Positions 1 to 41,061 of a stretch of DNA of 41,061 nt are shown here, in pieces. The DNA is taken from assembly GCA_030747125.1 (NCBI GenBank), contig JASLLI010000004.1, positions 1 to 41,061 on the forward strand. The letters are read 5' to 3'. The first letter of the stretch is position 1; each line of letters starts with the position of its first letter. A model generated the notes under the pieces. The model ran no database searches. It saw only the letters and a program-made list of their open reading frames with translations, and had not been told where the DNA came from. Position numbers and translations under genes: made by a program. Origin of the DNA: Fidelibacterota bacterium. GTDB lineage: Bacteria; Fidelibacterota; Marinisomatia; SCGC-AAA003-L08; D37C17.

Positions 1-897
1 GATGGGGGTTCCTCCCCATAAAAAGTCACAACCCCAATTGGTAACTGCAACAGCACAGGTAAAGGGGGAAACGGCAGAGTCATCATCCTCGCAGGGAGGC
101 AGACCACCCAGATTTAACTCATAAGGAGTCATCACATCTCCTTGAATATCATTTATGACAAAGGTATAGGATTCTGCAACATCGGTTATTTCACATTCAG
201 AGGCGTCAAAATATTTAAAGGTAATGACATCTCCTTCGTCGTTACTGCGGATTTGCATCTCATAGAGAATGGTTCCTGCGTAAGGGCCAAAGGGGACATT
301 TAATTGAAGGGCGATACCACGAACTTCACCATTTTCAGCAAACCCTGCAAGAATATCACCTTCATCTCCCAATTGGTTACCATCTCCATCCAAAACAATG
401 GACGTCATGGTGGCAGTAAATTCATACCCTCCCGGCCAATCTACCCAATCCGGCTCATTATCGCAGCCGCTGCCAGTGACAGCAGTCAACTCATGGGGAG
501 TGACTACATCACCAATGATATCGTTTATGATAAATGTATAATTTTCGGAAATATTATAAATGGCATCTTCGGAGGCATCATAATACTGGAATGTGATATT
601 GTCACCTCCGGCATTTGACCGAATTTGCATTTCATACAGAATGGTTCCTGCGTAGGGGCCAAAGGGGACATTGAGTTGCAAAGCAATCCCTCGAACTTCG
701 CCGTCATCGGCAAATCCTGCTAATATATCGCCATCGTCTCCAAGCTGAACACCATCCAAGCGAACCACAGAGTTCATGGTGGCGGTAAACTCAAAACAAC
801 CGGGACAGTCTTCCCAGTCCGGCGGTTCAGCATATAAAATTTGGGTTAAAAAGAATAAGGATAGTATTGCAATAGCTTTACTTTTTACCAACTGCAT
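1..897 (-). CDS. Secreted tandem-repeat protein (partial, C-terminus off left edge)
   Basis: I do not recognise this family. The reading frame opens at an ATG at 897 behind a strong GGAGGAG ribosome binding site and stays open for 299 codons to the window edge. Residues 1-23 form a signal peptide (MQLVKSKAIAILSLFFLTQI, then LYA before the mature start). Two copies of a roughly 123-residue unit follow, at about 26-137 and 149-261. Each has a PDW start, then FTATM, an acidic GD(D/E)GD segment followed by ILAGFA, the shared core VPFGPYAGTILYEMQIRSN, DAS, and an NDI-GDV-TP-EL end. A Cys-bearing tail (residues 269-299) follows. The protein is probably exported. A type IX sorting tail could lie beyond the edge, by analogy with the protein at the right edge, but is not visible. 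It is transcribed divergently from gltA. The coding call is firm; the function is unknown. Confidence 0.85.
   Translation of the reverse strand, partial: MQLVKSKAIAILSLFFLTQILYAEPPDWEDCPGCFEFTATMNSVVRLDGVQLGDDGDILAGFADDGEVRGIALQLNVPFGPYAGTILYEMQIRSNAGGDNITFQYYDASEDAIYNISENYTFIINDIIGDVVTPHELTAVTGSGCDNEPDWVDWPGGYEFTATMTSIVLDGDGNQLGDEGDILAGFAENGEVRGIALQLNVPFGPYAGTILYEMQIRSNDEGDVITFKYFDASECEITDVAESYTFVINDIQGDVMTPYELNLGGLPPCEDDDSAVSPFTCAVAVTNWGCDFLWGGTPI
115..453 (-). repeat. Second copy of the ~123-residue repeat unit
   Basis: This encodes residues about 149-261 of the left-edge secreted protein. It lies 123-124 codons downstream of the first copy. The FGPYAGTILYEMQIRSN core is identical in both copies, and two one- or two-residue differences lie in the acidic loops. 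Confidence 0.85.
487..819 (-). repeat. First copy of the ~123-residue repeat unit
   Basis: This encodes residues about 26-137 of the left-edge secreted protein. It matches the second copy over its whole length at the protein level, with the conserved core at residues 78-95 nearly identical even in DNA (around 640-705). Confidence 0.85.
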
Positions 898-925
898 ACG
901 AAAATTTCTCCTCCATTTCAATGTA

Positions 926-954
926 ATTATATTCCTCCAACATTTCAGCAGCAA
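926..954 (-). promoter_or_regulatory. Candidate sigma-70-type promoter for the repeat protein
   Basis: On the minus strand, TTGCTG (954-949) is followed by a 17-base spacer and a perfect TATAAT (931-926). It ends about 30 bases before the ATG of the secreted repeat protein. The pattern is seen directly. Whether this lineage uses such hexamers is inference. Confidence 0.45.
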
Positions 955-1035
955 GGTATTGCTGCAGATATCTATTCTTAAATTTACTGCATGCAGGCTA
1001 CCTCAAACAATGGTTATTCTCCTCACAAACATCTG

Positions 1036-1051
1036 TGTGACTCCCATCACA
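1036..1051. promoter_or_regulatory. CRP-type operator, perfect TGTGA-N6-TCACA
   Basis: TGTGACTCCCATCACA matches both half-sites of the CRP consensus exactly. It is centred 147 bases upstream of the repeat-protein start and 157 bases upstream of gltA. The CRP-family protein at 13003-13689 keeps the recognition-helix residues (Arg189, Glu190, Arg194) that read TGTGA in E. coli CRP. Binding is inferred. Confidence 0.6.
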
Positions 1052-1199
1052 AAATAGCATGTAATCAGTATAAACAAATCTAATAACTCTTAATACGACT
1101 GCAGGGAATTTATGGAATTACAATTGGTTGGACTTTTCTATCCTGTTTAAATTTAAGACTTGAATAGTATTAAAAAATACCAATTAGACAGGAAACAGC

Positions 1200-2471
1200 A
1201 TGGATAAAGCACAGCTGATTATTGACGGAAAAACTCTTGACCTGCCCATTATTACGGGGTCTGAAAATGAAAAAGGAATTGATGTTACACAACTCCGCCC
1301 CACCACCAATTTTATTACTTATGACCCCTCTTACGGGAATACAGGTTCCTGCATAAGTGATATTACCTATATTAACGGAGAAGAAGGAATCCTCCGATAC
1401 CGTGGATATCCCATTGAGCAGTTAGCAGATAATTCCAGTTTTGTTGAAGTGATTTACCTTCTGTTATATGGTGAACTTCCTAATAAGGAAGAATATGATC
1501 AATTTAATAAGGACCTTACCTATCACACCTTAATTCATGAAGATATGAAGCGGTTTTTCGACGGATACCCAATGAATGCTCATCCTATGGGTGTGCTGGC
1601 ATCTACGGTTGCGGCTCTTTCTACTTTTTATCCTGCCCGGGTGGACGGTGATATTGAGCTGAATATTATCAGAATTCTTGCCAAAGTAAAAACCTTGGCT
1701 GCATTTGCATATAAAAAATCAATTGGACAGCCACTTATTTACCCAAAGAATGACTTAGGGTATGAAGAAAACTTTCTACACATGATGTTCGCCGTTCCCT
1801 CTGAGGAATTTACCATTGACCCTGTTATGGCAGAAGCGCTGCGACTTCTGCTGATATTACATGCTGACCATGAACAAAACTGTTCTACCTCCACAGTTCG
1901 AATGGTGGGTAGCAGCAGGGCAAATTTGTTTATTTCCATTGCCGCAGGAATTGGTGCTCTCTGGGGTGCACTTCATGGTGGTGCAAATCAGCGTGTGATT
2001 GAAATGCTGCGTATGATTCATTCCGATGGGGATAACTATCAAAAATATATTGATTTGGCTAAGGACAAAAATTCAAATTTCAAATTGATGGGATTTGGCC
2101 ATCGGGTATATAAGAATTTTGATCCCCGTGCTAAAATTTTAAAACGCTCTGCAGATACCCTCCTCAATAAAATGGGCATTAACGATCCTTTGCTGAATAT
2201 TGCTCAGGAGCTTGAAAAGGTGGCATTGAAAGATGAGTTTTTTGTTGCACGAAATTTATATCCCAATGTGGATTTTTACTCTGGTATCATTTATCGTGCC
2301 TTGGGAATTCCCACCAAAATGTTTACAGTCATGTTTGCCTTGGGAAGACTCCCTGGCTGGATCGCCCAATGGAAAGAAATGCGCAATGCTGAAGTCCCCA
2401 GAATATACCGACCCAGACAAATTTACACCGGCGCAACCAAACGGGATTTTATCCCAATGAAAAAGCGCTAA
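1200..2471 (+). CDS. gltA: Citrate synthase
   Basis: Condenses acetyl-CoA with oxaloacetate to citrate, the entry step of the TCA cycle, in the cytoplasm. The 423 residues match the length of the hexameric bacterial type (about 427). Active-site residues are visible: His259 in GALHGGAN, His301 in GFGHRVYKNFDPRA, and Asp358 in PNVDFYSG. The HADHEQNCSTSTVR block at 221-234 is typical of proteobacterial-style GltA. The start is supported by AGGAAA a few bases before the ATG. Malate dehydrogenase follows 39 bases downstream and presumably shares the transcript. The upstream region carries a perfect CRP-type site, suggesting catabolite-type control. Confidence 0.97.
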   Translation: MDKAQLIIDGKTLDLPIITGSENEKGIDVTQLRPTTNFITYDPSYGNTGSCISDITYINGEEGILRYRGYPIEQLADNSSFVEVIYLLLYGELPNKEEYDQFNKDLTYHTLIHEDMKRFFDGYPMNAHPMGVLASTVAALSTFYPARVDGDIELNIIRILAKVKTLAAFAYKKSIGQPLIYPKNDLGYEENFLHMMFAVPSEEFTIDPVMAEALRLLLILHADHEQNCSTSTVRMVGSSRANLFISIAAGIGALWGALHGGANQRVIEMLRMIHSDGDNYQKYIDLAKDKNSNFKLMGFGHRVYKNFDPRAKILKRSADTLLNKMGINDPLLNIAQELEKVALKDEFFVARNLYPNVDFYSGIIYRALGIPTKMFTVMFALGRLPGWIAQWKEMRNAEVPRIYRPRQIYTGATKRDFIPMKKR

Positions 2472-2510
2472 TCTATTCTCCAATAAAATAATAATTTAAG
2501 GAAATACTCC

Positions 2511-3446
2511 ATGGCTCGAAAAAAAATTGCCCTAATTGGCGGAGGTCAGATTGGCGGCAATCTGGCATTATTGGCAACACAGAAAGAATTGGGAGATGTG
2601 GTTATTTATGACATCCCACAGGCTGAAGGTATGACGAAGGGAAAAGCCCTGGATATTATGCAACTTCGTCCTCATGACGGCTATGATGCACATCTGGAAG
2701 GTAGCAGCAATCCGGAAGATTTGCAGGATGCTGATGTAGTCATTATCACTGCAGGAGTTCCACGAAAGCCGGGAATGAATCGGGAAGATCTGCTGGAGAT
2801 CAATATTAAGATTATTACAGATGTGGCTCAAAATGTGAAGAAGTATGCTCCCAATGCTTTCGTTATTGTTGTTTCCAACCCTCTGGATGCTATCGTTTAT
2901 TCCTTTTATAAAGCATCAGGATTTCCAAAAAACAAAGTTGCAGGAATGGCAGGTGCTTTAGACAGTGGGCGCTTCAGGACCTTTCTTGCCATGGAAACCG
3001 GTTATTCTGCACAAGATGTAAACTGCATGGTTTTGGGTGGGCATGGAGATACCATGGTTCCTATCACCCGGTTAGCAACAATAGGGGGAATTCCTGCCGA
3101 GGAGTTAATCCCAAGGGACAGATTGGATGCCATTGTAGATAGAGTTCGTTTTGCCGGTGGCGAAATTGTCAAACTCTTTGGAAATGGTTCTGCCTATTAT
3201 GCTCCTGCAGCTTCAGCAATTGAAATGGCTGAAGCTTATCTATTGGACAAAAAACGGGTTATCCCCTCTGCTGCTCTCTGTGAAGGCGAATTCGGTATTG
3301 ATGGATATTTTATTGGTGTTCCGACAGTCATTGGTAGTGGGGGGGTTGAAAAAATTCTTGAATTCAATCTCCTCCCTGAAGAACAGGAAATGCTGGACAG
3401 CACTTTGGATGCAGTAAAAAAAACTGTCTTAGAGACTAAACTGTAA
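2511..3446 (+). CDS. mdh: Malate dehydrogenase, NAD-dependent (LDH-like type)
   Basis: Interconverts malate and oxaloacetate, supplying the substrate of the citrate synthase encoded just upstream. The 311 residues begin with the Rossmann motif GGGQIGG (10-16). Asp34 ends the second strand, as expected for NAD rather than NADP. Catalytic and substrate residues are Arg85 and Arg91 on the mobile loop, Asp151, Arg154, and His178 in LGGHGDTMVP. It belongs to the tetrameric lactate/malate dehydrogenase group common in FCB bacteria. An AAGGAAA element precedes the ATG. The inositol-phosphatase gene begins 13 bases after the stop, so the three genes probably form one operon. Confidence 0.96.
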   Translation: MARKKIALIGGGQIGGNLALLATQKELGDVVIYDIPQAEGMTKGKALDIMQLRPHDGYDAHLEGSSNPEDLQDADVVIITAGVPRKPGMNREDLLEINIKIITDVAQNVKKYAPNAFVIVVSNPLDAIVYSFYKASGFPKNKVAGMAGALDSGRFRTFLAMETGYSAQDVNCMVLGGHGDTMVPITRLATIGGIPAEELIPRDRLDAIVDRVRFAGGEIVKLFGNGSAYYAPAASAIEMAEAYLLDKKRVIPSAALCEGEFGIDGYFIGVPTVIGSGGVEKILEFNLLPEEQEMLDSTLDAVKKTVLETKL

Positions 3447-3459
3447 CCCGCTTCTTACA

Positions 3460-4257
3460 ATGAATCCTGATTTTCAGGAAAAACTCCTCCGCTTCACCCT
3501 GCAGACTGCCAGAGAAGCCGGTACTATTCTCATGTCTCATTATGGGAATCTACAAAAAATAAAGCAAAAATCATCTGCCATTGATTTGGTGACAGCCGCA
3601 GATGTAGATTCAGAAAAGTATATCGTGAATGAAATTCAAAGTTGTTACCCTGCCCATGATATCTTGACTGAAGAAACCCCTGTTGAAAGCCAGAATTCAG
3701 ATTTTTTGTGGGTGATTGATCCTTTAGATGGTACCACAAATTTTGTACATCAACTTCCTATTTTTGCAGTCTCCATTGGTCTGCAATACTTAGGGAAAAC
3801 CATTGTGGGTGTGGTCTTTAATCCCGCCGTTGATAAACTATTTCACGCCTCCTCAGGCTTCGGATCATTTCTAAATAATAAACCAATTCATTCTTCTTCT
3901 ACTATTACTTTAAGTGATAGCCTATTAGTTACTGGTTTTCCATATACTCATGATAATTACTGGAATCATGGTTTTACCCTGTTCAAGGATATTTACAGTA
4001 AGACTAGAGGGGTGCGAAGATTAGGCGCAGCAGCCTTGGATTTCTGTTTTACTGCTATGGGTAGATTTGATGGATATTGGGAGTTCGGACTGCAACCCTG
4101 GGATATCTGCGCCGGTGCGTTGATACTGCAGGAAGCAGGTGGAAAAGTCACAGATTGGGATGGCTCTGAATTCCCCTTTTCAGGAGACCGTATTTTAGCC
4201 ACTAACGGAGAGATTCATAGAGAATTAGAAGCCGTTTTATCCCGGAAAAAGACTTAA
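3460..4257 (+). CDS. suhB: Inositol monophosphatase family protein (SuhB-like)
   Basis: This is a Mg-dependent phosphatase of the inositol monophosphatase superfamily. The metal-binding signature is complete: Glu71 (LTEET), then WVIDPLDGTTNF at 84-95 with Asp87 and Asp90, and the second motif WDICAGALILQEAGG with Asp214. At 265 residues it has the normal family length. Family members act on myo-inositol-1-phosphate or other sugar phosphates, and in E. coli SuhB also binds the transcription antitermination complex; the substrate here cannot be read from sequence. There is no clear Shine-Dalgarno before the ATG, so translation may depend on the upstream mdh. Its stop overlaps that of convergent uvrC in one TTAA. 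Confidence 0.9.
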   Translation: MNPDFQEKLLRFTLQTAREAGTILMSHYGNLQKIKQKSSAIDLVTAADVDSEKYIVNEIQSCYPAHDILTEETPVESQNSDFLWVIDPLDGTTNFVHQLPIFAVSIGLQYLGKTIVGVVFNPAVDKLFHASSGFGSFLNNKPIHSSSTITLSDSLLVTGFPYTHDNYWNHGFTLFKDIYSKTRGVRRLGAAALDFCFTAMGRFDGYWEFGLQPWDICAGALILQEAGGKVTDWDGSEFPFSGDRILATNGEIHRELEAVLSRKKT

Positions 4258-6083
4258 CCTTCTTTCACCTCAGCCAAAATTTTTTCACATAAATTTAAAG
4301 GGAATCCGGTTTTATCCCGGATTCCCTGTATATCTGCAGATTTCATTTCTTCTATTGATTTAAAAGACTTCCATAATTTTTGAGTGCGCTTCGCCCCCAT
4401 ACCCTTTATACCTGAGAAGATAGACTTAGTCATTTCTTTTTCCCTGGTACTGCGATGAAATGAAATGGCGAAGCGGTGTACTTCATCACGAATTGCCCTG
4501 AGTAAATGCAGACCGGCAGAAGTCTTTGAAATATTTTGCGCTGCTTTCATTCCCGGTTTAAACACTTCCTCCAGCCTTTTTGCCAGGCCGATAACAGATA
4601 GGTATCCTAAACCTAAGGCATCTAAAGCTGACTTTGCCGCTGATAACTGCCCTTTACCTCCATCAATAAGAATTAGATCAGGCAGGGGATTTTTCTCCTT
4701 CAATTGGCGGGAATAGCGTCGGTGCACAACTTCACGCATAGAAGCAAAATCATCAATGCCTATCACTGATTTAATATGAAACTTTCTGTACTCTGATTTT
4801 TTGGGCTTTCCATCAACAAAGCATACCATACCAGCAACAGGATTACTTCCATGAATATTGGAATTATCAAAGGCTTCAATACGCCGCGGTGGTACTTCCA
4901 TTCCTAAAACCTCCTGAAGCTGCAAGACGGGTTTGTTCAGCAGTTCTTTTCGTTTCGCCTGTTTTAACTTCAGCTCTCCCAAAAGCAAATCTGCGTTTCT
5001 CTTAGAAATTTCCACTAATTTCCGTTTTTCGCCCTTTTGAGGAACCAACAGTTTAACTTTCTTCTTCCCTGATTTAGAAAGCCAGGTTTCAATGTTCAGA
5101 GTATCAGCAGGAGGAATTTCCAATAATACTTCTTTGGGATAGTCCATCGTGGATGCATAATACTGTAACAAAAATTGCTCGATTTTCTTAGTGTCAGCTT
5201 CAGCGTCATGAAGCTTTAATATAAATTTTTCTCTACCCATCATGTGACCATTACGGATGCGCATTACAAGCCCAATACCCAACCTGTTTTCAGATGAGAC
5301 TGTAATTACATCCCTGTCCATGAAATCCTGGCTGATTTTTTTCTGTTTTTTCATGAATTGGGTGACTGCATGTAGTTGATCCCGGTAATGGGCTGCATCT
5401 TCAAACTGAAGGTCTGTCGAAGCTTTTTCCATTTCCTGCATCAGATGCTGTTGAATGTCTTTATTTCTTCCCTTTAGAAACTGGATAATCTGTAATATCA
5501 TTTTGGAATAATTCTCCTCAGATACCAACCCTTCACAAGGGCCTTCACATCGTTTGATATGATAGTCCAGACAGACTTTAATTTTTCCTTCTTTAATGGT
5601 ATTTTCATCAATGAAATAAGTACAGGTGCGCAAAGGAAATATTTTATGCAATACCCGTAATATTTCACGGAGATAACCTGCATCCGTAAAGGGGCCAAAA
5701 TAATTGTGGTCATCCTTGCTGAGGTTTTTCTGGCGAATGATTTCCACTCTGGGATACGGCTCATTGGTGATCCGGATATAGGGAAAAGTTTTATCATCCT
5801 TTAAAAAAACATTATACCGTGGTTTATGCTCTTTGATAAGGTTGGCTTCAGTTAACAGTGCTTCCACTTCTGATCTGACCACCATCCATTCAAAGTTGGC
5901 AATTTGTTTAACCAATACCTGAGTTTTAGCATCCTTACTTTCAGGTTTTGTAAAGTAGGACCGCACCCGATTCCGCAGGATTTTTGCCTTCCCGATATAA
6001 ATGATATTACCTTCAATATCATGAAAAAAATACACACCGGGAGATTTTGGAACTTGTGACAGTTTCTGTTTTAGTTCCTTCAA
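4254..6083 (-). CDS. uvrC: Excinuclease ABC subunit C
   Basis: This is the incision nuclease of nucleotide excision repair, acting with UvrA and UvrB on damaged DNA. The 609 residues show the full architecture. A GIY-YIG domain sits at the N-terminus (GVY at 16-18, YIG at 29-31, Arg39 nearby) for the 3' cut. A UVR motif for UvrB binding lies around 205-240. An RNase H-like 5' nuclease follows (EAFDNSNIHG and LILIDGGKGQLSAA), with a tandem helix-hairpin-helix end (GIKGMGAKRTQKLW). The start is TTG. It puts 13 residues before SPGVY, as in other UvrC proteins, and begins immediately after the stop of the upstream small gene in the same frame. Confidence 0.95.
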   Translation of the reverse strand: MKELKQKLSQVPKSPGVYFFHDIEGNIIYIGKAKILRNRVRSYFTKPESKDAKTQVLVKQIANFEWMVVRSEVEALLTEANLIKEHKPRYNVFLKDDKTFPYIRITNEPYPRVEIIRQKNLSKDDHNYFGPFTDAGYLREILRVLHKIFPLRTCTYFIDENTIKEGKIKVCLDYHIKRCEGPCEGLVSEENYSKMILQIIQFLKGRNKDIQQHLMQEMEKASTDLQFEDAAHYRDQLHAVTQFMKKQKKISQDFMDRDVITVSSENRLGIGLVMRIRNGHMMGREKFILKLHDAEADTKKIEQFLLQYYASTMDYPKEVLLEIPPADTLNIETWLSKSGKKKVKLLVPQKGEKRKLVEISKRNADLLLGELKLKQAKRKELLNKPVLQLQEVLGMEVPPRRIEAFDNSNIHGSNPVAGMVCFVDGKPKKSEYRKFHIKSVIGIDDFASMREVVHRRYSRQLKEKNPLPDLILIDGGKGQLSAAKSALDALGLGYLSVIGLAKRLEEVFKPGMKAAQNISKTSAGLHLLRAIRDEVHRFAISFHRSTREKEMTKSIFSGIKGMGAKRTQKLWKSFKSIEEMKSADIQGIRDKTGFPLNLCEKILAEVKEG

Positions 6084-6554
6084 TTATAATCCCAGCATTT
6101 TCAGGGTGAGAACAACTCCAACAACAGGCAGCAACATGACCCAAATTGAAGGTTTAGGGCGATAGTATATAAAATGGATATCTTGTAGTGCTAACTTTTT
6201 TTGCTGTTTGGGTTGGGGTGCAAAACCGGGAGGCTCATTAAAATAATTTCCCATGGCACTGGTAGAGGGTGCTTTCTGCCATTGAAAGGGACTATACCTC
6301 AGCAATTCTACTACAAGAGAATCGCCCTGAATGCGAATAATTTCCTGAATATCAAGGAAAGTTCCATCAGAGAGTTCGAAAAATGACTGCGAGGAGTTTT
6401 TATGGATAAATTGGAGAGTATCATTCATTTCAGGTTTGTTCAAATTCTGACAATCAATAATTGTAAATTCAATTTGAACCTGTGCCAGAGAAAATTCGGA
6501 TACAAATAAAAATGTCGTTAAAGGAATGAGATTGTTTAAAACTTTATAAAACAT
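6084..6554 (-). CDS. Uncharacterised small membrane-anchored envelope protein
   Basis: I do not recognise this 156-residue protein. Residues 1-24 look like a signal peptide ending in a small residue (FSLAQ). The middle holds beta-rich polar sequence. Residues about 136-156 (IWVMLLPVVGVVLTLKMLGL) form a C-terminal membrane helix, which suggests a periplasmic domain tethered to the inner membrane. A Pro-rich stretch (NEPPGFAPQPKQ) lies before the helix. The stop codon is directly followed by the TTG start of uvrC, so the two genes are almost certainly co-transcribed, though no functional link is evident. The divergent HIRAN gene starts 139 bases away. Confidence 0.7.
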   Translation of the reverse strand: MFYKVLNNLIPLTTFLFVSEFSLAQVQIEFTIIDCQNLNKPEMNDTLQFIHKNSSQSFFELSDGTFLDIQEIIRIQGDSLVVELLRYSPFQWQKAPSTSAMGNYFNEPPGFAPQPKQQKKLALQDIHFIYYRPKPSIWVMLLPVVGVVLTLKMLGL

Positions 6555-6693
6555 TGTCTCGTACCAGATTTTTTTCTGCGAAAGATAAGTTTCTGATTTT
6601 CCCGTTTAAACCTGTTAATCTATAGGCATACATAAGAATAAATTTTTTCAATGTACCCAATAAACACCAAACAATTTATCAGGACTTATTAAA

Positions 6694-7086
6694 ATGCAGC
6701 GAAAACGATTTTTACTTTATATAGCCCAGTTTCCTTTCTTTTCTGTAATTGCTTCCGCTTTGGGTATCATCCAACCGATGAAACGATACTTTCTCAATCA
6801 ATTTTCTATAGCAGGATTTCAGTATTATGAAGGGGTTTCTCTCATTGCAGAAATGAAAAAGGGTGATTCGTTAAAACTCATAAACGACTATGAAAATGAA
6901 CATGACTATTATGCAGTCAGAATAAAGTATAAAAATAAAATGGTTGGTTATGTACCTCGTTCAGATAATAGACATCTCTACAGAATGCTAAAGCAGGAAT
7001 TAAACTTACATTGTGAAATATTAGAAGTACATCCCCATGAGGATGCCTGGCATATGTGTAAAGTAAAAGTGGAACTTATTGGATGA
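6694..7086 (+). CDS. Stand-alone HIRAN-domain protein with export-like N-terminus
   Basis: Residues about 35-128 match the HIRAN domain. They contain FSIAGFQYYEG, GDSLKLINDYENEHDYYAV, MVGYVPRSDNRHL (GYVPR at 85-89) and a final V-K-V strand. HIRAN domains in eukaryotic HLTF bind the 3' ends of DNA; in bacteria small stand-alone versions exist without a settled role. Here the first 25 residues begin QRKRF and continue with a hydrophobic run (LLYIAQFPFFSVIASALG). That resembles a signal peptide or membrane anchor, perhaps a weak Tat signal with KR in place of RR. The start is supported by AGGA upstream. The gene is alone on the plus strand between two minus-strand operons. Confidence 0.82.
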   Translation: MQRKRFLLYIAQFPFFSVIASALGIIQPMKRYFLNQFSIAGFQYYEGVSLIAEMKKGDSLKLINDYENEHDYYAVRIKYKNKMVGYVPRSDNRHLYRMLKQELNLHCEILEVHPHEDAWHMCKVKVELIG

Positions 7087-7094
7087 TTAACCCC

Positions 7095-7514
7095 TCACCC
7101 CTTCTCACATAACTCTACCAATATCCCAGCGGTGGACTTAGGGTGGATGAATGCGATTTTAAACCCTTCTGCACCAATTCGTGGTTGGGTATCAATGAGC
7201 TGTACCCCCTTGGTGGAAAGATAATCCAATGCTTTTTGCAGATGGTCTACCTGCAGGGCAATATGGTGCATCCCCTCCCCTTTTTTATTGATGAATTTTG
7301 CAATTGGAGAATCCTCAGTAATGGCTTTTACAAATTCCAGCTTGGCTGATTGCGTAGGATATATATCCGTAATAACTCCCTGGTCCTCCACACTTTCTCT
7401 TTTACTCAGATTTAATCCCAGCACATTACCAAAGATTTCATTGACTGTCGTCAAATCAGTAACTGCTATACCTATATGTTCAATTCCCAATATTTTGAAA
7501 GGAAGGTCATTCAT
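7095..7514 (-). CDS. mce: Methylmalonyl-CoA epimerase
   Basis: Interconverts the (R) and (S) forms of methylmalonyl-CoA, linking propionyl-CoA carboxylase to the B12-dependent mutase. The protein is a single vicinal-oxygen-chelate unit of 139 residues with two beta-alpha-beta-beta-beta halves. Metal ligands are visible as His13 (EHIGIAV), Glu60 (KLEFV), His84 (MHHIALQV) and Glu134 (ILVELCE). The length fits the family. The ATG overlaps the rimO stop by 8 bases, making this the last gene of a seven-gene overlapping operon that begins with meaB, the chaperone of the same mutase. The mutase genes themselves are not in the window. Confidence 0.92.
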   Translation of the reverse strand: MNDLPFKILGIEHIGIAVTDLTTVNEIFGNVLGLNLSKRESVEDQGVITDIYPTQSAKLEFVKAITEDSPIAKFINKKGEGMHHIALQVDHLQKALDYLSTKGVQLIDTQPRIGAEGFKIAFIHPKSTAGILVELCEKG

Positions 7515-8814
7515 TATCTATTCTCCTTGCACTTAATTCATATTCTGACGCGTCTGTAATTTCTACTTCAAAGAATTCACCTACGGGAAGTTCTTCTTCA
7601 ATCCGAACGAAATTATCCACCTCGGGCGCATCCCTGTAAGATCTGGCAACAGACCTCCTATCCTCCCCATTCAGGTCAATAATAACTTTTTCCCTTTTAC
7701 CAACCAGTTTTTGGTTTTTTTGATAGTTAATTTCCTGTTGCAATAACATGATGGTATCCATTCGTTCTGTTTTCACCTCTTTTGGAATATCATCCTTGAG
7801 TGTTGCACCATGTGTCCCCTCTTCTTCAGAGTAGGTGAATACACCTAATCGGTCAAATTCGATTTCTTCTACGAAATTATACAATTCCTTGAAATCATCA
7901 TTTGATTCACCAGGAAAACCCACAATGATACTGGTGCGGATAGAAATCTCGGGACATTTTTCACGCAGAGATTCAAGCCGATTTCTGATGCCGGTGGAAT
8001 TCAATCCTCTACGCATGGATTTTAACACCCCATCTGATCCGTGCTGTACGGGCATATCAATATAAGGAACCAATTTTTCCAACTCTCCAAAGCGGTGAAT
8101 CATTTCCCTGTGTAAGTGTGCAGGATGGGCATAGTGAAGACGAATCCACTCAAGGCCATTTACCTCATTGAGGGCATCCATGAGTTCATGGAGGGAGGAA
8201 CGGGGATTCAAATCCCACCCGTAGGAAGTGCTGTCCTGTGCGATGACCAACAGCTCTTTCACACCGTTGTCTGCCAATCGTTGCGCTTCCTGCACATTCC
8301 ACTCCAAAGGTTGGGATTTTTGCAGCCCCCTCATGAGAGGAATTGAACAGAAACTGCAGCCATTATCACAACCTTCTGCAATTTTCAGATAAGCGAAATG
8401 GTTAGGAGTAAGGAGTGATCGAAAATAACCCGGGTCAGCTTTCCGATATTCTTTTCCAGTGAGATAGCTGAGGATTTCATCATGATCCTGTGTACCAAAA
8501 AACGCATCTACTTCAGGAATTTCCTTCCGCAATTCAGTTCCATAGCGATCAGAAAAACAGCCCATGACAATCAGCTTTTCTACCTCACCGGATTTTTTCA
8601 ATTCACCTGCATCCAGAATAACATCAACAGATTCCTCCCTTGCTGAATCTAAAAATCCGCAGGTGTTGACAATGAGGATATCAGCCTCCTCTGAAGATTT
8701 TACCATTTCATAATTTTCCTGCTTCAATCCCCCCACCAGCATTTCAGAGTCCACTAAGTTTTTGGCACAGCCCAAACTAATCATTGAGACTTTCGATTTA
8801 ACTGATTCAGTCAT
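7507..8814 (-). CDS. rimO: Ribosomal protein S12 methylthiotransferase
   Basis: A radical-SAM enzyme that adds a methylthio group to a conserved Asp of ribosomal protein S12. The N-terminal cluster domain carries Cys16 in the RimO signature SLGCAKNLVDSE, plus Cys52 and Cys86. The radical-SAM cluster is Cys149, Cys153 and Cys156 in EGCDNGCSFCSIPLMRG. A TRAM domain closes the protein (about 365-435). I chose the ATG at 8814 (435 residues); a TTG two codons upstream is less likely. The start overlaps the ftsY stop by 8 bases. Its paralogue MiaB is encoded at 31376-32713. Confidence 0.96.
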   Translation of the reverse strand: MTESVKSKVSMISLGCAKNLVDSEMLVGGLKQENYEMVKSSEEADILIVNTCGFLDSAREESVDVILDAGELKKSGEVEKLIVMGCFSDRYGTELRKEIPEVDAFFGTQDHDEILSYLTGKEYRKADPGYFRSLLTPNHFAYLKIAEGCDNGCSFCSIPLMRGLQKSQPLEWNVQEAQRLADNGVKELLVIAQDSTSYGWDLNPRSSLHELMDALNEVNGLEWIRLHYAHPAHLHREMIHRFGELEKLVPYIDMPVQHGSDGVLKSMRRGLNSTGIRNRLESLREKCPEISIRTSIIVGFPGESNDDFKELYNFVEEIEFDRLGVFTYSEEEGTHGATLKDDIPKEVKTERMDTIMLLQQEINYQKNQKLVGKREKVIIDLNGEDRRSVARSYRDAPEVDNFVRIEEELPVGEFFEVEITDASEYELSARRIDNE

Positions 8815-9709
8815 GCTCAACCATGGTTTCGTTAGAAATTAATCCGTTTAAATAATGGTTTAAATCGAATGGGATTAAATCATCTACTTGCTCACCAACC
8901 CCTAAATAATATACGGGCAATTTCAGTGTTTTCATTATTTGGACAGCAATGCCTCCTCTGGCAGTTCCATCCATTTTTGTGAGGATGACCCCGCTCAGGG
9001 GAAGATACCGGTTGAATTCCTGTGCCTGCTGCAAACCATTTTGCCCGGTGTTGGCGTCAATGGTAATTAATACATCCACTTCAGAGGTGAGTTTTGTGGT
9101 AACACGGTAAATCTTTTGCAATTCCTTCATCAAATTGGGAGAGGTATGCAATCTGCCGGATGTATCCACAATTACCCTGTCCTTTTGTTGGATTAAGCCA
9201 CTGGATACTCCATCAAATGCTACGGCTGCAGGGTCAGCTGATTTCTCATTGGCTATAATCTGCACCCTTAATCTGTCAGCCCATATTTTCACCTGTTCAA
9301 CTGCTGCAGCACGGTAGGTATCTGCTGCTACCAGTGAAACTGACTCACCCTGATGTGAGAATAATCCTGCTATCTTGGCAGCGCTGGTGGTTTTGCCTGT
9401 ACCGTTAATTCCTACAAGGATGATTATTTTATTAAGCGGTTCTGCATTCGATATTCCCTCCAGATAAGTATTTACCGTATTTCTAAACCGCCCCTCAAGA
9501 CTTAATTTTTTATTATGGGGATTTTCCAATTCATTCAGTATTAGATCAGTCAATTCCCAGCCAATATCAGCACCTAACAGAGATTCTTCCATAAATTCTA
9601 AATCAACCTCAGTTAAATATGATTTCCCTGCAAATCCCTGAAAAACTGCACTGATTTTCTTTCTGGTTTTAGATAAGCCCGCTACTGTTTTTTTTAATAT
9701 AGATATCAT
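8807..9709 (-). CDS. ftsY: Signal recognition particle receptor FtsY
   Basis: The membrane-associated GTPase receptor that docks SRP-ribosome complexes at the Sec translocon. At 300 residues it consists of the NG domain only: a four-helix N domain, P-loop GINGTGKTTSAAK (about 100-112), the AADTYRAAAVEQ element at 128-139, DTSGRL at 182-187, TKMDGTARGG at 244-253 and GVGEQVDDLIPF near the end. The long acidic A domain of E. coli FtsY is absent, as in many other phyla; the short basic helix at the N-terminus could serve as the membrane anchor. The start overlaps pgsA by 4 bases (ATGA). Confidence 0.97.
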   Translation of the reverse strand: MISILKKTVAGLSKTRKKISAVFQGFAGKSYLTEVDLEFMEESLLGADIGWELTDLILNELENPHNKKLSLEGRFRNTVNTYLEGISNAEPLNKIIILVGINGTGKTTSAAKIAGLFSHQGESVSLVAADTYRAAAVEQVKIWADRLRVQIIANEKSADPAAVAFDGVSSGLIQQKDRVIVDTSGRLHTSPNLMKELQKIYRVTTKLTSEVDVLITIDANTGQNGLQQAQEFNRYLPLSGVILTKMDGTARGGIAVQIMKTLKLPVYYLGVGEQVDDLIPFDLNHYLNGLISNETMVEHD

Positions 9710-10326
9710 CTGTTTTCTAAAAGTTTAAAATAATTTAGATAACGTTTAAAATATTCAAAGGTACTAAACCCAAATAATACCAGAGAAACAAAATAAGAAG
9801 ACCATAATATTACCTCAGGAATCTCCAGGGATTCCTTAAAGACGAAAAACGCCATCATCAACGCAGATATCCCGATAAACCATTTTCCGGATTGGTTGGA
9901 CTGAAATACTTCTTCCTGAGAAAACATGAGATACACTCCAATAATGATGAGGAAAATGTCACGAAATGCCAACATAGTAAAAAAGAGAAGAAATGGGAGT
10001 TTGAAACTGATGATCAAATAAATCATGACTACCATCATACAAACTTTATCAGCAACAGGATCAATGAGTTTTCCAAAATTGGTGATATCCTCAACTTTAC
10101 GGGCAACAAATCCGTCGAGAAAGTCTGAGACCACTATTACAATGATAAGAATAAAAGCCCAGTACAACATGTCTCTGTTTCCACGATTCACTTCTTCCAG
10201 AACCAATACCAGGGGGATGGAGATAAATATTCTGCTGATACTGATAGCATTCGCTAAAGTCATTATACGATCTTCTCTGGTTGCCAACCGTTTTTTACGG
10301 ATGCGTTTTCGATGCCTGAGCCGCAT
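9706..10326 (-). CDS. pgsA: CDP-diacylglycerol-glycerol-3-phosphate 3-phosphatidyltransferase (CDP-alcohol phosphotransferase)
   Basis: An inner-membrane enzyme that makes phosphatidylglycerol phosphate from CDP-diacylglycerol. The CDP-alcohol phosphotransferase signature D-x2-DG-x2-AR-x8-G-x3-D-x3-D is complete in SDFLDGFVARKVEDITNFGK and the following LIDPVADK. Several membrane helices are present. The ATG at 10326 overlaps the previous stop as TAATG and has GGAAGAA upstream, giving 206 residues with a very basic leader (RLRHRKRIRKKR). An ATG at 10263 (MTLANAISISR) would give a more typical PgsA N-terminus. PgsA rather than another alcohol transferase is the likeliest member, but substrate is inferred. 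Confidence 0.87.
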   Translation of the reverse strand: MRLRHRKRIRKKRLATREDRIMTLANAISISRIFISIPLVLVLEEVNRGNRDMLYWAFILIIVIVVSDFLDGFVARKVEDITNFGKLIDPVADKVCMMVVMIYLIISFKLPFLLFFTMLAFRDIFLIIIGVYLMFSQEEVFQSNQSGKWFIGISALMMAFFVFKESLEIPEVILWSSYFVSLVLFGFSTFEYFKRYLNYFKLLENR

Positions 10327-11306
10327 TAACTATTTCTTCCTTTATTGAATACCAAAGCTGTTACGAGTGCCTTTTTAACAGGAGTATCAGGGAAGATGTT
10401 TAACTCTTCCTCTGCTTCTTTGGATAACTTCAACATGAGAGTTTCAGCATATTCGATACCACCGTTATCTTGAATAAGATTTCTGATTTGTACCAGTTCA
10501 GATCGTTTCACATGGTGCTTTATTGCCTGTTTTAATTTTTTTGATTCAGATGATGAAAGCTTTGAAAAAATATGAATCAGCGGAAGGGTTAATATATTTT
10601 TCTTCAGGTCAAAACCTGCCGGTTTTCCCAATCCTTCAATATTTCCGGTAATGTCCAGCAGGTCGTCTTTAATTTGAAAAACCAATCCAAATTTTTCACC
10701 AAAACCTGCAAGGGCTTTTCGCTGCTGAGGATCTTCAGATACAGTGAGACAACCAATCTCACAGGCTGCAGAAAAGAGTGAGGCAGTTTTATCTCCTACC
10801 ATTTTGAAATAAATCTCTTCAGTCATTTCTTTTTTCAGGGCTTTTTCAATTTGAAGTATCTCTCCCTGGCTCAGACGCTCAGCAGTATTTGATAATATTT
10901 CCAAGGCATCAAAATTCCTCAGATGAATCATATTGGTAAGCGCTTTTGAAAACATGAAATCTCCTACCAACAGGGAAAGTTTATTTTTCCAGACTCGATT
11001 TATGGAAGGCCACCCACGACGCAAATCTGCATCATCCACAATATCGTCATGAATAAGAGTAGCCACATGTATCATTTCTAGCAGAGCTGCTGCTTTATAG
11101 GTATTTTCCTCCGGTTCTCCACAGAGTATCGCCGCTGCTATACATAAGCGAGGACGAAGCTGTTTCCCCTTTTTCCGGGAAATGTATCCGATGACTGAAT
11201 TAATAACCTTCACTTCCGAATGTAAAGATGCCCTGAATACCTTTTGGTAATTTTCAAAGTAGGATTCCAAGGGTTGGAAAAATGACTCAGGAGGACTAAG
11301 TTTCAT
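10326..11306 (-). CDS. ispB: Long-chain all-trans polyprenyl diphosphate synthase
   Basis: Extends farnesyl or geranylgeranyl diphosphate with isopentenyl units, usually for the quinone side chain. Both aspartate-rich motifs are present: DDIVD at 87-91 and DDLLD at 214-218, with the usual GKQLRPRL substrate motif at 47-54. The fifth residue before the first motif is Ala82, a small residue that leaves the product tunnel open, as in synthases making chains longer than C20. Exact product length is not readable. The gene overlaps tatC upstream by 11 bases and pgsA downstream by TAATG. It might supply substrate for the UbiA-type transferase at 21370-22371, which is inference only. Confidence 0.9.
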   Translation of the reverse strand: MKLSPPESFFQPLESYFENYQKVFRASLHSEVKVINSVIGYISRKKGKQLRPRLCIAAAILCGEPEENTYKAAALLEMIHVATLIHDDIVDDADLRRGWPSINRVWKNKLSLLVGDFMFSKALTNMIHLRNFDALEILSNTAERLSQGEILQIEKALKKEMTEEIYFKMVGDKTASLFSAACEIGCLTVSEDPQQRKALAGFGEKFGLVFQIKDDLLDITGNIEGLGKPAGFDLKKNILTLPLIHIFSKLSSSESKKLKQAIKHHVKRSELVQIRNLIQDNGGIEYAETLMLKLSKEAEEELNIFPDTPVKKALVTALVFNKGRNS

Positions 11307-12030
11307 TTTTTGGCTTAAATATTTTACTGATGAGAATACTGAATTCGTATAAAGCTAACAACGGTAGTACGATGAGAATCTGACTGACAGGATCAGGTGG
11401 AGTCAGCACTGCTCCTAAAATGAGAAACAACACAATTGCAAATTTTCTGTATTCCCTTAAAAATGCAGGGGTGAATATACCAATCTTGGTAAAAAACACA
11501 GAAATTACCGGAAGTTGAAACAGCAGTCCGCATCCAAATACCATCCAGAGGATATAGGTAAGATATCCTTCCAATGTAAAATTATAAGCAACTTCTATGG
11601 TAGTTGCAGTCAGGGATGTAAAAAAGGCAAGGCTAAAAGGAATAATTACAAAGTAGGCAAAACTCATACCCAGAAGTAGAAAGGTGGTTGAAAAAAACAA
11701 GGTGAGAAACACAGCCATCCCGTGTTTAGCTTCAAAGGCAGGAGAAACAAAACGATAGAACTGATAGATAATCATTGGCAAACCTAATATGATGCCACCA
11801 AACAGAGCTACTGATAATTTTACGGTGAACATACTGGTTACTTTCAACACTTGTAAATGCAAGTCCACTTGCAGAGATTCTGTAGGGAGAATTAAAAATT
11901 TCATCAACATATCTGAGAAATGATAGGTGATGAGCCCCCCGGCAAAGACTGTGAGGAGAATTTTAATTAACCGCCACCTCAGCTCTTCTAAATGATCCCA
12001 GAATGGCATTTCTTTGGAATGTTCAGTCAT
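11296..12030 (-). CDS. tatC: Sec-independent protein translocase TatC
   Basis: The core receptor of the twin-arginine translocase, which exports folded proteins across the inner membrane. The 244 residues carry the hallmark N-terminal WDHLEELRWRL (11-21), six predicted membrane helices, and the conserved YILWMVFGCGLLFQLPV region in the fourth. TatA/TatB genes are not in the window. The ATG overlaps the meaB stop by 4 bases, and the 3' end overlaps the polyprenyl synthase. Position inside a lipid and protein-targeting operon (pgsA, ftsY) suggests a shared membrane-biogenesis theme. Confidence 0.96.
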   Translation of the reverse strand: MTEHSKEMPFWDHLEELRWRLIKILLTVFAGGLITYHFSDMLMKFLILPTESLQVDLHLQVLKVTSMFTVKLSVALFGGIILGLPMIIYQFYRFVSPAFEAKHGMAVFLTLFFSTTFLLLGMSFAYFVIIPFSLAFFTSLTATTIEVAYNFTLEGYLTYILWMVFGCGLLFQLPVISVFFTKIGIFTPAFLREYRKFAIVLFLILGAVLTPPDPVSQILIVLPLLALYEFSILISKIFKPKNET

Positions 12031-12959
12031 TTCATCAGTTGCTGTACAAGATCATAAGGAGATTTCCTTTGTGTAAATTCTTTAGCAATTTCGCCATCCA
12101 ATTCCACAGAGGACTCCTCTTTCCAAAAGGAATCCAATAATTTGGCAGTCACTAATTCCATCACCTTTGATTTATAACGGTCATCCTGCTTTTCACATGT
12201 AATTCCCATGGCATTGCTAAACTGGCGGTGCTCATCAATTAAAGTGGAGAGTTGGTTAATACCTTTGCCTTCGGTAGCAACCGTATGCACTACTTTAGGA
12301 ATCCAGGTCTCTGCATCATGAGGAAGGGTTGACAGAATATTTTGCAGGGTGATCATGAGTTTATTTGCACCAGGGCGGTCTGCTTTATTGATGGCAAAAA
12401 TATTCCCAATCTCCATGAGTCCTGCCTTCAACATTTGTACTTCATCTCCTGACTCAGGGACTAATACAACAACAACTGAATCTGCTGCACGAATTACATC
12501 CAGTTCAATTTGTCCCACCCCAACCGTTTCAAACAGGACAATATCAAATCCGGCAGCATCAAAGATATCTCCTGCTTCCTGTGTTTTTACAGACAGTCCC
12601 CCCTGGCTTCCTCTGGTTGCCATGCTGCGGACAAACACTCCTTTGTCGGAAAAATGGTTTGTCATTCGGATACGGTCACCCAAAACTGCCCCACCGGAAA
12701 ATGGACTGGAAGGATCAACAGCAACTACTGCAACTGTTTTTTCCTCACTTCGGTAGTGGGAAATAAGTTGATCAGTTATGGAGGATTTTCCTGCTCCCGG
12801 AGGTCCAGTTATCCCTATTCGGTAGGCTTTACCTGTGAATGGATGGATGCCAGACAGCAATTCTGCTGCCTCCACTCCTTGGTTTTCAATGAGGGAAATT
12901 GCCTGAGAAACAGATGACCTGGATTGCGTGCGTATTCCCTTAATAAGCTCAGATAACAC
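12027..12959 (-). CDS. meaB: Methylmalonyl-CoA mutase chaperone GTPase MeaB (ArgK family)
   Basis: A G3E-family P-loop GTPase that protects and reloads the B12-dependent methylmalonyl-CoA mutase. Motifs are the P-loop TGPPGAGKS (51-59), VAVDPSSPFSGGAVLGDRIR (79-98), RSMATRGSQGGLS (111-123), the switch ETVGVGQ (144-150) and NKAD at 191-194. At 310 residues the length is typical. The start is GTG, 43 bases after the stop of the CRP-family gene and without an obvious ribosome binding site. It heads the overlapping operon that ends with the epimerase of the same pathway; the mutase must be encoded elsewhere. Confidence 0.95.
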   Translation of the reverse strand: MLSELIKGIRTQSRSSVSQAISLIENQGVEAAELLSGIHPFTGKAYRIGITGPPGAGKSSITDQLISHYRSEEKTVAVVAVDPSSPFSGGAVLGDRIRMTNHFSDKGVFVRSMATRGSQGGLSVKTQEAGDIFDAAGFDIVLFETVGVGQIELDVIRAADSVVVVLVPESGDEVQMLKAGLMEIGNIFAINKADRPGANKLMITLQNILSTLPHDAETWIPKVVHTVATEGKGINQLSTLIDEHRQFSNAMGITCEKQDDRYKSKVMELVTAKLLDSFWKEESSVELDGEIAKEFTQRKSPYDLVQQLMK

Positions 12960-13002
12960 GCCGCAAATTTAAGGTATTAGGTCAGTGTGATTTTACTGCT
13001 GT

Positions 13003-13689
13003 TTAGACTGTTTTATCAAATAAGCGTTTGAAGAAGGCGTAGTCAGGAATGACCACTGTATGCCCCACTTTGGTAATCATGTGGCGGTCTTCAAAAAGTT
13101 TTAATACGCGGGAAACAGTCTCCCGGGAGGTTCCTGACATATTGGCAATATCCTGTTGGAAAGGAAGTTTTTCTATGGTTACCTGCCCCTTTCTGATAAC
13201 TCCCATATCCTCTGCTAAATTTAGAAGAGATACGCCGATTCTGTGTTCTGCATCAGAAAGAGAGAGGGCTTCAATCTGTTGGTCTGACTTTCTTAGCCGT
13301 TTGGCTAGTTCGCCCATTAAAGCAAATGATATCTTAAAATTACGCCGCAACAAACGCAGAAACTCAGATTTTTGAATGGCGATGAGTTCACAATCTTCCT
13401 GTGCCAACGCATTGGCTGAACGGGCTTCACCGTCTATAATTGCCATCTCACCAAATATTTCGCCGGGACCTAATAAGGAAAGTATGACTTCTTTACCTTC
13501 ATCATTCACCCTGGTTATTTTAACCGTACCCACACCAATGACAAACACAATGTCTCCAAATTCCTCCTCAAGAATTATCATGCTGTTTTTAGGATATTTA
13601 CGAGGAGTGCAGCTTTCGGCCACTTCCGCTAATTCCTGCTCATCCAAATCTATAAAAATTGGGATAGAACTCAAATTTTCAATGGTCAT
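13003..13689 (-). CDS. CRP/FNR-family transcription regulator, CRP-like DNA specificity
   Basis: A cyclic-nucleotide-binding fold (about 10-125) with GEIFGEMAIIDGEARSANA holding the phosphate-cassette residues Glu81, Arg90 and Ser91. A dimerisation helix and a winged helix-turn-helix (about 150-218) follow. The recognition helix GTSRETVSRVLK keeps Arg189, Glu190 and Arg194, equivalent to Arg180, Glu181 and Arg185 of E. coli CRP, which read TGTGA. No Cys cluster of the FNR type is present at the N-terminus. AAAGGAAA precedes the ATG. It is divergent from rpsT and 43 bases upstream of meaB. A perfect TGTGA-N6-TCACA site lies upstream of gltA. Whether the ligand is cAMP is inference. Confidence 0.9.
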   Translation of the reverse strand: MTIENLSSIPIFIDLDEQELAEVAESCTPRKYPKNSMIILEEEFGDIVFVIGVGTVKITRVNDEGKEVILSLLGPGEIFGEMAIIDGEARSANALAQEDCELIAIQKSEFLRLLRRNFKISFALMGELAKRLRKSDQQIEALSLSDAEHRIGVSLLNLAEDMGVIRKGQVTIEKLPFQQDIANMSGTSRETVSRVLKLFEDRHMITKVGHTVVIPDYAFFKRLFDKTV

Positions 13690-13772
13690 CTATATTTTCC
13701 TTTATATGTGAATAATGTGTAAATCAGGATTTTTACTGAGTAAATGTCTATTTCACGGACTAGTAAAGTTAG

Positions 13773-13793
13773 TGTAATTAGTTTCTAATTACA
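13773..13793. promoter_or_regulatory. Perfect palindrome in the crp-like/rpsT divergent region
   Basis: Two perfect 9-base arms, TGTAATTAG and CTAATTACA, flank a TTT centre. The site lies 84 bases upstream of the CRP-family start and about 100 bases before rpsT, in very AT-rich sequence. It looks like a dimeric operator, possibly for autoregulation, but does not match TGTGA-N6-TCACA. Confidence 0.4.
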
Positions 13794-13864
13794 ATATTTT
13801 CTCTTTCTAAACCCTATAATTAATTCTTAGTCTAATAAACAATTTATGTCTTAATTTTGTAGGC

Positions 13865-13870
13865 TATAAT
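13865..13870 (+). promoter_or_regulatory. Candidate -10 element for rpsT
   Basis: A TATAAT sits 24 bases before the rpsT ATG, in the right place for a short leader. No convincing -35 is visible. A second TATAAT lies at 13815-13820. Confidence 0.3.
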
Positions 13871-13894
13871 TTAAAAGGAATTAATATAAAATAA

Positions 13895-14143
13895 ATGGGT
13901 GCAACTGGATCAGAATTAAAACGAGTCCGGCAATCACGCCGGGACAACTTGCGGAATCGTCATTATAAATCAATGATGAAAACTTCCATTAAAAAGGTAT
14001 TGGATGCTGATAAAGGCGAAGCTGCTTCTCTATTGTCTCAGGCAGTATCTACTATTGACCGTGTCTGTGGTAAAGGTATTATTCATAAAAATCGCGCAGC
14101 ACAGCATAAATCTAAGCTCACCAAGTATATAAATAGTCTTTAG
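13895..14143 (+). CDS. rpsT: 30S ribosomal protein S20
   Basis: A primary 16S rRNA-binding protein of the small subunit. The 82 residues show the bS20 pattern: a basic N-terminal helix (KRVRQSRRDNLRNRHYKS), KTSIKKV, then DRVCGKGIIHKNRAAQHKSKL near the C-terminus. The length is normal. It is a single-gene unit, as in many bacteria, and ends at a strong intrinsic terminator at 14164-14194. AGGAA lies rather far upstream (about 15 bases), so initiation may rely little on Shine-Dalgarno pairing. Confidence 0.95.
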   Translation: MGATGSELKRVRQSRRDNLRNRHYKSMMKTSIKKVLDADKGEAASLLSQAVSTIDRVCGKGIIHKNRAAQHKSKLTKYINSL

Positions 14144-14163
14144 GCTGTTTCCAAACTTAATTT

Positions 14164-14194
14164 AACCCCATCTGTAGTCTTTATGGATGGGGTT
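14164..14194. terminator. Intrinsic terminator between convergent rpsT and guaB
   Basis: A perfect 9-base stem (AACCCCATC with GATGGGGTT) around a 13-base loop is followed by TTTTC on the plus strand. It ends rpsT transcription. On the minus strand the flank is A/T-rich, and it probably also serves guaB, whose stop codon is at 14197. Confidence 0.85.
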
Positions 14195-14196
14195 TT

Positions 14197-15660
14197 CTAT
14201 TGGGGCTTTTGATAGTTGGGAGATTCCTTAGTGATATTTATATCATGTGGGTGGCTCTCTTTCATTCCCGCCCCGGTTATCTGTATAAATTTCGCTTTCT
14301 TAGAAAAATCATGAATGGTTTTAGCTCCACAATATCCCATGGAGCTTCTCACTCCGCCGATTAATTGATGCAGTGTATCTTTTACATCACCTTTGAATGG
14401 CACCATTCCTTCAATTCCCTCCGGTACCAACTTCTTTAGTTCATCCGTATCCTGCTGAAAATATCTGTCTTTACTGCCTTCATTCATGGCAGCAATGGAT
14501 CCCATTCCCCGGTAAGATTTAAAGCTTCTGCCTTCCCATAAAATGATTTCTCCGGGGCTTTCATTGGTACCTGCCAGAATACCACCCAGCATCACCACTT
14601 CTGCTCCTGCTGCAAATGATTTTGCCACATCACCAGAGTATCGCATTCCTCCATCTGAAATTATGGGGATGTCAAACTTTTGGGCTACAGAAACTGCATC
14701 CAGTACTGCTGTGAATTGAGGGACCCCCACTCCTGCAATCATTCTGGTGGTACAGGACGAACCAGCGCCAATACCTACTTTCACCGCATCCACACCTGCA
14801 TTGATAAGTGCTTCTGCCCCATCCGCTGTAGCAACATTCCCCGCAATAACATCTATAGCAGACAGTTCCTTTTTCAGGGTGCTTACTGTATCTAAAACCC
14901 CCTGTGAATGACCATGAGCTGTGTCAACTACAATGGCATCGACATGTGCTTCACTCAGTGCTTGAGCCCGCTCAGAGGTATCAGCTGAAACTCCCACTGC
15001 TGCAGCTACTAATAATCTGCCATGTGTATCAGTAGCAGCATTGGGATGGTTTTCCTTTTTTAAAATGTCCTTAACAGTAATCAGTCCGCAAAGAGAACCA
15101 TCTTCATCCACAACCAGCAATTTCTCTATTCGATTTTCCTGTAATACAGATTTGGCATCTTTTAAAGTGGTTCCTTTTTTGACTGTTACCAGATTCTCTC
15201 CGGTCATCCGGTCTGCCACTTTTAAATTCAGATTCGTTTCAAAACGGATATCGCGGTTGGTGAGAATTCCCACCAGTTTACCTTCATCAACAACGGGAAC
15301 TCCTGAAATATGAAAATGAGCCATAATTCCAAGTGCATCCCGAATGGTTTTTGAAGAATTGATAGTGACGGGGTCTAAAATCATACCGCTTTCAGAGCGC
15401 TTCACTCTGTCCACTTGTTTAACCTGATCTTCAATAGATAGATTTTTATGGATGACTCCAATTCCCCCTTCCCGTGCCATAGCAATCGCCATACGGCTCT
15501 CAGTTACTGTGTCCATAGCGGCAGACATGATGGGTATATTCAGCTGAATATTTTTTGTCAACCGCGTTGAAAGGTCAACCTCTTTGGGAAGTACCTGTGA
15601 ATGCAGCGGTTCCAATAATATATCATCAAAAGTTAAACCTGTCTTATAATGTGTACTCAT
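14197..15660 (-). CDS. guaB: IMP dehydrogenase
   Basis: Oxidises IMP to XMP with NAD, the committed step to GTP. The 487 residues form a TIM barrel interrupted by two CBS domains (about 95-150 and 155-205). The catalytic loop [17 protein letters not shown] holds Cys303, and Arg399-Tyr400 sit on the mobile flap. The substrate loop [13 protein letters not shown] is present. The ATG overlaps the hutH stop by 4 bases, so hutH and guaB are co-transcribed, an unusual pairing. A shared terminator lies just beyond the stop codon. Confidence 0.97.
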
Positions 15661-17177
15661 TGCAATTTACTTTCTTTTTCAATTGTTGCTAATAATTTTC
15701 CTGATTGAATTAGGGTCAGGATGAGAGAAATATCCTCACTTTGGATTCTGTCTTCCAATAACTCCGGTACTACTTCTCTTACTATATTCATAATGGGGAT
15801 CAGCCTTTTGGCAGGCTGCAATCCACCACGCAGGGTTATGGCCTGGCAGGCGCATAGAATTTCTATAGCAAGAATGGATTCCAGATTTTCCACAATTGCC
15901 TTTAATTTCCGCCCTGCCCAGGGTGCCATGCTCACATGATCCTCCTGATCTGCACCGGTAGGAATTGAGTCCACACTGGCAGGGTGTGCCAGACCTTTAT
16001 TTTCCGAAGCCAATGCTGCCGCAGTCACCTGGGACATCATCACTCCTGAATTCACCCCAGGATTAGAAATGAGAAATGGCGGTAGATCAAACTCTCCTTT
16101 AGTCAGAGTATATATTCTGCGCTCGCTGATATTTCCAAGTTCAGCAGCTGCGATGGCAGCCATATCCATTGCCTGTGCAGCATGTTCAGCATGAAAATTA
16201 CCTGCAGAAATAACCTCACCATCGGGGAAAATTAACGGATTATCAGAAACTGCATTTACCTCGTTTTCAATGATTTTTGAAGCAGCCCTCAGCGTATCTC
16301 TGGATGCACCGTGTACTTGAGGCATACAGCGGATGCTATACATGTCCTGCACCCTTTCACAGTCCTCATGGGATCTATGAATTTCACTATCCTGAAGCAG
16401 CTGGTATAAATTTGCTGCAGACTCTGCCTGCCCGGGGTGGTGTTTAAGTGACTGCACTTTTTCCAAGAATGCTGTATCCGTCCCCAGGATACCTTCTACG
16501 GATAAGGCTCCCGCAATGTCAGCTATCTTGGTTAATCTATGTAATTTACAAAGATAGATAACTCCATAAGCTGTAGAAAATTGTGTGCCGTTTATAAGTG
16601 CAAGTCCTTCTTTAAAACTTAATGTGAGGGGTGATATTCCCTCTTTTTTCAAAGCGGTGACTGAAGTAATATAACCTGAATCAACTTTTATTTTCCCTTC
16701 ACCAATGAGGGGTAGAGACATATGACTCAAAGGCGCTAAATCTCCGCTTGCACCAACGGAACCTTTCTCCGGTACAAGTGGAATCAATCCATGATTTATC
16801 AATTCTGTAAGTTTTTCTACCAACTCAGTCCTGATACCACTGTATCCTTTAGATAAAGACAAAACTTTCAACACCATCATTAACCGTACCAAAGAAGATT
16901 CCACTGGATTGCCTACTCCGGCAGCATGGGAGAGTAATAAGTTTTGTTGAAGCTGAGTAATTTGTGAATCAGATATTTTCACCTGACTTAGTTTACCAAA
17001 ACCGGTATTCACACCATACACTGTTTTCCCGGATTCCAGAACCGATTCAAGGACTCGGCGTGAGGATTGAATTTTATGTGTTACGGCAGGAGATAATCGG
17101 AGGCGCAGACCGGATTCGGAGAGTGAATAGATTTCCTCCAGAGTATATTTTTTATCTTCGACAATAAAGTTTGCCAA
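15657..17177 (-). CDS. hutH: Histidine ammonia-lyase
   Basis: Removes ammonia from L-histidine to give trans-urocanate. The MIO prosthetic group forms from Ala143-Ser144-Gly145 in [23 protein letters not shown] at 54-61 and [11 protein letters not shown] with His84, plus the later [12 protein letters not shown], point to histidine rather than tyrosine or phenylalanine as substrate. At 506 residues it has the expected length. The start is TTG with an AGAAA-type weak ribosome binding site. Other Hut enzymes (urocanase, imidazolonepropionase) are not in the window. Overlap with guaB implies shared expression. Confidence 0.93.
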
Positions 17178-17226
17178 TTATTTCTTTTCCACTTTTTGTA
17201 AGTTATTTTAATTGAAATTGATTTGC

Positions 17227-20043
17227 CTAAAAGAATTTTATAGATTCAGAAATCAAGGTATCAATCTGACGATAAGGAATGGCATCAACAGGGAGAGCCC
17301 CTAATATAGTCTTCCCATATCTTTTTGTTGCTAGCCGGGTATCCCCTACAATACAGATTCCCGTATCATTCATGTTGCGGATCAACCGTCCAAATCCCTG
17401 ACGAAATCGCATGGCAGCTTCCGGTATTTGATATTGATAAAAGGCATTATCTCCCCTTTGATTATAATCGTTAATCTGCGCCTGTACCAACGGCTCAAAG
17501 GGATTATCAAAAGGAGTTTTCACAATAAATAATAATTCAACTTTGTCTCCGGGGAAATCAATTCCTTCCCAAAAGCTGGAAGTTCCAATGAGAATAGAAT
17601 TGGAATGTTCAAGATAACCCCGAACCAAAACATTTCTGCTTATTCCAGGATTTTGGACGAATAATCTGCAGTCTGATCGTTTTAGCTTCGGATCCAGATA
17701 TCTTTTTAATGCCAGAGTCTGCTTATAAGAAGTACATAAAACCAACATTCTACGATTTAATTTCAAAGCAATGGATTCTATTTGCTTTCCAATATCATCC
17801 AGAAAGCGGGGGTCATTCACATCTATGGCGCTTTGATATAAAAAAACTTTCACTTGATCACTGTAATGAAATGGTGAATAATATATTTTCTCAATAACGG
17901 ATTGATTTATCTCAGCTAAATCCAACCCTATCTTTTCTTTAAAATAACGGAAGTCCTCATTAATGGTAAGAGTGGCAGAACAGAAAAGTCCTGCAGGATG
18001 GTGCTGAAAAAGGGTATCATTTATAAATTCGTTTACCTTTAATGGTGAAGAATTCATAAATGCCATATTCTGAAATTCTGACTTTTGGAAGGTGGACCAC
18101 TGTACCATTTCAGAATTTTCCTGCAATGCCGCTCCAAGACTCTCAATACCCTCTTTCAAATTTCCCGATATGGAACTGAATTCAAGCTGAATCGAGGCAG
18201 GAATATTTTCCTTTTCTTCTGTGAGCATCTTTTCAAATTTCAGAACATCCTTTTCAAAGGATTGGAGAGAAATCAATATGTCCCAAGGGCTGGGATCAGT
18301 ATCAATAAATTCATCTCTGGGGTTTTGATATAATATTTTCTGAGTATTGTATTCTGACTGACGAAGTACATCCTCTCTCATATGAACATAGGAATTGAAA
18401 AAGTCCCTGATCTCTGATTTAATGACTTTTCCATCTTCAGCAAGCTGGCGGTAGAGCTCAGAAAGGTCACCGAACCTACCTAATGCCTGCACCTTCCAAT
18501 TGGATTTTGTAGTTGTAAAAAATTGAAATATATCATCCAGTGATTTTAGCCCAAATTGATGGACTAACTGGTCACGGATAACAGATGCAAAATGATGAGC
18601 TTCATCAATGACAAAAATAAATTCCGGTGGGAGACTGGAATTTTCCCGCATGAGTTCATTCCCAAACAGAGAATGATTTATAATAATAATATCAGCATCA
18701 TTAAGATTACTGCGTACTTTCCCAGAATAGCATCCATCATATTTTTTGCATCGCTTCCCTGAACAATAGCCTCTCTCACTGCGGACCAATGACCAGAGCC
18801 TGCTAAAGCGGTTCATGGGAAAACCATTGCATTCAGACACATCCCCTGATTTACTTTCCCATTCCCAAACTAAAAGAGGAATCAGATTTTCAACTTCATT
18901 CTCATTTATTAAATTTCTGTGGTTTTGCAGTAACTGATTCAATTTCGTACGGCAGATGTAATTATGTTTCCCTTTATAGATTACTGATTTCAGTGGTTGA
19001 TCCACTGCCTCTGCAAATTTGGGAATATCCTTACTGAATAATTGGTTTTGCAGTGTCTTGGTATGAGTGGAAATGATAATAGGCACTTCTCTTTGCACTC
19101 CTGCCAAATAGCCTGCAGATACATACGCAAGTGATTTCCCCAAACCGGTTCCTGCTTCTGCTACTAATATCTGTTCTTCAGTAAATGCAGTATATGTATC
19201 CCCAATGAGCTTCTCTTGGGAGTGCCGTTTTTCAAATCTTTCCCAATGTTGAGAAAATGCTCCATCTTCCTCCTGCCATGCCTGCGGATGTAAAGGGATT
19301 TCACTATCCATCCGTTTTTGTTCATATTCAAAAAAATTATTCTGAGGTGAAAAGGAGTATGCAGACTCTGTAAGGCCACCAATCTTATTTAATTTTACAG
19401 AAACTTTAATTAGATTTCGGAATAATGCAGCATTATATATTCCCCTGTCTTCAATCAAAGAATCAATAACCTGAATCAATGATAAGGGTTTCGAGGCTGC
19501 TTCATGAATGAGATGAATAAATAATTCTCCTGTTGCTCTGGCATCTGCACCTGCACGATGAGCATTCTTAATTTTAATATTACAATGATCACACAGGGCA
19601 GAAAGGCTAAAACCATTGATAAAATATAAAAATGCCCTGCCTAAGGTTGATGTATCATAGAGAGGATTTTCAGGAAATTCTTTGCCAATTTTCTCCAGTT
19701 TATTTTTTATAAAGGAGTAATCGAAAGAGATATTTTGGGCAACGAGGGGAGTAGTACCGATAAATTCTAAAAAGGAAGGTAAAACCTCTTCAATGGTGGG
19801 AGCCTCTTCCACCATCTTATTGGTAATTCCTGTCAGTTCTACGATAAAGGGAGGAATAGATTCCTGGGGATTTATCAGACTGGTGAATTCTTCTTTAAAT
19901 TCTCCATTTACAAAACGACAGGCAGAAATTTCTGTAATGTTGTTTCTTTTGGGATCTAATCCGGTAGTCTCAAGATCAAAGGCGATGTATTCCCTGAGCT
20001 TTAATTCCTCTAACAGTTTTTGAGTATCAAGAAAATCAGACAC
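17227..20043 (-). CDS. dinG: DnaQ-type exonuclease fused to DinG-family iron-sulfur helicase
   Basis: The N-terminus (about 20-185) is a DEDD exonuclease with FDLETTGLD (Asp23, Glu25), NISFDYSF (Asp108) and HRAGADARAT (Asp167). The rest is an XPD/DinG superfamily 2 helicase with Walker A AGTGLGKS (297-304), DEAH at 480-483 and the C-terminal QGFGRLIRN motif. Cys364, Cys427, Cys432 and Cys438 have the C-x4-C-x5-C spacing of the [4Fe-4S] site in E. coli DinG. DinG unwinds forked DNA, R-loops and D-loops. I prefer GTG at 20043 (938 residues, AAAGG nine bases upstream) over TTG at 20049. It overlaps the reductase gene upstream. Confidence 0.9.
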   Translation of the reverse strand: MSDFLDTQKLLEELKLREYIAFDLETTGLDPKRNNITEISACRFVNGEFKEEFTSLINPQESIPPFIVELTGITNKMVEEAPTIEEVLPSFLEFIGTTPLVAQNISFDYSFIKNKLEKIGKEFPENPLYDTSTLGRAFLYFINGFSLSALCDHCNIKIKNAHRAGADARATGELFIHLIHEAASKPLSLIQVIDSLIEDRGIYNAALFRNLIKVSVKLNKIGGLTESAYSFSPQNNFFEYEQKRMDSEIPLHPQAWQEEDGAFSQHWERFEKRHSQEKLIGDTYTAFTEEQILVAEAGTGLGKSLAYVSAGYLAGVQREVPIIISTHTKTLQNQLFSKDIPKFAEAVDQPLKSVIYKGKHNYICRTKLNQLLQNHRNLINENEVENLIPLLVWEWESKSGDVSECNGFPMNRFSRLWSLVRSERGYCSGKRCKKYDGCYSGKVRSNLNDADIIIINHSLFGNELMRENSSLPPEFIFVIDEAHHFASVIRDQLVHQFGLKSLDDIFQFFTTTKSNWKVQALGRFGDLSELYRQLAEDGKVIKSEIRDFFNSYVHMREDVLRQSEYNTQKILYQNPRDEFIDTDPSPWDILISLQSFEKDVLKFEKMLTEEKENIPASIQLEFSSISGNLKEGIESLGAALQENSEMVQWSTFQKSEFQNMAFMNSSPLKVNEFINDTLFQHHPAGLFCSATLTINEDFRYFKEKIGLDLAEINQSVIEKIYYSPFHYSDQVKVFLYQSAIDVNDPRFLDDIGKQIESIALKLNRRMLVLCTSYKQTLALKRYLDPKLKRSDCRLFVQNPGISRNVLVRGYLEHSNSILIGTSSFWEGIDFPGDKVELLFIVKTPFDNPFEPLVQAQINDYNQRGDNAFYQYQIPEAAMRFRQGFGRLIRNMNDTGICIVGDTRLATKRYGKTILGALPVDAIPYRQIDTLISESIKFF

Positions 20044-21220
20044 CTGCAAATACCTTTATAACATCTACAATCATGGATGGTTTCTTAAATACTGCTGCTT
20101 TAAAAACTGAAGTTAAGGTTCTCTTGTCAAAGGGAATATTGGATACTTTTTCGGCAATGGAATTCAAATCGTTATCGGAAAGTTTTTCCGTAGTTTCTTT
20201 AATTTTGTAAAAGAGATTATGAGATTTACCAAATTCTTTAAACATGCGTTTAGGGTAGGCTTCCAATTGTTTTTCTGAATAGTCTCCAATTTCACAAGCT
20301 TTAACTGCTACCTGACCTGCAATCCACCCTGCCTTCATAGCAGCTGCAATCCCGCCACCGGTCATAGGATTCACTTGATGAGCTGCATCACCTACCAGCA
20401 TGATGCCGTCACCAATGGGTTTGACCATAGGTTTAGCACAGGGAACTCCTCCGCACATAGTGGTGAGGATGGCTGCATCCGGAAATTCTTTTTTCATAAA
20501 AGCATCTAAATACTGTTTGGCAGATTTCTCCTTACTGAATTTACCACTGATTCCTATACCAATATTTGCAAATCTGTTTCCTTTGGGAAAGACCCATAAA
20601 TATCCGCCTGGAGCGAAGTTTTTCCCTACATACATGACCATAGTATTGGCTTTTACATCCACATTGGAAACTGAATATTGGAGAGCAGATTCCATATCCT
20701 TCATCCTCACCAGAGTATTGAGTCCTGCCCATCGCCCTACTCTTGAAGTGAGGCCATCCGCCCCAATAACAATTTTACAGTTAATATTTTTTTCTTCTCC
20801 CAAATAATCAACAGAGACTCCCTGCACTCCTGATTTGCTTTTTAAAAGACCTTTTACATAGGCTTTGGTGAAGATGGATGCTCCAGCTTCAGCAGCTTCA
20901 CGAGACAGATCATAATCAAAAATTCTACGGTTTAAAATATAGCCGGTCTCTTTTTGAAACTTCACATCAACTTTGCTTCCATTGGGAGAAACTAAAGTTG
21001 CAGCAGTGATTTTTTCTGCTATCCAACTGTCCCTTATGGGAGTAAACTGGGTTACCCCTTTTTCCCCTACGGCTTCTCCACAGCGAACGGGGTATCCAAT
21101 ATCTCTGTCCTTTTCAAGGAGGACGGTTCTTAATCCACCTTTCGAGGCTTCCTTTGCGGCTAATGATCCTGCTGGACCACCGCCCACTACCACCACATCA
21201 TATTCAGTTTTCATTGTCAC
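20036..21220 (-). CDS. Geranylgeranyl reductase family flavoprotein
   Basis: An FAD-dependent reductase of the archaeal/plant geranylgeranyl reductase family, which saturates isoprenoid double bonds. Features are the dinucleotide motif VVGGGPAGS (11-19), VRCGEAVGE with Cys47, GADG at 153-156, the family hallmark PGGYLWVFPKG (204-214) and the FAD-binding GDAAHQVNPMTGGGI (277-291). The 394 residues match the archaeal lipid enzymes. The ferredoxin encoded directly upstream overlaps its start and is the likely electron donor; a UbiA prenyltransferase precedes that. The substrate could be a prenylated lipid or a quinone side chain. Bacteriochlorophyll is possible but nothing else photosynthetic is here. 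Confidence 0.88.
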   Translation of the reverse strand: MTMKTEYDVVVVGGGPAGSLAAKEASKGGLRTVLLEKDRDIGYPVRCGEAVGEKGVTQFTPIRDSWIAEKITAATLVSPNGSKVDVKFQKETGYILNRRIFDYDLSREAAEAGASIFTKAYVKGLLKSKSGVQGVSVDYLGEEKNINCKIVIGADGLTSRVGRWAGLNTLVRMKDMESALQYSVSNVDVKANTMVMYVGKNFAPGGYLWVFPKGNRFANIGIGISGKFSKEKSAKQYLDAFMKKEFPDAAILTTMCGGVPCAKPMVKPIGDGIMLVGDAAHQVNPMTGGGIAAAMKAGWIAGQVAVKACEIGDYSEKQLEAYPKRMFKEFGKSHNLFYKIKETTEKLSDNDLNSIAEKVSNIPFDKRTLTSVFKAAVFKKPSMIVDVIKVFAGV

Positions 21221-21383
21221 CTACCAGTACTTCAATGGGACAAATTTCTACACAAAGATCACAATCAATACAACTCTCATCCTCAATGCTGATGGATGCT
21301 TCCCGAACCTCTATACAATCGGCAGGGCAGACTGCTACACAGGTACCACAGAAATCACAGAGATTCTCTTTAATGTGAATCAT
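21204..21383 (-). CDS. 2[4Fe-4S] ferredoxin, 59 residues
   Basis: A short gene easily missed by length filters. It encodes 59 residues with two classic cluster motifs: Cys9, 12, 15 and 19 (CDFCGTCVAVCP) and Cys38, 41, 44 and 48 (CIDCDLCVEICP). It is a low-potential electron carrier. The ATG at 21383 overlaps the end of the UbiA-family gene by 14 bases, and the TGA at 21204-21206 lies inside the first codons of the reductase gene, so all three are translationally packed. In Methanosarcina acetivorans an adjacent ferredoxin is needed by geranylgeranyl reductase, which supports the same partnership here. Confidence 0.93.
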   Translation of the reverse strand: MIHIKENLCDFCGTCVAVCPADCIEVREASISIEDESCIDCDLCVEICPIEVLVGDNEN

Positions 21384-22371
21384 CTACCAGAAAAGTGGGA
21401 TAATGGAGTTCAAACCTGTGCCAATAATAATATTTACTCAGATAAAAGGTGATAATGAGAGGAATGGCAAGGTAGGGATACACTGTTAAGGCAAAAAAAT
21501 TCAAAATGAATATGGGATAACGAATGGCTCTGAGGATGTCTTTATCTAATCTTCTAAAGAGGGCAAAAACAAAAAATGGTATTGCAGTGATTGATGCAGT
21601 TGAGGCAAGAGGGTCAGCATTTTTCAACCCTAATATAAATGCCCCTACAGGCAGGATGAAGGCTATAAGTAAAGTGATGTTTTTCCCGAAAACAAGGGGG
21701 AAGGTATTATCTCCTGCAGACTCATCCCCTTTCACATCCGGAAGGGTAGTTAACAGAGCTACAGAAGCAAAACAGAAAATATAGGGCAGTGTAATCGTGA
21801 AAAATTCTACCAAACCCGGAGAAGTAAATTCACTTCTGGTTGAAATGATTATCCAACCGATGAGATACAATAAAATCCCGGAAAAGATGTTAACCATCCA
21901 TCCTGCTATTGGTTTTTTCTTCCATTGAAAAGGAGGTTGGTTATAGAGAATTCCCCACAGAAAATATAAGAGTGCTGCAGCTATGGAAGTTACCCAATTA
22001 CCCAAAAGGGTGAGTACAATACCAGTGGCAGCCAATATTTGTGCAACTTTCCTGCTTTTTCCCAGGGAAATGTGCTTGCCTACTAAAAATAATTTTTTAT
22101 TGACGGAGTCAGAATCAACATCCATAATTTGATTTAAAATAAAGGCTGCAGCAGAGACTAAGCTGACTCCAATAAAGACAAGCAGAGTGGAATAAGAAAT
22201 CTGAAGTATCCCCACTGCTGGTAGAGATGAATGGATGCGGGCAGTCGCCATCCCCATTACCATCATCACCCACACGGAAAAAAATAGCGTGGGTCTTAAA
22301 AGAAAAAGGTAATCAAGGTGGGGAACAATTTTTTTATGAACAGGATGAGACTTTAGAAATTTCTTTACCAT
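21370..22371 (-). CDS. UbiA-family prenyltransferase
   Basis: A multi-helix membrane enzyme that transfers a prenyl chain from its diphosphate to an acceptor. The first metal-binding motif is N-x3-D-x3-D in LNQIMDVDSD (Asn80, Asp84, Asp88); the second is DVKGDESAGDNT (Asp212, Asp216). About eight or nine membrane helices are visible in 333 residues. The ATG at 22371 has AAAGGTG five bases upstream and is preferred to the GTG at 22377. It overlaps the 3' end of purF by about 38 bases. Coupling to ferredoxin and geranylgeranyl reductase suggests a lipid role such as digeranylgeranylglyceryl phosphate synthase. MenA, UbiA or chlorophyll synthase activity cannot be excluded. Confidence 0.87.
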   Translation of the reverse strand: MVKKFLKSHPVHKKIVPHLDYLFLLRPTLFFSVWVMMVMGMATARIHSSLPAVGILQISYSTLLVFIGVSLVSAAAFILNQIMDVDSDSVNKKLFLVGKHISLGKSRKVAQILAATGIVLTLLGNWVTSIAAALLYFLWGILYNQPPFQWKKKPIAGWMVNIFSGILLYLIGWIIISTRSEFTSPGLVEFFTITLPYIFCFASVALLTTLPDVKGDESAGDNTFPLVFGKNITLLIAFILPVGAFILGLKNADPLASTASITAIPFFVFALFRRLDKDILRAIRYPIFILNFFALTVYPYLAIPLIITFYLSKYYYWHRFELHYPTFLVDDSH

Positions 22372-23722
22372 TTTCACCTTTCATTCTAATGGGGTAATCA
22401 CCGGAAAAACATGCAGTGCAAAAGTTTTCCTTTTCTTTGTTTGTTGACTCCAGGGTTCCATCCAGGGACAGATAACCCAGGGAATCTGCATCCACCAATT
22501 CCCGTACCTCTTCTACTCCCCGTGATCCTGCAGCCAACTCTTCAACGGTGGGGAAATCCATTCCGTAAAAACAAGGGAATTGAACAGGGGGGGAGCTTAT
22601 TCGTACATGCACCTTTTTTGCACCGGACTCTCGCAATAGTTTGGCAAGTTTTTTAAGAGTGGTTCCCCGAACGATGGAATCATCTATGATAACCACTTCC
22701 TTATCTTTCATTACCCCTTTTACCGTATTAAATTTTAAGCGTACGGATAAATCTCTCAATCGCTGGGTTGGGAAAATAAAGGTTCGCCCTACATAATGAT
22801 TTCTTATAAGCCCTATCTCATGTTTCACTCCTGATTCTGAGGAATATCCCAATGCGCAGGTATTGGAGGAATCGGGAACAGAGATAACAATATCTCCCGA
22901 TTCAGAAGGATATTCCCGGGCTAATTTTTTCCCGAATGATCGCCGCATTTTATCTACGGATTCTTCAAAGATTTTTGAATCCGGTCTGGAAAAGTAAATA
23001 TACTCGAAAATGCAATGTTTTGGGTTCTCAGGGGTAGTGAACATTTTTGAGTAGAATCCGTCATCATTGGCTACAATCATTTCGCCTGGATTGACTTCCC
23101 GGACATATTCTGCACCTAAGAGATCAAGAGCACAGGTTTCAGAGGAGAATACCAGTGTATCCTGCAGTTTTCCCAGGCAAAAAGGGCGTATTCCATGAGG
23201 GTCTCTGGCTGCAATCATTTCTGTAGGAGAAATTAGCAGCAGGGAATAGGCACCTTCAATTTTCTGCAATGTTTTTTCAAGTTTTTCCGCCAGTGTATTG
23301 CCTTCTTCCCGTGCAAGTAGGTGAATGATGATTTCCGTATCCGTAGAAGTTTGAAAAAGTGCACCGTCTTTTTGGAGCTGCTGTCTGATTTCTTCGATAT
23401 TTACCAAATTACCATTATGTGCAATTGATAAATAATAACTGCCCATATTGAAGGTTAGTGGTCCAACATTTTCAGCATCTGAATCTCCTGTGGTAGAATA
23501 ACGCACATGACCAATGGCAGAATCCCCTTTCAATGATTCAAATACATCAGGATTAGAAAATACATCCGAAACCAGTCCCTGCCCCATGTGCCTGTGCAAT
23601 TTTTCACCATCGGAGGAGACTACCCCTGCCCCCTCCTGACCACGGTGCTGCTGTGCATACAAGCCCATATAGGCCAGAGTCGCTGCTTCCGGGTTATTTT
23701 GAATTCCTATTATTCCGCACAT
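22334..23722 (-). CDS. purF: Amidophosphoribosyltransferase
   Basis: Catalyses the first step of purine synthesis, using glutamine and PRPP to make phosphoribosylamine. Cys2 follows the initiator Met directly, so no propeptide needs removal, and acts as the N-terminal nucleophile of the glutaminase domain (HRGQEGAG, IGHVRYST). The phosphoribosyltransferase motif VVIIDDSIVRGTT is at 343-355. Cys237, Cys384, Cys435 and Cys438 match the four ligands of the [4Fe-4S] cluster in the Bacillus-type enzyme, so this is the iron-sulfur form. Length is 462 residues. The gene lies 3 bases after DUF5683 and overlaps the UbiA-family gene. Confidence 0.96.
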   Translation of the reverse strand: MCGIIGIQNNPEAATLAYMGLYAQQHRGQEGAGVVSSDGEKLHRHMGQGLVSDVFSNPDVFESLKGDSAIGHVRYSTTGDSDAENVGPLTFNMGSYYLSIAHNGNLVNIEEIRQQLQKDGALFQTSTDTEIIIHLLAREEGNTLAEKLEKTLQKIEGAYSLLLISPTEMIAARDPHGIRPFCLGKLQDTLVFSSETCALDLLGAEYVREVNPGEMIVANDDGFYSKMFTTPENPKHCIFEYIYFSRPDSKIFEESVDKMRRSFGKKLAREYPSESGDIVISVPDSSNTCALGYSSESGVKHEIGLIRNHYVGRTFIFPTQRLRDLSVRLKFNTVKGVMKDKEVVIIDDSIVRGTTLKKLAKLLRESGAKKVHVRISSPPVQFPCFYGMDFPTVEELAAGSRGVEEVRELVDADSLGYLSLDGTLESTNKEKENFCTACFSGDYPIRMKGENGKEISKVSSCS

Positions 23723-23725
23723 AAA

Positions 23726-24106
23726 TTATTCTAATGTCTTTAATGAGTCTAAAACGGTTGGTGATTGCAATTTTTTTACCGGAAAAGTAGATAAATGGGC
23801 ATCAACATAGGCATCAAGCATATTCCAGACAAACAGTCCAAACACCCACCAGGCATAGGTATTTCTAAGACCGATTTGTGAACCAGAATCCCTCAATTCA
23901 ATAAAGTTGGTGACGGCAAAGTATTCTGTCCCCATAAAAGCTGCTGCTTTTAGATATTTACCATTATACAACTGCCCCATTCCAGGAATTACAGATAATT
24001 TCCAGGCAAGCTTGGGGTTCCGGATTTTTGTGGAATCTATATATCCCTCACCCTGGGCGGTTATTATACTCAGTACTAAAAAAAGTACCATAAGAGTATA
24101 TTTCAC
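23726..24106 (-). CDS. DUF5683-family membrane protein
   Basis: A 126-residue protein of the DUF5683 type found mainly in Bacteroidota and relatives; no function is established. It starts with a signal peptide (LMVLFLVLSIITAQ). The family core follows: AWKLSVIPGMGQLYNGKYLK (about 34-53), a hydrophobic segment with NFIELRD, and NTYAWWVFGLFVWNMLDAYVDAHL around 82-105. Two membrane helices are likely. The start is GTG inside a GTGA overlap with ridA, and purF begins 3 bases later. The family name is from recall of its Pro-Gly-x-Gly-Gln-x-Tyr motif. Confidence 0.75.
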   Translation of the reverse strand: MKYTLMVLFLVLSIITAQGEGYIDSTKIRNPKLAWKLSVIPGMGQLYNGKYLKAAAFMGTEYFAVTNFIELRDSGSQIGLRNTYAWWVFGLFVWNMLDAYVDAHLSTFPVKKLQSPTVLDSLKTLE

Positions 24107-24486
24107 AGGACAGCTCCAATTGCTTCAATTTCGATTTTTGCATTCATAGGGAGGGCAGACACTTCAACAGCAGAACGGGCAGGAGGAGCAGATTCAAAAA
24201 ATTGATTAAATACAGAATTTACCTCAGAGAAATTACTCAAATCTGTAAGAAACACCGTTAGTTTTAGTGCATTCTGAAGGGAACTTCCTCCTGCTTTTAA
24301 AACAGCGTCTACATTTTCCAATACCTGCTTTACCTGATCTGAAAAACTGCCGTCCAATAATTTTCCTTCGCCTGGAATGAGGGGAATCTGACCGGAGGTA
24401 AAGACAATCTGTCCAGTAGAAATACCTTGAGAGTACGTACCAATCGCTTCCGGTGCTGAAGATGTATTTATGATTTTTCTATTCAC
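24103..24486 (-). CDS. ridA: RidA-family reactive intermediate deaminase
   Basis: Hydrolyses reactive enamines and imines released by PLP enzymes such as threonine dehydratase. The fold signature IGTYSQG, TSGQIPL, NVDAVLKAGGSSLQNALK, the essential Arg in PPARSAVEVSALP, and KIEIEAIG at the end are all present. A frame open from 24528 would give a 14-residue extension that runs through the upstream gene; the GTG at 24486 gives 127 residues and an N-terminus matching E. coli RidA. It lies close to gcvPB, a PLP enzyme subunit, which fits a damage-control role. Confidence 0.9.
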   Translation of the reverse strand: MNRKIINTSSAPEAIGTYSQGISTGQIVFTSGQIPLIPGEGKLLDGSFSDQVKQVLENVDAVLKAGGSSLQNALKLTVFLTDLSNFSEVNSVFNQFFESAPPARSAVEVSALPMNAKIEIEAIGAVL

Positions 24487-24913
24487 CACATTTTTCAAGA
24501 CACCAGACAGAAAGTCCCATGTCAGCATTCAGTTTTCGGTTGAGTTCCCCACTTCCTGGTTGCATGATAAACTCACCGGCAAGTGCAATTTTTGCTTCGA
24601 ATAAATGTCCACCAAACACCCGGCATTCCGTATCACTAATTGTGATATGGGTATGAGAAAACTGCTTTCCGTCTTTCATGGTAATATTTCCCATTAAGGA
24701 GGTCAGTTCATATTCACCCTTAAACTGCTGTCTGTGGTATGATTTAGTCTCTGAGGAAAAATATCCAATTTCCGGATCTTCCAGAGCTCCAATTCCATTC
24801 AGCCAGGCACAACGGATTCCCTCATCTACTGCAAATTTTTCAAAAGTTGCATTGATTGGGTCTCCCTTATCCAGAGAAATGTAAATAGTAGAACCATCTT
24901 TACGATAGGTCAT
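24479..24913 (-). CDS. PPC/DUF296-domain protein
   Basis: A single plants-and-prokaryotes-conserved domain of 144 residues. In plants it forms part of AT-hook DNA-binding proteins; bacterial single-domain versions form trimers of unsettled function. The metal-site His residues are visible in FSHTHITISD (His87, His89) and FGGHLFEAKI (His103). Early motifs include FAVDEGIRCAWLNGIGAL and the GEYELTSLMGNI strand. The ATG overlaps the gcvPB stop by 14 bases, and ridA follows. The three genes are thus closely coupled, but I cannot assign a function to this one. Confidence 0.85.
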   Translation of the reverse strand: MTYRKDGSTIYISLDKGDPINATFEKFAVDEGIRCAWLNGIGALEDPEIGYFSSETKSYHRQQFKGEYELTSLMGNITMKDGKQFSHTHITISDTECRVFGGHLFEAKIALAGEFIMQPGSGELNRKLNADMGLSVWCLEKCGE

Positions 24914-26360
24914 TTTTCCATCTCAAATTGAGCTCTCTGTTTGCTTTGGTTTCGTCCAATCGGGATACAGGTGTATTTACTGGACATTGTTTAATACTTT
25001 CAGGATTGGTATTTATTGATTCGTTTATTTCAAGCATGGAAGATACGAATCTGTCTAAGGTCTCTCTGGTTTCTGATTCTGTAGGTTCAATCATCATGGC
25101 TTCAGGAACATTATTGGGGAAATAGATTGTAGGTGCGTGAAATCCATGATCCAGAAGTGCTTTAGCAATATCCAACACCTTTACCCCTTTTTCTTTCTGT
25201 TTGACTCCTGAAACAACAAACTCATGCAGCGTTCCTTCAGGGAATGGGATGTGAAAGGCATCTTTTAACTGGTGTTTCAGATAATTGGCATTGATTATGG
25301 CTTGCCGTGACATTTTCTTCAGTCCCTCATCCCCCAACATTTTTATATAAACATAGGCCCTGACAAGGATGGAAAAGTTTCCATAAAATGAATGCACCTG
25401 CCCGATAGAATCGGGGCAGTTTTTCTGAAGATAATATTGTCCGTTATCCTGCTTCGCAACTCTGGGTACAGGCAGAAATTTACTTAAATGGTCAACAACA
25501 GCAATAGGACCGGAACCGGGCCCGCCGCCACCATGAGGTGTTGAAAAAGTCTTATGGAGGTTGATATGAGTAATATCAAATCCCATATCTGCAGAACGGC
25601 ATAATCCCACCAGAGCATTCAGGTTAGCACCATCCATGTACATGAGACCACCGGCATCATGTATAAGGGATGCAATTTCTTCGATGGAATCCTCAAATAA
25701 TCCCAGCGTATTAGGTTGGGTGAGCATCATACCTGCAACATTTTCATTCACTTTTGACCGTAGATCATCCATATCTACTCTGCCGCGATTATCAGATTTT
25801 ACCTCTAAGGGTTGGTAGCCACCAAGTACAACAGAGGCTGGGTTTGTACCATGTGCTGTTTCAGGGATGATAATATATTTGCGATCCTCACCTTTTTGTT
25901 CATGATATTTTTTCATGATGAGAAGTCCCACAAATTCGCCTTGAGAACCTGCACTGGGTTGCAGGGTACAGTCTGCCATTCCGGTGATTTTCTGCAGCAT
26001 CCGACTCAACTCAAACATAATATGCAATGCTCCCTGGCAATTTTCCTCACCTTGTAGGGGATGTATTGTAGAAAACCCTGGTAATGCAGCCAAAGCATCA
26101 TTAATTTTCGGATTATATTTCATGGTGCAGGAACCCAGTGGATAGAAATCCTTATCAATGTGATGGTTTTTCACAGATAAATTCACATAATGGCGTACCA
26201 CCTGCGGTTCAGTTACTTCCGGTAATTCAGCGGGGGAACTGCGCAGCAATTCCTGCGCTATATTATCACTTAATTTTATTTGAGGTGCAGCAGATTCTGG
26301 CAGGATGACTCCCCATCTTCCCGGAACTGACTTTTCAAAAATCACTTTATTTTCAGCCAT
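24900..26360 (-). CDS. gcvPB: Glycine dehydrogenase (decarboxylating) subunit 2
   Basis: The PLP-carrying subunit of the split P-protein of the glycine cleavage system. The PLP lysine is Lys270 in DITHINLHKTFSTPHGGGGP, with HGTNPASV (170-177) and YMDGANLNALVG (241-252) also typical. At 486 residues it is the two-subunit type, so a gcvPA must exist elsewhere; gcvT, gcvH and gcvPA are not in the window. It starts 3 bases after the alaS stop. Glycine cleavage feeds one-carbon units to purine synthesis, whose first enzyme PurF is encoded four genes further on. Confidence 0.96.
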   Translation of the reverse strand: MAENKVIFEKSVPGRWGVILPESAAPQIKLSDNIAQELLRSSPAELPEVTEPQVVRHYVNLSVKNHHIDKDFYPLGSCTMKYNPKINDALAALPGFSTIHPLQGEENCQGALHIMFELSRMLQKITGMADCTLQPSAGSQGEFVGLLIMKKYHEQKGEDRKYIIIPETAHGTNPASVVLGGYQPLEVKSDNRGRVDMDDLRSKVNENVAGMMLTQPNTLGLFEDSIEEIASLIHDAGGLMYMDGANLNALVGLCRSADMGFDITHINLHKTFSTPHGGGGPGSGPIAVVDHLSKFLPVPRVAKQDNGQYYLQKNCPDSIGQVHSFYGNFSILVRAYVYIKMLGDEGLKKMSRQAIINANYLKHQLKDAFHIPFPEGTLHEFVVSGVKQKEKGVKVLDIAKALLDHGFHAPTIYFPNNVPEAMMIEPTESETRETLDRFVSSMLEINESINTNPESIKQCPVNTPVSRLDETKANRELNLRWKNDLS

Positions 26361-26363
26361 ATA

Positions 26364-28958
26364 TTAATCTACTAAATTTTTTATTAATTTTTCACCATGA
26401 GAAAGGGCTTCTGTGAGCAGGGTTACATCACTGCCGCCTGCAGTGGCAATATGTGGTTTTCCACCTCCACCGCCACCCATTACAGCGCCTACTTCCTTCA
26501 CAATAGTCCCTGCTTGAACTATTTTAGTTAAATCATCTGTTACAGCACACATAACCATAGGCTTGTTCTTGATAACCGTCCCAATGAGGGATACCCCATT
26601 AGACTTAAATGCCTGACGAAACTGGTCTCCCAATTCCCGTAAATCGCCGGGATCATCCATCTCGTGAATCACAAGTTTCAGACTACCAACTTCCTTTGCA
26701 TTGGAAACCAATTGTCCAACCAGGGAGGAAACGGAACTTTGTTTGAATTGCTGTAATTGTTTTTCCTGCAGTTTTCGTTGTTCCAACATTGCTTTTAAAT
26801 GGGAAGGAATTTCACTTTCAGCACATTTCAATGCAGATTTCACCTCCGCCAGAATACCCTCCTGATGATTCAACAGATCATGAACTGCTGTACCGGTTAC
26901 TGCTGTAATTCGACGAACACCTGCTGCAATAGCTGATTCAGAAGTAATGCGGAGTGCGCCTATATCCCCTGTACGCTTCACATGGGTACCACCGCATAAT
27001 TCCATTGAAAAACCCGGAACATTAATCACCCGTACCGAGTCCTCATATTTCTCACCAAACAAACTCATTGCCCCATCAGATTTTGCATCCTCATAAGATT
27101 TTATTTGAGTTTCTACATTCATATTCTGCAGAATTATATCATTGACTTTGGCTTCAATTTCCCGCAATTGCGGAGAGCTGATTTGTTCATAATGTGTAAG
27201 GTCAAATCGCAATAAATCAGGAGCAACCAATGAACCCGCCTGCTGAACATGTTCTCCTAAATTTTCACGCAATGCCTGATGGAGTAAATGGGTGGCAGTA
27301 TGATTTCTGCGGATATTATTTCGTCTGTCTGCATCAATCTCTGCCCTTACGGAATTCACTTTCTCAATACTACCTTCTTCTACCCTACCAAAGTGGATAT
27401 ACTCATTGCCAGACTTTTGCACATCAAAAACGGAAAAGCAGAAATTTTCTGCTGTAATTTTTCCCTTATCACCAATCTGGCCGCCAGACTCTGCATAGAA
27501 TGGAGTTCTGTCTAATACCAGCTCCAGCTCATTATTATCAGACTTTGCATATTTTATAAGTTTTGCATCTGATTTTGATTCATTGTAACCTGTAAACTCT
27601 GTGGGACTTTCCTCTCCTACCAGTGTCCAATCAGCTTCAGTCAGTGACAGTTTAAACTTACCTGCACTGCGCGCCCTGTCTTTTTGCTTTTCCATGCAGG
27701 TATTGAACTCATCCACATTTACGGTAAATCCATCTTCCCTTGCTAAAAGTTCAGTCAAATCTAAAGGAAAACCAAAAGTATCGTATAACCTGAACGCATC
27801 CTCTCCGGCAATTGAATCTCCTTTGCTAAGAGAAGAAGATAATTTTGCATAAATTTCCAATCCTCTGTCCAAAGTTTCATTGAAGGAAGATTCCTCCGCT
27901 TGAATCACTTTTTCAATATGGGATTGTTTTTCCTTCAGTTCAGGGAAGGCATCTCCCATAATATCCACCAAAATGGAAGTAAGTTTATAAATGAAAGGAG
28001 TTTTCATTTCCAGCATACGACCGAATCGGGCTGCCCTACGAAGGACTCTCCTTAATACATATCCTCTGCCTTCATTCCCCGGCATGGCACCATCAGCAAG
28101 AGAAAAAGCAAGCATGCGCAGGTGATCAGAAATGACTCTGTGGGGAATTCCTTCTTTAAAGTTGAGATCTTTTCCTGTAAGATCACAAATTTTATCCAGA
28201 AGGGGAATAAATAAATCCGTTTCATAATTGGAGGATTTTCCATTGAGTATCGCCACTAATCTTTCAAAGCCTGCACCCGTATCCACATGTTTGGAATTGA
28301 GATCATTCAGCTTTCCCTGTTCATCCCGGTTATATTGGATAAACACCAGATTCCAGATTTCACGGTATTCCGGGAGAACATTCACCCCTGATGCATCCTG
28401 CTTTGAGGTATCTTCTCCTGTAAAATAATGGATTTCAGTACATGGTCCACAAGGACCAGTGTCCCCCATTTCCCAGAAATTATCCTTATGTCCGAATTTT
28501 AAAATCCTGTCAGGAGCTATATCAGTCACCTCCTTCCACACCTCCCCGGACTCATCATCATCTTCAAAAATAGTTACCCAGAGGCGGTTTTTATCTAACT
28601 TCCAAACTTTTGTCAATAATTCCCATGCCCATGCAATGGCTTCATTTTTATAGTAGTCTCCAAAGGACCAGTTTCCCAGCATTTCGAAGAATGTATGGTG
28701 ATAGTCATCCACGCCCACCTCTTCCAGATCATTATGCTTCCCGCTAACCCGGATACATTTTTGAGAATTAACAGCCCGTTTATTTTCAGGAACCTCCAAA
28801 TCCAGAAAATAGGGTTTAAATTGATTCATGCCTGCATTGGTAAATAACAGAGTAGGATCTTCATGAGGAACCACAGAAGAGCTTCGAATGAAATGATGAT
28901 TCTTCTCTTTGAAGAATTCAATAAATTGTTGTCTTATTTCAGTAGATAAAATTGCCAA
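26364..28958 (-). CDS. alaS: Alanyl-tRNA synthetase
   Basis: Charges tRNA-Ala. The 864 residues include the class II catalytic domain (PTLLFTNAGMNQFKPYF at 35-51, GPCGPCTEIHY near 170), the editing domain with zinc ligands His553, His557, Cys655 and His659 (HTATH and CGGTH), and the C-terminal DHHA1 oligomerisation region with GGGGGGKPHIA. The start is TTG: it places STEIRQQFIEFF as in E. coli AlaRS, and no ATG alternative or Shine-Dalgarno is visible. It lies 24 bases after the SPOR-domain gene and 3 bases before gcvPB. Confidence 0.96.
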   Translation of the reverse strand: MAILSTEIRQQFIEFFKEKNHHFIRSSSVVPHEDPTLLFTNAGMNQFKPYFLDLEVPENKRAVNSQKCIRVSGKHNDLEEVGVDDYHHTFFEMLGNWSFGDYYKNEAIAWAWELLTKVWKLDKNRLWVTIFEDDDESGEVWKEVTDIAPDRILKFGHKDNFWEMGDTGPCGPCTEIHYFTGEDTSKQDASGVNVLPEYREIWNLVFIQYNRDEQGKLNDLNSKHVDTGAGFERLVAILNGKSSNYETDLFIPLLDKICDLTGKDLNFKEGIPHRVISDHLRMLAFSLADGAMPGNEGRGYVLRRVLRRAARFGRMLEMKTPFIYKLTSILVDIMGDAFPELKEKQSHIEKVIQAEESSFNETLDRGLEIYAKLSSSLSKGDSIAGEDAFRLYDTFGFPLDLTELLAREDGFTVNVDEFNTCMEKQKDRARSAGKFKLSLTEADWTLVGEESPTEFTGYNESKSDAKLIKYAKSDNNELELVLDRTPFYAESGGQIGDKGKITAENFCFSVFDVQKSGNEYIHFGRVEEGSIEKVNSVRAEIDADRRNNIRRNHTATHLLHQALRENLGEHVQQAGSLVAPDLLRFDLTHYEQISSPQLREIEAKVNDIILQNMNVETQIKSYEDAKSDGAMSLFGEKYEDSVRVINVPGFSMELCGGTHVKRTGDIGALRITSESAIAAGVRRITAVTGTAVHDLLNHQEGILAEVKSALKCAESEIPSHLKAMLEQRKLQEKQLQQFKQSSVSSLVGQLVSNAKEVGSLKLVIHEMDDPGDLRELGDQFRQAFKSNGVSLIGTVIKNKPMVMCAVTDDLTKIVQAGTIVKEVGAVMGGGGGGKPHIATAGGSDVTLLTEALSHGEKLIKNLVD

Positions 28959-28982
28959 GTTTTTATGTTAAATATAATTGAG

Positions 28983-29810
28983 TTATTGATTGGTAACAAC
29001 AATGGTATTTAAGGCTAATTTAATTTTAATGTCATCCCCTCTTTTTTTTGCCTCTGCTCTCGAGTTAAAATATCCTACTCGAACTGCATACAATACCTTA
29101 TTGTCTCTGTATAATTCTGTTACTCTTGCATCAAATCCGCCGATGACCAGGCTTAGTCTTTGTTTCTCTGCATTTTCTTCAAGTCCAAATGCACCGGTTT
29201 GAAGTGAAAATTCACCTGCATGTTTATCCTGATTGAATTGTACAGCAAGATTTTCAAGCACAGATTTTTTTAGTGTATTTCCCTCTCTCGTTTCGCTTTT
29301 TGACTGTTGGTACTCAGAAATTAGTGCCGAGATTTTACCATCTACATCCAAATTAGGAAATTGCCGCTGAAATACTCTGGAATAAAAAATGGCTGTATCT
29401 TTATGTCCCGAAACAATGAGGGAGTTTAAAAATAATTTTACAGCCCTTTCAATATGCGGGGAGCGACTATAGTACAAAGGCATTTTCTTCAACCATTCAG
29501 AGGACTGTACATAGAGCCCTGCAGCATAATAATATTCGGCTACTTTCATAACCGCATCATCTCCATAATCGCTGGTGGGATGAGCATTGAAAATATCTAC
29601 AAATTGATGCATAGCCACTTCGCCGTCTGGTTCAAGTATTCCCTTTAAAAACATAGCAGAGGGGTTATTTGGGTATTTCTGTTCAATGGCAGGCAGATAA
29701 ATCAGAGCACTGTCCCGCGAGCCGGTGAGTACTTCTGAAATCAGGCGGTCTATATGATCCTGTGCAGTAAGAGACCCCAATAAAATGATGAATGCCAGAA
29801 TGTGCTTCAT
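28983..29810 (-). CDS. Secreted SPOR-domain protein
   Basis: Residues 1-16 form a signal peptide (HILAFIILLGSLTAQ). Residues about 20-170 are helical and look like TPR-type repeats (SAMFLKGILE, DDAVMKVAEYYYAAGLY). Residues about 199-275 form a SPOR domain, with the typical start EFSLQTGAF and the strand YAVRVGYFNSRAEAKKRGDDIK. SPOR domains bind glycan strands lacking stem peptides and place proteins at division sites. The ATG overlaps the lapB-like stop by 4 bases, so this protein is tied to the LapAB envelope operon. The exact role is not known. Confidence 0.87.
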   Translation of the reverse strand: MKHILAFIILLGSLTAQDHIDRLISEVLTGSRDSALIYLPAIEQKYPNNPSAMFLKGILEPDGEVAMHQFVDIFNAHPTSDYGDDAVMKVAEYYYAAGLYVQSSEWLKKMPLYYSRSPHIERAVKLFLNSLIVSGHKDTAIFYSRVFQRQFPNLDVDGKISALISEYQQSKSETREGNTLKKSVLENLAVQFNQDKHAGEFSLQTGAFGLEENAEKQRLSLVIGGFDARVTELYRDNKVLYAVRVGYFNSRAEAKKRGDDIKIKLALNTIVVTNQ

Positions 29811-31030
29811 GCTTTGGGTACTTCCTTCTTCCCGCCTGTTTCATAGAGCCAGATGATATCGGGGTCGGTGGCGGTGTTTTTATAAATCTGAAAGCGTTCA
29901 TCAGTTACCAGAAAATGGATGATATCATCCAACCCTCTGATAAATTCATTGCTGCTTTTCTCCTTCCGTGCCTGTAATTTCATTTTGATAAGTTTTACTA
30001 TGAGAGAGGTGGAATCCTGCTCTAATGCACTGTCAATGAGTTCCAGGGCCTCAACATTTTCACCACGGTGAGAATAGATTTCAGATAAACTTGCAATTAC
30101 TTCAATATTGTCCTCATCCAGTTTCAGAATCTGTTTGAGAATTTCCTCAATTTCAGGGTAACGATCTAAGGCAAATAATCCATCTTTCAATAGGTGTATC
30201 ACCATCCAGGCTGATTCCGGTTTCAACTCAGCATAACGCATCCACATTGGGATTGCTTTTGAGAGCAATTCCTTTGCCCTTGCCATATAGTCTGGTTCAT
30301 CCCCTGAGGAGTGTAGCGTATCCGTTTTGAGAGATTTCTGGTATTCCACTTCAGATTCTTCTGAGTAGGAATTGCCAATAAAATAATAGGCAACTGCCAG
30401 ATTCTCATTGATAGCAAGTGCTTCTTCATAAATACGCCGGGCATCAGAAAATTGCTTATTCTGTGTAAGTACCCTGCCTTCTTGAATTTTAAACAGGGAG
30501 AGTTTATGCTTGTCATCCCTGCCGGTCATTTTCACAAATTTTTCAAAAGTCTCACCTGCTTTTTTCCAATCTTTTTCCTTTCGGTAAATAGAGGTTAATT
30601 GAGACATTGCCCATTCGTTATTTTTTTCTAATTTGAGGAGAGCTTCTAACTCAGTCACAGCCAATTTTATTTTGCCTGCCTGTTGATAGTCCATTGCTAA
30701 ATTTTTATGCAACTCCACCTGTTCATAATGAGTTAATTTTCGGCGGTGAAGAAGTCCCTTATGAATTTTCAGAGCGTTGGAGTGATTGCCTCCTTCCCGT
30801 AGAACCTGCCCAAGTTTTAAATAGGCTTTAATATTCTCTGAATCTTTTTGAATGATTTCCTTAAAGTTCTGGTACGCTGCTTTTCTTTTGCCGGTAATCA
30901 GTAGGTCCAGCCCTTCCGCATAAAGATCTTTAACTTTAGATTTTTTACGAGGTTTGAAGTTGAGTACATAGAGGGCTATGCCTCCTACACCCAAAATCAG
31001 CACCAGTAATGTAATGAGAGTTTCGTTCAT
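29807..31030 (-). CDS. lapB: LapB/YciM-like membrane-anchored TPR protein
   Basis: An N-terminal membrane helix (about 5-24) is followed by a cytoplasmic TPR array (about 35-350) very like LapB: YAEGLDLLITGKRKAAYQNF, LRREGGNHSNALKIHKGLL-type helices, and YRKEKDWKKAGETFEK. In E. coli LapB controls LpxC degradation and couples lipopolysaccharide synthesis to transport. The C-terminal segment 380-399 lines up with the rubredoxin-like metal domain, including its Trp (Trp394), but the four metal cysteines are replaced by Ile382, Asn385, Tyr396 and Gly399; the whole protein has no cysteine. lapA lies directly upstream, as in E. coli. The start overlaps it by 4 bases. Confidence 0.85.
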   Translation of the reverse strand: MNETLITLLVLILGVGGIALYVLNFKPRKKSKVKDLYAEGLDLLITGKRKAAYQNFKEIIQKDSENIKAYLKLGQVLREGGNHSNALKIHKGLLHRRKLTHYEQVELHKNLAMDYQQAGKIKLAVTELEALLKLEKNNEWAMSQLTSIYRKEKDWKKAGETFEKFVKMTGRDDKHKLSLFKIQEGRVLTQNKQFSDARRIYEEALAINENLAVAYYFIGNSYSEESEVEYQKSLKTDTLHSSGDEPDYMARAKELLSKAIPMWMRYAELKPESAWMVIHLLKDGLFALDRYPEIEEILKQILKLDEDNIEVIASLSEIYSHRGENVEALELIDSALEQDSTSLIVKLIKMKLQARKEKSSNEFIRGLDDIIHFLVTDERFQIYKNTATDPDIIWLYETGGKKEVPKA

Positions 31031-31389
31031 ACGGTTAAGTCATCAATATCATCTGTGAGGACGATATCATCATCAATACTTTCATTCCTGAGACTGTCTA
31101 ATTCTACCTGGGTGCGCCTGAGTTTTGACCTTAGAGAATACACTTCGGATTTCTGTGCAATCAATTGGAATAGTGCCAGTAGGAACCCAATGACCACCCC
31201 TGCGGTGAGTGTCATCACCAAGACCATCCACACATTGAATCCCTCTGCATATTCTGGCGACTCCACCAGGAAGGGAATTTTTATGGTAAGGGCATTGCCT
31301 TCAAACTGGTTTAACTCATTAAGCTGCACCAGAAACACCAGACTGCCCATGAGGACAAGTATCCAGACCAGATATTTAATTAATTTCAT
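31027..31389 (-). CDS. lapA: LapA-domain inner-membrane protein
   Basis: A 120-residue protein with two membrane helices (about 5-22 and 53-77) around a periplasmic loop, a short coiled coil (QKSEVYSLRSKLRRTQVELDSL), and a very acidic C-terminal tail. This is the LapA/DUF1049 layout. In E. coli LapA and LapB form the lipopolysaccharide assembly complex and share an operon in this same order. The ATG overlaps the miaB stop by 14 bases and has GGAA upstream. It lacks other clear motifs, so the call rests on the topology and the lapB neighbour. Confidence 0.82.
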   Translation of the reverse strand: MKLIKYLVWILVLMGSLVFLVQLNELNQFEGNALTIKIPFLVESPEYAEGFNVWMVLVMTLTAGVVIGFLLALFQLIAQKSEVYSLRSKLRRTQVELDSLRNESIDDDIVLTDDIDDLTV

Positions 31390-32713
31390 GTACCAATTCC
31401 TTTTCCATAATTCTTTCTCCGAACAAGCTTACCCCTTGAGCATCCTGAATTAAAACATTCACAATATCTTTGGGTTTTTCATTCGTTTTATCAAAAATAA
31501 CCCAGGTGTTGCCTTCAGTCCTACCTGCCCATTTCATGGATGATTTCTTGCTCTCTTTCTCCACCAAAACAGGAAGGATTTTGCCAATATGCCGCTGATT
31601 TTGCTGTAGTGATAATCTTTTCTGCAGGGCTATTACCTGTTCCAGTCTGCTTTGTTTCACTTCCTCTTCAATATGATCTGAATATTCTGCAGCTTTGGTT
31701 CCCGGACGGGGGGAATATTTAAACATGAAAGCACTGTCAAAAGCTGAAGATTCCATCACCATAAGGGTTTCTGCAAACTCCTCATCCATTTCGCCGGGAA
31801 AGCCAACAATGATATCCGTAGAAATTGAGCAGTCCGGTATAAATTTACGGATGTGATCCACTAATATTAAAAATTCCTCCTGCGTATAAGTGCGGTTCAT
31901 CCGTTTGAGAATTCGGTTTGAGCCTGCCTGCAGAGGAAGATGAATATAATTACAAATATTTTCATATTCTGCTATTACCTTCAACAGATCATCATCCATG
32001 TCCTGGGGATGCGGGGAGGTAAAGCGGATGCGTTTCACACCGGAAACAGCTGCTACTTTTTCCAGCAATACATGAAATTTCCCTTCACCAGTACGGTAAG
32101 AATTTACATTCTGCCCCAACAGGGTGATTTCAACAAAGCCATTTGCAACGGCTTCTTCAACTTCCTGAATAATCCCCTGCATTGATCTGCTGCGTTCTCT
32201 GCCACGGGTAAAGGGGACGATGCAGAAAGTACAAAACTTATCACAACCTCTGGAAATTGAAATCCAGGCATTCACCCCTTCATGGCGGGATGGAAACATA
32301 TCTTCATAAATCTCAAATTTTGACAACTTTGTATCTACCTGATGATTCTGTAATCCATTGCGATCATTCAGAATTTCCGGAATTCTCCGGTAGGAATCAG
32401 GCCCTAAAATCACATCCACAAATGGTTTGGTTTCCAGCAGCTCATTTTTCAGATTTTGAGCCATACAGCCTAATACTCCCAACAATAACTGTGGATTTTT
32501 CTTCTTCAAATAATGGAGATTATTCAGACGGTTATGGACCGTCTCCTCAGCTTTTTCACGGATTGCACAAGTGTTAAGGAAAATTACATCAGCGCTCATA
32601 ATATCCTCCGTTTTGAAGTATCCGCATTTTTGCAGTAATCCTGCAACCAGTTCAGAATCATACACATTCATCTGACAGCCATAGGTTTCAATGAAGTATT
32701 GGGGGTGAGGCAT
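31376..32713 (-). CDS. miaB: tRNA-2-methylthio-N6-dimethylallyladenosine synthase
   Basis: A radical-SAM enzyme that adds the methylthio group to i6A37 in tRNAs reading U-starting codons. The auxiliary cluster ligands are Cys13 (ETYGCQMNVYDSE), Cys49 and Cys83; the radical-SAM ligands are Cys157, Cys161 and Cys164 in SRGCDKFCTFCIVPFTRGRERSR, the MiaB form of the motif. A TRAM domain follows near the C-terminus. At 445 residues the length is typical. It begins the long co-directional string that runs to guaB, with a 312-base spacer upstream. Confidence 0.96.
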   Translation of the reverse strand: MPHPQYFIETYGCQMNVYDSELVAGLLQKCGYFKTEDIMSADVIFLNTCAIREKAEETVHNRLNNLHYLKKKNPQLLLGVLGCMAQNLKNELLETKPFVDVILGPDSYRRIPEILNDRNGLQNHQVDTKLSKFEIYEDMFPSRHEGVNAWISISRGCDKFCTFCIVPFTRGRERSRSMQGIIQEVEEAVANGFVEITLLGQNVNSYRTGEGKFHVLLEKVAAVSGVKRIRFTSPHPQDMDDDLLKVIAEYENICNYIHLPLQAGSNRILKRMNRTYTQEEFLILVDHIRKFIPDCSISTDIIVGFPGEMDEEFAETLMVMESSAFDSAFMFKYSPRPGTKAAEYSDHIEEEVKQSRLEQVIALQKRLSLQQNQRHIGKILPVLVEKESKKSSMKWAGRTEGNTWVIFDKTNEKPKDIVNVLIQDAQGVSLFGERIMEKELVHEIN

Positions 32714-33025
32714 CTGGATAATTTAAGGCGGATTCATGAATAGAGAATATGGGGATTTTTAGGGATATGAGAAAATTTAGCAGAGTACCGTTGGGGATAG
32801 AATTTTCAGGATCAGAGTTGGAAAATGTGTATTTAGTTGTTAGGTGTTCGTGTATAATTAGCCTGTTTTGAGCCAATCCTGTCACTTAGCTACGCAGGTA
32901 CACAGACAAATCAAACTCAGAACCTATTTCTGGCTTCCAAGTTATGTTTCCTTTAGGACCTATAAACCCAAAGGCTAAGGCTTTACCTGACGGGCAACCA
33001 ATGGCAAACTGGCTGGCCCTAATTA
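32714..33025. other. 312-bp spacer upstream of miaB
   Basis: No convincing gene, promoter or terminator is recognised. The left part is AT-rich leader sequence. The right part, near the end of the M23 peptidase gene, holds an open minus-strand stretch without a start codon (32886-33041) that reads like a coding remnant. A weak hairpin (GGGC at 32992-32995 with GCCC at 33016-33019) has no T-tract. Confidence 0.5.
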
Positions 33026-33041
33026 CTAATGAACCGGTATA
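32886..33041 (-). pseudogene. Possible gene remnant, 51 open codons without a start
   Basis: After a TGA at 33042-33044, the minus strand stays open to TAA at 32886-32888 and reads as 51 residues including SGKALAFGFIGPKGNITWKP and, at the end, FDLSVYLRS. The composition (Gly, aromatic and charged residues well mixed) looks coding, but there is no ATG, GTG or TTG near its beginning. It overlaps the last 16 bases of the M23 peptidase gene in another frame. I do not recognise a family; chance is possible. Confidence 0.25.
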
Positions 33042-33958
33042 TCAAAATAGAAATCCACCGGGTCTAAGGCTTTGTTTTTGTATTGGATTTCATAATGCAG
33101 GTGGGGTGCGGTTGAGCGGCCTGTATTACCCACTTCACCGATTTTTTGTCCTCGGAATACTTTGTCACCTTTCTTCACAGCACGGGAGGATAAATGTCCA
33201 TAAACGGTTACATAACCGTTGCCATGATCAACTTCTATATAATTGCCAAAAGATCCCCAATATTTTGATTTTTTCACTCTCCCATTGGCTGTACTCACCA
33301 CCGATGCACCTATTGAAGCTGAAAAGTCATGACCATCATGGTGTTTATACTTTTGTGAGAATGGATCACGGCGGTAGCCAAAATTTGAACTGAGTTTTTC
33401 ACGACCCTTTTTAACCGGAAAGATGGCAGGAAATGCAAGGAGATCATCTTTCTTTTCTTCAACGGCTTCTGTCAATTCAGAATAGCTAAGATTTTCGAGT
33501 TTTATCAACCGGTGAGCATGATTAATTTTTTTATGGAGTAAATCTAAATCCATATCCTCATTGGGCAGCAAGTAGTTAAAATCATTTTTACCTGACTTCT
33601 TTTCAATACCCCCATAACCCATTTTTCGAATATCCTCATGGATAGGAGGAAGCTTTACAAGCTTTCTCAACACATCATCCTGCTTTTTGATTTCTTCAAT
33701 TTCCAGCATGAGCTGTCTGATGCGTTCTTCACTCTCTTCAATATTTTTAACCAATATTTCGTTATTGGCTCTGTGTTTTTCAATTTCTCTGGAACCTGTC
33801 CATTGTACAAATTCTTCTGAAAATATGAAAAAGAGGGATGCGGTTAACAGGGAAATTCCACCTGCCATAAGGGTGAGGTGCAGGGGAGAAATATTGAATT
33901 GTTTAAGGTCAAATTTCCCCTCTTTAATAAAGATTATTTTATAGCCGTTTTTAAACAA
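33026..33958 (-). CDS. Membrane-anchored M23 metallopeptidase
   Basis: A LytM-type peptidoglycan endopeptidase. Residues about 27-48 form one membrane helix. A coiled coil (about 50-97) follows. The C-terminal M23 domain (about 205-300) has the zinc motif HDGHDFSA (H-x-G-x-D), GYVTVYGHL, and HLHYEI with the last His ligand; the catalytic residues look complete. Such proteins cut peptide cross-links or, when inactive, activate amidases. The start is TTG, giving the short cytoplasmic YKIIFIKEGK segment usual in this family; no Shine-Dalgarno is visible. It lies 110 bases downstream of the unknown gene at 34069-34398. Confidence 0.9.
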   Translation of the reverse strand: MFKNGYKIIFIKEGKFDLKQFNISPLHLTLMAGGISLLTASLFFIFSEEFVQWTGSREIEKHRANNEILVKNIEESEERIRQLMLEIEEIKKQDDVLRKLVKLPPIHEDIRKMGYGGIEKKSGKNDFNYLLPNEDMDLDLLHKKINHAHRLIKLENLSYSELTEAVEEKKDDLLAFPAIFPVKKGREKLSSNFGYRRDPFSQKYKHHDGHDFSASIGASVVSTANGRVKKSKYWGSFGNYIEVDHGNGYVTVYGHLSSRAVKKGDKVFRGQKIGEVGNTGRSTAPHLHYEIQYKNKALDPVDFYFDIPVH

Positions 33959-34068
33959 GAGATTTCGGTGGAATTGAAAGGGAAAAATTAGGACAGAAAT
34001 TCACTAATATAAAAATGAAAAGAGGGTTCACAGGATAAAGGGAATCAATGAGATAATTAATATCACAA

Positions 34069-34398
34069 TTAATTCTCAATAGTTTCCCTCTGTTTTCTCC
34101 TTTCATCAATATACACTTGCAGCTTATGTACCTGGTTCACTAAATCTAAAAATTGTGAATCATGAGAAAAATCGGTAACTGAGGATGAAATCTTTTTTCC
34201 TGCAACATACTTTCCCAGGGATGATTGCTTTTGCTTGAGTTCCCATTTGAGTTTTTCAAGCTCAATTTGGATCTTTCCCTTTTGACCTAATTTCTCACCT
34301 TTAGATACAGCTGAACGAATATAGCGTTTTCCATCTGTAGTTACCTTTTGGGATAACTGCTGCAGTTTCTGGCTGAGACTGTGGTACCAATCAGACAT
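34069..34398 (-). CDS. Uncharacterised basic helical protein
   Basis: I do not recognise this 109-residue protein. It is rich in Lys, Gln and Ser and is predicted almost entirely helical, with possible coiled-coil runs at about 40-62 (IQIELEKLKWELKQKQSSLG) and 85-105 (DLVNQVHKLQVYIDERRKQR). It has no signal peptide or membrane helix, so it is probably cytoplasmic. The ATG overlaps the serA stop by 8 bases, giving good support that it is translated. The M23 peptidase gene follows, so a link to cell envelope growth is possible but unproven. Confidence 0.7.
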   Translation of the reverse strand: MSDWYHSLSQKLQQLSQKVTTDGKRYIRSAVSKGEKLGQKGKIQIELEKLKWELKQKQSSLGKYVAGKKISSSVTDFSHDSQFLDLVNQVHKLQVYIDERRKQRETIEN

Positions 34399-35968
34399 GC
34401 AATTGTTTTATATCCAAAATTTCGTCCACCTGAGATAACTGTTCATATAGTACTTCGCTGATTTGCCCATCAATTTTAATGACAGAATAGGCTGAGTCAT
34501 TATCAATGGTTCTACTTAATAGGTATTCAGCAATATTCACTCCTCCTTCGCCCAGTAGCATTCCAACTTTGCCAATAACGCCGGGTACATCTTTATTTTG
34601 CACGAAGAGCATATTCCCCTCCGGGCGTACATCTACCTCATAGCCCATAATGTCAACGATGCGGGGATGTTGATCGCCGAAAACGGAACCGGCAACTTCA
34701 ATGGTTCCCTCATCTGTGCTTACATGAGCCACAATCAAATTGGAAAAACTCACGGATTCAGTATTCAAACTGTGTGAAAAGGATATTCCTCTCTCCTCTG
34801 CGATTATAGAAGCATTGACAAAATTAATCCGGTTATCAGTCATCCCCTGGAAAAGTCCAATAAGAAAGGAGAGAGCAATCGGTTTAGAGTCCTCAATATT
34901 CCCAAAGCACTCCACCGATACTGAGGTTACTGCAGTGTCTGCTAATTGGCGTTGAATTTTACCCAATGTTTCAGCCAGTTCAAGGAAGGGTGCAATCTGT
35001 TTCAAATGTGCCATGTCTGTAATAGGCATGTTAATGGGATTTGATAGTTTCTCATCTTCCAGGAATTCTTTAATCTGCCTGCAAATACCATAGGACACTC
35101 CTTCTGATGCTTCATGAGTGGAGGCTCCTAAATGAGGGGTGAGAAGAATATTTTTAGCCTTAAGCAGGGGATTATCTACGCTGAGGGGCTCTTCAACAAA
35201 AACATCCAACGCAGCACCTGCTATCACATCATTGTTTAATGCTTTTGCCAAATCTGCTTCGTTAATAATTCCGCCTCTGGCAACATTTATAATGCGGGCG
35301 GAAGACTTCATCATTGCCAGCCGTTCTGAATTAAACAGATCTGTAGTGTTATCTACTAATGGTAGATGAAGAGTGATATAATCGGAAGTTTCAGTTAATG
35401 TATCTAGGTCTTCAAACTGAACCTGTTCCGGATCAAATACTTCCTGATTTACATAGGGATCGAAGCCTATAATTTTCATCTCCAGCCCCAAGGCTCGCTT
35501 TATGACTTCTCTTCCGATTCTGCCTAAACCTATAACTCCCAGAGTTTTCCCTTTTAATTCGCTTCCTACAAGAGAATTGCGGTTCCAGTCACCATTAACA
35601 ATTTCCATGTGCCCCAGTTGTACATTTCTTGAGAGAGCCATCATGAGAGCGATGGTATGCTCTGCTGCAGAAATAGTATTTCCATCAGGATTATTCATAA
35701 CAATAACCCCCTGATTGGTGGCTTCCTCCAAATCTATATTATCTACACCAACCCCTGCTCTGCCTATGACTCGCAGATTTGGAGCATCCTTCAGTAAATT
35801 AGAGGTGATTTTGGTGCCACTGCGCACCACCCAGGCGTGAATATCTCCTGCAAGTGATTGTAGTTCATCGTCTGATGGATTGGGATTATAAATCACATCA
35901 AGACCTGCCTTTTCCAACATTTCAATCCCTTTATCAGCAATGGGATCAGATACTAATATTTTAGTCAT
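34391..35968 (-). CDS. serA: D-3-phosphoglycerate dehydrogenase
   Basis: Oxidises 3-phosphoglycerate, the first step of serine synthesis. The 525 residues form the long type: substrate domain, NAD domain with GVIGLGRIG (about 144-152), catalytic Arg (NVARGGIINE), Glu (DVFVEEP) and His (LTPHLGAST), an intervening ASB domain, and a C-terminal ACT domain (KDVPGVIGKVGMLLGEGGVN), which usually mediates serine feedback. The ATG at 35968 has GAGG six bases upstream and is chosen over a start five codons earlier. It overlaps the aminotransferase gene by 8 bases; the two probably form the first two steps of serine synthesis. Confidence 0.95.
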   Translation of the reverse strand: MTKILVSDPIADKGIEMLEKAGLDVIYNPNPSDDELQSLAGDIHAWVVRSGTKITSNLLKDAPNLRVIGRAGVGVDNIDLEEATNQGVIVMNNPDGNTISAAEHTIALMMALSRNVQLGHMEIVNGDWNRNSLVGSELKGKTLGVIGLGRIGREVIKRALGLEMKIIGFDPYVNQEVFDPEQVQFEDLDTLTETSDYITLHLPLVDNTTDLFNSERLAMMKSSARIINVARGGIINEADLAKALNNDVIAGAALDVFVEEPLSVDNPLLKAKNILLTPHLGASTHEASEGVSYGICRQIKEFLEDEKLSNPINMPITDMAHLKQIAPFLELAETLGKIQRQLADTAVTSVSVECFGNIEDSKPIALSFLIGLFQGMTDNRINFVNASIIAEERGISFSHSLNTESVSFSNLIVAHVSTDEGTIEVAGSVFGDQHPRIVDIMGYEVDVRPEGNMLFVQNKDVPGVIGKVGMLLGEGGVNIAEYLLSRTIDNDSAYSVIKIDGQISEVLYEQLSQVDEILDIKQLHV

Positions 35969-37037
35969 GTAATACCTCTTCAAATTTTTGTAAATAATCT
36001 TTTAAATCATCCATAAACACATTTCCCATGTGGGAAATTCTAAATGCCTTTCCCCTTAGTTTTCCATATCCCCTGTCCATCCGGTACCCCTGTTCAAGAA
36101 GAGCATTATTGATGCTATTTATATCCCAGTTTTTATCATTTTGTATGCAGGTAATAGTATTGGATGCAAACCCATCTTCAGGGAATAGGGACTGTCCAAA
36201 TGACAATGCCCAATTTCGGGTGAATTCTGCCATTTTAAGATGACGGTCCCAGCGGTTTTCCAACCCTTCTTCAAACAGAGATGTAAGAGCATATTTAAGC
36301 CCGAACATGTGTGGGATTGAAGGCGTTGCAGGGGTCTGCATTTTTTCATAATACTTTTCATACACCCCAATATCAAGGAAATAGCCTTTGTTTTTAATTT
36401 CTGCAGCTCTTTTAATCATCCTGTCTGCAACAGCACAAACAGCAAACCCTGCAGGAAGTCCCCATGCTTTTTGAGTGGAGGACAATATAAAATCAATCCC
36501 CAACTTGTCCACTTCAATTTTATGACCTGCCATAGAACTGACTGCATCCACCAACCAGATGACATCAGGATATTTGCTTTCCAACAATTCTGCTATTGGT
36601 TCTAATGGACTCATAACCCCTGTGGAAGTTTCATTATGTACCATGGCAAACACATCATACTTTCCACTTGATAGATGTTTATCCACGTCTTCTGCTTTTA
36701 CACCACATCCCCAATTGTATTCCAGTACACCAGTTTCTTTTCCACATTCACGGGATACAGTTGCCCATTTTGAACTGAAGGAACCATTCACTGTATGAAG
36801 TATTCCCTTCTTTACTGAATTTGTGATACCCATTTCCCATAAACCTGTAGCAGCATGGGATGCCAAATACACATGATTATCCGTATAGAGTACTTTTTGA
36901 ATTCCCTTAACAATTTCGGACATGAGTTCTGAAAATTCGGGGGTGCGATGACCAATTTGGGGAGCACTGATGCTGCTCATCACATGTTCGGGAACATGAG
37001 TTGGCCCCGGAATAAATAATTTTGGAAAATTCTCCAT
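35961..37037 (-). CDS. Class V aminotransferase, probable phosphoserine/serine-linked
   Basis: A fold-type I PLP enzyme of 358 residues. The N-terminal FIPGPTHVPEHV with IGHRTPEF is typical of the alanine-glyoxylate/serine-pyruvate group. HNETSTGV lies at 134-141, the PLP Asp is Asp164 (WLVDAVSSMAGH), and the Schiff-base lysine is Lys190 (SSTQKAWGLPAG). It overlaps serA, and no standard SerC is in the window, so it probably transaminates phosphohydroxypyruvate, as class V enzymes next to serA do in some lineages. Serine-glyoxylate activity is the alternative. AAGGAATCA before the ATG supports the start. It is the first gene of its operon. Confidence 0.85.
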   Translation of the reverse strand: MENFPKLFIPGPTHVPEHVMSSISAPQIGHRTPEFSELMSEIVKGIQKVLYTDNHVYLASHAATGLWEMGITNSVKKGILHTVNGSFSSKWATVSRECGKETGVLEYNWGCGVKAEDVDKHLSSGKYDVFAMVHNETSTGVMSPLEPIAELLESKYPDVIWLVDAVSSMAGHKIEVDKLGIDFILSSTQKAWGLPAGFAVCAVADRMIKRAAEIKNKGYFLDIGVYEKYYEKMQTPATPSIPHMFGLKYALTSLFEEGLENRWDRHLKMAEFTRNWALSFGQSLFPEDGFASNTITCIQNDKNWDINSINNALLEQGYRMDRGYGKLRGKAFRISHMGNVFMDDLKDYLQKFEEVLHD

Positions 37038-37397
37038 TGATTCCTTGATGTTTTGGTGAATTATACTGGGTAAAATCAGGGGGATAAATTAGACCCTTCA
37101 CAAGGCATGGGAAAATGGGAAACTTATTAATTTAAAATTGAAGATTGGACTTTGAAATTAGAATATTATAGTCCATAACAATCACAAAATTAAAAATAAC
37201 CACAGCTAAACACAATTATTCACAATAAACAATTATATAAAAATCACTGTTACCTATATATTGACTAATACGGATCGACTGACTCCTGTCTCATAACTCC
37301 TGTCCCCTTGTTCTGTTAACAGGTCCCTTCATTAGTGAAAGATTAATAACCAATTCTCCACTTTGGAACTCAACTTAATAAACATCTAAATTTCCCT
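37038..37397. other. 360-bp divergent spacer between aminotransferase and queE
   Basis: No gene is seen. The sequence is AT-rich with simple-sequence character, such as runs of AAAATTGAAGATTGG-like text near 37135 and many CACAA motifs. A 9-base direct repeat ACTCCTGTC occurs at 37282-37290 and 37296-37304, and a CTGTTAACAG palindrome at 37313-37322. A TTGACT at 37261 has no -10 at the right distance. I found no preQ1 riboswitch consensus ahead of queE. Confidence 0.5.
37282..37304. repeat. Short direct repeat ACTCCTGTC x2
   Basis: Two identical 9-base copies 14 bases apart lie in the spacer upstream of queE. They are part of low-complexity pyrimidine-rich text with no known role. Confidence 0.5.
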
Positions 37398-38039
37398 ATG
37401 CCATTAAAGGTCAATGAGATTTATTATTCAGTGCAGGGAGAGTCCACTCATACAGGGCGGCCCTGTATTTTCGTTCGACTTACCTATTGTAATCTCCGCT
37501 GTAGTTACTGCGATACAGAATACGCATTCTATGAAGGGGAATACATGGAAATTTCCGATATCCTTGATAAAATTGCTGATTGGAACTGCAATCTGGTGGA
37601 AGTCACTGGCGGTGAACCGTTATTTCAACCGGAATGCATAGAGTTATTAGAATCTCTGGTTGAAAATAAATATGAAGTCATGTTAGAAACAGGTGGTTCT
37701 TTACCCATTTCAAAGGTTCCTCCGGCAGTAATCAAAATTGTGGACTTTAAATGCCCCTCAAGCGGTATGGAAAAGAAAAATAATTGGCAAATTGTTGATG
37801 ACCTGCAACCTCACGATGAAGTAAAATTTGTAATTGGCAGCAGAGCAGACTTTGATTGGGCAAAGGAGAAAATATTTCATTATAAACTGGATAAAAAATG
37901 TACGCTCTTAATGTCTCCCACCTTTGGTGAAATTGACCCTCAAAATATTGTGGAATGGATATTAGCTGAAAACCTTCCTGTTCGTATGCAGCTGCAAATG
38001 CATAAGGTGATTTGGAGTCCGGAAACTCAAAAAGTATGA
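37398..38039 (+). CDS. queE: 7-carboxy-7-deazaguanine synthase
   Basis: A radical-SAM enzyme converting carboxytetrahydropterin to 7-carboxy-7-deazaguanine, the third step of the queuosine pathway. Features are YSVQGESTHTGRPCIFVRL (10-28), the cluster motif Cys31-x3-Cys35-x2-Cys38 (YCNLRCSYCDT), TGGEP near 94, and the C-terminal QMHKVIW that is typical of QueE. At 213 residues it is a compact version. No Shine-Dalgarno precedes the ATG. queC follows 43 bases downstream on the same strand, while QueD, QueF and FolE are not in the window. The pair is the only plus-strand unit in this part of the window. Confidence 0.95.
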   Translation: MPLKVNEIYYSVQGESTHTGRPCIFVRLTYCNLRCSYCDTEYAFYEGEYMEISDILDKIADWNCNLVEVTGGEPLFQPECIELLESLVENKYEVMLETGGSLPISKVPPAVIKIVDFKCPSSGMEKKNNWQIVDDLQPHDEVKFVIGSRADFDWAKEKIFHYKLDKKCTLLMSPTFGEIDPQNIVEWILAENLPVRMQLQMHKVIWSPETQKV

Positions 38040-38054
38040 TATATAGTAATATAA

Positions 38055-38082
38055 TTTTTCATTTTTCATTTTTCATTTTTCA
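38055..38082 (+). repeat. Heptanucleotide tandem repeat (TTTTTCA)x4
   Basis: Four perfect copies of TTTTTCA run directly up to the TTG start codon of queC at 38083. They occupy the position where a ribosome binding site would be. Tracts like this can change copy number by slippage. Confidence 0.9.
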
Positions 38083-38745
38083 TTGAATACTGCAATCATC
38101 CTCGTTTCCGGCGGAATGGATAGCTGTGTTACAGCGGCATCTGCAATTAGTGATGGATATTCACCTGCATTTTTGCATGTAAATTACGGGCAGCGAACAG
38201 AAAAAAGAGAACTTCAGGCATTACATGATATTGCGGACGCCTTTCAGGTACAGGACCGCCTCATTGTTGATATTACCCATTTAGCTGATATTGGTGGATC
38301 CTGCTTGACGGACTCCACTATTAAAGTACCTGAAGCTGATCTTGAAAATTCCCACATCCCTGTGTCCTATGTCCCTTTTCGCAATGCCAACATTCTTTCC
38401 ATCGCCACAAGCTGGGCAGAAGTACTTAAAGCAACTGCCATCTATGTAGGGGCCGTGGAAGAAGATTCTTCAGGCTACCCGGACTGCAGGCGCTCCTTTT
38501 TTGATGCCTTTGAGAAAACTATTGATACTGGTACAAAACCCGAAACACAGATTAAAATTATAACTCCCCTCATTACGCTTTCCAAAAAGGAAATTGTAGA
38601 ACTGGGAATTGATTTAAAGGCTCCCCTCCACCTCACTTGGAGTTGCTACCAAAATGAAAACCTACCATGTGGGAAATGTGATTCTTGTGCCCTGCGTGCC
38701 AGAGGGTTTGAACAGGCAGGAGTTAAAGATCCAATTTTGATTTAA
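38083..38745 (+). CDS. queC: 7-cyano-7-deazaguanine synthase
   Basis: Uses ATP and ammonia to turn 7-carboxy-7-deazaguanine, the product of QueE, into preQ0. The PP-loop VSGGMDS (8-14) and the zinc ligands Cys188, Cys196, Cys199 and Cys202 (SCYQNENLPCGKCDSCALR) are present, with VPFRNANIL in between. The 220 residues fit the family. The start is TTG: it leaves eight residues before SGG, as in E. coli QueC, and no in-frame ATG or GTG lies between it and the upstream stop at 38047-38049. The leader is a U-rich heptamer repeat without a Shine-Dalgarno. Confidence 0.95.
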   Translation: MNTAIILVSGGMDSCVTAASAISDGYSPAFLHVNYGQRTEKRELQALHDIADAFQVQDRLIVDITHLADIGGSCLTDSTIKVPEADLENSHIPVSYVPFRNANILSIATSWAEVLKATAIYVGAVEEDSSGYPDCRRSFFDAFEKTIDTGTKPETQIKIITPLITLSKKEIVELGIDLKAPLHLTWSCYQNENLPCGKCDSCALRARGFEQAGVKDPILI

Positions 38746-39067
38746 GAAGTAAGAATGAAGGTTTAAGATAGAATTGTGGTGTCCTGAAATAGATAGACAT
38801 TTATTGCCTTTTTGCCTTTACCCCTCTAATACTTTGAAGCTTTTTAACTCTGTAATCCTTCTTAACCTGGTTATTTATCAATAGTAATAGGATGTAATTT
38901 GACGAAGGGCATGCTTAGGCACTTCGATACTTCTAACTCAGGAACTTCTAAAGAATTCAAAATCCTTTTTTCAAATGGACTAATTTCCAAAAGCAAACAC
39001 GCCTAAACCAAGTCTCTCTCCCCTGCTCCGCCAGTGATCAGGTCAGCAGACTGGCAGCAGAAAATGG
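38746..39067. other. 322-bp spacer between convergent queC and yigZ
   Basis: No gene is recognised. The sequence shows simple-sequence text after queC (AAGAAGTAAGAATGAAGG), a small hairpin CGAAG/CTTCG at 38903-38926, and a stronger inverted repeat at 39024-39059 (TGCT-cc-GCCAGT with ACTGGC-AGCA). The latter lies just after the stop of the YigZ-family gene but lacks a T-tract, so termination is uncertain. Confidence 0.5.
39024..39059. other. Imperfect inverted repeat after the yigZ stop
   Basis: GCCAGT (39030-39035) pairs with ACTGGC (39050-39055), extended by TGCT (39024-39027) with AGCA (39056-39059) across a two-base bulge. The loop is 14 bases. It may be a terminator-like structure for the minus-strand gene but has no T-run. 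Confidence 0.35.
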
Positions 39068-39667
39068 TTAATTACAAATCTCTATTTTCCCATTTGAAAT
39101 TTCTCTTAAGGAGTTTAACATGCCGCATTTACTTTGATTATTCACTTCCACTTGAAGTTTTATAGACTCACCAAAGCCGGAGGTAATGATTTCTGCTTTG
39201 AACTTTTTCAAGACTGCCTCTACCTTCCCCTGTAGAACATAGTTGAAATGTAGAGTAACTTTCTCAGTCTTAATCCATGGCAATTTTTTTCCTCCGGTGA
39301 CGGCATCTTCAGCAGCAGCACCATAGGCATTTATGAGACCGGGAATACCTAATTTACTGCCTCCGTAAAATCGCAGTACAAAAATACAAATATTCACCAG
39401 CTCATGTCTTTTTAATACATTGAGAATGGGCAGTCCTGCAGAACCTTTTGGTTCACCGGCATCTGTAGAAAATTCATCAAGTCTGGAAGCATGGTAAATT
39501 CGATATGCATAACAGTAATGGCTGGATTCAGGGAAGTTTTCTTTCAGATGAGTTAATTCTGCTTTCACCTCATCAAGAGTATTAGCAGGATATGCCCGAG
39601 CAGAAAACAAAGATCCCTTTTCAGAATATTCCCCTTTTGAAATGCCGGACAAATAAAAATCAGGCAT
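39068..39667 (-). CDS. yigZ: YigZ/IMPACT-family protein
   Basis: A member of the UPF0029/IMPACT family; eukaryotic IMPACT affects translation control, and bacterial members have been linked to nucleic-acid or ribosome binding without a settled role. The diagnostic run is clear: KGSLFSARAYP, HYCYAYRIY, then DAGEPKGSAGLPILNVLKRHELVNICIFVLRFYGGSKLGIPGLINAYGAAAEDAV (about 77-131), followed by a small C-terminal ferredoxin-like domain. Length is 199 residues. The ATG overlaps the stop of the large secreted protein (TAATG), so the two are read from one transcript. Confidence 0.9.
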   Translation of the reverse strand: MPDFYLSGISKGEYSEKGSLFSARAYPANTLDEVKAELTHLKENFPESSHYCYAYRIYHASRLDEFSTDAGEPKGSAGLPILNVLKRHELVNICIFVLRFYGGSKLGIPGLINAYGAAAEDAVTGGKKLPWIKTEKVTLHFNYVLQGKVEAVLKKFKAEIITSGFGESIKLQVEVNNQSKCGMLNSLREISNGKIEICN

Positions 39668-41061
39668 TATTTTCTCAGGGTTAGTTTTATGGATCCTGCT
39701 TTTTTATTTGAAGGACTGAGAGTAATAAAATAAATTCCCGTTGACAGAGAGCCAGAAAGGAATGGTGCAATATTTTGTCTGTGCCAACCTTTCTTGTCAT
39801 AAGCTAATTTTTGTGAAAGGATTTTTCTTCCCCTCACATCCACCAATGATAACTCAGGCGGAATACCATCCCCATTAAGGGAATAAATGATATGTAAGTC
39901 GCTGCTCCAGTCATAAGGATTTGGATAGACTGAAATTAGGGTATTTTCTGTAACTGATATTACCTCAGGCCATGACAACACTTGCACTGCTTCTACCTTA
40001 CCGGACGCTCCCTCATCATTCATTGCTATTACAGAATATTGATAGTAATTACTGCCAATGATGTTAATGTCTAACCAGGTGGTATCTGCCGTTGTTTGGA
40101 TTAGTTCTTCATTTCTGAATAATTGATAGTAGAGGGAATCTCCCGGCCCCTTGGATGTATTCCAGATAACGGAAATAGAATCTTGCATAGGAGTGGCAAA
40201 AATATTCCCAGGTTGTGCAGGTTGATGAATGGGATAATATACTTCAACTGTCTCCGTAGGAAGGGATTCCCCAATTTCATTAGCACATTTTACAAAGAAA
40301 TAGTAGTTTTGATAAGGAACATAATCTGATTCCACATTGATTAAGGTGGTGTCTGTTGTCCCGACTTTTAATGTATCTATATCATCCACCTGATAAATAT
40401 GATAAATAAGGGAATCCCCCGGACCCGGAGAAGCTTTCCAGGTAAGAGAAAATGTATGATATGATGCTTCTATCTTCAGATTTGAGGGCGGCAGAGGCGG
40501 CAGGCTGTCTGTGGGATAATAGTTGAGATTAAACTGTACCAGATTTTTAGAATTCTTCTTACCGATGATAAAATGAAGATAGTCATTTTCATAGAGACCT
40601 AAATAAGGTTGCAGTGTATCATGAAAACTGTGATTCCCTGATGGTGACACTTGAGCCAGCCTTAGATAATAATCATCCGTACTATGTGATATTTCCAGAA
40701 GAACGGGATCATCCATACGCAAGGATTGAATCGCTGCAGCTTTTTCTGATATATTTTTATCAAACTCAAAACTTGAATTAATCAGCACCGGCTGCGTGTC
40801 TATGGGCTTTACCAATGCCTGATCAATGTAATAATAATAGGGATTATCCATGGTGTCAAAGAGACTATTGTAGGTATTTCTGGCAACGAAATCCGTCCAT
40901 ACTTCTGAAAAGTCCCATTGGTAGTTATTCTCAAGAATATAAAATGCTGCCCCTACTACCGTAGTGTTATAATCCCGAAAGCGTTCCCAGATTTCCCGCA
41001 TGATGGTGGAATTCTTCGCATCTTCTTTTCCCTTAGGGTCAATAAAGGAACTGAGATAATG
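39667..41061 (-). CDS. Secreted multidomain protein with FN3 repeats and type IX sorting tail (partial, N-terminus off right edge)
   Basis: The frame is open to the window edge, so the ATG at 41001 is not the start; 464 residues are visible. The first about 85 residues (HYLSSFIDPKGKED, MREIWERF, WDFSEVWTDFVARNTYN) resemble the end of a putative metalloprotease catalytic domain of the MXAN_6640 type, but the zinc motif would lie beyond the edge. Two fibronectin type III domains follow (about 185-277 and 278-365), each with PGPGDSL- or KGPGDSLYY-like strands. The last about 95 residues (ISVYPNPYDWSSDLHIIYSL, LVDVRGRKI, STGIYFITL) are a type A C-terminal sorting domain for the type IX secretion system. 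The product is probably surface-attached or released. Confidence 0.85.
   Translation of the reverse strand, partial: HYLSSFIDPKGKEDAKNSTIMREIWERFRDYNTTVVGAAFYILENNYQWDFSEVWTDFVARNTYNSLFDTMDNPYYYYIDQALVKPIDTQPVLINSSFEFDKNISEKAAAIQSLRMDDPVLLEISHSTDDYYLRLAQVSPSGNHSFHDTLQPYLGLYENDYLHFIIGKKNSKNLVQFNLNYYPTDSLPPLPPSNLKIEASYHTFSLTWKASPGPGDSLIYHIYQVDDIDTLKVGTTDTTLINVESDYVPYQNYYFFVKCANEIGESLPTETVEVYYPIHQPAQPGNIFATPMQDSISVIWNTSKGPGDSLYYQLFRNEELIQTTADTTWLDINIIGSNYYQYSVIAMNDEGASGKVEAVQVLSWPEVISVTENTLISVYPNPYDWSSDLHIIYSLNGDGIPPELSLVDVRGRKILSQKLAYDKKGWHRQNIAPFLSGSLSTGIYFITLSPSNKKAGSIKLTLRK

Follow-up and report, generated by a model that had tools for sequence, protein, structure and literature searches.

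A widespread, uncatalogued beta-sandwich module of type IX secretion cargo in Neomarinimicrobiota (SAR406), with relatives in two putative phage fibres

The window analysed here, a stretch of 41,061 nucleotides equal to the entire contig C52 (one of 107 in a genome of 1.7 Mb), begins inside a gene for a protein built of repeated units, and the question that this locus raises is what the units are and what they do for the cell that carries them. The 5' part of the gene is present (Table 1). Its product opens with a putative signal peptide, and the preliminary description of a secreted repeat protein agrees with our results in that the repeat is real and the protein, by its signal-like N-terminus, is probably secreted. 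At the opposite end the contig also interrupts a gene (39667-41061, minus strand) with the tail of the type IX secretion system (T9SS; 39700-39930), such that breaks inside secreted-protein genes are found at both ends; contig C30 of the same genome is broken likewise.

Table 1. Positions of the features discussed in the text. Plain positions are those of the window; L079 and L083 are the two phage loci.
Feature	Position	Strand	Basis or remark
5' part of gene, P0001, 299 residues	1..897	-	ATG at 895-897; C-terminus lost at contig end, position 1
GGAGGAG, Shine-Dalgarno-like, 10 bases upstream of ATG	908..914	-	sequence
Signal-peptide-like N-terminus, residues 1-23 (KSK, hydrophobic run, then ILYA end)	829..897	-	sequence, by eye
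Unit 1, residues 25-143, predicted beta-sandwich	469..825	-	alignment and structure model
Unit 2, residues 147-266, 74% identical to unit 1	100..459	-	alignment
19-residue core VPFGPYAGTILYEMQIRSN in unit 1	613..669	-	unit comparison
Core VPFGPYAGTILYEMQIRSN in unit 2	241..297	-	unit comparison
Cys-rich module, start only, residues 269-299	1..93	-	complete and doubled in ortholog
Phage unit	L079:5001-5351		near C-terminus of fibre-like protein
Phage unit	L083:6001-6348		near C-terminus of fibre-like protein
GDEIAIFDLNG-type domain	L083 fibre, ORF 1717-6507		between Ig-like part and unit

The two units, each about 119 residues long, recur every 122 residues. Over 113 aligned residues they share 74% identity (85 of 118 in a global alignment), and their DNA is 68% identical. 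A 19-residue core had been reported to be nearly identical in the repeated units, and indeed it lies within a run of 30 identical residues; when the positions of the matches were shuffled, a run of at least 30 arose in 0.015% of 20,000 trials. The tandem repeat is real and not a product of chance. The core does not represent a recent copy of a DNA block, because 7 of its 19 codons differ synonymously; in the flanks, 22 of 39 and 16 of 27 codons for identical residues do so. We also weighed gene conversion of the core: its first ten codons differ at one synonymous site and its last nine at six. The genome holds four copies of the unit, the two of the window and two more on contig C30, in a frame of 812 residues.

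That the unit resembles no known domain was an earlier claim that the database searches uphold. With P0001, neither Pfam nor NCBIfam gave a hit above cut-off and PDB sequences gave none that was credible, 18 units scanned against Pfam and NCBIfam yielded none above chance level, and the profile built from these 18 units matched no PDB sequence. Searches of an open-access library on Marinimicrobia, Neomarinimicrobiota or SAR406 with T9SS and sorting domains, on adhesion repeats and on the architecture of T9SS cargo brought up no recognisable paper on the domain. The family is nevertheless common in the phylum: P0001 matches 24 of 60 genomes at E <= 0.001 (its own included), and the unit profile matches 46 of 199 Neomarinimicrobiota genomes at E <= 1e-5, with more than 200 unit copies across these 46. 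Outside the phylum the matches were two Bacteroidota plasmid records (Flammeovirga and Aureibacter) among 72,556. A scan with a closer alignment (A2), which reached close relatives only, returned ten loci, all of Candidatus Neomarinimicrobiota. A cassette consisting of a unit, two GWNWISFN-type repeats, a second unit and a T9SS tail is common to the window's genome and Aureibacter (L006:2139-4577, minus strand; L081:4000-7524, plus strand); in Pfam, nothing scored above cut-off for the GWNW repeats of L006.

The preliminary description had read the strict conservation of the core as the mark of a functional or structural site, a view that the wider family does not support. Conservation was assessed on 108 distinct units out of 111 harvested, weak, short and X-containing units being left out. 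The mean entropy of the core columns (53-71) was 2.33 bits as compared to 2.32 bits elsewhere (16 versus 91 columns; Mann-Whitney p = 0.98), and the near-fixed positions, W4, Y/F11, F38, R45, G46, N71, F79, F98, G105 and P110, lie mostly outside the core. The inference of a functional core is unsupported since the core marks the subfamily of the window's genus; as judged from these alignments, it is a signature at the level of the genus that is no better conserved across the family than the rest of the unit. The GD-rich loop is likewise typical of the genus-level subfamily only: among the 108 units D30 is present in 47%, G32 in 29% and D33 in 73%; D83, like D33 a candidate calcium ligand, is found in 77%.

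Prediction of the structure of a single unit, which had been suggested as a check, gave a confident all-beta fold. The AlphaFold2 model of unit 1, computed from 18 sequences, has nine strands and no helix (pLDDT 94.4, pTM 0.87), and we regard the predicted beta-sandwich as well supported; a model of the tandem of two units, made from four sequences, reached a pLDDT of 32 and was not used. Foldseek listed 1459 PDB matches with E <= 10, none of which reached E <= 0.001. The best VIA-align score was Z = 6.6, in a list in which amylases bearing CBM20, teneurin, usher and immunoglobulin-like chains were mixed, and values of Z below 8 may mean only a common arrangement; the matches to teneurin, glucoamylase and antibodies were set aside as the common beta-sandwich arrangement. 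In the viral structure library (BFVD) one entry stands out, A0A0F7L4H0 of an uncultured marine virus (TMq 0.80, E 6.6e-7).

For the architecture of unit-bearing proteins we collected 28 unit-bearing ORFs from 15 regions, which were chosen for many or strong matches and are not a random sample; 23 of these ORFs carry a PNPF tail motif near their end, as found by regular expression, and the other five are cut by the end of the contig or locus. The interval between the end of a unit and the T9SS tail motif is 14-22 residues in 17 of the 23 tailed ORFs. Six unit-bearing proteins were scanned with Pfam: FlgD_ig or Por_Secre_tail scored above cut-off in five, and Ig-like or cadherin-like domains stand beside the units in two. 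The window's genome itself has 30 TIGR04183 matches, 29 of them over the cut-off. The link between the unit family and T9SS cargo is well supported, and the unit is a real, uncatalogued and widespread beta-sandwich module of such cargo, ordinary in kind.

What the contig end has removed can be gauged from a syntenic ortholog of 1775 aa in another genome (G005), in which the divergent neighbour, citrate synthase, is 87% identical. The ortholog runs from two strong units through Cys-rich modules and repeated DECGVCGG-type segments to one remote unit and a T9SS tail, which scores 29.9 bits with TIGR04183 (cut-off 23) and 23.7 bits with PF18962, below the cut-off of 27 for that model; scans with Pfam and NCBIfam found no catalytic domain in it. 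The expectation that more copies lie beyond the edge is partly right, because in the ortholog the two strong units are followed by the Cys-rich modules and then by one remote unit near the C-terminus; probably just this one distant copy is to be expected. We sought the contig with the missing C-terminal half through the gene downstream of the ortholog, which we take from its sequence to be pyruvate kinase, and this gene had no match in the window's genome. The Cys-rich module of which the window holds the start, complete in the ortholog (locus L035), has the six-cysteine pattern C-x11/12-C-x8-C-x12-C-x3-C-x2-C, and seven distinct copies occur in the fetched loci. We take its end to resemble that of a ShK-type domain; the second spacing differs and the two copies scanned in Pfam gave no match, and the name was dropped on both grounds.

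Based on these data we propose that the window gene codes for a large cell-surface protein with several domains, from a bacterium of Candidatus Neomarinimicrobiota (SAR406), and that the part seen here is its distal, N-terminal one. The protein would be exported by its signal peptide and then by the T9SS, the sorting tail residing in the missing C-terminal part. T9SS cargo is held at the surface by its C-terminus; with the protein anchored in this manner, the two units would come to lie at its outer, free end, and the window copy would be displayed on the surface. Each unit would fold on its own as a beta-sandwich module of about 110 residues, and two of them in tandem at the exposed tip of such a long protein may serve contact or adhesion. 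We consider this role the best single reading, with a probability of roughly one half, because no enzyme domain is recognised and because phages re-use the module near the end of a putative fibre; binding by the unit is what these features suggest. The reading is limited in that the structural matches of the model extend only to a general beta-sandwich arrangement (Z <= 6.6), and the location of a unit shortly before the tail motif in the majority of tailed ORFs counts against it, as this arrangement also suits a passive spacer.

The phage copies come from two IMG/VR contigs of 128.6 and 121.5 kb, derived from different metagenomes, each of which carries one unit near the C-terminus of a long fibre-like protein. 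Both long proteins contain GIGT-type repeats, which we take to be typical of fibres, and that of L079 has Ig-like and PKD domains in addition. FtsK-, primase-, SbcD- and SbcC-like genes lie beside the fibre gene on L079, and an exonuclease-like phage family is also among the neighbours. One could argue that the contigs are misclassified bacterial DNA and the phage link an artefact, as IMG/VR contigs can be misclassified and the fibre-like proteins have no PHROG match; yet two contigs from separate metagenomes share the arrangement with these FtsK-, primase-, SbcD-, SbcC- and exonuclease-like families, and each has a terminase-like match, over the cut-off in one of the two, and we hold an artefact to be very improbable. 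Nine genes downstream have identities of 82-90% between the two phages and a further two of 74% and 65%, whereas the fibre-like proteins are about 40-42% identical over long aligned parts and the unit segment 57%. Such fast divergence fits a receptor-binding protein, though it is no proof of one, and a fibre is what the phage protein appears to be.

The origin of the phage units is indicated by the tree of the 108 units, a short alignment with many weak forks. The phage pair falls inside a clade of 12 rows whose other ten all belong to the window's genus (100/99), and it groups with three units of one genome, G002 (98/91). A second uncatalogued domain, of the GDEIAIFDLNG type, adjoins the unit in both phage fibres; its relatives, up to 52% identical, occur in 23 of 40 related Neomarinimicrobiota genomes and in none of the six searched genomes of the window's genus. 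The host of the phages is not fixed to the window's genus because the second fibre domain is absent from these six genomes. Owing to the nesting in the unit tree and the distribution of the second domain, Neomarinimicrobiota are the most likely donor group, as far as sequence relationships tell, and the module seems to have passed from these bacteria to the two related marine phages, where it was placed near the C-terminus of the fibre-like protein, with the direction of transfer read from the nesting. None of 50,697 GenBank phages matched P0001. Viral sequences were covered by five pattern-based scans, of which a wider one starting from the FtsK neighbour returned just the same two contigs. 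A fuller proposal, which we put forward tentatively and at less than even odds, is that the unit is a contact module of the SAR406 surface captured by phages of that group, near the tip of the fibre that contacts the host and together with a second surface domain of SAR406 type.

The main rival to a contact role is a passive one, in which the unit, as a spacer or stalk, only keeps other parts of the protein away from the cell. The proteins are large and rich in repeated beta modules, an enzyme is not recognised in them, the unit adjoins the sorting tail in most tailed ORFs, and comparable modules have been described as a linker (BACON; PMC6949934) and as a spacer (DUF1735; PMC11216935). A membrane-proximal stalk, however, is not expected at the N-terminus, where the units stand in the window gene, the ortholog and several others, and in the phages the unit occurs once, towards the C-terminus of a fibre-like protein that diverges fast; we regard a spacer as rather unlikely. 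Some of the best structural alignments (Z 5-6.6) are to chains bearing CBM20 and CBM41, which could make the unit a putative carbohydrate-binding module functionally related to these starch-binding families. As the scores remain below 8, the chains are mixed with teneurin, usher and immunoglobulin-like ones, and no CBM model of Pfam matches P0001 or the units, we find such a function improbable. The idea that the acidic loops bind calcium and so stiffen the repeat, raised in the preliminary description, is compatible with the other readings and draws on the strong acidity of the units (20 and 23 D+E, 3 K+R each) and their GD-rich loops; it is nonetheless doubtful, as the GD pattern is not family-wide and no calcium-binding model in Pfam or NCBIfam matched P0001.

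SAR406 is an abundant uncultured phylum of the ocean, and its large surface proteins stay unannotated because the unit family has no entry in the copies of Pfam and NCBIfam that were searched, a gap that a unit profile would close. Surface proteins of this kind are unsurprising in themselves, and the capture by phages is the surprising part. If the module was indeed captured for contact, it would bind a receptor or a partner copy on uncultured SAR406 cells, and its phylogeny could link phages to SAR406 hosts. The phage copies offer a testable handle on the contact between SAR406 and its phages, where hosts are hard to assign.

How far, then, does the unit resemble systems already described? 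With T9SS type A cargo (TIGR04183, PF18962, FlgD_ig) the members of the family and the ortholog share the C-terminal tail; the unit itself is a separate module upstream of it, and in the window the gene breaks off ahead of any tail. To CBM20 and CBM41 the likeness is that of the general beta-sandwich arrangement, while a sequence match in Pfam is absent and the scores are too low to claim kinship. The uncharacterized viral protein A0A0F7L4H0 is a structural match over the whole length of the unit and, with 136 residues, is near the size of one unit; the identity is 18%. The closest parallel is BACON, which is described as an Ig-like linker in surface proteins of Bacteroides and also occurs in proteins of crAss-like phages thought to be tail-associated, where host binding is proposed but unproven and where one BACON ORF had a T9SS sorting domain (PMC6949934). 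The BACON profile was not among the Pfam families listed for P0001 (E <= 10) or the 18 units (E <= 1), and in fold the unit model is all-beta, with fold searches revealing no clear kin to set beside the Ig-like fold of BACON. The arrangement also differs, since crAssphage carries an array whereas the phages described here carry one copy nested in the clade of a single genus. By sequence the unit falls outside the BACON family, and the analogy would at most be one of manner: as in the BACON case (PMC6949934), a beta-sandwich that is repeated in the surface proteins of one bacterial group is also found in putative phage tail proteins.
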